53,962 nucleotides of DNA, taken from assembly GCA_025354525.1 (NCBI GenBank), contig JANXMS010000492.1, positions 1-53,962 of the forward strand. The letters are read 5' to 3'. The stretch's first letter is position 1. Each line of letters begins with the position of its first letter. This DNA comes from Acidobacteriota bacterium (GTDB lineage Bacteria > Acidobacteriota > Terriglobia > Bryobacterales > Bryobacteraceae). Positions 1-53,962 of the stretch are shown piece by piece. A program made the translations under genes and the position numbers. The notes under the pieces are model-generated. The model saw only the letters and a list, made by a program, of their open reading frames with translations. It ran no database searches and was not told the origin of the DNA.

Positions 1-465
1 CGGCAGGGCCAGCCGCAATTTCTCCAACACCATCTTCACTTCCGGCTCGGGCTGCGTGTACCGAGGCAAAATCAAGCAGCGGCCGTCCACGGTCGGCAAG
101 TGAACATCGATCAACTGAATCGCCGCCAACTTCTCCAGCACCGCCGCCGGCGTTAACCCCGGCGCGTGAATCATCAATCGGTGCTTCAACGTCACCTGCA
201 ACGAATACGCCAAGAAGGCAACCAAAATGTGCGCATCCACCCGGCGCTCCAATTGATGGTAAACCGGGCGAATCCCCAACTCACTCTTCAAGGATCGAAA
301 TACCGCCTCGATCTGCGTCAATTGCACATATCGCGCCCAGAGCACCGCCGGGTCGCCGTCGGTCAAATTGGACCGTAGCAAATAGTGCCCGTCCCGCCAC
401 TCCGCCTTCTTGCTCTTGGCCCGATCCACCCGAAACGCAGCCGTTTTCAAAACTCGGCGTTGCAC
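1..465 (-). pseudogene. IS1634/IS4-like transposase, C-terminal fragment
   Basis: The minus strand is open from an in-frame stop at 466-468 to the window edge. It encodes the C-terminal part of a DDE transposase of the IS1634/IS4 type. Recognisable stretches are LKTAAFRVDR, DGHYLLRSNLTDGDP, YVQLTQIEAVFRSLKSELG with the conserved late Glu region, PVYHQLERRVDAHILVAFL and DVHLPTVDGRCLIL. The fragment has no start codon and continues beyond position 1. The matching upstream part of the same protein lies at about 850-1445, separated by an unrelated-looking segment, so the gene is dead. Family assignment is from memory of IS1634-type sequences; IS4 in the broad sense is equally acceptable. Confidence 0.8.
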
Positions 466-849
466 TCATTGGACTTATTCGCGATTTCGGGCGAAAATCG
501 TCAAAAATAGCCGGGAACTGCGAAAGTCGGGCTAGCGTACATCTCTGGCTCACTCATATCCTGCCTCTATGCATTCTCCCAAATCGTTGCCTCGCAATTT
601 CGAGATCCTTCCTCGGCGTTGCCTGGCTTTTCTTCTGAAATGCGTGCAAAACGTCGGCCTCGTCAACGCCAGACATCGGCTTGAAATCGTCAGGCTGATC
701 TCCCCGCAAATTTTGTCGAGTTGGAATCCCACATCATATCGAGCGTCGTCAGGAAAGTCCCGTTTGCATTGCAACGAATCGCCGAGGAGGCACACAGGTC
801 GCACAACTCCGTCTGTATCCAACTGGATATAGACCAGTCAAACCACGCG
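466..849. other. unexplained segment inside the transposase relic
   Basis: In IS1634-type transposases the parts seen on either side (GRAFGFVTVRVP at about 850-885 and LKTAAFRVDR at about 420-450) should be separated by only some tens of residues. Here about 385 bases intervene. Neither strand gives a recognisable protein; a minus-strand reading frame at 550-822 has no family I know. The segment is probably another insertion or rearranged DNA within the decayed element. Confidence 0.4.
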
Positions 850-1138
850 CGCCGCCCCCCCGGGCCGAGGGCACCCGCACCGTCACAAAACCAAAGGCTC
901 GCCCTCCTCTGTTTTCGCCCCACCCAACCGCCTCAGCAACTGATCCCGCACGGCAAATTCCGCCCATCGCGCGGAGCTTTACCAGCAACGGGAACAGCTT
1001 CTTGCGCCGCATGGCGATCAACTTGGCCTGACGGCCATCGCGGTTGGCCAGCACATACAACTCACCATATTGCTGGTACAGTTACTTCCACCGAGTCGCG
1101 GACCTTCTGCCAAGGCAGGTCCAACCAAAGCTTCTCGT
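850..1138 (-). pseudogene. IS1634/IS4-like transposase, central fragment with frameshift
   Basis: Reading minus from 1138, one frame gives EKLWLDLPWQKVRDSVEV. A one-base shift near 1080 then leads to LYQQYGELYVLANRDGRQ and AKLIAMRRKKLFPLLVKLRAM, followed after degraded sequence by GRAFGFVTVRVP. These are typical central blocks of IS1634-type transposases. The frameshift, the missing middle and the MITE-A copy that separates this part from its N-terminal continuation at 1305 show that the gene is inactive. Confidence 0.75.
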
Positions 1139-1304
1139 GTACTTGATTAGCGGGTTGCGGGATCATTCGCCTCCCGATTTGGGCCAGTTTCCTGGGGTTT
1201 TGGGAGTTTGGGCTGCGGAGAGCCCCTCGCAATCATCCCACAAGCGTCGCGCGACGCTACGGAAACGATTGATTCTATTGAATCGGAGGCCCCCAATCAA
1301 GTAC
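1139..1304 (+). mobile_element. MITE-A copy 1 (166 bp)
   Basis: A 166-bp element has terminal inverted repeats: GTACTTGATTAGCGG on the left and a diverged complement (CCCCCAATCAAGTAC) on the right. It contains the short palindrome CGTCGCGCGACG and no coding sequence. It is flanked by an 8-bp target duplication with one mismatch (CTTCTCGT at 1131-1138, ATTCTCGT at 1305-1312). Removing it rejoins the transposase frame ISKHE|KLWLDLPW, which independently proves insertion. Other copies lie at 24709-24874 and 53823 to the window end, with a relic at 35122-35176. Confidence 0.9.
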
Positions 1305-1445
1305 ATTCTCGTGCTTACTGATACGGTTCTTCGGCGTCCCCACCAGGTACGAAATCTGACGACTTGGGGAGCCGCCAGGAAATGGCTGGTTTTGAGGTGT
1401 CCTCCGAGGCCATGATTCCGGAGACGGTACGGCCGGCCCCAAAAT
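1305..1445 (-). pseudogene. transposase N-proximal fragment
   Basis: This is the upstream continuation of the split transposase. The minus strand reads GIMASEDTSK in one frame and, after a shift, RQISYLVGTPKNRISKHE, the block that normally precedes EKLWLDLPW in this transposase family. Its 3' end is the MITE-A insertion point. Its 5' end abuts the truncated AlbA_2 gene at about 1450, which marks the likely edge of the old insertion sequence. Confidence 0.65.
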
Positions 1446-1451
1446 AACCGT

Positions 1452-1643
1452 CGAACCGACTAGCATTCTGGGGCGAGTATCTGTGACGCCCGGCAGGACC
1501 TTCCCTCCTCCTTTGTTAGTCAAGGCGGCACAATACGCAACGAGCTTTTCGACACGAAAAGTTGTCTTCGCCTCCTTGAATTCCAGGCGCCCGCCGTCAA
1601 GCTCAGTCAAAAGTTGTGCAAGGTCGGTAAGGGTGACGGCCAC
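1452..1643 (-). pseudogene. AlbA_2 (Schlafen-like) domain protein, N-terminal fragment
   Basis: The first 64 residues of a protein starting MAVTLTDLAQLLTELDGGRL are intact, with EFKEAKTTF and CAALTNKGGGKVLPGVTDTRP. This matches the start of AlbA_2 (Schlafen/RecG-like ATP-binding) proteins, which usually run to several hundred residues. Sequence similarity stops at about 1452, where transposase-derived sequence begins. The gene was therefore truncated by the insertion sequence that was later split by MITE-A. The divergently placed receptor gene begins 211 bp away. Confidence 0.65.
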
Positions 1644-1840
1644 TCTGGCGGTCTCTCAATTCGAGTATGACGCGAGTAAACCCCAGTTCGCCAGGTCTCG
1701 GGTCCGGACCGCAAGCCGAATAGTTGCCGTTGGTTTGAAGCGAACCCAAAGAGGCAAATGCTCAGTCAGCCGCTGTTCACGAGAACATGGGATGAGTGCA
1801 TTGCTGCCCAGCCTCCTGCGTGATATCCTTCCGTGGCGCT

Positions 1841-1846
1841 GAGGAG
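1841..1846 (+). promoter_or_regulatory. ribosome binding site deciding receptor start
   Basis: GAGGAG lies 8 nt before the ATG at 1855. An in-frame GTG at 1846 overlaps this Shine-Dalgarno sequence and is therefore unlikely to be the start. Confidence 0.7.
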
Positions 1847-1854
1847 TGCCGCAT

Positions 1855-4800
1855 ATGATGAAGAAGCCCCTGCTGAACCTCCTTTGGGTTTGTATTACGG
1901 CGATAGTCCCCGCAATTGCCCAGTCAACACCGAGTACAATTACCGGTCTCGTGAAGGATGCCGTAGGGGGCGTCGTTCCCGGTGCTATGGTCCAGGTCGT
2001 GGGCGAAGATTCTGGCGTGGCCATTAGCGTGAAGACCAATTCAGCGGGCATTTACCATACCCCGAGTCTGGTTCCAGGTTCCTATCGGGTAGAAACTGAA
2101 TCGGCGGGTTTCCAAAGGTTGATCCGCGGACGATTGACTGTCCAGATTGGGCAAACCTTACAGGTCGACATCACCCTGCAAGTCGGCAGTGTCAAGGAAA
2201 CGGTCAATGTAACTGGTGCCAGTCCAGTCCTCGAAACCCAGTCCTCCAGCGTAACTCAATTAGTGGAAAAGGAAATGGTGCAAGGCATGCCCATGGCGAA
2301 CCGGACTTCCACCGCGCTCTTAGCCCTCATCCCGGGCGCTGCTATCCAGAACGTTTCGGGCGACATCCCGATATTCAGTGTCAGTGGCGGCAGAACTCGC
2401 AATCAGCAGTTCACCTTGGATGGAGGCAACCATACAAATACTGTAGGCTTGGCCGTAAACCAGAGTCAGGTACCCCTGCCCATGGATGCCATGCAGGAGT
2501 TCCGGGTCGTTGCTAATAGTTACTCGGCCGAATATGGCCAATCCCAAAGCGGAGTAATTATCCTGGCAACCCGGTCCGGCAGCAATAAGTTCCACGGAGG
2601 CCTCTTTGAATACAATCGCAACGAGGCGTTTGACGCACGCAATTTCTTTGCCGCGAGTCGCCCTAAGTTCCGTCAACACCAATTTGGCGGCTTGCTTGGT
2701 GGCCCCATCCGCAAGGATCGAACGCATTTTTTCTTCACTTACGAACGAACCCAACAAGTGACCGGTGGCACCCTGATCCAAACGGTTCCCACCGCCCTCC
2801 AGCGCCAAGGGGACTTTGGTCAAACTTTGGATGCCCGTGGCGTCGTTATTCCCATCTATGACCCAGCCACTACCCAAGGTAACACCCGTCAACCCTTCGC
2901 CGGTAATGTAATCCCAGTGGCTCGTTTGGATGGCGTGGCACAGAAGATCTCCACCGCCTGGCCCGCTCCGAATCGATCGGGCACCATTACCGGGGCGAAC
3001 AATTTCTCACTCAACTCCCGTCCCTTCACCAATCGAGACATCTACGTCGGACGATTTGACCATCAGTTCCGGCTCACCGATCAGTTGATGGTGCGCTACT
3101 TCCTGGCTAAAAGCAATGCCGGCAATCCGGGACTCTGGAGTGACGTTCGCGCCGACGCCTCCGCCTCAAAAACAGATCAAAAGACGAATAACATTCTGGG
3201 TACGTGGAGTCACACGCTGCGGTCAAATATACTCAACGAGTTCCGCCTCGGACTCGTGCGCCGCGATTTCTACAGCCAACGATTTGGCAAGGACGAAGAC
3301 TACGCCGGTCAGGTTGGCCTCCGGGGGGTATCCAAAGCGGGGTTCCCGATCATCGGGATTACTGGCTACACCGGTCTCAGCGGGGCACCCTTTCGCTTTT
3401 CGAGTCCTCTGCTGGATTATCAGGTACAAGACGCCGTCTCCTGGTTCCGCGGCAAGCACGCCGTTAAGGCCGGTGTGGAAGTAAGGTTGGGAATTTTTAA
3501 TGACGACACCGATACATCCTCCAGCGGAAATTTCTCCTTCACTCCTCTGCTGACCGCCCTACCGAATGCCGCCAACACGGGGAACGCGTTTGCTACGTTT
3601 CTGCTGGGAGAGGCAAATGCCGCTTCCATTTTGCGGCCAGATCCCGTGCGCTCCCGTTCGGAATACTGGGGTGCCTATATTCAGGATGATTGGCGGATCA
3701 CGAGCACTCTCACCATCAACCTCGGTCTCCGGTGGGAGGGCACCACCCCACGCCGAGAGGATCGAAACCGCTTCAATTCTTTCGATCGCCAGGCCGTGAA
3801 CCCTGTGTCGAATACGCCCGGCGTCGTCACGTTTGCTGGGCAGGGCAATGTACCGCGGGCCGCCTGGGATTTTGACGCGAACAACGTTGGCCCCCGCGTC
3901 GGCCTCGCGTGGCGGTTGCGCGAAAAGACCGTAATCCGTACCGGTGGCGGAGTCATCTATGGGGCGGCCGTCAATTCCATCGTCGGCACCGCGGCCTCCC
4001 TCGGCTTTTCCACCAACTTCGCGCTCAATGCCACCCAACCGGGTTTCACTTCGGCCCTGCGCCTGCGCGACGGATTCCCAACCCTAACTCGACCGACTGT
4101 GGATCAGTTAGGTGGCGGCTTCGGTGCCGTTGCCAGCGGCCGCGCACCGAACACCGCCGTCACTTTCTTTGAACGCAACCGGCCCACCCCGGTTTCGTAT
4201 CAATACAACCTCAGTCTCCAACAGGAGTTCGCTAAGTCGTTTCTCCTGGAGATGGGCTATATTGGCAACCTCAGTCACAAATTGACTGCTCCAGACCTAT
4301 CCATCAATCAGGTACCATTTGAAAAGCTCGGGCCCGGTGACGCGCAGTCTAAGCGGCCATTTCCCCAATTCAGCAACGTTTCCGTAATCAATCCGCCGAT
4401 CGGAAACTCCGCCTATCATGCCGGGTTTCTCAAATTGGAGCGTCGTTTCCATTCCGGACTTACTATTCTGTCGCACTACACCTACTCCAAGTTCCTAGAT
4501 GATGTGGAGTCTTTCTCCGAGATCGGCGATGCGGGCAGCTACATGGACTTGTACAACCGCCGGTTGGATCGCGGATTGTCCGGTAGCGATGTCCGACACC
4601 GCGCCGTGGGCAGTTTGGTTTATGCGCTTCCGGAATGGAAGGACCACCGCTACCTCAGTCGGATTGCCGGCGGCTGGAAAACGGGCATGATTGCGACCTA
4701 CCAAGCCGGGTCTCCGTTTACTGTCTTTAACTCGGTAAATCTAACCAATGCCTTTCCGTCCGGGACGGTACGTCCTGACCTGGTGGGAGATCCGAATCTT

Positions 4801-5112
4801 TCTGGCTCCGCGCGAAGCATTTCCCGATGGTTTAATACGGACGCGTTCCGGGCCCAGGCCCCATTCCGCTTCGGTACGGCCGGCCGGTCCATCTTGGGTG
4901 GCCCACCAACGACCAACATGGATATGTCGTTCATCAAAATGTTCCCCATTCATGAATCGTGGCGGGTGGAGGTGCGCGCGGAATTCTTCAACATCTTCAA
5001 CCATGCCAATTTCAACCTACCCGGCCATTCTCTCGGCGCTCCCGGTTTTGGAGTGATCAACGGTGCCAAGGCCGGTCGGGCTGGCCAATTCGCCTTGCGA
5101 TTGGAGTTCTAG
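1855..5112 (+). CDS. TonB-dependent receptor with carboxypeptidase-regulatory domain
   Basis: A 1085-residue outer-membrane protein of the acidobacterial Oar/TonB-receptor type. A signal peptide ends at about residue 22 (VPAIAQS). A carboxypeptidase-regulatory-like domain (STITGLVKDAVGGVVPGAMV) covers about 25-110, followed by a plug region (SYSAEYGQSQSGVIILATRSGSNKFHGG) and a long beta-barrel ending in a terminal Phe (FALRLEF), as expected for BAM-dependent insertion. The role inferred from the family is uptake of large ligands such as glycans or peptides; the substrate is unknown. It stands alone, followed by about 440 bp without a gene. Its codon use is noticeably less C-ending than the second receptor at 11418, suggesting a different history. 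Confidence 0.9.
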   Translation: MMKKPLLNLLWVCITAIVPAIAQSTPSTITGLVKDAVGGVVPGAMVQVVGEDSGVAISVKTNSAGIYHTPSLVPGSYRVETESAGFQRLIRGRLTVQIGQTLQVDITLQVGSVKETVNVTGASPVLETQSSSVTQLVEKEMVQGMPMANRTSTALLALIPGAAIQNVSGDIPIFSVSGGRTRNQQFTLDGGNHTNTVGLAVNQSQVPLPMDAMQEFRVVANSYSAEYGQSQSGVIILATRSGSNKFHGGLFEYNRNEAFDARNFFAASRPKFRQHQFGGLLGGPIRKDRTHFFFTYERTQQVTGGTLIQTVPTALQRQGDFGQTLDARGVVIPIYDPATTQGNTRQPFAGNVIPVARLDGVAQKISTAWPAPNRSGTITGANNFSLNSRPFTNRDIYVGRFDHQFRLTDQLMVRYFLAKSNAGNPGLWSDVRADASASKTDQKTNNILGTWSHTLRSNILNEFRLGLVRRDFYSQRFGKDEDYAGQVGLRGVSKAGFPIIGITGYTGLSGAPFRFSSPLLDYQVQDAVSWFRGKHAVKAGVEVRLGIFNDDTDTSSSGNFSFTPLLTALPNAANTGNAFATFLLGEANAASILRPDPVRSRSEYWGAYIQDDWRITSTLTINLGLRWEGTTPRREDRNRFNSFDRQAVNPVSNTPGVVTFAGQGNVPRAAWDFDANNVGPRVGLAWRLREKTVIRTGGGVIYGAAVNSIVGTAASLGFSTNFALNATQPGFTSALRLRDGFPTLTRPTVDQLGGGFGAVASGRAPNTAVTFFERNRPTPVSYQYNLSLQQEFAKSFLLEMGYIGNLSHKLTAPDLSINQVPFEKLGPGDAQSKRPFPQFSNVSVINPPIGNSAYHAGFLKLERRFHSGLTILSHYTYSKFLDDVESFSEIGDAGSYMDLYNRRLDRGLSGSDVRHRAVGSLVYALPEWKDHRYLSRIAGGWKTGMIATYQAGSPFTVFNSVNLTNAFPSGTVRPDLVGDPNLSGSARSISRWFNTDAFRAQAPFRFGTAGRSILGGPPTTNMDMSFIKMFPIHESWRVEVRAEFFNIFNHANFNLPGHSLGAPGFGVINGAKAGRAGQFALRLEF

Positions 5113-5552
5113 GCTATGGACCCTTCGCGAACAGTGCTTCTTGCCGGTGTTTCTGCAGTCATTGCCAATCCGGCTAAGCCAACCAGAAGCGGTCCTCGCT
5201 TCACAGTATGCGCCCGACCGGAAGAACGGTCCCTCAATCCGTGATGGAAATATCCCGAGGATAGGTCCTATCGAGCCCGGAACACGGAAGAAGCCTTCGT
5301 CGCTCTTTGGAAGAAGAGTGATGCCGTCAAATACTACGCTAATCATCTTGTCCGGATTGCGAAGGGCGCAAACCATATCTTCGATCGGATTCGCAAGAAG
5401 TAGCTCATCGGGGCGAACCCTTTCACAACCCGTTCAAAAATATTTTCAACTCGCAAGTCACCCATCATCAACAACATACAAAATCCAGCCGCCCACCCGC
5501 GAATTTGTCGCCCCTCCGCCCCCTCCTATTCTCAAAGCAACGGATCACCACT
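5113..5552. other. gene-free stretch with one coding-like relic
   Basis: No intact gene is supported in these 440 bases. A plus-strand frame ending at the TAG at 5401-5403 reads RNTEEAFVALWKKSDAVKYY and continues NHLVRIAKGANHIFDRIRKK. It looks protein-like but has no start, because an upstream stop precedes it. It is probably the tail of a lost gene of unknown family. The segment from 5404 to 5552 is A/C-rich leader sequence for the next gene. Confidence 0.4.
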
Positions 5553-6329
5553 ATGTCCCAACCACTTTCCAATGAAGATAAGCAGCGGCGCGCCGAAGCA
5601 TCCCGCCAAAACGGACGCAAAAGCAAAGGGCCCGTTTCGCCCGCCGGTAAATATCGCAGCTCCATGAATGCGATCACAACCGGTCTGCACGTCGAGTTAC
5701 ACAAAGAGGATCTGCCCTCTTTCTACAACTTGATCTCGACCGACGACCGGGAGGATTACCTCCGCGGTCTCCAAGCGCACTACCGAAAGTTCAAGCCAGA
5801 CTCCGAAGTCGAACAAGGTTATGTCCGCCGCATGACCTCCGAAATGTTTAGCTTCGATCGCAATACGTCGCTCTACACCAGAGCCATGCAGGAAGAACTC
5901 GACACCGTACTCCGAGAGTTCCCCGAGATCGATCTCGACACCCAGTTCGTCAACGGTCACAAACGGGCGACCACCCAGAAGGAACTCTTCCGTACCATTG
6001 AGCGAAACAAAAAAGCGCATCTCATGGCCTACGAAAAACTGATGAAGCTCCTGGCGCAATCAAGGAAACTGTTCCCGTTGCAGCCGCCGGAACCCATTGA
6101 TATATCCGCCGACACGAACACGTTGGAGGATCCCGGACCCACACCGGAAGTCGTCGCCGAACTGCTTGCTTTAGCCGACAAAGCCAAAAAGGAACCTAGC
6201 TTTGTGCCGCCTCCTTATGTCCTTAACTTCTTGGAAGATAAGGACTTTATGCATCGTCTGGCCCCAAATTACGACGTTGCCGATTTGCTCGTCCGCTTCG
6301 GACGGGTCAAGCTTCCCGACGCCGCCTAA
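5553..6329 (+). CDS. lineage-expanded hypothetical protein (NGxKSxGP family)
   Basis: A 258-residue soluble protein, MSQPLSNEDKQRRAEASRQN at the N terminus. Residues about 19-45 carry the motif NGRKSKGPVSPAGKYRSSMN followed by a Gly-Leu, recurring in a large family of unknown function in Acidobacteriota and Planctomycetota. The rest is helical and charged (NKKAHLMAYEKLMKLLAQSRK), with a Pro-rich linker and a conserved-looking C terminus. A paralogue with the same motif lies at 25592. The start at 5553 was chosen because the family motif begins shortly after it; the Shine-Dalgarno sequence is weak. No enzymatic motif is visible. Confidence 0.75.
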   Translation: MSQPLSNEDKQRRAEASRQNGRKSKGPVSPAGKYRSSMNAITTGLHVELHKEDLPSFYNLISTDDREDYLRGLQAHYRKFKPDSEVEQGYVRRMTSEMFSFDRNTSLYTRAMQEELDTVLREFPEIDLDTQFVNGHKRATTQKELFRTIERNKKAHLMAYEKLMKLLAQSRKLFPLQPPEPIDISADTNTLEDPGPTPEVVAELLALADKAKKEPSFVPPPYVLNFLEDKDFMHRLAPNYDVADLLVRFGRVKLPDAA

Positions 6330-6411
6330 TCGTCCGTCGGTCGCAGAGCAGTTAACCCCGAGAACAAACGCACGTCGCCAGCGAACACCCGAAGTGTGCC
6401 CAAAATAGCAC

Positions 6412-7008
6412 ATGGACCCGCTCTTCTTACCCGACGTCGAAGCCAATCCCGCACCCGGGCCCTATGCCCAAGCCATTGCCGCCATGGCTAAAGGCGGTGC
6501 CGAATATCCCCAAATCTGGCACCTATTCGCCTTCAAGCCGCAAGCCACCGAACACATCGCCAAGTTCACCCACGAGATCCTCCATGGCGACGCGCCCCTC
6601 TCCCCCGGCCTCCGCGAACTCATCGCCGCCTTCACCTCCTCCCGTAATCACTGCCCCTTCTGAATTAAGTCCCACGCCGCGGTCGCGGCGGTCCTCCTCG
6701 GCAGCGAAGCAGCCGTCCAAGCCGTCCTCGCCGACTTCGAAACCTCGGCCCTCACCGAAGCCGAGAAAGCCCTCTTCCGCTTCCTCGACAAGGTCAATTC
6801 CGCCTCACCCTCCATCACCGCCGCCGACATCGCTCCCCTCCATGCCGCCGGCTGGACCGACGAACAGGTCTACTACGCCATCACCGTCTGCGCCCTCTTC
6901 AACTTCTATAACCGCTGGATCGATTCCACCGGCGTCCATGCCCTCTCCGACGAAGCCCATCGTGCCGGCGGCCAACGAACCGCCCTCCACGGCTACGTCC
7001 GCCGCTAA
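6412..7008 (+). CDS. CMD/AhpD-like peroxidase-related protein, probable selenoprotein (in-frame UGA)
   Basis: If the TGA at 6661-6663 is read through, one frame encodes 198 residues of a carboxymuconolactone-decarboxylase/AhpD-family protein. The core reads ELIAAFTSSRNHCPF-U-IKSHAAVAAVLLG: E69, C81, residue 84 (UGA) and H88. This spacing (Glu+12 Cys, CxxC, +4 His) equals that of AhpD's E118/C130/C133/H137 as I recall it, so UGA replaces the second redox Cys. The 114 codons after UGA have no further stop or frameshift and keep the neighbours' C-ending codon bias, ending NRWIDSTGVHALSDEAHRAG. A hairpin with a GGUC loop sits just downstream. The stop overlaps the convergent gene at 7005. Alternative: a fresh Cys-to-stop mutation. 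Confidence 0.75.
6675..6690 (+). promoter_or_regulatory. SECIS-like hairpin downstream of UGA
   Basis: CGCCGC-GGTC-GCGGCG forms a 6-bp perfect stem with tetraloop GGUC, and the loop begins 18 nt after the TGA. In the E. coli fdhF SECIS, as I recall it, a GGUC-containing loop begins about 19 nt after UGA, so both loop sequence and distance match a bacterial SelB-binding element. GC-rich coding DNA can make such stems by chance, hence moderate confidence. Confidence 0.55.
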
Positions 7009-8018
7009 CAGATATGCGCCCCCGTCGTGTTCACATACACCGCGTACAACGACTGGCTAGCCGTCATAAATAGCCGGTTCCGACGCGGTCCCCCAAAGCA
7101 GACGTTCGCACAGTTCTCCGGCAGGTAGATCGCCCCGATCCGCTCCCCTTGCGGCGTCAACACCTGCACCCCCGGCCGCGCCCCCGCCCAAATGTTCCCG
7201 TCCACGTCACACCGAATCCCGTCCGCCGCCGTCGGAGTGTTAGCCCCCGGTATCGTCAACGCCGCCAACTGCTTCCCCTTCACGAGCGTCCCCCCGTTCA
7301 CGTCCCAAACCTTCAAATCCCGCCCGCCCGCCCCCGTATCCGCCACGTACAACTTCTTATAGTCCGGCGAAAAGCAGATCCCATTCGGCCCGCTCACCGC
7401 GTCCGTCACCTTCGCTATCTGCCCCGTCTTCCCGTCCACTCGGTACACCGCCTCCTTCACCTCCTTCGGAGCCATATAACCCTCATAGTCCCCATTGATC
7501 CCATACGGTGGGTCCGTAAACCAGATGCTCCCGTCCGGGTGCACCACCAAGTCATTCGGCGAGTTCAGCCGCTTGCCCTCAAACTTGTCCGCGATCACGC
7601 TCACCGTCCCGTTCTGCTCATACCGCACCACGCGCCGACCCCCATGCTCAGCCGATAGCTGCCGCCCCTCATAGTCAAACGTGTTCCCATTGCTATACCC
7701 CGCCGGGTTCCGAAACACCGTCACCCTCCGGTCATCGTCGATCCATCGCAACTGCACATTCCCCGGAATGTCGCTCCAAACCAGGTACTTCCCCACCCCG
7801 TTCCAAGCCGGCCCCTCGGCCCACGAAGTCCCCGTATGCAGGCGCTTCATGCTCCCGTTCCCAATCATGTACTTCCGAAACCGGTCGTCCAGCGCCCTCA
7901 CGTCCGGGTCCGGATACTGTATCGGGTTCTGCCCCGACCAATCCCGAGGCGTCTGTGCCGCCGCCGTCCCTGCCGCTAGCATACCCAGCAGCCCTCTTCT
8001 CGTATACTCTCGTTCCAT
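7005..8018 (-). CDS. SMP-30/gluconolactonase family protein, exported
   Basis: A 337-residue six-bladed beta-propeller lactonase-like enzyme. The N terminus (YTRRGLLGMLAAGTAAAQ) has an Arg pair and hydrophobic core, indicating Tat- or Sec-dependent export. Family metal-site blocks are visible: SWAEGPAW (Glu), LNSPNDLVVHPDGSIWFTD (Asn, Asp) and TAADGIRCDVDGNIWAG (Asp). It probably hydrolyses sugar lactones in the periplasm. AAGGG upstream of the ATG supports the start. It converges on the CMD gene with stop codons overlapping, and is divergent from the DUF6351 gene with only 20 bp between starts, so both promoters must lie in that gap or inside the neighbouring gene. Confidence 0.85.
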   Translation of the reverse strand: MEREYTRRGLLGMLAAGTAAAQTPRDWSGQNPIQYPDPDVRALDDRFRKYMIGNGSMKRLHTGTSWAEGPAWNGVGKYLVWSDIPGNVQLRWIDDDRRVTVFRNPAGYSNGNTFDYEGRQLSAEHGGRRVVRYEQNGTVSVIADKFEGKRLNSPNDLVVHPDGSIWFTDPPYGINGDYEGYMAPKEVKEAVYRVDGKTGQIAKVTDAVSGPNGICFSPDYKKLYVADTGAGGRDLKVWDVNGGTLVKGKQLAALTIPGANTPTAADGIRCDVDGNIWAGARPGVQVLTPQGERIGAIYLPENCANVCFGGPRRNRLFMTASQSLYAVYVNTTGAHIC

Positions 8019-8038
8019 AGCCCTTATCTATATCGCAT

Positions 8039-10006
8039 ATGCTCCCCTTCGTACTCGCCCTCCAAATCATTACCCTCTCCTCCGCCCCTGATCGCGTCAC
8101 CGCCGGGGACGTCCTCGTCCGCGTCTTCCCCGCTGATCCTCGCCTCACAATCCTCCTCAACGGCCATGACGTCTCCGCCCAATTCCGCCCCTCCGGCCGC
8201 AGCCTCCTCGGCCTCGTCACCGGTCTCCGCCTCGGCCAAAATACCCTTTCCACCCCCGGCCATAAACTCGCGCTAGTCAACCATCCCGCCGCCGGCCCCG
8301 TCTTCTCCGGCCCCCACGAACAACCCTTCATCTGCGAGTCCGCCAGCTTCCCCCTCCCGGGCGGTGGCCTCCTGGGCCCCCCTCTCGACAACGATTGCAC
8401 CGCCCGCACCGTCGTCAACTACATCTACCGGCCTAAGCCCCACGGCCCCTTCAAACCTCTTCCATCTCCAAGCGTTTTACCCGATGACGTAGCCTCTACC
8501 ACCACCTCCCTTGGTCGTACCGTCCCCTACATCGTCCGCGTCGAAACCGGCACCCGCAACCGGGCCATCTATCAAACCGCCCTCCTCCACGATCCCACCA
8601 CCGAACCAGATCCATCCCCCGTCGCCCCGCCCAAAGCCTGGAACCAGCGCCTTCTCTATTCCTTCGGCGGCGGCTGTACCACCGGCTGGTATCACCAAGG
8701 CACCAGCCTCAATCTCCCCGTCAGCGATGACATCGTCGGCCGGGGCTACGCCGAAGCCGCAGCTACGCTCAACGTCTTCGGCACCAACTGCCAGGACCTC
8801 ACCGCCGCCGAAACCATGATGATGGTCAAGGAACGCTTCATCGAATCCTACGGCCCGCCCCTCTTCACCTTCGGCCGCGGCGGCTCCGGCGGCTCCTACC
8901 AGCAACTCCAAATCGCCGACAACTATCCCGGCCTCCTCGATGGCATCATCCCCAGCGCCACCTTCCCCGAGGTCCTCGAAACCACACAGTTCCTCGTCGA
9001 CGCCCAACTCCTCGACGCCTACTTCGCCCGCGCCGCCGCCCTAACCGACGAACAGAAGCGAGCCATCGCCGGCGTCGGCACCCTCAAGAACATCTCCGGC
9101 ACCGCCGGTGGAGCCGGTCGCATCAACCCCGAAAAGTTCTGCCCTCCCGTCCTCCCCGTCGAGCTCCGCTACCATCCCACCCAGAACCGCTCCGGTGCCC
9201 GCTGCGACATCTTCGACCACAACGTCAACGTCTACGGTCGCGACCCGCTCACCGGCTTCGCCCGCCGCGCCATCGATAACGTCGGCGTCCAGTACGGTCT
9301 CGCCGCCCTCAACTCGGGCGCTATCACCCCGGCCCAGTTCCTCGACCTCAACGACAAGATCGGTGGCTACGACAACGATGGCAACCTCGTCCCCAACCGC
9401 GCCATCGCCGACCCGCTTGCCCTCCGTGCCGCCTATCAAACCGGTCGCATCACCCACACCGGCCTCGGCCTCGCCCGCATCCCCATCCTCGATATCCGCG
9501 GCTACCTCGACCTCACCCCCCGTGGCGACGTCCATCTCAAGTACCACTCCTACGCCCTCCGCGAACGCCTCCACGCCGCCAACGGCACCACCGCCAACTA
9601 CGTCATGATCACCGCCCCCAACCAAGGCCCCGTCGCCAACACCGTCGCCTCCTACGCCATCACGAAAATGGACGAGTGGCTCACCAAAGGCGCAAAGCCC
9701 ACCGACCTCGTCGATGCCTGCCACGCTCCCTCCGGCGAGCGCATCGTCGAAACCCAGACCTTCTCCGGCGGCCGTTGCAACCAGCTCTATCCCGCCTTCC
9801 CCCCGCCCCGCATGGTCGCCGGCGGTCCGGTGACCAACAACATCCTCAAGTGCCAACTCAAGCCCATCGACCCCGCCGACTACCCCGCCGCCTTCTCCCC
9901 CACCAACCGCCAACGTCTCACCGCCATCTTCCCCGACGGCGTCTGCGACTGGAGCAAGCCCGGCGTCGAACAACAGAAACCCCTCGGCACCTGGCTCCGC
10001 TACTAA
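8039..10006 (+). CDS. DUF6351 family protein, putative secreted alpha/beta hydrolase
   Basis: A 655-residue protein with a short hydrophobic N terminus (MLPFVLALQIITL) and an Ig-like segment mentioning cell-surface style repeats up to about residue 90. The following domain carries FGRGGSGGSYQQLQIADNYPGLLDGIIP, a nucleophile-elbow-like Gly-Ser-Gly-Gly-Ser motif as in tannase/DUF6351 hydrolases. Several cysteines suggest extracytoplasmic disulphides. The substrate is unknown. Codon use is extremely C-ending, like its neighbours. Its stop overlaps by 4 bp the stop of the convergent regulator at 10003. Family name is from sequence recognition; the reaction is inferred only. Confidence 0.7.
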   Translation: MLPFVLALQIITLSSAPDRVTAGDVLVRVFPADPRLTILLNGHDVSAQFRPSGRSLLGLVTGLRLGQNTLSTPGHKLALVNHPAAGPVFSGPHEQPFICESASFPLPGGGLLGPPLDNDCTARTVVNYIYRPKPHGPFKPLPSPSVLPDDVASTTTSLGRTVPYIVRVETGTRNRAIYQTALLHDPTTEPDPSPVAPPKAWNQRLLYSFGGGCTTGWYHQGTSLNLPVSDDIVGRGYAEAAATLNVFGTNCQDLTAAETMMMVKERFIESYGPPLFTFGRGGSGGSYQQLQIADNYPGLLDGIIPSATFPEVLETTQFLVDAQLLDAYFARAAALTDEQKRAIAGVGTLKNISGTAGGAGRINPEKFCPPVLPVELRYHPTQNRSGARCDIFDHNVNVYGRDPLTGFARRAIDNVGVQYGLAALNSGAITPAQFLDLNDKIGGYDNDGNLVPNRAIADPLALRAAYQTGRITHTGLGLARIPILDIRGYLDLTPRGDVHLKYHSYALRERLHAANGTTANYVMITAPNQGPVANTVASYAITKMDEWLTKGAKPTDLVDACHAPSGERIVETQTFSGGRCNQLYPAFPPPRMVAGGPVTNNILKCQLKPIDPADYPAAFSPTNRQRLTAIFPDGVCDWSKPGVEQQKPLGTWLRY

Positions 10007-11289
10007 GGCTCCATCACCACGTGGGTTTCGTAGTGATAGCTCAGCGGCAGCATCTTGTCCATGCTTGTGCGCACGATCACCTGATACGCCGCCGGGAACT
10101 TCCCGCCCATCCGCTGCCGTAGGTCTCGCAGCGCCTCCGCCGATGTTAAAAAATCCATCGCGCCCTGCACCCCAGCCGTATAGGCACTGACCACCGCGAT
10201 CGTCCGTTGCCGCCCTTCACTGCCTTCACTGGGCGCCACCGTCACCATCCCGTAGGTCTCCACGAGCGTATTCTGCCCGCCCCGCTTGGCGGAAAATACC
10301 CGGCCCCCAGTCTTCTGCTCCACAATCGCGTAGTCACCCGTCGCCTCATTGAATTGCAACCGAAATGGCGCCTTACCCAGCCAATGCACCACCGCGTCCG
10401 AGTCCGAAGACCCACCCAACAACACCACGTTCCTCCGCCGCATCGCCGCCAACGGCACCAGCCGCTCAGCCAACACTTGGAAGGGTGCCCCCGCGCTCGT
10501 CAGCAACCGCGCCCCCGCCGCCGCGCCCAATGCATCCCCCAAACCCACCGAATTCGTCGTCGGCAACAAGTAAATCTTGCTATCCGCCGCCGATGGCCGT
10601 AGCTTCAAGTACCACTCCACCACGCTGGGCGGGGCCTCCAGCACCGGCTCCCCCGCCAGCGGTTTCCAAGCCCCCGGAGCCTTAATCCCCCGCACCGGCA
10701 TCTGCGGCGTCGTCGCCACGCAGATCAATGCGTTCGCGTCCGAACTCAATAGCGGCCCCCATGCCTCGTGCAGCACCGCGTCAACCCCCGTGCCCCGCAT
10801 TGCCGTCCAGCTCCAAAAACCAATTCCGGCGATCACCAGACCCAAACCGAACGCCCTCCAGGAACCCATCGCCCTGTTCGCCGCGGCCACCGGCGGGGCC
10901 ACCACCTCGCCGGGGATAATCGAAGTCTCCAACGCCTCGGAGGCCGCTGCTACAAACCGGGGTGCGTAGCTGCCTTTGATGAACTCAACCCGCACCGGCT
11001 CCCCCGCCAACTCCGTCCGGTACATCTCCTCCACCTTCCGGCGCAACGTATACGCCCGGTTCCTTACGGTCGAGTCTTCGCTTGGCGCGTAACCCGCTGG
11101 CAGCCCCAACCCCTCCACCGCAATCTGATACTCGGTCAACGTCTCCCGCTGGCCGTTGATCTCCTGCTGCGCCAGGTACGACAAAAGCCCTCGCAGCTGC
11201 TCGCTCCGCGACATCGCATGGCTGCGCAACACCGCCTCCAGCGCCGCGCGCTTCTGCTCAACGGAAATTTGTCCTACTGCCTTTGCCAT
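10003..11289 (-). CDS. membrane-anchored winged-helix-like regulator (acidobacterial type)
   Basis: 428 residues. The N-terminal 110 residues match the DNA-binding-like module repeated in Acidobacteriota: SRSEQLRGLLSYLAQQ, LTEYQIAVEGLGLPAGYAPSEDSTVRNRAYTLRRKVEEMY. One membrane segment follows (about 155-175, AFGLGLVIAGIGFWSW), then an extracytoplasmic C-terminal domain of unknown fold. This one-component layout suggests signal sensing outside the membrane with DNA binding inside. It is divergent from the receptor operon at 11418 across a 128-bp gap containing an inverted repeat, so it may control that operon; this is inference from position. Confidence 0.65.
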   Translation of the reverse strand: MAKAVGQISVEQKRAALEAVLRSHAMSRSEQLRGLLSYLAQQEINGQRETLTEYQIAVEGLGLPAGYAPSEDSTVRNRAYTLRRKVEEMYRTELAGEPVRVEFIKGSYAPRFVAAASEALETSIIPGEVVAPPVAAANRAMGSWRAFGLGLVIAGIGFWSWTAMRGTGVDAVLHEAWGPLLSSDANALICVATTPQMPVRGIKAPGAWKPLAGEPVLEAPPSVVEWYLKLRPSAADSKIYLLPTTNSVGLGDALGAAAGARLLTSAGAPFQVLAERLVPLAAMRRRNVVLLGGSSDSDAVVHWLGKAPFRLQFNEATGDYAIVEQKTGGRVFSAKRGGQNTLVETYGMVTVAPSEGSEGRQRTIAVVSAYTAGVQGAMDFLTSAEALRDLRQRMGGKFPAAYQVIVRTSMDKMLPLSYHYETHVVMEP

Positions 11290-11321
11290 CCCACCACAGT
11301 CTCTAGCGCCCTCATTCTATC

Positions 11322-11347
11322 ACGTTTTAGCTTCGGTTTCGAAACGT
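11322..11347. promoter_or_regulatory. inverted repeat, possible operator
   Basis: ACGTTT at 11322-11327 and AAACGT at 11342-11347 form an inverted repeat with a 14-bp spacer. It lies in the only non-coding gap between the membrane regulator and the receptor operon. It could be a binding site for that regulator; no experimental or comparative support is visible. Confidence 0.3.
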
Positions 11348-11417
11348 TTACAAACAGTCCGCCCACTTCCACCGCCGCCCCCCTACCCCCAAACTTAAAA
11401 ATCATCAGAGGTCTTCT

Positions 11418-14400
11418 ATGCCCCGTCGCCTACTAACCATTTCCGCCGCCTCCTTCCTGCTCGCCGCCAGCGCCTTTCCACAGGCCTTCACCGGCACCAT
11501 CAACGGTCTCATCACCGATCCCAACGCCGCGGCCGTTCCCGGCGCCACTGTTCGTATCCGCAACGCCGATACCAACGACTCCCGCCAAACCGTCTCCTCC
11601 TCAGACGGACGCTATATCTTTTCTCAGATCCCGCCCGGCTCTTATACTATCCAGGTCGAAGCCAAGGGCTTCAAGCAGTTTGCAAGTAGCGCCTTCAACC
11701 TTCGCAGTAGCCAGTCGACCGAAGTCAACGCCGCCCTCGTCTTAGGCCAAGTCAACGAGACCGTCGAGGTCCAGGCCGTTGCCACCCAACTCGATACCCA
11801 AACTGCCAACCAGTCTTTCACCCTCGAGCGCAAACAGATGCTCGCCCTTCCAGCCAGCACCCGCAACCCCTTTGTCGCCGTCCACGCCATGGCCGGGGTC
11901 ACCTCCATGTCCGTCGCCCAGTCGAACAATCCCTCCGACCAAAACGTTGCTCGCTTCGCCTTCAACGGCGGCCGTGACATGTCCGGCCTCGTCCTCATCG
12001 ATGGCATCCCCGCCACTGCCGGCGATTGGGGCGGTCTCCTCGCCTCCCCCTCCATTGAGAGCGTCCAGGAAGTCCAAGTCTCCCGGAACAGCTACGACGC
12101 CGAGTTCGGCAAGTCCGGCGGCGGCGTGGTCAGCGTCGTCACCAAAGGTGGCTCCAACGCCTTTCACGGATCACTCTTCAACTTCCTCCGCAACGACAAC
12201 CTCGATGCCAATTCCTGGGCCAACAACCGCGTCGGTCGTCCCCGCGTCGAGTTCAAACGCAACCAGTTCGGCGGTAACCTCTCCGGCCCCATCTCGAAGT
12301 CCAAGCGCCTCTTCTTCCTCAGCACCTACGAAGCTCTAAAGCAGGGCTCCCCCGCTACCACCACCCAAACCGTACCCACCGACGCCGAGCGGACCGGCAA
12401 TTTCTCCGCCACCCGCAATCCGGATGGCTCCAGCGCCCTCATCTTCGATCCCTTCTCCACCCGGGCCAACCCGGGCGGCTCCGGCTTCGTCCGCGATAGC
12501 TTCCCGAACAACACGATGCCCCGCTCCCGCTTCGATGCCGTCGGCGCCAAGGTCCTCGAACTCTATCCCCGCGCCAACGCGCTGCCTACCAACGCCATTA
12601 CAAACGCCAATAACTACTTCGGAGCCGGCACCTCCATCACCAACAACTGGCGCATCGACCAACGCATCGATTGGGCCAAAAGCGAAAAATGGACCATGTA
12701 CGGCCGCATGACCTACGCCGAGCAGGAAGGCATCACCCCCCGCTTCTACGGCACCGGCGGCGACTCCGGCAGCGAAGGCAAAGCCCCCCGCTACCACGCT
12801 ACCTTTGGCACCACCTGGGTCCCCTCCCCCAAACTCGTCATCAACTTCACCGCCGGTAGCGGTCGCTGGCGCGAAGAGTCCCTGCCCGTTACCCTCCGCG
12901 ACGGCGTCCTCGGCACCACCATCGGCCTCCCCGCCAACGTCGTCTCCCAAATGGACTCGCCGCACATGCCCCAGTTCAACGTCGCCGGCTACGCCACCCT
13001 GTCCAATGGACGCATCCTGAACTTTCCCCGACGCACCGATAACGCCCAGCTCAACGCTACCCGCGAGTTCGGCAGACACAGCCTGAAGTTCGGCTTCAGC
13101 CTCGAGAATTCGTACCTCAACTCCATCGACATTCGTTCGGCCGACTTCGCCTTTGACCGCGGCATGACCTCCGGCCCTAACGCCGCCGTCTCCAGCGCCA
13201 ACTCCGGCAACTCGGTCGCCTCGCTCCTGCTGGGCACCGGTATCGGCGCCGCGGCCACCGGTGCCACCGGCGGCGTCACCGCTGTGAACAACGCCATCAC
13301 CAACCGCGTCCAACCCGCACCCCTCGCCAAGTACTACGGCCTTTACATTCAAGACAACTGGCGCTTCTCCTCGCGCCTCACGATCAACGCCGGCCTTCGC
13401 TGGGAACAACAGCGACCCCGCACCGAACGCTTCAACCGCTACAACTACTTCGACTACAACGCCCGTAACCCGCTCAGCCAAACGACCGGTCTTGACCTCA
13501 AGGGTGGCCTCGTCTTTGTCGATGGTGCCAACGATCGCGGCCAAACCCAGCTCGATGCGATGGACCTTGCGCCTCGCGTCGGACTCGCTTACAAGGTCAC
13601 CAACCGGATCGTCGCCCGCGCTGGCTACGGCATCTTCTATCTCCAAGCCTGCTGCAACGCGCTCCAGGGCGGCCCCGCCGCCGGCACCGATGGCTTCACC
13701 GTCACGACAAACTGGGCCACCTCCCGCGGCGGCGACGGCATCACCCCGCAGGACCTACTTGCGAACCCTTTCCCCGCCGGGGTCAACCGTCCAGTGGGTG
13801 CCTCCCGCGGACTCCTCACCCAAACCGGCTCCGACGTCACCGCCGTCCAGCGCTCGCGCAGCACCGGCTACACACAAAACTTCTCCTACGACCTCCAGTT
13901 CGAACTCGGTCAAGGCAGCGTCCTCGAAATCGGCTACTCCGGCGTCCTCGGCCGCAAGCTGAACCTCGGCGGTCTGCGGAACGTCAATCAATTGCCCTCC
14001 AGCGCCCTCTCCCTCGGCAACGCGCTCAACGAACAGGTCACCAACCCGTTCTTCGGCCAGTTCGCGACCGGCGTCTTTGCCGGCCGCACCCTACCCCGCC
14101 ATCGACTCCTCCGCCCTCACTCCCAGTTCAATACCGTCGAACTCAGCGGCGATACCCCCGGGGCCACGTCGTCCTTTAACGCCCTCTATCTCAAGTACAG
14201 CAAGAGCTTCCGCTCCGGCCTCACCATCCTAACCAGCTATCAGTTCTCGAAGAACATCGATAACGCCAGCGAGAACCAAGGCTGGATCATCAACGAACGC
14301 TTCCGCGACGTCAACAACCTCACCCTCGATCGCTCCATCAGCGCCCACGACGTGCCCCACAGCTTCGCCGGCACCGTCCTTTATGAAGTGCCCGTCGGCA

Positions 14401-14903
14401 AAGGTCGCAAGTTCGGCGCTTCCTTGCCCAAGGCCGCCGAATTGATCGCCGGAGGCTGGGAACTCGCCACCACCGCCCGCTTCGCGACCGGTCTGCCGCA
14501 GCGTCTCGAAGCCCCTAACGCCCTCGCCACTTACGGCTTCTCTATCCTCAACGCCCAGGTCAGCGATCTCAAAAACCTCAACGTCGCCGAGCGGACGCCC
14601 TCGCAGTGGTTCAACACCGCCGCCGTCTCCTCCCCCGCGCCGTTCACCCTCGGCAACGCCCCCCGCTTCACGCCGAACCTCCGCGCCGACGGCACGCACC
14701 ACGCCGACGTCAACCTTTCGAAGAACTTCAGCATCACCGAGAAGATCCGGATCCAGTTCCGCGCCGAGGCATACAACATCACCAACACCCCGCAGTTCTC
14801 AGCACCCGGCCTCACCGTCGGCACCGCGGATTTCGGCCAGGTCAACGGCACCCGTTTCAACGACCGTCGCAATATACAGTTCGGTTTGAAGATACTGTTC
14901 TAA
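11418..14903 (+). CDS. TonB-dependent receptor with carboxypeptidase-regulatory domain
   Basis: 1161 residues. A signal peptide ends near residue 22 (LLAASAFPQA), then a carboxypeptidase-regulatory-like domain (GTINGLITDPNAAAVPGATV) to about 115. A plug with SRNSYDAEFGKSGGGVVSVV and a long barrel end in QFGLKILF with terminal Phe. AGAGG lies 7-8 nt before the ATG. It is the first gene of a coupled operon: its TAA shares one base with the ATG of the ASPIC-repeat gene. The receptor is probably for import or binding of a macromolecule; the downstream secreted ASPIC and TPR proteins may be surface partners. Codon use is strongly C-ending. Confidence 0.9.
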   Translation: MPRRLLTISAASFLLAASAFPQAFTGTINGLITDPNAAAVPGATVRIRNADTNDSRQTVSSSDGRYIFSQIPPGSYTIQVEAKGFKQFASSAFNLRSSQSTEVNAALVLGQVNETVEVQAVATQLDTQTANQSFTLERKQMLALPASTRNPFVAVHAMAGVTSMSVAQSNNPSDQNVARFAFNGGRDMSGLVLIDGIPATAGDWGGLLASPSIESVQEVQVSRNSYDAEFGKSGGGVVSVVTKGGSNAFHGSLFNFLRNDNLDANSWANNRVGRPRVEFKRNQFGGNLSGPISKSKRLFFLSTYEALKQGSPATTTQTVPTDAERTGNFSATRNPDGSSALIFDPFSTRANPGGSGFVRDSFPNNTMPRSRFDAVGAKVLELYPRANALPTNAITNANNYFGAGTSITNNWRIDQRIDWAKSEKWTMYGRMTYAEQEGITPRFYGTGGDSGSEGKAPRYHATFGTTWVPSPKLVINFTAGSGRWREESLPVTLRDGVLGTTIGLPANVVSQMDSPHMPQFNVAGYATLSNGRILNFPRRTDNAQLNATREFGRHSLKFGFSLENSYLNSIDIRSADFAFDRGMTSGPNAAVSSANSGNSVASLLLGTGIGAAATGATGGVTAVNNAITNRVQPAPLAKYYGLYIQDNWRFSSRLTINAGLRWEQQRPRTERFNRYNYFDYNARNPLSQTTGLDLKGGLVFVDGANDRGQTQLDAMDLAPRVGLAYKVTNRIVARAGYGIFYLQACCNALQGGPAAGTDGFTVTTNWATSRGGDGITPQDLLANPFPAGVNRPVGASRGLLTQTGSDVTAVQRSRSTGYTQNFSYDLQFELGQGSVLEIGYSGVLGRKLNLGGLRNVNQLPSSALSLGNALNEQVTNPFFGQFATGVFAGRTLPRHRLLRPHSQFNTVELSGDTPGATSSFNALYLKYSKSFRSGLTILTSYQFSKNIDNASENQGWIINERFRDVNNLTLDRSISAHDVPHSFAGTVLYEVPVGKGRKFGASLPKAAELIAGGWELATTARFATGLPQRLEAPNALATYGFSILNAQVSDLKNLNVAERTPSQWFNTAAVSSPAPFTLGNAPRFTPNLRADGTHHADVNLSKNFSITEKIRIQFRAEAYNITNTPQFSAPGLTVGTADFGQVNGTRFNDRRNIQFGLKILF

Positions 14904-16459
14904 TGCGGCGCTGTTCGCGCAAACTCTTCTGGCGAGGAGCTCTCGGGCTCCTCGCTTTCTCCATCTTCGCAGTCGACCTTCCTTTCACCCCCCTCTTCAC
15001 GGGCGAAGGAACGCGCCACCCCTTGCCCGCCGCCATGCTCGGCGGCATCGCCGTCTTTGACGCCGACAACGACGGCCTCCTCGATCTCTACTTCCCCAAC
15101 GGTGCCCCCCTTCCTGTCGGTCTGAAGACCTCCCCCGCCCACTCCAACCGATTTCTCCACAACGAAGGCAACCTCCGCTTCACTGACCAGACCGCCGACT
15201 CCGGCCTCGCTGGCTCGGGCTACGATATCGCCGCCACCGCCGGCGACTACGATCACGACGGCCTCACCGATCTGCTCGTCTCCGGCCTCCGTGGCATCAC
15301 CCTCTATCGCAACCTCGGCCAGGGCCGCTTTGAAGACGTCACCGCTAAAGTCGGGCTCGACAACCACGGCCGCTGGTCCGTCGGTGCCGCCTGGCTCGAC
15401 TACGATCGCGACGGCCATCTCGACCTCTTCGTCGTCAACTACGTCCAATGGAACCCCGCCACCGAGCGCGCCTGCGTCGTCGATGGCCACCCTGACTTCT
15501 GCCATCCCCGCTTCTACTCCGCCCAACCCAACGCCCTCTTCCGCAACAACGGCCACGGCGGCTTCACCGACGTATCAATACCCTCCGGCATCGCCTCCCA
15601 CCCTGGCAAAGGCATGGCCGTCGCCGTCGCCGACTTCAACGCCGATGGCTACCCCGACATCTTCGTCTCGAACGACCGAGTCTTCAACTTCCTCTTCCAG
15701 AACTCGGGCAAAGGGACGTTTGCAGAGGTCGCCTTCGATCGCGGCGTCGCCGCCCCCGCCAGCGGCGATCCGCCCTCCGCCATGGGCGTCGACGCGCAGG
15801 ACTACGACAACGACGGTCGTCCCGACCTCATCTACACCGCCCTCCGCGACGAGACCTTCCCCCTCTACCGCAACCAAGGGAGCGACTTCCAGGACGCCGC
15901 CGTCTCGTCGAAAATGGGCGTCCTCACGCGTCCCATGAACGGCTGGGGCATCGTCTTCGCTGACCTCGACAACGACGGTTTAAAGGACGTCGCCGTCGCC
16001 CGAGGCGATGTCCTCTCGCCTCGCGGGGCCCGTGGCGACAAGGTCCGCGAACCCCTCTCCTGGTTCCGCAACCTAGGCAACAAACAGTTCGCCCTCGGCG
16101 GCAACTTCGCCGCGCCTCCCGCCCAATACCGCGGCCTCATCGCCGCCGACTTGAATAACGATGGCTGCCTCGACCTAGTCGCAACGTCCCTCTCGCAACC
16201 AGCCCGCGTCATCCCCGGCAACTGCCCCGCCGCGAACAACTGGCTCAAGATCGACGTCCGCGAAGCCGGTGCCCGCGTCCAGGTCGGCTCCCAATCCCGC
16301 CACGTCTCCACGGCCCAGGGTTACGCCTCATCCTGCCAATGCCCACTCCACTTCGGCCTCGGTCCCGCCGCAGCCGTCGATGTCCGCGTCACGTGGCCCT
16401 CCGGCCGTGTCCGCGAGTGGAAAGCCGCAAAGCCCAATCAAACCCTGGTCACTCAGTAA
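14903..16459 (+). CDS. FG-GAP/VCBS repeat protein with ASPIC/UnbV domain (CRTAC1-like)
   Basis: 518 residues starting MRRCSRKLFWRGALGLLAFS, a signal or anchor sequence. Multiple FG-GAP/VCBS repeats with calcium-binding loops DxDxDGxxD are visible (FDADNDGLLDLYFPNG, GDYDHDGLTDLLV, LDYDRDGHLDLFVV, ADFNADGYPDIFVS, QDYDNDGRPDLIY, ADLDNDGLKDVAV). The C terminus carries an ASPIC/UnbV block (LHFGLGPAAAVDVRVTWPSGRV). It is probably a periplasmic or surface beta-propeller. The ATG overlaps the receptor's TAA by one base, and its own TAA overlaps the next ATG by one base, so the three genes are translationally coupled. Any ligand is unknown. Confidence 0.85.
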   Translation: MRRCSRKLFWRGALGLLAFSIFAVDLPFTPLFTGEGTRHPLPAAMLGGIAVFDADNDGLLDLYFPNGAPLPVGLKTSPAHSNRFLHNEGNLRFTDQTADSGLAGSGYDIAATAGDYDHDGLTDLLVSGLRGITLYRNLGQGRFEDVTAKVGLDNHGRWSVGAAWLDYDRDGHLDLFVVNYVQWNPATERACVVDGHPDFCHPRFYSAQPNALFRNNGHGGFTDVSIPSGIASHPGKGMAVAVADFNADGYPDIFVSNDRVFNFLFQNSGKGTFAEVAFDRGVAAPASGDPPSAMGVDAQDYDNDGRPDLIYTALRDETFPLYRNQGSDFQDAAVSSKMGVLTRPMNGWGIVFADLDNDGLKDVAVARGDVLSPRGARGDKVREPLSWFRNLGNKQFALGGNFAAPPAQYRGLIAADLNNDGCLDLVATSLSQPARVIPGNCPAANNWLKIDVREAGARVQVGSQSRHVSTAQGYASSCQCPLHFGLGPAAAVDVRVTWPSGRVREWKAAKPNQTLVTQ

Positions 16460-17286
16460 TGATCCCCCTCCTCCTGTTCTTCTTCCAAGCCGCCGATCCC
16501 GCCCTGCTCTCGCAGCAAGGGGCTCAAGCCCTCCGCGCCCAGCGGTTCAACGAGGCCGAATCGGCCTACCGCCAACTGGTCAAGCAGGACCCCGCCAACC
16601 CCATGTGGCGCATGAACCTCGGCATTACGCTCCACTCCGCCGGGCGCTACCCCGAAGCCGTCCCCGAGTTCGACCAGTTCCTCAAAACCAACCCGCCCCC
16701 CGGCCCCGCGCATCTCCTCCTCGGCCTGTCTCACCTGAAGCTCAAGCAACCCTGCGACGCCATCGCCCCTCTTGAAAAGGCAATCCGCTGGAATCGCGAT
16801 CAGGCCCAACTCGAACTCGCCGACGCCCTCTACGGCTGCAAGCGTTACGGCCCAGCGGCCAAGGCGTACGAGGCCGCGCTCACAACCTCGAAGAAGAGCC
16901 CGGCAGTGGCCCGCCAAGCGGCCCACTGCTATTGGAACGCCCGACAGTATGCCGATGCCAAGCGCCTCTTCACCGGCCTTCCCCTGGACGACCCGACCTC
17001 GCAATACGAGTTCGGCGATACGCTCGTTCGACTCGACGGCCCCGAAGCCGGTCTGCCTTACCTGGAACGCGCGGCCGCCTCACTACTCCCCGCCCGAGCC
17101 GAACTCGGCAAGGCGCTGCTCGCGCTCGGCCGCGCCGCCGAAGCCCTTCCCCATCTCGAAGCCGCCGCTACCGCCGACCCCGCCCTTCTTCTCCCCCTAT
17201 CGAAAGCCCTCCGCGCCACCGGCCGCACGGCGGAAGCCGACGCCGCGCAGACGGAATACAAGCGAAAGCTCACCCCTGACCGCTAA
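16459..17286 (+). CDS. tetratricopeptide repeat protein
   Basis: 275 residues with a hydrophobic start (MIPLLLFFFQAA) and about seven degenerate TPR units, e.g. GAQALRAQRFNEAESAYRQL, MNLGITLHSAGRYPEAVPEF, ALLALGRAAEALPHLEAA. It probably acts as an exported or periplasmic scaffold. The start at 16459 is supported by a one-base TAATG overlap with the preceding ASPIC gene, making it the third gene of the receptor operon. Its stop overlaps the stop of a decayed PIN-toxin fragment on the opposite strand. Confidence 0.8.
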   Translation: MIPLLLFFFQAADPALLSQQGAQALRAQRFNEAESAYRQLVKQDPANPMWRMNLGITLHSAGRYPEAVPEFDQFLKTNPPPGPAHLLLGLSHLKLKQPCDAIAPLEKAIRWNRDQAQLELADALYGCKRYGPAAKAYEAALTTSKKSPAVARQAAHCYWNARQYADAKRLFTGLPLDDPTSQYEFGDTLVRLDGPEAGLPYLERAAASLLPARAELGKALLALGRAAEALPHLEAAATADPALLLPLSKALRATGRTAEADAAQTEYKRKLTPDR

Positions 17287-17402
17287 ATCTTCTGCGCATC
17301 AAACGTTCCCAACCGCGTATGCCCGGCCCGCTTCCCCAACAGCATCCCCGCCGCCAATGCGTTCAACTCGGAAACGCTCTCCAATACCCATATCGTCTCG
17401 GC
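17283..17402 (-). pseudogene. PIN-domain toxin relic
   Basis: The minus strand downstream of MITE-B reads ETIWVLESV, then SELNALAAGMLLGKRAGHTR and LGTFDAQKI before a TAG. ETIWVLESV and RAGHTRLGTFD resemble the second and last blocks of VapC-like PIN toxins, with the N-terminal Asp block and the middle missing. An AbrB-type antitoxin fragment lies on the same strand beyond the MITE-B copy, so this is the wreck of a toxin-antitoxin pair. The relic is too short to be active. Confidence 0.5.
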
Positions 17403-17405
17403 TAG

Positions 17406-17619
17406 AGCGATACCCGCCTTAATGGAGACGTTCTGGAAACCCGAACTACCGGCCCCGTATTGGGCGGACGGCAAACTACGTTTGTCCCAGATCAGGGCCC
17501 CGTCCATGCACGCGCTTGTCGTCGATCTCGCCGAGGCTCTCTCCCCCTTCCTCTCTCCCGACATTGCCTGATCTCTTCAGACGTCGCGGATTTGCTCTCT
17601 GTTAAGTCAAGACTTGCTA
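17406..17619 (-). mobile_element. MITE-B copy 1 (214 bp)
   Basis: About 85-90% similar by eye to 22219-22434 in inverted orientation and to the outer parts of 24584-24973. The ends are weak inverted repeats (AGCGATACCC and AGCAAGTCTTG read inward), flanked by the 3-bp duplication TAG (CTA on the element's strand) at 17403-17405 and 17620-17622. It carries no transposase. A frame starting MSGERKGERASARSTTS runs through it in all copies but into unrelated flanks, so it is not treated as a gene. Confidence 0.8.
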
Positions 17620-17751
17620 TAGCACCACAACCCGACCGTGCTCCGTCACCCACTCCAGCGACGAACCCGGCTCAAAGCCAAGCATTCGCCTGATCTCCGC
17701 GGGCACCGAAATTTGCCCCTGGCTCGTCAGCTTAGATTGTAGAAGCGCCAT
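17617..17751 (-). pseudogene. AbrB/MazE-type antitoxin, truncated by MITE-B
   Basis: MALLQSKLTSQGQISVPAEI and RRMLGFEPGSSLEWVTEHGR are a classic SpoVT/AbrB swapped-hairpin DNA-binding domain, as found in antitoxins paired with PIN toxins. After VVVL the CTA target codon meets the first bases of MITE-B, which read TAG, so the element itself provides the stop and the toxin-binding C terminus is lost. Expected full length is about 75-90 residues; 44 remain. The DNA-binding half could still be made and fold. Confidence 0.65.
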
Positions 17752-17880
17752 ACCCACCGCGGCCATCACTGCGCCAGCAGCGCACAAATTCGACGCAGCC
17801 TCTCCTACGAAGTCTTCGTCCCCCGATGCGGCCGACGTCGCGCTAAGAGCCCACAACGGCGGCGTGCACCTGCAGCGGAT

Positions 17881-18252
17881 CTAGTTGAAGCTGTGGAAAC
17901 GGCCGAGATCCCGGCGGTCCCGTTTCGTGGGCTTGCCTTGACGCGTGGCTTCGAAATGGGGGTTCGCCTTTCGCTCTTCCGCCACTTTGCGACGAAGTTC
18001 CTGGCTCTCGTCCGACTCTCGGTACATAGTCTGGGCAAGCGCGGCCGGGCCGCGGATGTCGCTGACCGCCAGCACCTCAACCTGGAAGTCCCCGCTGTCA
18101 GACTTGATCTGAAGCTGGTCGCCGAGACGGACGTCCTTCGAAGGCTTCGTGGACTGGCCGTTGGAGGTGACGCGGCTGAGTTCACAAGCCTTGATGGCGA
18201 GGGATCGGGTCTTGAAGAAGCGGGCGGACCAGAGCCATTTATCGATTCTCAC
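17881..18252 (-). CDS. S4-domain RNA-binding protein (Hsp15/HslR-like)
   Basis: 123 residues: an S4 RNA-binding domain at the N terminus (RIDKWLWSARFFKTRSLAIK, then VTSNGQSTKPSKDVRLGDQLQIK) and a basic C-terminal tail (EATRQGKPTKRDRRDLGRF). This layout matches Hsp15, which binds stalled 50S-nascent chain-tRNA complexes. I chose the GTG at 18252 because family members begin directly with (M)RIDKWLW; a TTG at 18282 would add ten residues. It is a single gene divergent from a 28-residue membrane-protein gene. Confidence 0.8.
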   Translation of the reverse strand: MRIDKWLWSARFFKTRSLAIKACELSRVTSNGQSTKPSKDVRLGDQLQIKSDSGDFQVEVLAVSDIRGPAALAQTMYRESDESQELRRKVAEERKANPHFEATRQGKPTKRDRRDLGRFHSFN

Positions 18253-18337
18253 GTGGGTACTGTAGCACGAACTGTTCGACAAATAAGCGGGAACACCCGG
18301 CGACTGGAAACCATCCTAACCCTAGAGGACACTGAAC

Positions 18338-18424
18338 ATGAAATATATGGCCGCATATCTCCTGGGTATCCCCACAAGTCTGATTTTGCTCTGGTTCGTC
18401 TTGAACCAGACCGGTTGTGCGTAA
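18338..18424 (+). CDS. 28-residue single-pass membrane protein
   Basis: MKYMAAYLLGIPTSLILLWF followed by VLNQTGCA. One hydrophobic helix of about 17 residues is followed by a short polar tail ending Gly-Cys-Ala. A good Shine-Dalgarno sequence AGAGGA (18323-18328) lies 9 nt before the ATG, and the codons form a coherent membrane helix, which is why I call it. It resembles small bacterial membrane proteins of the 'MKYxxAxLLGxPxxLI' kind that I have seen but cannot name. It lies between divergent S4 and convergent amidohydrolase genes. Function unknown. Confidence 0.6.
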   Translation: MKYMAAYLLGIPTSLILLWFVLNQTGCA

Positions 18425-18435
18425 CAAGTAAGCGT

Positions 18436-19536
18436 CTAGTTCGGGAACTGGCTCGCGTCGATGCCGGGGATGATCCGGAGAGCGTTCTTGTAGTAGAGCT
18501 TCTTCAGGACGTCGTCGGGAAGGTCCATGCCGTACATCTTCCAAAAGGCGTGCCGCTTGCGGTAATAGTCAAAGTACTCGTCGCCGGTCTCGAAGACGCG
18601 GAAGTAGGTGAAGTACTCGCTCGTCTCCCAGATGTCTTTGCCGAACAGAACCCGGTTCTGATACTTCGTAAAGAACGCCCGGGCAGTGCGGGGCTGGCGC
18701 CCCAGTTCCGCCAGGATTGCGCCGACCTCTCCTAGCATGTTCGGGTACTTGTCCATCAGCTTGCCGAGCTGGCCGAGGTCGCCGCCGAGCCAGCCGAGAT
18801 GGGCGTTGACGAAAGTCGTCCGAGGGTGACGCCCGACTCGCGAGTACAGCTCGCTCATCAGGGTCTCCCACGTCGGGTACTTGTCAGGTGGACGATAACG
18901 GCTCGGGAATTGCTTGAGTTCGAGCCAACGCTCGTTGTCCTTGTCCCAGGGTTGGAAGAACTGGCGGGGTTCGGCCGTGTGAATGAGCACCGGCACCTTG
19001 TACTTGGCGCAGATCTCAAAAGCCTTGTCGAAGCGGGGGTCGTCGATCTTGATCCGCTCGCCCTTGATCCGGAGATCCATGCCGAAGTTCTTGAAGAACT
19101 TCAAGCCCTGGGCTCCATTCTTGATGTCCTGCTCGAGCTGTTTGGCTACCGTATCCGAGTAGTCCGGGGCTTCCATATCTTCGAAGTTGAGGTTGGCGAA
19201 GATGACGAAGCGCTTCGGATAGTTGCCCTTCATGTTGTCGACGGCCTTCTTCAGGCGGTCGCCGTAGCCCCCGGAGAGGTTGACCATGACTTGGAGATTG
19301 AGGCCGTCCATGTCCTTGACGAGCTTGTCGAGGGCAGCCTTATTCATGTCGCCGCGCTGGTGGTTATGGACGTCAATAAAGGGATATTTGGCCCGTTTGA
19401 CCGGGTGCTCTTCGACGACTAACCCGGGCTTTGGGTTGTAGTCCTCCATCGACATCACCGCGTCTTTGTTGGGGCGCGGGAACTCCGGTTGCGCGAGCAG
19501 CGCGACCGGTAACACCAGCAGCAAGGCGTTCTTCAT
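18436..19536 (-). CDS. amidohydrolase family protein (COG2159-like TIM barrel), exported
   Basis: 366 residues with a signal peptide (MKNALLLVLPVALLAQ). The domain shows the amidohydrolase HxH block (FIDVHNHQRG), a later His (VPVLIHTAEPRQFF), NAHLGWLGGDL and the terminal Asp block (VLFGKDIWETSEYF), which fit a metal-dependent amidohydrolase or decarboxylase fold. The substrate is unknown. It is followed on the same strand side by acyltransferase and folC genes (PlsC start upstream at 20275), and may be the last member of a minus-strand run 22051-18436. Confidence 0.8.
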   Translation of the reverse strand: MKNALLLVLPVALLAQPEFPRPNKDAVMSMEDYNPKPGLVVEEHPVKRAKYPFIDVHNHQRGDMNKAALDKLVKDMDGLNLQVMVNLSGGYGDRLKKAVDNMKGNYPKRFVIFANLNFEDMEAPDYSDTVAKQLEQDIKNGAQGLKFFKNFGMDLRIKGERIKIDDPRFDKAFEICAKYKVPVLIHTAEPRQFFQPWDKDNERWLELKQFPSRYRPPDKYPTWETLMSELYSRVGRHPRTTFVNAHLGWLGGDLGQLGKLMDKYPNMLGEVGAILAELGRQPRTARAFFTKYQNRVLFGKDIWETSEYFTYFRVFETGDEYFDYYRKRHAFWKMYGMDLPDDVLKKLYYKNALRIIPGIDASQFPN

Positions 19537-19552
19537 TCCTTGCAGTATAGGC

Positions 19553-20275
19553 TTAGGGAGCGACGCCGAGCAATGCCGCCACTTCGTTGCGCACCTGTTC
19601 GGTCAGGGCACCCTTGTCGCGATTGCTCAAGCCTTCGGTCGGAATGGGCTTGCCGATGCGAACTTTGACGACGCCGCCGCGGATGGCGATGCCGTGCATG
19701 GGGAGGATATCGCGGGTCCCGATAAGGCCGAAGGGGACGATGGGGGTACCGCTCTTGATGCCGAGGATGGCGACGCCTTCTTTGAAGGGTTCAAGCTCCC
19801 CTTCGGTCCGTCCGCCTTCGGGAAAGATGAGAATGGACAGCCTTTCGTCGCGGATCTTGTTTCCGGCAAGGACGAGGCTACGGACGGCTTCGCGAGGGTT
19901 ATCGAGCGAAACGGAAACGTGGCCGGCGGTGCGTAGGTGGGTACCCATCAACGGGATGCCGAACAGTTCGCTCTTTGCCATGAAGCGGAAGTTGTACGGC
20001 AGGGCGTAGAGCAGGGCCGGGGTGTCGGAGTAGCTGCGGTGATTGCCGGCGAAGATGTAATGGGCGTGGGGGTCGAGGTTTTCGAGGCCTTCCACTTCCA
20101 TCCTCATGCCGAGGATACGGGTCAGCATGCGGCCCCAGACCTTGGCGCACCAGATCTGTTTGCTGCCGTCCTTATCGAAAGGGATGAGGCAGTAGCTAAG
20201 GATTCCCATCACGACCGTGGCTACAACGATGAGCGGGTCGGTAATCAGCAGGGTACGGACGAGGGCAAAAGACAT
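19553..20275 (-). CDS. plsC: 1-acyl-sn-glycerol-3-phosphate acyltransferase (PlsC family)
   Basis: 240 residues. An N-terminal membrane segment (PLIVVATVVMGILSYCLI) precedes the acyltransferase motifs NHRSYSD (NHx4D), FPEGGRT (block III) and a late VPFGLIGTRD. It converts lysophosphatidic acid to phosphatidic acid at the inner membrane in phospholipid synthesis; substrate specificity among PlsC paralogues cannot be told from sequence alone. It lies 18 bp downstream of folC on the same strand, probably co-transcribed. Confidence 0.85.
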   Translation of the reverse strand: MSFALVRTLLITDPLIVVATVVMGILSYCLIPFDKDGSKQIWCAKVWGRMLTRILGMRMEVEGLENLDPHAHYIFAGNHRSYSDTPALLYALPYNFRFMAKSELFGIPLMGTHLRTAGHVSVSLDNPREAVRSLVLAGNKIRDERLSILIFPEGGRTEGELEPFKEGVAILGIKSGTPIVPFGLIGTRDILPMHGIAIRGGVVKVRIGKPIPTEGLSNRDKGALTEQVRNEVAALLGVAP

Positions 20276-20293
20276 GCGGTAGGGGTTAACCCT

Positions 20294-21535
20294 CTATTGT
20301 ACGAGGAGAGCCCGCGCCTCGCCTACTAGATAAAGGGAACCGGTGATGAAGAGAACGTCGCAATGCCGAGGCAGCGCAAGGGCGGCGGGCAGATTGGCGG
20401 CGGCACGGGCGTTGGCATGGGGGGCGAGGTCGAGAATCGCCTCGGGTCGAAGAGCGCGGGTTTGGTCGGGGGCGGTGCAGATGAGTTCGTCGACGACCGG
20501 GAAGAGAATGGAGGTAACCTCTTCAAAAGCCTTGTCGCGCATCGTTCCGAAGATCATGCCGATGCGGCGGCCGGCGTGGAAGCGTTCGATGTAGCGAGCG
20601 AGGGCTTGGGCCCCGGCGGGGTTGTGGGCACCGTCGAGGATGATTTCTGGCTCCTGGCTGATGCGTTCCAGGCGGCCCGGCCAAATGGCGGTGGCCATGC
20701 CGGCGACCGGGACGCCGCGGAGTTGCAGCGCCCGGGCGGCGGTACGGGCGTTCTCCCACTGGTGCTCGCCCGCCAGGGGGCAGCGGACTTCGACGCCGTC
20801 GAAGCGAAGGATGCTTCCGTAGGGGTCGGCGGAGACGACCTCCAGCGCAACTTCGGCGGAGCGATAAAGGTCGGCGCCGACGGCTTCGCCGCGCGCATCA
20901 ATGACGGCGGTCGCCTCAGGTCGCTGCTGGGCGATGACGGCGGGAACGCCCGGCTTCAGGATGCCGGCCTTCTCCCCAGCGATGGCCGTCAGACTCTTGC
21001 CGAGCCAGGCCTCGTGGTCGAAGTCGACGGGGGTGATGACGCAAAGTTCGGGGCGGACGAGATTGGTGGCATCGAGCCGACCGCCGAGGCCGACTTCGAT
21101 GACGGCGCATTCGACTCGGCGTTCAGCGAAGACGAAGAAGGCCATTAGGGTGACGGTTTCGAAGTAGGACGGATGGACATCGAGCTTTCCATCGTCGATC
21201 AAGCGCTCCGAGACCGCGTGGACGGCGGCGAAGGCGGCGGCGAACTCGGCGCTGCTGACGGGCACGCCATTGACCTGGATCCGCTCGGTGGGCTGGACGA
21301 GGTGGGGGGACGTGTAGAGGCCGGTCTTAACGCCGGTAGCGCGAATGGCGGCTTCAATGAGGGCGCAGGTGGAGCCTTTGCCGTTGGTGCCGGCGACGTG
21401 GATGACGGGCGGTTGGGAGGCGGGGAAGCCCATGGCGTCCCACACAACGCCCACCTGCTCCAGGCTTAGCTTGGCTGATTTCAGCTCGTTGCCGAGCGAG
21501 TACAGGTATTCAACGCTCTCGGGATAATTGAGCAC
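20294..21535 (-). CDS. folC: folylpolyglutamate synthase / dihydrofolate synthase
   Basis: 413 residues. An ATP-binding P-loop (HVAGTNGKGSTCALIE), Mur-ligase-like central domain (ECAVIEVGLGGRLDATNLV, ITPVDFDHEAWLG, IAGEKAGILKPGVPAV) and C-terminal domain (ILDGAHNPAGAQALARYIE) are all present at normal length. It adds glutamate to folates in the cytoplasm and, in bifunctional forms, makes dihydrofolate from dihydropteroate. It lies between a gluconate dehydrogenase subunit 3 gene (6 bp upstream) and plsC (18 bp downstream), suggesting one transcript. Confidence 0.93.
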   Translation of the reverse strand: MLNYPESVEYLYSLGNELKSAKLSLEQVGVVWDAMGFPASQPPVIHVAGTNGKGSTCALIEAAIRATGVKTGLYTSPHLVQPTERIQVNGVPVSSAEFAAAFAAVHAVSERLIDDGKLDVHPSYFETVTLMAFFVFAERRVECAVIEVGLGGRLDATNLVRPELCVITPVDFDHEAWLGKSLTAIAGEKAGILKPGVPAVIAQQRPEATAVIDARGEAVGADLYRSAEVALEVVSADPYGSILRFDGVEVRCPLAGEHQWENARTAARALQLRGVPVAGMATAIWPGRLERISQEPEIILDGAHNPAGAQALARYIERFHAGRRIGMIFGTMRDKAFEEVTSILFPVVDELICTAPDQTRALRPEAILDLAPHANARAAANLPAALALPRHCDVLFITGSLYLVGEARALLVQ

Positions 21536-21541
21536 CAGGGA

Positions 21542-22051
21542 TCACCCGCGGGGAGAGGCGCAGTTCATGTCCTTGATGCTGGGCACACGACCGCCCTTGT
21601 TGAGTTCCCGCATGCCGATGTTGGTTTGGTAGTAGATGCGGGAGGTCCACATCTTGGCGAGGCGGAAGAACCGCGGGCCGGGTCCGGTGCCGGGGCTATC
21701 GAGGGTCTTTAGGATGGCGACCTGCTGGGGCTCGGTGAGCTTGGCGAATGGGGCGCTATGCTGCTTGATGGCGTAACCGTCGAGCCAGCGGAGACCTTCG
21801 AGGAACGCGTCGCGCTGAGCGACGGGCCCGGCGGCGAGCAAACGGTCGAGCCAGCGATTGACCAAGGCGGCCTTGGCACCGGGAGTGTCCGTCGCGGGGA
21901 TGATGAGTTCGCTGAGGACGACGACAGTATCGTTGGTATGACGATCAAAAAGCTCGGGCTTCCACTCGGGCGTGGTGGAGATCTGCGCCAGCGCCGCCCG
22001 TCCAGCCACCGGTAGCGCGCTACCAACCTGCAACAATGCACGGCGATTCAT
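21542..22051 (-). CDS. gluconate 2-dehydrogenase subunit 3 family protein
   Basis: 169 residues beginning MNRRALLQVGSALPVAGRAA, a Tat-like signal with Arg pair. The body matches the small subunit of membrane gluconate/GMC dehydrogenases: VVVLSELIIPATDTPGAKAA, VNRWLDRLL, then FFRLAKMWTSRIYYQTNIG. The usual partner, a GMC flavoprotein, is not in the window, so this copy is an orphan next to folC. A longer in-frame extension reaches into MITE-B copy 2 but lacks family sequence, hence the start at 22051. Confidence 0.75.
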   Translation of the reverse strand: MNRRALLQVGSALPVAGRAALAQISTTPEWKPELFDRHTNDTVVVLSELIIPATDTPGAKAALVNRWLDRLLAAGPVAQRDAFLEGLRWLDGYAIKQHSAPFAKLTEPQQVAILKTLDSPGTGPGPRFFRLAKMWTSRIYYQTNIGMRELNKGGRVPSIKDMNCASPRG

Positions 22052-22218
22052 GACCCTAGTATATAGCGACATGAAACTTACCCATCGAGACACTACGTCG
22101 GCTTCAGGGCCGTCTACGCTTCGGACTGCTATACCCACTTGAAAGCGAAGAGATTGAGTTGGGCCTGATGGCACCCGGCAAGACGAACCAGCCTTGGGGC
22201 GAACGGCAATTCGCGCTA

Positions 22219-22434
22219 TAGAAAGTCTTGACTTAACAGAGGGCAAATTCGCGACGTCTGAAGAGATCCGGAGCAATGTCGGGAGAGAGGAAGGGGGATA
22301 GAGCCTCGGCGAGATCGACGACAAGCGAATGCATTGACGGGGCCCTGAGCTGGGACAAACGTAGTTTGCAGTCCGCCCAATACGGGGCCGGTACTTCGGG
22401 TTTCCAGAACGCCTCCATTAAGGCGGGTATCGCT
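22219..22434 (+). mobile_element. MITE-B copy 2 (216 bp)
   Basis: A full-length copy, with TAGAAAGTCTTGACTTAACAG at the left end and GGCGGGTATCGCT at the right, flanked by CTA at 22216-22218 and 22435-22437. It provides the unoccupied version (GACGGGGCCCTGAG) of the site into which MITE-A jumped in copy 3. Joining its flanks on the minus strand gives a continuous reading (FDDPNALAQAIG to RELPFAPRLVRL), so it probably split an old gene of unknown family. Confidence 0.8.
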
Positions 22435-22437
22435 CTA

Positions 22438-22806
22438 GCCAATCGCTTGGGCGAGGGCGTTCGGATCATCAAACAGTACGGAGGAGGTTTCGATACCTTC
22501 CCACTTTTCCTGCTAACGGTTCAGGGCGTGATGGGGCTGTCCGGCCTGGCGGGCCGACCGTTAGCTCCGCTCCGTTTTCGACCTCATCTTTTGATCAACT
22601 CAGGCGACCCGAATTCCTTCCTGGAAGACCGCTGGGCGGGGGCGGTGGTACGAATCGGCGCTCTGCGCTTTCGGCTTGATAAACGCAACCCAAGGTGTTG
22701 ACCAACGAAACTGAACATCAAGGCGTTCCACAAACCCGATATCGTTAGGCTGGCACATAGTGGGCAGTACGCCCTCGCGAGCGGCGGAACCACCCTACAT
22801 CGAACG
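22438..22806. other. decayed gene-free stretch
   Basis: No intact gene is visible. Minus-strand pieces such as QEKWEGIETSSVLFDDPNAL near MITE-B and IGFVERLDVQFRWSTPWVAF at about 22680-22740 look protein-like but are bounded by stops and lack starts. I read the stretch as gene remains. Confidence 0.4.
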
Positions 22807-22987
22807 ATCAATTCCCTCCGGAGACGACCATCTCCACCAAGACATCGGAGATCACTCGCCGACGGTATTCTTCCGTCTCATCGAGAAGTCCGAGTGATCG
22901 ATACGAGCTGTCGAGATCCTCCCGCCACGGACCCCGATCGCACGGAACCACATAAACGCCCAGGCATTCGATGGTCGGCTAGCTCAT
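22807..22987 (-). pseudogene. short gene relic with amber at codon 3
   Basis: From an ATG at 22987 the minus strand reads MS-stop(TAG)-PTIECLGVYVVPCDRGPWRE, then DLDSSYRSLGLLDETEEYRR and RVISDVLVEMVVSGGN before a TGA. Apart from the amber the frame is coherent and acidic/hydrophobic blocks look like real protein. I do not recognise the family. A GTG inside (VVPCDR) could restart translation. It lies in the graveyard between MITE-B and MITE-C copies. Confidence 0.35.
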
Positions 22988-23125
22988 CCTATTTCTCTCG
23001 GTTCCGGGTCGCCGCAATAGACCGAAGTGCATTGTTGATCGAGAGACACTTCTTCCATTGGTCCTAATTCTCGCGGCAAGACTTAGAGCGCCTGGCGCAT
23101 GAATCCCTGCTTCGTCATTGTTTCC

Positions 23126-23369
23126 TGATGGGCGACAATTACGAACCGCTTGTAACGACAATTACTTTTGCAGCACCATCGGCAGGTGTTTTGATGTGAA
23201 TTCGACAGATGCCGCTGGGCGTTGGTTGAGATGGGGCTTTGCCCCAAGCCCCAGGATTTAGCGCTACGAGACCGCCGACAGTGGGCATGAAGCCACGGGA
23301 GCACCCTCCGCCGGTGGCAAGTCGACTTTGCTAGTTGTCGTTTCGGCCGTTTCTAATTGTCGCCAAACA
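23126..23369 (+). mobile_element. MITE-C copy 1 (244 bp)
   Basis: The ends are inverted repeats: TGATGGGCGACAATTA on the left and the complement of TGTTTGGCGACAATTA on the right. A perfect 6-bp target duplication GTTTCC flanks it (23120-23125 and 23370-23375). Inside is a strong hairpin (GGGGCTT...AAGCCCC near 23233-23252) but no gene. The right end overlaps the last codons of the PIN toxin on the minus strand, replacing its natural C terminus. A second copy spans 24555-25212. Confidence 0.88.
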
Positions 23370-23793
23370 GTTTCCGCTCCGCCGCCTTTGCCAAGTACAA
23401 TTCCACCCGATCTGTCGTCCAAGTCGCCACGCCGCAGCCGAAGAAGTCGGTGTCTTCGGTCCAAATCGGGCAGTCGAGCGCGAGAGCCGCGGCCAACACC
23501 GGCCAGTCGTCTGCGTCACGCTTGTCGATGCGCTCGCGGGCGACAGCTTCGAAGGATGCATACGTTTCCGATTCAACCGTTTGCACGAACCGCATCAGGA
23601 GATCGAGCGTGGCCATCGCCGGAGCCGCCGGAATCTTCCGCGTCTCCAGGATTCCCGGCAGATGCACACGCGCTTCCTAAAACGCCACGTCAGGAGCCAT
23701 GAACTCGACCTGCCCGGCGTACTTTCGCAGCAAGCCCGGAATGCGCAAACCCAGGACGGCGCGAATGAGAATATTCGCGTCGAGCACCAGCAT
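23353..23793 (-). pseudogene. PIN-domain (VapC-like) toxin with amber codon
   Basis: Starts MLVLDANILIRAVLGLRIPG and continues to DVAF, then TAG (23679-23677, codon 39), then EARVHLPGILETRKIP and RERIDKRDADDWPVLAAALA, LDCPIWTEDTDFFGCGVATW. These are the acidic PIN blocks of an RNase toxin, all present apart from the amber. MITE-C inserted at its 3' end, so the last residues read KLFGDN-stop from the element; joining the flanks gives an original end ERKQ-stop. Two bp separate it from the upstream antitoxin gene, as in a VapBC operon. Confidence 0.75.
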
Positions 23794-23795
23794 TG

Positions 23796-24065
23796 CTAGC
23801 CGTTCCGTGTCCGCCGCTCGCGACGGGCCGTCTTGAAGTCTGCCAGGATTTCGTCATCCGTGGTCCCCGCCGCCGCAATCAGCTCTTGCATCCGTTCACC
23901 GGCCATGCGCAGGGCTTCCAGATCAGCCTGTCTCGGTTTTGGCTCGGTAGGGACGTAGATACCGATCGTGAAGCCGTGACGCGTGATCGCGACCGGCGTC
24001 TTCGACTCCAGGTAGTCCGCCAAGTTTTCCCGAAACTCACGAATTCCAACTTTGGTGGTCTGCGT
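23796..24065 (-). pseudogene. Phd/VapB-like antitoxin with lost start codon
   Basis: The frame reads TTKVGIREFRENLADYLESK, TPVAITRHGFTIGIYVPTEP, then a helical toxin-binding tail ending RRERRTRNG. GIREFRENLADYL...PVAITRHG is a typical Phd/VapB antitoxin N terminus. Where an ATG is expected there is ACG (24065-24063), 5 nt after AGGAAG, with an in-frame TAG further up. The next ATG (24023) would remove part of the DNA-binding domain. The start has probably mutated, matching the amber in the paired toxin. Confidence 0.65.
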
Positions 24066-24133
24066 GACTACTTCCTAATTGTGTACGCGATGATAACACG
24101 CCGACAATCAGGCTACCTTGGCAGGAAGGGAAT

Positions 24134-24449
24134 ATAGACCAAATCACCTCAATCGAAGAAGCCACGGACCTGGCAACCCGGTTTCTCGAAAGCACGTAGG
24201 CTCACGTGCTGGCTAACAGGAAGCTCTTCGAAGAGTTGACTCAAGAGCAGGATTTTGGTGGCCTACTGCTTCGGCCCGGTCGATCCGCAGGCACGTGCTG
24301 GCGGCAATTCGCCGTTTATTGTTTGCCGCCGTGATGGCACGATACACGTTACGGGCACCGCACTTCCGGTTAAGCGCTACATCGAACTCTATCCCCGCGT
24401 CGGTCGAAACGTACCCGTTTGCCGAGGCTCGATACGTGGTGACCCTTGA
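24134..24449 (+). pseudogene. Imm35/YrhB-like immunity protein relic
   Basis: One frame gives ITSIEEATDLATRFLEST, a TAG at 24197, then AHVLANRKLFEELTQEQDF. After a frameshift near 24255 the next reads VAYCFGPVDPQARAGGNSPF and IVCRRDGTIHVTGTALPVKR. The 'GN-P-IV-xxDG-xHxTGTxxP' block is characteristic of YrhB/Imm35 immunity proteins of polymorphic toxin systems. The stop, the shift and an ATA where the start should be show that it is dead. No cognate toxin is in the window. Confidence 0.5.
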
Positions 24450-24583
24450 CGGATGGCAACCAGCGTTGCAGAAGATTTCGCGAAAAGTGTCTGAATTATG
24501 TTGGCACGGAGGGGGCGAAGTACACCATCGACTCCCTGCGGCTCAATCGACCTCTGATGGGCGACAATTAGGAACCGCTTCTA

Positions 24584-24973
24584 CAGCAAATCTTGACTTA
24601 ACAGGCGGCATATCCGCGACGTCTGAAGAGATCAGGAGCAATGTCGGGAGAGAGGAGGGGGGAGAGAGCCTCGGCGAGATCGACTACAAGCGCATGCATT
24701 GACGGGGCGTACTTGATTAGCGGGTTTCGGGATCATTCGCCTCCCGATTTTGGCCAGTTTCCTAGCGTTGTGGAAGTTTGTGCCGCAGAGAGCGCCTCAC
24801 CATCATGCCACAGGCGTCGCGCGACGCTACGGAAACGATTGATTTTATTGAACCGGAGGCCGCTAATCAATTACGAAGGGGCCCTGAGCTGGGACAAACG
24901 TAGTTTGTCGTCCGCCCAATACGGGGCCGGTAGTTCGGGTTTCCAGAACGCCTCCATTTAGGCGGGTATCGCT
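24584..24973 (+). mobile_element. MITE-B copy 3, interrupted by MITE-A
   Basis: Inserted in MITE-C copy 2 at GAACCGCTT/GTAACGAC (empty site visible at 23143-23160), with CTA on both sides (24581-24583, 24974-24976). Total length 390 = 216 + 166 + 8, exactly a full MITE-B plus MITE-A and its target duplication. Confidence 0.87.
24709..24874 (+). mobile_element. MITE-A copy 2 (166 bp), innermost of the nest
   Basis: Same length as copy 1. The ends GTACTTGATTAGCGG and CCGCTAATCAATTAC are a 15-bp inverted repeat with one mismatch. The target duplication is GACGGGGC (24701-24708) and GAAGGGGC (24875-24882). The unoccupied site is seen in MITE-B copy 2. Confidence 0.92.
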
Positions 24974-25212
24974 CTAACGACAATTATTTTTGCAGCACCA
25001 TCAGCAGGTGTTTTAATTTCAATTCGACAGATGCCGCTGGGCGTTGGTTGAGATGGGGCTTTGCCCCAAGCCCCGGGATTTAGCGCATTGTGCGATCCCA
25101 TGTGGGATACGAGACCGCCTACAGTGGGCATGAAGCCACGGGAGCACCCTCCGCCGGTGGCAAGTCGACTTTCGTATTTGTCGTTTCGACCGTTTCGAAT
25201 TGTCGCCAAACA

Positions 25213-25591
25213 CGACCTCATCTGGTTGAACGGAGGGTGCTTTTTTGGAATAGCCTCCGCTGCGGGGTGGGAATCCGCAATGGAGAGAGCAAACCCATTC
25301 TCGCCCCGTAAAACCACTTAGAAAGTCGCTTAAAATACGGTTCCCACACTATAAAACGAAGCCACTCTCACCTCCAGGAAGCGCAAAAAGACGACAGCTT
25401 TATCTGGACGGTACGTAACCTCGCTTCACTTTTCTGGCTCCCCATCTCGACTTTTCCCACGCGTTGACATTTATATTTCGTTCGTTTCCAATCACTTAGA
25501 AAAATCGCGCCTCCGATTCCTCCCCATCTCTCCCCGAGACTAGAAAGCGGAAGTACCCCTCCCACCCAAATTCTAGTTCAGGAGATTACAA
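25213..25591. other. gene-free stretch upstream of the NGxKSxGP-family gene
   Basis: The first 110 bases continue a decayed frame (NSLRCGVGIRNGESKPILAP) that joins across MITE-C to YTIDSLRLN, so MITE-C sits in an old coding relic. The remainder, to 25591, is AT-richer than its surroundings and reads as a leader/promoter region with no gene. Confidence 0.45.
25464..25492 (+). promoter_or_regulatory. candidate sigma70-like promoter
   Basis: TTGACA at 25464-25469, then 17 bp, then TCCAAT (four of six matches to TATAAT) in the AT-rich leader about 100 nt before the gene at 25592. The perfect -35 box is the main support. Confidence 0.3.
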
Positions 25592-26431
25592 ATGCTCTCA
25601 ATGGAAGAGTTCGACCAACTGCGTCCTTATGCCGACGCCAATTTTGAAGGAGCTCCGGCTCATCTAATCGCTAAACTCGTAGCCGACATGCGCGGGACCA
25701 CGGGACCCAAGCTCGACACAGATCCCCCGGATCTGCGCGAACACTGCACCAAAGAAACGGCTCGGACCCGCGCCAATAAGCGGAATGCCAAAAAATCGAC
25801 CGGCCCAAAGACGGAAAAAGGGAAAGCGGTCTCTAGCCAGAATCGTCTGGCTCACGGCCTCTGTTCCGAAGAGATCCTCATCGGTGGCGAAACCGCCGAC
25901 GATTTCGAGGCGCTCCTGGCTTCTGTCAGAAAAGCGTACAACCCGATCAATGACGAAGAGGCAATTCTGACCGACCAACTGGTCCAAGCGCTCTGGCGCT
26001 TCAATCGGGCCCAGCGCGTCGAAACAACCATGCTGCAATCAACTCAAATGCTCCGGCTCGTCGCGTCGAACGCACGCGGACATACCGATGTCGCCTTTGA
26101 AGATATGGATCCGATTGACGGCGACAACATGCTCACGGCAGCTTTCGCCACGGACCTGGATTACAAGCACATCGAACGCATCAATCGGTATATGACCACC
26201 ATGGAGCGGAGTTACCAACGGGCCCTCAAAGCACTGGGGCACTCTCAGGAAAAGCGGCGAAACTTGCCCAAACCTGCCGTTGAGGTAGCCGAAGTAGCCG
26301 CGCCAACTCCGCCGGCTCAGCCCGAGAAGGCGTCTGCCGCCTCATCTCCAATTCAGTACTCGTTCGATCCGCCCACAGAATTTGGCTTCGAACCGCAAAA
26401 TCAAAAGTCGTCGTTCGTCCCGCGTTGCTGA
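25592..26431 (+). CDS. lineage-expanded hypothetical protein (NGxKSxGP family), second copy
   Basis: 279 residues, paralogue of the gene at 5553 by its signature RNAKKSTGPKTEKGKAVSSQ followed by NRLAHGL. A helical region follows (EEAILTDQLVQALWRFNRAQ, DYKHIERINRYMTTMERSYQ), then a Pro/Ala-rich linker and a C-terminal phrase GFEPQNQKSSF. AGGAG seven nt before ATG gives a clear start. The DNA encoding GFEPQN is repeated in tandem just after the gene. No function is known; both copies in this window lie beside mobile-element debris. Confidence 0.75.
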   Translation: MLSMEEFDQLRPYADANFEGAPAHLIAKLVADMRGTTGPKLDTDPPDLREHCTKETARTRANKRNAKKSTGPKTEKGKAVSSQNRLAHGLCSEEILIGGETADDFEALLASVRKAYNPINDEEAILTDQLVQALWRFNRAQRVETTMLQSTQMLRLVASNARGHTDVAFEDMDPIDGDNMLTAAFATDLDYKHIERINRYMTTMERSYQRALKALGHSQEKRRNLPKPAVEVAEVAAPTPPAQPEKASAASSPIQYSFDPPTEFGFEPQNQKSSFVPRC

Positions 26432-26433
26432 CC

Positions 26434-26683
26434 TTGGCTTCGAACCGCAAAACACCGCTGCTTACGAACCGTATTTCGATCTTTGACAATCTAAGCGCGA
26501 AACCGGAACGTCCGAGGTCTATCTTCAGGGCCAAGGCCTGAGCCTCAAATTGGCTTCGAACCGCAAAACACCGCTGTCTACGAACCGAATTTCGATCTCT
26601 GACAATCTAAGGGCCAAACCGGAACGTCCAAGGTATATCTTCAGGGCCAAGGCCTGAACCTCAACTTGGCTTCGAACCGCAAA
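26434..26683 (+). repeat. 116-bp tandem repeat derived from the gene's 3' end
   Basis: Units starting TTGGCTTCGAACCGCAAA occur at 26434 and 26550 (period 116), with a partial third at 26666. The same words end the preceding gene (ttTGGCTTCGAACCGCAAAA, encoding FGFEPQN). The units encode GFEPQNTAAYEP-like peptides but are interrupted by stops, so they are amplified tail DNA rather than protein repeats. Confidence 0.8.
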
Positions 26684-27020
26684 CGTCATGCACCCGCCTT
26701 GCGGCCCTTCGGGGCATCGAGCCCCTCGGAGCCGCTGAAGTCTCGTCGGCACCGCCGAACCCTAGCGGACCCTGAACTCGACCGTCACAAGGTGAAAAAA
26801 TAAATCTTGATCGCATAAGCCTCTTGTAAAGAAGGACTTACGAAATCCCAAAACACCACCCTGTTTTCGTTGTCCCTCTCGGCGGACCGAGACTAAAAAC
26901 AGAACTACCAGCCAAATCAACTTATTCGGCCCGGTAGCCCTTTGGCTTTAAATGATGATCGGACTGCGGAAGCCCCCGATTGCCGCCTAAGCATCTGCCA
27001 TAACCAATTCTGGAAATAAA
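26684..27020. other. gene-free stretch before the HU/TIR pair
   Basis: No gene found. It contains a short hairpin (GGGGC-ATCGA-GCCCC near 26711-26725) that could end transcription from 25592, and then AT-richer DNA that presumably holds the promoter of the HU/TIR pair; I see no clear -35/-10 pair. Confidence 0.4.
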
Positions 27021-27197
27021 ATGAAGACTCCTGAACTGCTCGATAGAATTGCCGCGTCCACAGGCTGTCCGCCTGCCGTGGCCGCCGACCAACTCGATCA
27101 ATTGGTCACCTCCCTAATCGCAAAATTGCGCCGAGGAAAACGCATAAACTTCCCCGGTCTGGGCACCATTCGACCAACCAAGGAGGATGCAAAATGA
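27021..27197 (+). CDS. mini HU/IHF-like DNA-binding protein
   Basis: 58 residues: MKTPELLDRIAASTGCPPAV, AADQLDQLVTSLIAKLRRGK, RINFPGLGTIRPTKEDAK. This matches the helical N-terminal half of HU/IHF (TELIDxIAxxxG, a dimerisation helix, then 'GxxVxxxGFGTF'). It stops just after the GFGTF-like turn, so the DNA-wrapping beta arm is missing (normal HU is about 90 residues). It overlaps the next ATG (ATGA), with AAGGAGG just upstream of that ATG, so the two genes are translationally coupled. It may pair with the similar half-domain in the TIR protein. Confidence 0.7.
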   Translation: MKTPELLDRIAASTGCPPAVAADQLDQLVTSLIAKLRRGKRINFPGLGTIRPTKEDAK

Positions 27198-27772
27198 ACC
27201 GGACTCCCGACACCACCGGGGCCAACTCCGGGGCTGATGAAGTCGTCGAAGTCCTCCGCCAGTGCCTCGCCGAAGGCCTCAGTGTCGATATCGAGTCGGT
27301 CGGCACCTTCCGAACCGATGCCCATGGCCACATTCGCTTCCTCGCCGCACGCGGAAAAAGGATCTTTCTCGCCTATGCCATCGAGGACGTAGCCCAGGTC
27401 GAAGCACTCTACGATCTCCTCGAAAAAGCCGGTTTCCATCCCTGGATGGATCGCAAGAAACTCCTACCCGGCCAGAACTGGCCCCGAGCCATTGATCGGG
27501 CCATTAGCGTTACTGACTACTTCGTCCCCTGCTTCTCGCGCAGGGCTCTCGAACGTCCCGGCCGGTTTCACGCTGAACTGCGCTACGCCCTCGAACGGGC
27601 TCAGGAATGGCCCCTCGAAAAAACGTTCGTCGTACCCCTCCGCCTTGATGATTGCCGTCTACCCCGTCAAATCACGGCCCACTTGCAATACATCGATCTG
27701 TTCCCCGATCCGTCGGAAGGAACCGAGCGGCTCATCGCCGCCTTGGGCGTTACGAACCCATCTTCTTCTTGA
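27194..27772 (+). CDS. HU-like/TIR-domain fusion protein
   Basis: 192 residues. Residues about 13-45 (DEVVEVLRQCLAEGLSVDIE, SVGTFRTD) resemble the dimerisation helix and GFGTF turn of HU. Residues about 55-185 are a TIR domain: KRIFLAYAIEDVAQVEALYD, AGFHPWMDRKKLLPGQNW, a DYFVPCFS strand and RFHAELRYAL. E128 sits where the catalytic Glu of NAD-cleaving TIR proteins is expected. AGGAGG at 27181-27186 supports the ATG. Bacterial TIR domains act as NAD hydrolases in anti-phage immunity or as signalling adaptors; a DNA-binding partner is unusual. The 3' end overlaps the convergent TPR gene by 23 bp. Confidence 0.75.
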   Translation: MNRTPDTTGANSGADEVVEVLRQCLAEGLSVDIESVGTFRTDAHGHIRFLAARGKRIFLAYAIEDVAQVEALYDLLEKAGFHPWMDRKKLLPGQNWPRAIDRAISVTDYFVPCFSRRALERPGRFHAELRYALERAQEWPLEKTFVVPLRLDDCRLPRQITAHLQYIDLFPDPSEGTERLIAALGVTNPSSS

Positions 27773-28142
27773 TCTCGGCGGCGTTCTTCGCCTCCGGCTC
27801 TAGCTCTAAATACTTGGCGTATGCCTCGCGCGCACCTTTCTTGTCCTTGCCGCGCTCGAGGCACTCGCCCAGCCGTAGCCATGCCTCCGGCAAGCCCGGG
27901 TTCCACCGCGTCGCCTCCCGGAATCGCATCGTCGCCGCCTTCCAACTGCTCTTCTTCGCGTAGAATAGCCCAATCTTCAGCTCTTTCTCCGCCTGAATCG
28001 GGTTGAAAGCATACTCCCGGTTCGGCGACAAAGTCACGTCTTCCTCGGGCGGCTCCTGCTGCTGCTGTGCCGACGGAACAGCCTGCGCCCCCAAAATCGC
28101 CGACAAAAATAAGGTCAGCCAAAGTACCCGTGCCACAATCAC
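27750..28142 (-). CDS. exported TPR-like protein
   Basis: 130 residues. Start GTG at 28142 (alternative GTG at 28136). A signal peptide (VLWLTLFLSAILGAQA), a Gln/Glu linker, then TPR-like helices (IGLFYAKKSSWKAATMRFRE, EAWLRLGECLERGKDKKGAR, AYAKYLELEP) and a Lys-rich tail. A small periplasmic or outer-membrane TPR protein resembling BamD-like fragments in helix pattern, with no specific assignment. It is divergent from uvrC with 21 bp between starts. Confidence 0.7.
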   Translation of the reverse strand: MIVARVLWLTLFLSAILGAQAVPSAQQQQEPPEEDVTLSPNREYAFNPIQAEKELKIGLFYAKKSSWKAATMRFREATRWNPGLPEAWLRLGECLERGKDKKGAREAYAKYLELEPEAKNAAEIKKKMGS

Positions 28143-28163
28143 AAGTATAGCGCCCGGTACCCT

Positions 28164-29993
28164 ATGAATCTCCGCGAGAAAGTCTCCCAACTCCCGCTTC
28201 TCCCGGGCGTCTACCTCTACAAGAACGCCTTCGGCGAGATAATTTACGTCGGCAAAGCCAAAAACCTCCGCGCCCGTGTCCGCAACTACTTCTCCGACGA
28301 TCGCCTCAGCGAAGCCAAAACAGGCACCCTCATCTCTGAAGCCGCCGACCTCGACTACATCGTCGTCGAAAACGAGAAAGAAGCTCTTGCCCTCGAAAAC
28401 AACTTCATTAAGCAACACCAACCCCGCTTCAACGTCCTCCTCAAAGACGACAAAACCTACCCCTACATCAAACTAACCAACGAACGAGTCCCCCGCGTCT
28501 TCGTCACCCGCCGACTCCGCAAAGACGGCGCCTCCTACTTCGGACCCTACTTCCCCGGCAACCTCGCCTACCGCCTCACCGACTTCATCCACCGCCAGTT
28601 CAAAATCCCCTCCTGCAAAATCGACTTCAACCGCAAACACACCCACCCCTGCCTCCAATTCCACATCCGCCGCTGCCTCGGCCCCTGCGTCGAAGGCCTC
28701 GTCACGGCCCCCGAATACGCTGAAGCCGTCCGTCAAACCCGCCTCTTCCTCGAAGGCCGACTCAAAGACCTCGAATCCCACATCCGCGAGCAAATCGCCG
28801 AAGCCGCCGCCGAACTCAACTTCGAACGCGCCGCCCGCCTCCGCGACACCCTCATCACCATCGCCGAGATGTCCCAAACACAAAAGATGGCCACCGCCTC
28901 CGGCGACGATATCGACATCTTCGCCTACTACGCCGAGCCCCCCCTCATCGCCGTCAACCTCTTCCACGTCCGCAACGGCCGCATCGTCGACCGCCGCGAG
29001 TTCTACTGGGAAGACCGCTTCGATTTCGACGGCCCCGACTTCATGGCCGCCCTCATCAAACAGGTCTACCTCGACCAAGCCTACGTCCCCATGGTCGTCC
29101 ACGTCCCCGACGACTTCGAAGACCGCGAAGCCCTCGCCGAACTCCTCACCGAAAAACGCGGCCGCCGCGTCGAAATCCGTACCCCTCAACGCGGTGATCG
29201 CAAAGCCCTCCTCGACCTCGCTGAAACCAACGCCAAACATTGCTTCGAAGCCCGCTTCCGCATCCTCAAACCCACCGCCGACTCCGTCGCCATCGCCCTC
29301 GAAGACGCCCTCAATCTCCCGGCCCCGCCCAAACGCATCGAGTGCTTCGACATCTCCCACATCTCTGGTACCGATAAGGTCGCCTCCATGGTCGTCTGGG
29401 AAGACGGCAAAATGAAAAAGGCCGACTATCGCAAGTTCCTCATCAAAACCGTCGTCGGCAACGACGACTTCGCCTCCATGCGCGAAGTCGTCTCCCGCCG
29501 CTACTCCCGCCTAAAAGAAGAAGGCACCCCGTTCCCTAGCGTCGTCCTCATTGATGGCGGCCTCGGCCAACTCCACGCCGCCGCCGAAGCCCTCGAAGCC
29601 CTCGGCGTCACCGACCAAACCATCGCCTCCATCGCCAAACGCGAAGAGATCATCTACGTCTACGGCCAGGAAGACGAACCCGTCAAACTGGACCGCCACA
29701 ACCCCGTCCTACACGTCATCCAAACCATCCGCGACGAAGCCCATCGCTTCGCCGTCACCTTCCATCGCACCCGCCGCAACATCACCCGCATGCGTTCGGA
29801 ACTCCTCGATGTCCCCGGCGTCGGCGAACGGACCGTCGCCAAACTACTCCAAACCCTCGGCAGCCTCGAAGCCGTTCAACTCGCAAGCGTTTCCGCCCTC
29901 TCCAAAGAGGTCGGCCCCGCCGCCGCCAATAAGATCTTTGCCCACTTCCATCAACAAAATGACCAAACCAAACATCCATCCCCTCCTCGCTGA
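28164..29993 (+). CDS. uvrC: excinuclease ABC subunit C
   Basis: 609 residues, normal for UvrC. GIY-YIG nuclease at the N terminus (LPGVYLYKNAFGEIIYVGKA), a Cys-rich CxF-like HIRRCLGPC block, a UVR domain at about 200 (AAAELNFERAARLRDTLITI), the RNase H-like C-terminal nuclease (ECFDISHISGTDKVASMVVW, VLIDGGLGQLHAA) and helix-hairpin-helix (LLDVPGVGERTVAKLLQTLG). It makes the dual incision in nucleotide-excision repair with UvrAB. The 3' end overlaps the nitroreductase start by 35 bp. Codon use is very C-ending. Confidence 0.96.
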   Translation: MNLREKVSQLPLLPGVYLYKNAFGEIIYVGKAKNLRARVRNYFSDDRLSEAKTGTLISEAADLDYIVVENEKEALALENNFIKQHQPRFNVLLKDDKTYPYIKLTNERVPRVFVTRRLRKDGASYFGPYFPGNLAYRLTDFIHRQFKIPSCKIDFNRKHTHPCLQFHIRRCLGPCVEGLVTAPEYAEAVRQTRLFLEGRLKDLESHIREQIAEAAAELNFERAARLRDTLITIAEMSQTQKMATASGDDIDIFAYYAEPPLIAVNLFHVRNGRIVDRREFYWEDRFDFDGPDFMAALIKQVYLDQAYVPMVVHVPDDFEDREALAELLTEKRGRRVEIRTPQRGDRKALLDLAETNAKHCFEARFRILKPTADSVAIALEDALNLPAPPKRIECFDISHISGTDKVASMVVWEDGKMKKADYRKFLIKTVVGNDDFASMREVVSRRYSRLKEEGTPFPSVVLIDGGLGQLHAAAEALEALGVTDQTIASIAKREEIIYVYGQEDEPVKLDRHNPVLHVIQTIRDEAHRFAVTFHRTRRNITRMRSELLDVPGVGERTVAKLLQTLGSLEAVQLASVSALSKEVGPAAANKIFAHFHQQNDQTKHPSPPR

Positions 29994-30522
29994 CCGCTGG
30001 AGCCCTCTCGCCTTCTCTTCGAAGCCCATCGACCCAGATGTCCTCGCCAGCCTCATGGAGGCCGCCCGCTGGGCCCCATCCTGCTTCAATGAACAGCCCT
30101 GGCGCTACATCTATGCCACCATCGACGACGCCGCGGCTCACGCCCAACTCCTCAGTTGCCTCGTCCCAGGCAACCAAGCCTGGGCCGCCGCCGCTCCCTT
30201 CCTCGCCATCTCCGTCGCTTGCACCACTTTCGCGGCCAACGGCAAGCCCAACTCCTACGCCTGGCACGATGTCGGCCAAGCCACCATGTCCATCGTCGTC
30301 GAAGCCATGCACCACGGCATCTTCGCCCACCAAATGGGCGGCATCCTGCCCGATCGCGTCCGCGAACTCTACGCCATCCCCGCCAACTTCAACCCCGTCG
30401 CCGGCCTCGCCCTCGGCTACTATGGCGACCGTGCCCAACTCCCGGAAGCCCTGCAGACCCGCGAAGCCGGACCCCGCACTCGCCGCCCGGCTGACGAAAC
30501 CTTCTTCCTGAACCGCTTCTAA
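29959..30522 (+). CDS. nitroreductase family protein
   Basis: 187 residues starting MTKPNIHPLLADRWSPLAFS. The FMN-binding blocks of small nitroreductases are seen: RWSPLAFSSKPID, MEAARWAPSCFNEQPWRYIY (conserved Pro/Asn-Gln-Pro) and HQMGGILPDRVRELYAIP, ALGYYGDRAQLP. It probably reduces nitro or quinone compounds with NAD(P)H. The ATG lies inside uvrC, implying co-translation. Its stop overlaps the convergent phosphoesterase by 4 bp. Confidence 0.85.
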   Translation: MTKPNIHPLLADRWSPLAFSSKPIDPDVLASLMEAARWAPSCFNEQPWRYIYATIDDAAAHAQLLSCLVPGNQAWAAAAPFLAISVACTTFAANGKPNSYAWHDVGQATMSIVVEAMHHGIFAHQMGGILPDRVRELYAIPANFNPVAGLALGYYGDRAQLPEALQTREAGPRTRRPADETFFLNRF

Positions 30523-31259
30523 TACCCTCGTGCCAAACGGTCCGCCAACAAGGGAGGCAACCCTGCCTCCCGAATCTTCCCCTGCGCCGTCTCTAACTCA
30601 TACGGGAACCGCAGCAACTGCACCGCCTTCACTTCGCTATCGTAAATCGCACACCCCACCCGCCAATCCCCATCCCGCGGCTGCCCCGCCGACCCCGGAT
30701 TCACCAAATACCGATACCCAGCCGCTATTTCAAACGCATACTCATCCTCGTCCGGAAACGGCGGGCCAATCACCACCGTCTTCCGATCGTGCAGCTGAAA
30801 GCCCCCCTGCAAATGCGTATGGCCGAAAAACGTCAAGTCCACCGCCGCGGCTTCCATCGCCAGTCTCACCTCCGGACCTTCAATCACGTACTCGTCCTCA
30901 TCCCGTGGCGACCCATGCACCACCGAGTACCCGTCCACCATCACCGGCCCCCGCGGCAACGCCTTCACCCACTCCATGTTCTCGTCCGTCAACGCGTTCA
31001 TCGTCCAAATCGCCGCCCGCTTCGCCAACGGATTGAAGTCCTCCATCGAGTCCAATCCCGCCGCTACTTTGTCGTGGTTGCCCCGAATCACCACCGCCGC
31101 ATGCTCGCGAACCCACTCCACCACCGCGTTCGGATCCGCCCCGTAACCAACCAGATCGCCACAGCAGATCACCCGCTCATATTGGCCGACCGTTCCAGCC
31201 AATACGGCCGATAGGCCTTCCCAATTCGCATGAATGTCACTGATTATGAGGTCGCGCAC
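30519..31259 (-). CDS. calcineurin-like metallophosphoesterase
   Basis: 246 residues with all metal-binding blocks: DLIISDIHANWEGLSAVLAG, ICCGDLVGYGADPNAVV, VIRGNHDKVAAGLD and LTFFGHTHLQGGFQ. It belongs to the YfcE/DUF-type cytosolic phosphodiesterases (no signal peptide). The substrate is not determinable. Its start overlaps the 3' end of the upstream metallophosphoesterase gene by 16 bp, so the two form a minus-strand operon. Confidence 0.85.
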   Translation of the reverse strand: MRDLIISDIHANWEGLSAVLAGTVGQYERVICCGDLVGYGADPNAVVEWVREHAAVVIRGNHDKVAAGLDSMEDFNPLAKRAAIWTMNALTDENMEWVKALPRGPVMVDGYSVVHGSPRDEDEYVIEGPEVRLAMEAAAVDLTFFGHTHLQGGFQLHDRKTVVIGPPFPDEDEYAFEIAAGYRYLVNPGSAGQPRDGDWRVGCAIYDSEVKAVQLLRFPYELETAQGKIREAGLPPLLADRLARGY

Positions 31260-32377
31260 AGTTTGATTAACGTCACTTCGGGCGGTGCTCCAATGCGCGC
31301 CGGAACGCCAACCGTGCCAATCCCTCGCGTCACATACAGGTTCGAATCACCCTCTTTATAATGCCCATAAACGTAGGGCGTAAAAAACCGGGCAAAATTC
31401 ACATGCTGATGCAGATACTCCACCGTCACCTGCCCACCATGCGTATGCCCCGCTAGCATTAAGTCCCAACCCTGCTCCGCCGCCACCCGAAACGCGTCCG
31501 GATTGTGCGACAGCAACAGGTTCAACGCGCCTTCCCGCCGCAGTTGCGCCGCCCCTGGCAAGTACGTCCCATGCATCTTCTGGTAGTCCACCCCGGCCAA
31601 GTTCAACCGCGCCTTTCCAAACCGAAACTCCCGCTGCTCGCCCCGCAGAAAGTGCAGATTCCGCCGCGCCCCCTCCCGCGCCACATACTCCTCGCACTCA
31701 GCGTAAATCTCGTGGTTCCCCATACATCCCCACACCCCGCTATCCGCCCGCAGCCGCGCTAACTCATCTAGACACTCATCCAACGGGTCGCCGTCCCGCG
31801 TGATCAAGTCCCCCGTCACCATCGTCAGATGCGGTCGAAACTCATTCGCCATCCCCACCGCCGCCGCCAACTCGTACCGTGCCAAAAACGGGCCGTAGTG
31901 CACATCGCTCAACTGCGCAATCCGCAGCCCGTCCAAATCCTTCGCCAACCCGCGCACCGGCAAGCTTACCTCCACCGGGCGCAGATCCCGCCGCCCCACG
32001 ATTATCCCAAACCCCGTAATTGCCGCCGGCGCCGCCACCACTGCCGTCTGTGCCGCCTGCAGCAACATCCGCCGACCCGGGTCGTGCGGAGCCTTCACCC
32101 GCCGCACCAGCGCCAGTGCCGCCGTCATGCCGCAGGTACAAATCGCCCACGCAATCGCCGCCCCGCGAGCCCAGAAAAACCACGCCCCGCCCGGCAAAAA
32201 TCGCCAAGCCCAGTGCATCTCGAAGATCATCCCCAACGATCCAAACAGTCCACTAACTGCCAGCAACCAGCCAACCAATGGAGACCTCCCCCGCAGCCAC
32301 CGCCACGCCTGCCAATGGCACAGCACCACGACCATGATCGCCACGTACTCCGGCAGGTTTTTGCTCCAAGTCCCCAA
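31244..32377 (-). CDS. membrane metallophosphoesterase (YkuE/LpxH-like)
   Basis: 377 residues. The first 120 contain three to four hydrophobic segments (YVAIMVVVLCHWQAW, PLVGWLLAVSGLFGSLGMIF, AIAWAICTCGMTAALALV), then a linker and a phosphoesterase domain: RIAQLSDVHYGPFLARYELA, MVTGDLITRDGDPLDE, GCMGNHEIYAECEEY, LLLSHNPDAFR, DLMLAGHTHGGQV. Such proteins hydrolyse membrane or lipid-linked phosphates. It is the first gene of a two-gene operon with 30519-31259 and is divergent from the hydrolase at 32432 (54 bp gap). Confidence 0.85.
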   Translation of the reverse strand: MGTWSKNLPEYVAIMVVVLCHWQAWRWLRGRSPLVGWLLAVSGLFGSLGMIFEMHWAWRFLPGGAWFFWARGAAIAWAICTCGMTAALALVRRVKAPHDPGRRMLLQAAQTAVVAAPAAITGFGIIVGRRDLRPVEVSLPVRGLAKDLDGLRIAQLSDVHYGPFLARYELAAAVGMANEFRPHLTMVTGDLITRDGDPLDECLDELARLRADSGVWGCMGNHEIYAECEEYVAREGARRNLHFLRGEQREFRFGKARLNLAGVDYQKMHGTYLPGAAQLRREGALNLLLSHNPDAFRVAAEQGWDLMLAGHTHGGQVTVEYLHQHVNFARFFTPYVYGHYKEGDSNLYVTRGIGTVGVPARIGAPPEVTLIKLCATS

Positions 32378-32431
32378 ACCTCCATCTTACTGCGCCAGAT
32401 CCTTCGGGCATTGATACAATTTCGGGTACCT

Positions 32432-33280
32432 ATGAAACTTCTGATGTTTGCGCGTCCCGGTGGTCAACCTGAGCCGGGTGTCTCTGATGGGTCCACCATC
32501 ACCGCCCTCTCCGGTGCCGGCTACGCCGACCTCCATGCCCTCATCGCGGATCCCGCCGGGCCAGCTACGGCTGCCGCCTACGCCGCCACTGCCACTGACC
32601 ACGTCGCCGAATCCGCCGTCAAGATCCTCGCGCCGCTCACCCGCCCCGAGAAAATCCTCTGCGTCGGCCTCAACTATCGAGATCACGCCATTGAATCGAA
32701 CATGGCCATCCCCACCGTCCCCACCATCTTCTCCAAGTTCAACAACTGCATCATCGGCCCCGGCGACGAAATCGTCCTCCCGAAAGTAACCCAAACCCCG
32801 GACTACGAAGCCGAGTTCGCCGTCGTCATTGGCAAGCCCGGTAAGAACATCGCTGAAGCCGATTGGGCCGACCATGTCTTCGGCTACATGAACCTTCACG
32901 ACGTCTCCGCCCGTGACCTCCAACTCGCCACCTCCCAGTGGCTCATGGGCAAAAGCATCGATACGTTCTGCCCCATCGGACCGTACATCGTCACCAAAGA
33001 CGAAATCGCCGATCCCCACGCCCTGCCCATCAAGGCCACCATCAGCGGCGAAGTTCTCCAGGATTCCAACACCAGCGAACTCATCTTCAAGCTGCCGAAA
33101 CTCCTCAGCTATATCTCGCAGGTCATGACCCTCAAGTCCGGCGACATCATCACCACCGGCACCCCCGCCGGCGTCGGCTTCGCGCGCAAGCCCCAACGTC
33201 TGCTCAAGGCCGGCGATGAGTGCATCATCGAAGTGCAGGGCTTGGGCCAACTGCGCAATCCTGTAGTGAGTGAAGCGTAA
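32432..33280 (+). CDS. fumarylacetoacetate hydrolase family protein
   Basis: 282 residues. After an N-terminal lid region the catalytic domain shows KILCVGLNYRDHAIESNMAI, FSKFNNCIIGPGDEIVLP, DYEAEFAVVIGKPGKNIAEA (metal-binding Glu pair), GYMNLHDVSARDLQ and the closing GDIITTGTPAGVGFARKPQR. It cleaves C-C bonds in acylpyruvate-like or aromatic catabolites, or acts on beta-ketoacids; the exact substrate is open. The downstream amidohydrolase begins 11 bp before its stop, so they are coupled. Confidence 0.88.
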   Translation: MKLLMFARPGGQPEPGVSDGSTITALSGAGYADLHALIADPAGPATAAAYAATATDHVAESAVKILAPLTRPEKILCVGLNYRDHAIESNMAIPTVPTIFSKFNNCIIGPGDEIVLPKVTQTPDYEAEFAVVIGKPGKNIAEADWADHVFGYMNLHDVSARDLQLATSQWLMGKSIDTFCPIGPYIVTKDEIADPHALPIKATISGEVLQDSNTSELIFKLPKLLSYISQVMTLKSGDIITTGTPAGVGFARKPQRLLKAGDECIIEVQGLGQLRNPVVSEA

Positions 33281-35069
33281 TCTCTTTTCCCTCCTGCTCT
33301 GCGCCAGCCCGCTGCTGGCGCAGAGCCTGCTGATTCAAAACGCGACTCTCATCGACGGCACCGGCGCTCCTCCCCGCCTCGCCGATGTCCTCATCTCAAA
33401 CGGTCGCATCGTCGCCGTTGGCCTCAACCTCCCCGCTCCGAACTCCTTGAGCCTCAACGCTCGCGGCAAAACCCTCGTCCCCGGCCTCTTCGATCTCCAT
33501 ACCCACGTCCAATCGGCTTCCGTCGGCGGCTCGGGCCAGGACTGGGGCAAAAACCTCAAAGCGTATCTCCTCAGCGGTGTCACCTCCGTCGCTGACTTCG
33601 GCACCTACGGCGAAACCTTCTCGACCGTCCGCCGTCTCACCGCGTCCGGCGCTTGGCCCGCCCCCCGTCTCCATCTCGCCAGCCGCATCACCTCGCCCGG
33701 TGGTCACGGCCTCGAAATCGGACGCGGCGAAATCTTCACGCAAGAGGTCCTCACCGCCCGCGAAGGCCGCGCCGCCGTCCGCCGCGCCCTCGCCTACAAA
33801 CCCGATGTCATCAAAGTCTTCTCCGATGGCTGGCGCTACGGCACCGCCGCTGACCTCACGAGCATGGAAGAAGGCACCCTCCGCGCCATCGTCGAAGAAG
33901 CCCACAAATCCGGCCTTCCCGTACTCACCCACACCGTCACCGTCGATAAAGGCAAACTCGCCGCCGACGCCGGCGTCGACGCCATCATGCACGGCATGCA
34001 AGACCGCCCCTTCGACGACCAACTCATCGCCAAGATGAAGGCCGGCCACACCGCCTACGGACCCACCTCCGCCGTCTACGAACCGCGCGTGCCCGCTCTC
34101 GACGCCCTTCTCGAAAAGGTGCTCGACCCCGCCTCACTCCTGTCCCTCAAAGGTCGCCCCGCCTTCGTCAAGCCCTCCCCCCTGCGCATCCGCAAGTACG
34201 AATTTCTGACAAACAATACCAAAGCCCTTTTCGACGCCGGCATCCCCCTCGTCACTGGCACCGACGCCGGCATCACAGGCACCCATCACGGCTGGGCCAC
34301 CCTCCGCGAAATCACGCTTCTCGCCCAGTCCGGCCTCTCGCCCGTCCAAGCCATCAAAGCCGCTACCCTCAACGCCGCTCGCGTCCTCCGCGTCGACAAG
34401 GATCGTGGCTCCATCGAGCCCGGCAAACTCGCCGACCTCGTTCTGATCGACGGCGCACCCCATCAAAACATCGCCGATATCAACAAAATCCACCGCGTCT
34501 GGCTCGGCGGCGTAGAGCAAAACTTGGTCACTCTCGCCCAAGCCATCGCCGTCCCCGGGCCGACGCCCCTCGCCGCCATTCCCGCCCCCGCCCTCCTCGA
34601 CGACTTCGACCGCGTCGACGGTCGCAGCCGACTCGACTCCCGCTGGATCAATACCTACGAAGGCGGCCCCGATCTCTCCCGCGCCCTCTTCCAGCGCATC
34701 GCTCGCTCTTCCGGCAACTACGCCCTCTCGATACAAGCGCAAATGTCCGAGTCCTCCAAGCCCCGTGTTCACATCACGCTCCCCCTCCGCCCCGGCGGAA
34801 TCGAGCCCATGGATTTCTCGGGTTCGAAGTACCTCGAATTCGAAGCCCGCGGCGACGGCCTCGCTTATGACCTCCTCCTTCCAACCCGCGCCAAACGGGA
34901 AGCTACCGCCGCTCCGTTCACCCCCGGCCCCAGCTGGAAGAAGTTCAAAATTCCCCTCGTCGCGCTTGGCTGCCCCTGCGCCGATGCCACTGCGCTTACT
35001 TTCCAACTCGCCCGGCCAGCCGGAGTCCGCACCTGGTTCGAACTCGATAACATTCGGGTTACTCGATAA
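33270..35069 (+). CDS. amidohydrolase with C-terminal CIA30-like domain, exported
   Basis: 599 residues from a GTG at 33270 that overlaps the previous gene. Signal peptide MKRNLFSLLLCASPLLAQS. The amidohydrolase core (about 20-430) has GLFDLHTHVQSA, VIKVFSDGW, LPVLTHTVTV, HGMQDR and VTGTDAGITGTHHGWATLRE, ending with the IEPGKLADLVLIDG motif. Residues about 445-599 (LLDDFDRVDGRSRLDSRW ... WFELDNIRVTR) resemble a CIA30/carbohydrate-binding beta-sandwich. It is probably a periplasmic imidazolonepropionase-like hydrolase or peptidase; the fusion is common in Acidobacteriota. Confidence 0.82.
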   Translation: MKRNLFSLLLCASPLLAQSLLIQNATLIDGTGAPPRLADVLISNGRIVAVGLNLPAPNSLSLNARGKTLVPGLFDLHTHVQSASVGGSGQDWGKNLKAYLLSGVTSVADFGTYGETFSTVRRLTASGAWPAPRLHLASRITSPGGHGLEIGRGEIFTQEVLTAREGRAAVRRALAYKPDVIKVFSDGWRYGTAADLTSMEEGTLRAIVEEAHKSGLPVLTHTVTVDKGKLAADAGVDAIMHGMQDRPFDDQLIAKMKAGHTAYGPTSAVYEPRVPALDALLEKVLDPASLLSLKGRPAFVKPSPLRIRKYEFLTNNTKALFDAGIPLVTGTDAGITGTHHGWATLREITLLAQSGLSPVQAIKAATLNAARVLRVDKDRGSIEPGKLADLVLIDGAPHQNIADINKIHRVWLGGVEQNLVTLAQAIAVPGPTPLAAIPAPALLDDFDRVDGRSRLDSRWINTYEGGPDLSRALFQRIARSSGNYALSIQAQMSESSKPRVHITLPLRPGGIEPMDFSGSKYLEFEARGDGLAYDLLLPTRAKREATAAPFTPGPSWKKFKIPLVALGCPCADATALTFQLARPAGVRTWFELDNIRVTR

Positions 35070-35095
35070 GGTTAAGGTGAATAAGTGCTTCCGCC

Positions 35096-35120
35096 TCTCC
35101 CGACCATCACTCTCGGGAGA
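35096..35120 (+). terminator. hairpin after amidohydrolase gene
   Basis: TCTCCCGA and TCGGGAGA form an 8-bp perfect stem with a 9-nt loop, 27 nt after the stop codon. There is no T-run on either side, so it may be a pause or RNA-end-protecting hairpin rather than a classic terminator. Confidence 0.4.
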
Positions 35121-35121
35121 C

Positions 35122-35176
35122 GGAATTGATCAGCGGCCTCCGGCCCAATAGAATTAATGGTTTTCGTAGCCTCGCC
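35122..35176 (-). repeat. MITE-A relic (one end, ~55 bp)
   Basis: GGAATTGATCAGCGGCCTCC and the bases to about 35176 match the complement of MITE-A copy 2's right end (GTAATTGATTAGCGGCCTCC... through CAATAxAATxAATxGTTTxCGTAGC), with about ten mismatches. The other end is missing, so it is an old, truncated copy between two convergent genes. Confidence 0.7.
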
Positions 35177-35268
35177 CCAGAAAAAATCAAAAGCTTCCGC
35201 TACGTCATCCAGTCCGAAGAGCTCTGCAACCTGTCCGCCAGTCGATCAAGCGAAACCCTTCGCCGGAA

Positions 35269-35293
35269 GGACCAGCAGTTAACCTGCTGGTCC
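35269..35293. terminator. bidirectional terminator-like hairpin
   Basis: GGACCAGCAG-TTAAC-CTGCTGGTCC is a perfect 10-bp stem with a 5-nt loop, between the ends of two convergent genes (35069 and 35309). No long T-run follows, as is common in this type of genome. Confidence 0.6.
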
Positions 35294-35308
35294 AATTGCC
35301 CTAGCCAA

Positions 35309-36223
35309 CTACGCCCTCGGCGCGCGCAGCCATTTGTTGCAGAACGTCATCGCTTGCGCCCAGGCTTCACAAGCGGCGGTGGCGTTGTAAGCGGCACCCG
35401 TATCGTTATGGAAAGCGTGTCCGACCCCTTCAAAAACATTGAAGCCGAATCGCTTTTGCCGCGCCAATAGTTCCGTCAGAATCGGAGCCATTCGAGTCGT
35501 CAACGCCCGGTCGCGCTCCGCATAAAGCCCTAACAAAGGGGCCTGCAACCGCTGCACGTCCTCAACCGGAGGCGGTGGACCATAGAACGGTACCGCCGCC
35601 GCCAACTCCTCCAAATTCACGGCCAAATCCCAAACATTCTGGCCCCCGGCGCAAAACCCGATCGCGCCAATCCGATCAAACTGGCACAACGGCGAAAACT
35701 TCAAGTAGTCGAGCGCGCTGATCAAGTCGATCCGACGGTCAACTTGGTTGGTTCGCCCATAGGCCCCTGTCCGCATCGCTGCATCAGGAAACGCCTGAAT
35801 ACCCCCTTGCCGCGACAACAGATCCGGTGCTACGGCGACAAATCCGGCCCGCGCCGCCCGACGGCACACGTCCTTAATGTGATCCGTCAACCCTTGGTTC
35901 TCGTGGATGATGATCAGCCCCGGCTGCGGCCCATTCATCTGCCGCGGGTAAGCAAAGTGGGCAAAAATCTTCGACGCCTCCCCCGCAAACTCGACGTCCT
36001 GCGCCACTACGTCCGGCGCGTTGATCGGCACCTGCACCCCCGCCGGACAAGCCTGCGGCGGCTGCGCCTGCAACTCCTCTTGGAAGCTACTCAGCGCGGT
36101 CACCGCCGCCGCCGTGCTTCCCAGAATCTTCGTCACCCGCGAGACCAACTCCCGCCGGTTAAAAGCGCCGTCCACATATAAGTGGACTAGTTCATGAACT
36201 GGATCATTATTTTCGTCGTACAC
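35309..36223 (-). CDS. dienelactone hydrolase family protein
   Basis: 304 residues. An unusual charged N terminus (MYDENNDPVHELVHLYVDGA) precedes a hydrophobic stretch (STAAAVTALSSF), then the alpha/beta-hydrolase: IIIHENQGLTDHIKDVCRRA (Glu), IGAIGFCAGGQNVWDLAVNL (Cys nucleophile in GxCxGG), LYAERDRALTTRM (Asp) and FEGVGHAFHNDTGAAYN (His). The Cys-Asp-His triad of dienelactone hydrolases is complete. It may act on lactones or esters from aromatic breakdown. It is divergent from the PSD1 gene at 36322 across 98 bp. Confidence 0.88.
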   Translation of the reverse strand: MYDENNDPVHELVHLYVDGAFNRRELVSRVTKILGSTAAAVTALSSFQEELQAQPPQACPAGVQVPINAPDVVAQDVEFAGEASKIFAHFAYPRQMNGPQPGLIIIHENQGLTDHIKDVCRRAARAGFVAVAPDLLSRQGGIQAFPDAAMRTGAYGRTNQVDRRIDLISALDYLKFSPLCQFDRIGAIGFCAGGQNVWDLAVNLEELAAAVPFYGPPPPVEDVQRLQAPLLGLYAERDRALTTRMAPILTELLARQKRFGFNVFEGVGHAFHNDTGAAYNATAACEAWAQAMTFCNKWLRAPRA

Positions 36224-36321
36224 GAGAAACCCTCTGAGCGAACGCTATCTCTTTTTCAGCGACTTCGCAACAGAGGGATGCAACCGAATCGCCCACGGGA
36301 TATGATTTTTACAAGTTTTCT

Positions 36322-38655
36322 ATGCGCCTCCTTTTACTTTTTCTAGGTACCGCCGCCGCATTGGCCGCCGCCGAAGACTTCGACTTCTTCGAATCGAAGA
36401 TCCGTCCCGTCCTCGCCGCCCGCTGCTACGGCTGCCATAGTGGGAAGCTGAAACAGGCCGAAGGCGGCCTCTATCTCGACTCCTCCGAACCCACCCGCAA
36501 AGGCGGCCGCAGCGGAATCCCCGCCGTCGTCCCCGGAAAGCCGGACGAAAGCCTGCTGATCAAAGTCATCCAAGGCACCCACAAAGATCTCAAAATGCCC
36601 CCGGGCAAACCGCTGCCCAAAGAGCAGGTGGCCGACTTCGTCGCCTGGGTCAAAATGGGCGCTCCCGACCCCCGCACCGGCGGTACGGTCGCCGCGCTGC
36701 AACCGGCCTACGACTGGGAAAAAGAGAAAAAGCACTGGGCTTACCAACCCGTCAAAACTGTCTCCGCCCCCGTCGTCGCTGACCCCACTTGGAATCGTAC
36801 CGCCATCGACCGTTGGGTCAAAGCCAAGCTCGACGAACGGCAGATTAAGCCCCTCGCGCCCGCCACCAAAGCCACTCTCCTCCGCCGCGTTACTTACGAC
36901 CTGACCGGCCTTCCGCCCACCCCGGAACAGTCCGCCGCCTTCCTCGCTGACCAGTCGCCCAAGGCCTTCGAGAAGGTCGTCGACCAACTCCTCGCCAGCC
37001 CCGCTTACGGCGAACAGTGGGGCCGCCACTGGCTCGACGTCGTCCGCTACGCCGACACCGCCGGCGACGCCTCCGACTACCCCGTCCCCGAGATGAGTCG
37101 CTATCGGAACTACGTCATCCGCTCCATCCAGCAGGATAAACCGTGCAACCAGTTCCTTCGCGAACAGCTCTCCGGCGACCTGCTCACCGCCAAAAACGAA
37201 GAGGACCGCCGCGACAAAATCGTCGCCACCAGCTACCTCGCCAACGCCCGCCGCTTCGGCCAAACCGAAGGCGAGTTCTACCTCACAATCGACGACACGA
37301 TCGACAACCTCGGCAAAGCTACGCTGGGACTCACAGTAGGCTGCGCCCGCTGCCACGATCATAAGTTCGACCCCATCCCCACCGCCGACTACTACGCCCT
37401 GTTCGGTATCTTCAAGAGCAGCAAATACGCCTGGGCGGGCCTGGAACACCACCAGTATCTGGACGGCTTCGCCGCCCTCGACAAAAAAGACCAAACCCGC
37501 TTGGAACGCCAGCAGAAGCGCATGGTGGAGGCCTACCGCGTCGTAAAGAAGGGAGACGGGAAGGATCCTAAATCCCCCGCCGCCCAGCGTCTGGCCTACC
37601 TGGAAGCCCAAGCGGAACTACTCCAGATCCGCTCCTCCTGGCCCGATATCCCCATGGTCTATGGCGTCTCGGACGCCAAGCCCGTCAACGCCCGCATCAT
37701 GGTGAAGGGCGACCCCAACACGCTCGGCCCCGAAGCCCCGCGCGGCTTCCTCACCGTGCTCGGCGGCCAACCCGTCCCCGCCGACCACCCGGGTTCCGGT
37801 CGCGACCTGCTCGCCGGGTGGATCGCCGACGACCAAAATCCGCTCACCGCCCGCGTCTTCGTCAACCGCGTCTGGACCTGGCACTTCGGTCGCGGCATCG
37901 TCAATACACCGAACGATTTCGGCACCCGGGGTGAGAAGCCCACCCACCCCGAACTGCTCGACCACCTCACTGCCAACTTCATCGCCGAAGGCTGGAGCCT
38001 GAAGAAACTGCACAAGACGATCCTGCTGACGCGCGCCTATCAAACCGGCTCCGGCCACGTCGAAGCCAACGCCGTGAAGGACCCCAAGAACGAGACCTAC
38101 TGGCGCTTCGATCGCCGCCGCCTGACGGCTGAAGAAGCCCGCGATTCCATGCTCGCCCTCAGCGGCAACCTCGACCCCGTTCCTGGCGGCCCCCATCCGT
38201 TCGCCCCGCGCGCCAGCTACGTCCAGACGCAGCACAAACCCTTCGTCGCCGACCCCGTCGCCTTCGACCACAACAAGCGCTCGGTCTACCTCTTCCAACA
38301 GCGCTTCAAACCGCACGCCTACCTCGACCTGTTTGACGGTGCCGATTCAAACGCCGCCACCGCCGTCCGCGCCTCCAACAACACGGCCACCCAGGCGCTG
38401 TACCTGATGAATAACGAGTTCGTGCAGAAGCAAGCCGACGCCCTCGCCGTTCGCGTTGGCATGGCCGAACCCACCGTCGCGGGCCGCGTCCGCTTGGCCC
38501 ACCGCCTGCTTTTCGCCCGCGTCCCCACTCCGGCTGAACAGCAGTTAGCCACCACCTTCATCGCCCAGACTACAACGCAAACCGAAGCCCGTGCCGCCTG
38601 GACGAGCTACATGCGCGTGCTCTTTTCGAGCAACGAATTCTTCTTCATCGACTAA
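36322..38655 (+). CDS. PSD1 protein (planctomycete cytochrome c / DUF1549 / DUF1553)
   Basis: 777 residues, shorter than most PSD1 proteins because the middle variable domain is minimal. Signal peptide LLLLFLGTAAALAAAEDF; PSCyt1 haem motif CYGCH (about 38) with partner MPPG; DUF1549 (VTYDLTGLPPTPEQSAAFLA, WGRHWLDVVRYADTAGD, a second CARCHDHKFDPIP); DUF1553 (NPLTARVFVNRVWTWHFGRG, EKPTHPELLDHLTANFIAEG, NNTATQALYLMNNEFVQKQA). In Planctomycetota and Acidobacteriota such proteins pair with DUF1501 proteins for extracellular breakdown of complex substrates; the reaction is unknown. The DUF1501 partner follows after 10 bp. Confidence 0.9.
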   Translation: MRLLLLFLGTAAALAAAEDFDFFESKIRPVLAARCYGCHSGKLKQAEGGLYLDSSEPTRKGGRSGIPAVVPGKPDESLLIKVIQGTHKDLKMPPGKPLPKEQVADFVAWVKMGAPDPRTGGTVAALQPAYDWEKEKKHWAYQPVKTVSAPVVADPTWNRTAIDRWVKAKLDERQIKPLAPATKATLLRRVTYDLTGLPPTPEQSAAFLADQSPKAFEKVVDQLLASPAYGEQWGRHWLDVVRYADTAGDASDYPVPEMSRYRNYVIRSIQQDKPCNQFLREQLSGDLLTAKNEEDRRDKIVATSYLANARRFGQTEGEFYLTIDDTIDNLGKATLGLTVGCARCHDHKFDPIPTADYYALFGIFKSSKYAWAGLEHHQYLDGFAALDKKDQTRLERQQKRMVEAYRVVKKGDGKDPKSPAAQRLAYLEAQAELLQIRSSWPDIPMVYGVSDAKPVNARIMVKGDPNTLGPEAPRGFLTVLGGQPVPADHPGSGRDLLAGWIADDQNPLTARVFVNRVWTWHFGRGIVNTPNDFGTRGEKPTHPELLDHLTANFIAEGWSLKKLHKTILLTRAYQTGSGHVEANAVKDPKNETYWRFDRRRLTAEEARDSMLALSGNLDPVPGGPHPFAPRASYVQTQHKPFVADPVAFDHNKRSVYLFQQRFKPHAYLDLFDGADSNAATAVRASNNTATQALYLMNNEFVQKQADALAVRVGMAEPTVAGRVRLAHRLLFARVPTPAEQQLATTFIAQTTTQTEARAAWTSYMRVLFSSNEFFFID

Positions 38656-38665
38656 CGGAACCACC

Positions 38666-40018
38666 ATGCCTCTACCCCGCCGCCAACTGCTTCGCTCTCT
38701 CTTCGGGGCCTCTACGATGATGCCCGCCGTCGTCCAAAATCTACTGGCCGACTCACTCGACCCCCTCGCCCCCAAGCAGCCTCACTTTCCCGGCAAAGCC
38801 AAGCGGGTGATCTTCCTGTACATGACCGGCGGCGTCTCGCACGTCGATACCTTCGACCCCAAACCCGCCCTCGTTAAGGCCGCTGCCGACAAGAAAACCG
38901 GCGGGAAGAAAGGCGGCATTCTGCTTCCTTCCACGTGGGGCTCGAAGGCATATGGCAAGTGCGGCACCACCGTCTCCGATCTCTTCCCGGAGATGGCCGG
39001 CATCGTCGACGACCTCTGTGTCATCCGCTCTCTGCAGGGCGACCACAACGACCACTTCCAGGCCACGATGGGCATGCACACGGGCTCGGTGACGGTGAAG
39101 CGCCCGTCCATCGGCTCCTGGGTCAGCTACGGCCTCGGGACGGAGAACAAAAACCTGCCCAGCTTCATCGCGCTTGCGCCGGTGCTGCCTTACGCGGGGG
39201 CACAGGTTTGGTCTTCGGACTTCCTGCCCGGCTCTCACGCGGGCACACGCATCGTTAGCGGCCCGCAGCCTGTGGCTGACCTCGCTCGCCGTGCCGCTAC
39301 GGAAAAGGTGCAATCGCTCGAACTCGATCTGCTCTCCCGGCTCAACAAGCAGCATCAGACCTCGCGGCCCGGCGACCCCGCCTTGGCCGCTCGTCTGCAG
39401 AGCTTTGAAACCGCGTTCGGCATGCAGAGCGAGATGCCCGGGGTGTTTGATTTCTCCAAGGAAACGGACGCGACGATGAACCTTTACGGGCTCGAACGCG
39501 GCCAGACGAAAGGCTTCGGCTGGCAGTGCCTTGTGGCTCGCCGGCTCGCCGAACGCGGGGTGCGTTTCATCGAGTTGATCGATACCGGCTCCTCCGGCAA
39601 CTGGGACGTGCATGGCGAAATCAACAACATGATTCCGCTCGCAAAGAACGTCGATCGCCCCATCGCCGGGCTCATCAAGGATTTGAAATCCCGGGGAATG
39701 CTCGACGATACCTTGGTCGTCTGGACCACCGAATTTGGCCGCAGCCCTTGGGGTGGTCCGCCGCACGGCCGGGAACACTACAACAAAACCTTCTCTTCCT
39801 GGATGGCCGGCGGCGGCATCAAGCCGGGGATGGTCTACGGCGCGTCGGATGAGTACGGCATCGACATCACGGAGAACCTGATGTCGGTCCACGATTTCCA
39901 CGCGACCATCCTGCACTGCCTCGGCTTCGACCATACAAAGCTCACCTATCGGCACGCCGGCCGCGACTTCCGCTTGACCGACGTTCATGGTAGCGTCGTG
40001 AAGGCTTTACTCGCCTAA
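38666..40018 (+). CDS. DUF1501 family protein
   Basis: 450 residues. Tat-like signal (PRRQLLRSLFGASTMMPAVV). The alkaline-phosphatase-like DUF1501 fold is shown by VIFLYMTGGVSHVDTFDPKP (metal-binding Asp), [49 protein letters not shown]...HYNKTFSSWMAGGG and a late HDFHATILHCLGFDH. It is exported and probably works with the PSD1 protein encoded 10 bp upstream. A second PSD1-DUF1501 pair lies at 43176-47591. Substrate unknown. Confidence 0.9.
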   Translation: MPLPRRQLLRSLFGASTMMPAVVQNLLADSLDPLAPKQPHFPGKAKRVIFLYMTGGVSHVDTFDPKPALVKAAADKKTGGKKGGILLPSTWGSKAYGKCGTTVSDLFPEMAGIVDDLCVIRSLQGDHNDHFQATMGMHTGSVTVKRPSIGSWVSYGLGTENKNLPSFIALAPVLPYAGAQVWSSDFLPGSHAGTRIVSGPQPVADLARRAATEKVQSLELDLLSRLNKQHQTSRPGDPALAARLQSFETAFGMQSEMPGVFDFSKETDATMNLYGLERGQTKGFGWQCLVARRLAERGVRFIELIDTGSSGNWDVHGEINNMIPLAKNVDRPIAGLIKDLKSRGMLDDTLVVWTTEFGRSPWGGPPHGREHYNKTFSSWMAGGGIKPGMVYGASDEYGIDITENLMSVHDFHATILHCLGFDHTKLTYRHAGRDFRLTDVHGSVVKALLA

Positions 40019-40027
40019 GGATCTACT

Positions 40028-40384
40028 ATGCAACGCCTCTTGCTCGCTCTTCTGCTCGCCAGCCTAGGTGCTTTCGGTGCCGACATCGCCGGAAACTGGA
40101 AAGCCACCGCCGAAGGCCCCAACGGCTCCATGTCGCGGTCGTTTACCTTTAAGGTCGACGGCACCAAACTTACCGGTGAAACCGTCAGTTCCATGGTCGG
40201 CAAGTCCACTATCGAGCAAGGGAAAATCGATGGCGACAAGATCTCTTTCGTTCTCCAAGTCAAGTTTCAGGACAATGAAATGACGATTAAATACACGGGA
40301 AAGGTCATCGGCAAGGACGAGATCAAGCTTACCGCCGAGACGGGCCAGGGGGATATCGAATGGGTCGCCAAGCGCGGTTCCTAG
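40028..40384 (+). CDS. small exported beta-rich protein
   Basis: 118 residues. Signal peptide MQRLLLALLLASLGAFGAD; the mature part DIAGNWKATAEGPNGSMSRS, FTFKVDGTKLTGETVSSMVG and KDEIKLTAETGQGDIEWVAK is a compact all-beta domain of the lipocalin-like kind common in Acidobacteriota secretomes. AGGA precedes the ATG. It overlaps the M20 peptidase start by 25 bp, so it belongs to the same transcript as the PSD1-DUF1501 pair. No activity is assigned. Confidence 0.75.
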   Translation: MQRLLLALLLASLGAFGADIAGNWKATAEGPNGSMSRSFTFKVDGTKLTGETVSSMVGKSTIEQGKIDGDKISFVLQVKFQDNEMTIKYTGKVIGKDEIKLTAETGQGDIEWVAKRGS

Positions 40385-41811
40385 TCGGCAGCAGTTTCGT
40401 GCTTCTGGGTGCCCTCGCCCAGGCCGCTGAACTGCCCGATGTCGCCAAGCTTCTGATTGACGTCATTCGCATCAACACGACCAATCCACCGGGCAACGAG
40501 GACAAACTCGCCCAGTTTCTGAAGACCAAATTCGCTCCACTCGGCTTCGAGATCGACATCATCCAGACGCCCCAGGCGGGCAAGTCGCACTTCATCGCGC
40601 GCCTCCGTGGCAACGGCAAGAAGAAGCCGGTTCTGCTCGCGGCCCATTCCGACGTCGTCGGCGTCGAACGCGAAAAATGGACGGTCGATCCTTTCGCAGG
40701 CGTGATCAAAGACGGTTCCGTCTACGGTCGCGGCGCGATCGATTTTAAGGGCGGTCTCGCTGTTTTTGCGCAAGCCATGCTAAACATTGCGAAGAACAAA
40801 ATTCCGCTCGATCGCGACATCATCTTCCTCTCGGAAGCCGACGAAGAAGGTGGCCTTTACAACACCACTTGGCTCGCGAATCAGGCCTGGGACAAAATCG
40901 ACTGCGAGTTCTCGTTGAACGAAGGCGGCTGGATCATCAAAGGCAAGGACGGCAAGACGTCGTACGTCTCCATCTCCACCGCCGACAAAGGCGGCGTCTC
41001 GCTCACGCTCACCGCGAAAGGCACTTCAACGCACTCGTCCATGCCCCGGCCGGACAACGCCATCTACACCCTCGGTCGGGCGCTGACCAAACTCTCCGCT
41101 TACGACACCAAGGTCAAGCTGACCCCCGAGACACGCCTGTTCTTTTCGACGCTGGCCGACGTCAGCCCCGAGCCCATGAAAACGACCTTCCGCGACCTCC
41201 TCTCGGACGATCCGAAGAAGATCGCCCTCGCCGACAAGATCATCTCCGAAGACACCCTGCTCCACGCCATCATGCGCGACACGATCGCGCCCGTGCTGAT
41301 GAACGCCGGCTTCCGGGGCAATGTCATTCCCGGCTCGGCGGAGGTTACGCTGAACTTCCGAACCATCCCCGGCACCACCACCGAAGAACTCATCGAAGAA
41401 ATCCAGGGCGTCGTTGCCGATCCTCGCATCTCCATCGAACCCGCGTCTCCCACTACCTCTAACATCGCCCTAACCCCGGAGCAGAAGAAGGAGATGGCCG
41501 TCTATCAAAAAATGCGCTCCTCGCTGAAGCCCTCTCCTCTCGACAACGAACTCTACAAAGCTCTCGTCAAGCACGCCCTGGCCGTCTATCCCACGGCGAA
41601 GGTCACTCCCTACCTCTTCCAGGCCGGCACCGATTCCTCCGCCTGGCGCTCTCGCGGCATCCCTGTCTACGGCATCTATCCTTACCCGATCGACCACGAA
41701 GACTTGAAGCGGATGCATGGCAACGATGAACGCGTCCCCATCGCCTCGCTCGAAACCGGAGTCGATCTGATCTATAAAACGCTCCTCGACGTAGCGGCTA
41801 CCAAACCATAA
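40360..41811 (+). CDS. M20/M25/M40 family metallopeptidase, exported
   Basis: 483 residues from an ATG inside the preceding gene. Signal peptide near residue 22. Di-zinc site blocks: PVLLAAHSDVVGVEREKW, GRGAIDFKGGLAVFAQAM, FLSEADEEGGLYNTTWLA (catalytic Glu-Glu), and a late HEDLKRMHGNDERVPI. The lid/dimerisation domain (KGTSTHSSMPRPDNAIYTLG) is intact. It is probably a periplasmic carboxypeptidase or aminoacylase acting on peptides; placement after a PSD1-DUF1501 pair suggests a shared extracellular degradation programme. Confidence 0.9.
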   Translation: MGRQARFLVGSSFVLLGALAQAAELPDVAKLLIDVIRINTTNPPGNEDKLAQFLKTKFAPLGFEIDIIQTPQAGKSHFIARLRGNGKKKPVLLAAHSDVVGVEREKWTVDPFAGVIKDGSVYGRGAIDFKGGLAVFAQAMLNIAKNKIPLDRDIIFLSEADEEGGLYNTTWLANQAWDKIDCEFSLNEGGWIIKGKDGKTSYVSISTADKGGVSLTLTAKGTSTHSSMPRPDNAIYTLGRALTKLSAYDTKVKLTPETRLFFSTLADVSPEPMKTTFRDLLSDDPKKIALADKIISEDTLLHAIMRDTIAPVLMNAGFRGNVIPGSAEVTLNFRTIPGTTTEELIEEIQGVVADPRISIEPASPTTSNIALTPEQKKEMAVYQKMRSSLKPSPLDNELYKALVKHALAVYPTAKVTPYLFQAGTDSSAWRSRGIPVYGIYPYPIDHEDLKRMHGNDERVPIASLETGVDLIYKTLLDVAATKP

Positions 41812-41825
41812 GCCGCTCGCAGGAC

Positions 41826-53962: not shown

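Follow-up and report, generated by a model that had tools for sequence, protein, structure and literature searches.

An AhpD/CMD-like gene with an in-frame UGA codon

The gene at 6412-7008 on the plus strand of the window (the whole 53,962-nucleotide stretch of acidobacterial DNA that was analysed) is almost certainly a genuine selenoprotein gene, in which, judging by comparison with homologues, the UGA at codon 84 would be read as selenocysteine. The finding adds a member to the already known CxxU AhpD-like selenoproteins, and the phenomenon itself is not new. The comparisons support a recoded frame, a complete selenocysteine machinery in the host genome, selection on an RNA hairpin downstream of the UGA and a predicted AhpD fold; by analogy with AhpD, Sec84 would be the attacking residue of a thiol (selenol) oxidoreductase. 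The features are as follows.

6412..7008, plus strand: AhpD/CMD-like selenoprotein gene of 198 codons, UGA as Sec84, TAA stop (translation; TIGR01926 and Pfam CMD; TGA recurring in homologues)
6616..6618, plus strand: Glu69 of the E-x11-C-x2-C/U-x3-H motif, invariant in the protein alignment
6652..6654, plus strand: Cys81, which with Sec84 would make up the CxxU pair; invariant in the protein alignment
6661..6663, plus strand: UGA codon 84, very probably read as selenocysteine, where the CxxC pair has its second Cys (homologue comparison)
6673..6675, plus strand: His88 of the E-x11-C-x2-C/U-x3-H motif, invariant in the protein alignment
6675..6690, plus strand: SECIS-like hairpin with 5' arm CGCCGC (6675-6680), loop GGUC (6681-6684) and 3' arm GCGGCG (6685-6690) (folding; kept in TGA versus Cys forms; synonymous covariation)

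Translation of 6412-7008 gives a 198-codon frame with one internal stop, the TGA at codon 84 (6661-6663), beyond which 114 more sense codons run to a TAA. Codon 84 lies in the context RNHCPF[TGA]IKSH, with the spacing E69-x11-C81-x2-[TGA]-x3-H88. A reading made earlier from the letters of the sequence only (hereafter, the sequence-only reading) had located a single TGA at the second-Cys position, and E69, C81 and H88 are where that reading put them. It had also anticipated that the gene would otherwise be annotated as an 83-residue fragment, and mechanical ORF calling indeed returns, in the CMD frame, only the 83-aa fragment 6412-6663.

The length of the open frame is of limited value, given that approximately 12% of mononucleotide shuffles of this GC-rich DNA also stay open over the 114-codon stretch. 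The folding energy of the 61-nt region containing the hairpin is likewise unremarkable (z -0.23) and was dropped as evidence for the hairpin. Neither of these measures proves anything alone, and the strength of the case is comparative. Compared with the homologous locus L018, the window gene differs at 53 synonymous and 9 non-synonymous codons in the region past the UGA (codons 85-198), and shows 35 synonymous and 4 non-synonymous changes in codons 1-83. The corresponding changes past the UGA relative to L016 are 51 synonymous and 12 non-synonymous. The 114 codons that the sequence-only reading had called coherent are open to the TAA and have changed mostly at synonymous sites.

The same type of comparison bears on ORF 6464-7060, which overlaps the gene one frame over, is itself open for 198 codons and could be proposed as the real gene, with the CMD frame as its shadow. 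When ORF 6464-7060 was compared with seven relatives over the stretch past the UGA, however, 52-80 non-synonymous and only 2-6 synonymous codon changes were counted, and its frame is interrupted by 2-8 stops in each of the seven. The CMD frame shows the reverse pattern, and we assign next to no probability to the overlapping frame being the gene.

Codon 84 in homologues

The homologue set consists of 59 loci from a scan of the genome collection, 30 from a class-wide search and 20 fetched regions, plus the window. One locus, L074, was dropped because its match stops short of codon 84; 109 rows reach that codon, and removal of 12 duplicates left 97 distinct rows. The sequence-only reading had proposed asking what relatives carry at position 84. 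The answer, with the window included, is TGA in 74 rows, TGC in 19, TGT in 3 and TCC in 1, so that the residue encoded by the non-TGA codons is Cys in 22 rows, Ser in 1 and Trp in none. According to the record titles, the rows come from Acidobacteriota, Gemmatimonadota, Myxococcota and one Gemmataceae assembly; many are metagenomic, and their labels can be wrong. Apart from the decayed row described below, 73 TGA rows share the codon, the open frame and the hairpin, a number that overstates independence, as do all the row counts given here, because many rows are closely related.

One close homologue (L071:220-774) shows homology running through two frames with frame shifts, a Cys81-to-Tyr change and the loop GACC. 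From its sequence, it looks like a decayed copy.

One hypothesis for the TGA in the window is that a Cys codon (TGC or TGT) mutated to a stop codon, leaving a dead fragment. Decay does occur in the family, as L071 indicates. In the window copy, however, the frame is otherwise intact, with neither a second internal stop nor a shift; synonymous substitutions predominate past the UGA against both relatives examined above, and the TGA occupies the same codon in the large majority of rows, from several phyla. We think that a pseudogene is very unlikely. The sequence-only reading had itself named what would count against selenocysteine, namely a genome lacking selB or selC, or Cys-bearing relatives together with an unconserved hairpin and additional disabling mutations in this gene. 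Neither check refuted it: the genes are present (see below), and although Cys-bearing relatives exist and lack the full hairpin, the window gene has no further disabling change and its UGA relatives keep the hairpin.

A second explanation is a sequencing or assembly error at the TGA. The host genome (7.32 Mb, 97% complete) is fragmented into 633 contigs, which leaves some room for such an error, but the same TGA is present in other assemblies, including those of the named Myxococcaceae strains L067, L068 and L070 and that of F-183 (L036), a Bryobacterales genome that is nearly complete. The probability of an error is negligible.

A SECIS-like hairpin kept in the TGA forms

In the window, positions 6675-6680 pair with 6685-6690 to form a 6-bp stem, with 11 nt between the UGA and the stem and 17 nt between the UGA and the loop. 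The sequence-only reading had described a 6-bp stem with a GGUC loop, which agrees with our result, and had started the hairpin 18 nt downstream of the UGA; that offset fits the loop, whereas the stem itself starts at 6675. A search of 6550-6850 against Rfam gave no match at E <= 5. Bacterial SECIS elements are defined, in two publications (PMC10778597, PMC1088965), by a hairpin shortly after the UGA with a small apical loop that contains G and lies 16-37 nt from the UGA. The window hairpin has 6 bp and a GGUC loop positioned within that range.

We compared the hairpin between rows with and without TGA at codon 84. At least five of the six pairs together with a paired RGUY loop (G-GU-C or A-GU-U) were found in 67/74 TGA rows and in 0/23 others. 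Among rows encoding the identical peptide HAAVAA, the full hairpin was present in 63/63 with TGA versus 0/5 without. Under a synonymous null, with codons drawn from the usage of these genes, the full hairpin arose in 12.5%. Some non-TGA rows retain part of the structure: three have all six pairs but not the loop, and two have the GGTC loop with only four pairs.

The first and last bases of the loop fall at the wobble positions of the Ala90 and Val91 codons, where either base is free to change. Of the 67 valine-type TGA rows, 51 close the loop with G-C and 16 with A-U, and a mixed combination was never seen; the same positions form a standard pair in only 5 of the 23 non-TGA rows. Parsimony on a FastTree phylogeny counted 13 switches of the pair over 66 of the 67 valine-type TGA rows. 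The decayed L071 was left out of the tree and of the 73-row table of pairs, and both L071 and L072 were left out of the parsimony count. At the second loop position, G is found in every TGA row except L071 (73 rows). The seven exceptions to the loop rule among the 74 TGA rows consist of five in which G replaces the U, one AGCG and the GACC of L071. Taken together, these comparisons indicate that the hairpin is under selection as RNA. The family provides a clean natural experiment in which the same peptide with and without Sec exposes SECIS selection at synonymous sites, and the covariation of the two bases flanking the loop GU is part of what such selection looks like.

The unusual loops of the TGA rows L101, L073, L131, L132, L133 and L134 read AGGU, GGGU, CGGU, GGGC, CGGU and AGCG, respectively. 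Five of these six lie in the smaller half of the tree, and loops other than GGUC and AGUU possibly represent a separate class of SECIS loop, served by a SelB of its own. In L072:1929-2566, the hairpin sequence occurs twice, flanking an NN gap, as if the assembly had broken at this point.

Selenocysteine machinery

A search of the host genome for selA, selB, selD and tRNA-Sec, which the sequence-only reading had suggested, recovered all four: selA at 454 bits (cut-off 268), selB at 361.9 bits (cut-off 242), selD at 349.9 bits (cut-off 125) and a tRNA-Sec gene at 74 bits with a TCA anticodon by ARAGORN. The selD frame (L081, G000:C549:18147-19049, minus strand) contains one in-frame TGA with a GGU-tipped hairpin after it, and selD is very probably a second selenoprotein of the same genome.

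The distribution of selB was determined in a class-wide sample of 299 genomes. selB scored over the cut-off in 212/299, so selenocysteine use looks common in the class. The AhpD-like gene was matched at E <= 1e-30 in 65 genomes, 52 with a one-TGA match and 13 without; the TGA was confirmed at codon 84 in 34 of the 52, namely those with loci fetched. selB was detected in 50/52 genomes with the TGA form versus 4/13 with only non-TGA forms (Fisher p 1.1e-6, with related genomes treated as independent). The first pass found selB in 49 of the 52, and when the remaining three were searched less strictly it turned up in G188, whereas the nine non-TGA negatives were searched at the cut-off only. In G264 (94% complete) and G192 (72% complete), selB was not found even by the looser search. 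Two TGA copies are present in each of G133, G193, G116 and G120, and one TGA plus one non-TGA copy in G184 and G204.

These data also bear on whether the UGA is read by a near-cognate tRNA (for example, that for Trp) or under a reassigned code instead of as Sec. In any one genome, the open frame across the TGA would look identical under either reading. The alternative is nonetheless at odds with the absence of Trp among the non-TGA codons, with the full Sec machinery of the host and with the way in which TGA forms track selB. Furthermore, among the window frames that stay open across a TGA, two others were followed, and in each the gene ends at the TGA and is succeeded by an unrelated gene or sequence: the interval 20294-22324 (minus strand), open across a TGA, consists of two genes with different Pfam domains, and in 52633-53925 (plus strand) a cytochrome c gene runs across a TGA into unrelated sequence. 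We regard this form of readthrough as extremely unlikely. The pseudogene, the assembly error, the reassigned UGA and the overlapping frame were all rejected on the evidence given above. Selenocysteine insertion, which the sequence-only reading had put forward, is favored by the machinery, the homologues and the hairpin considered jointly.

Protein family, predicted fold and function

The window protein scores 104 against TIGR01926 (peroxidase-related; cut-off 81.8), 32 against TIGR00778 (cut-off 27.8) and 38.8 against Pfam CMD (PF02627; cut-off 23). TIGR01926 matches all 35 aligned members at E <= 0.001, and E69, C81, position 84 (U read as C) and H88 are invariant in these 35. We take E-x11-C-x2-C/U-x3-H to be the AhpD motif. 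The AlphaFold2 model (mean pLDDT 96.8) has an all-helical AhpD fold, and the best PDB matches by Foldseek are the AhpD-type structures 6k40, 3c1l, 2prr, 2oyo and 2pfx, with TM scores of 0.72-0.79 by query length and 22-27% identity. In the sequence alignment, 6k40 and 2oyo have Cys where the window protein has Sec.

AhpD chemistry employs an attacking and a resolving Cys with a Glu/His proton relay. We envision that the ribosome reaches UGA codon 84 and that the hairpin 11 nt downstream, which lies inside the coding sequence, recruits SelB with Sec-tRNA-Sec, so that selenocysteine would be inserted in place of termination. The product would be a 198-residue, all-helical thiol (selenol) oxidoreductase of the AhpD/CMD family. 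Sec84, replacing the second Cys of CxxC, would be the attacking residue and Cys81 would resolve, with Glu69 and His88 presumably serving as the proton relay. The substrate may be a (hydro)peroxide or another electrophile, and reduction would be carried out by cellular thiols.

Alternatively, Sec might be inserted into an enzyme that is not a peroxidase but acts on another electrophile, as in reductive dehalogenation or another CMD-type reaction, perhaps in conjunction with a transporter. CMD-fold proteins have varied functions, and the debrominase Bmp8 (6ohj, E 1.2e-3) is among the Foldseek matches. Among the 88 loci with enough downstream sequence, 19 (17 TGA and 2 Cys) have a same-strand gene of one cluster directly after the AhpD-like gene; the cluster member that was scanned (that of L021) is an MFS gene by Pfam, and other members include those of L086, L087 and L088. 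With looser clustering, 29 loci have a gene of a downstream cluster, one example of which was inspected. The motif and the best structural matches, however, are of the AhpD/peroxidase-related type, and the window copy has no MFS neighbour, though three congeners have one. We consider a non-peroxidase enzyme possible but less likely. The window gene is followed not by an MFS gene but by a convergent SMP-30/gluconolactonase-like gene, as are L018 and L071. The gene neighbourhood is only partly useful as a guide to function. At five loci (L044, L045, L059, L062 and L069), tandem CxxC CMD/AhpD paralogues lie no more than a few kb upstream of the homologue.

Changes between Sec and Cys

When Sec and non-Sec labels were mapped on a 96-row tree that excluded L071, 5 changes were required, at least 4 of which are forced by well-supported branches; L128, the single Ser row, was grouped with the Cys rows for this purpose, and the root was placed at the midpoint. 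Several Cys rows or groups lie inside Sec groups, which suggests repeated Sec-to-Cys conversion with decay of the hairpin. Because the root is only a midpoint, the direction of these changes is a matter of interpretation.

Discussion

One might combine these observations into a broader scenario, which we offer tentatively and hold, as a whole, to be rather doubtful. An old clade of Sec-using AhpD-like proteins, recurrent in Acidobacteriota, may be common to, or have been passed on to, Gemmatimonadota, Myxococcota and Planctomycetota. It would possess its own class of bulge-less SECIS, in which a covarying pair, G-C or A-U, presents the GU, and would have turned repeatedly to Cys with hairpin decay, often in genomes without selB. 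Its substrate might be handled together with an MFS transporter, and the enzyme would then not be a general peroxidase.

Mechanical ORF calling cuts the window gene to 83 residues and probably does likewise to its homologues, which makes this recurrent acidobacterial redox enzyme easy to overlook.

The statement, in the sequence-only reading, that CxxU forms occur in the AhpD/CMD superfamily is borne out by published work. The Sargasso Sea survey of 2005 reports CxxU AhpD-like selenoproteins (COG2128; 27 sequences; PMC1088965) and the GOS survey of 2008 lists 'AhpD-like 1' with 299 sequences (PMC2398784). A 2026 review (PMC13188914) includes in its selenoprotein lists an 'AhpD-like protein, TIGR01926, CxxU' as well as a CMD-like CxxU family, and a 2022 review (PMC9312934) does likewise, with COG2128. 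For Acidobacteria, a 2006 survey counts four selenoproteins and three selenoprotein families, with two AhpD-like (COG2128) selenoproteins overall, and a 2025 method paper gives three known selenoprotein genes in one acidobacterium. Within the open-access papers searched, a selenoprotein and AhpD are linked in Acidobacteria/Acidobacteriota only in the 2006 survey; earlier reports in the subscription literature are possible.

The AhpD-related (seleno)protein NF041238 and the YciW-related (seleno)protein NF053654 belong to the same superfamily as the window protein. The window protein scores 38.8 against NF041238 (cut-off 175) and 20.9 against NF053654 (cut-off 310), values far below both cut-offs that place it outside these equivalogs. 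The window gene resembles the published AhpD-like CxxU family (COG2128/TIGR01926) in its TIGR01926 label, its CxxU motif and the SECIS-like hairpin after the UGA, a link that rests on the shared label and motif, and differs in having been found here in Acidobacteriota and their neighbours.

A known point of reference for the hairpin is the SECIS of E. coli fdhF, which, according to PMC8659212, is a hairpin 11 nt after the UGA with a small loop containing G and U. The sequence-only reading had suggested comparing the fold with known bacterial elements, and the likeness holds for the short hairpin and the small G-containing loop but not for the bulged U17 of fdhF. The 5' arm in the window lacks this bulge and forms six continuous pairs, so that the upper stem-loop measures 16 nt versus 17 in fdhF; the 11-nt distance from the UGA and the small loop with G and U are common to both.
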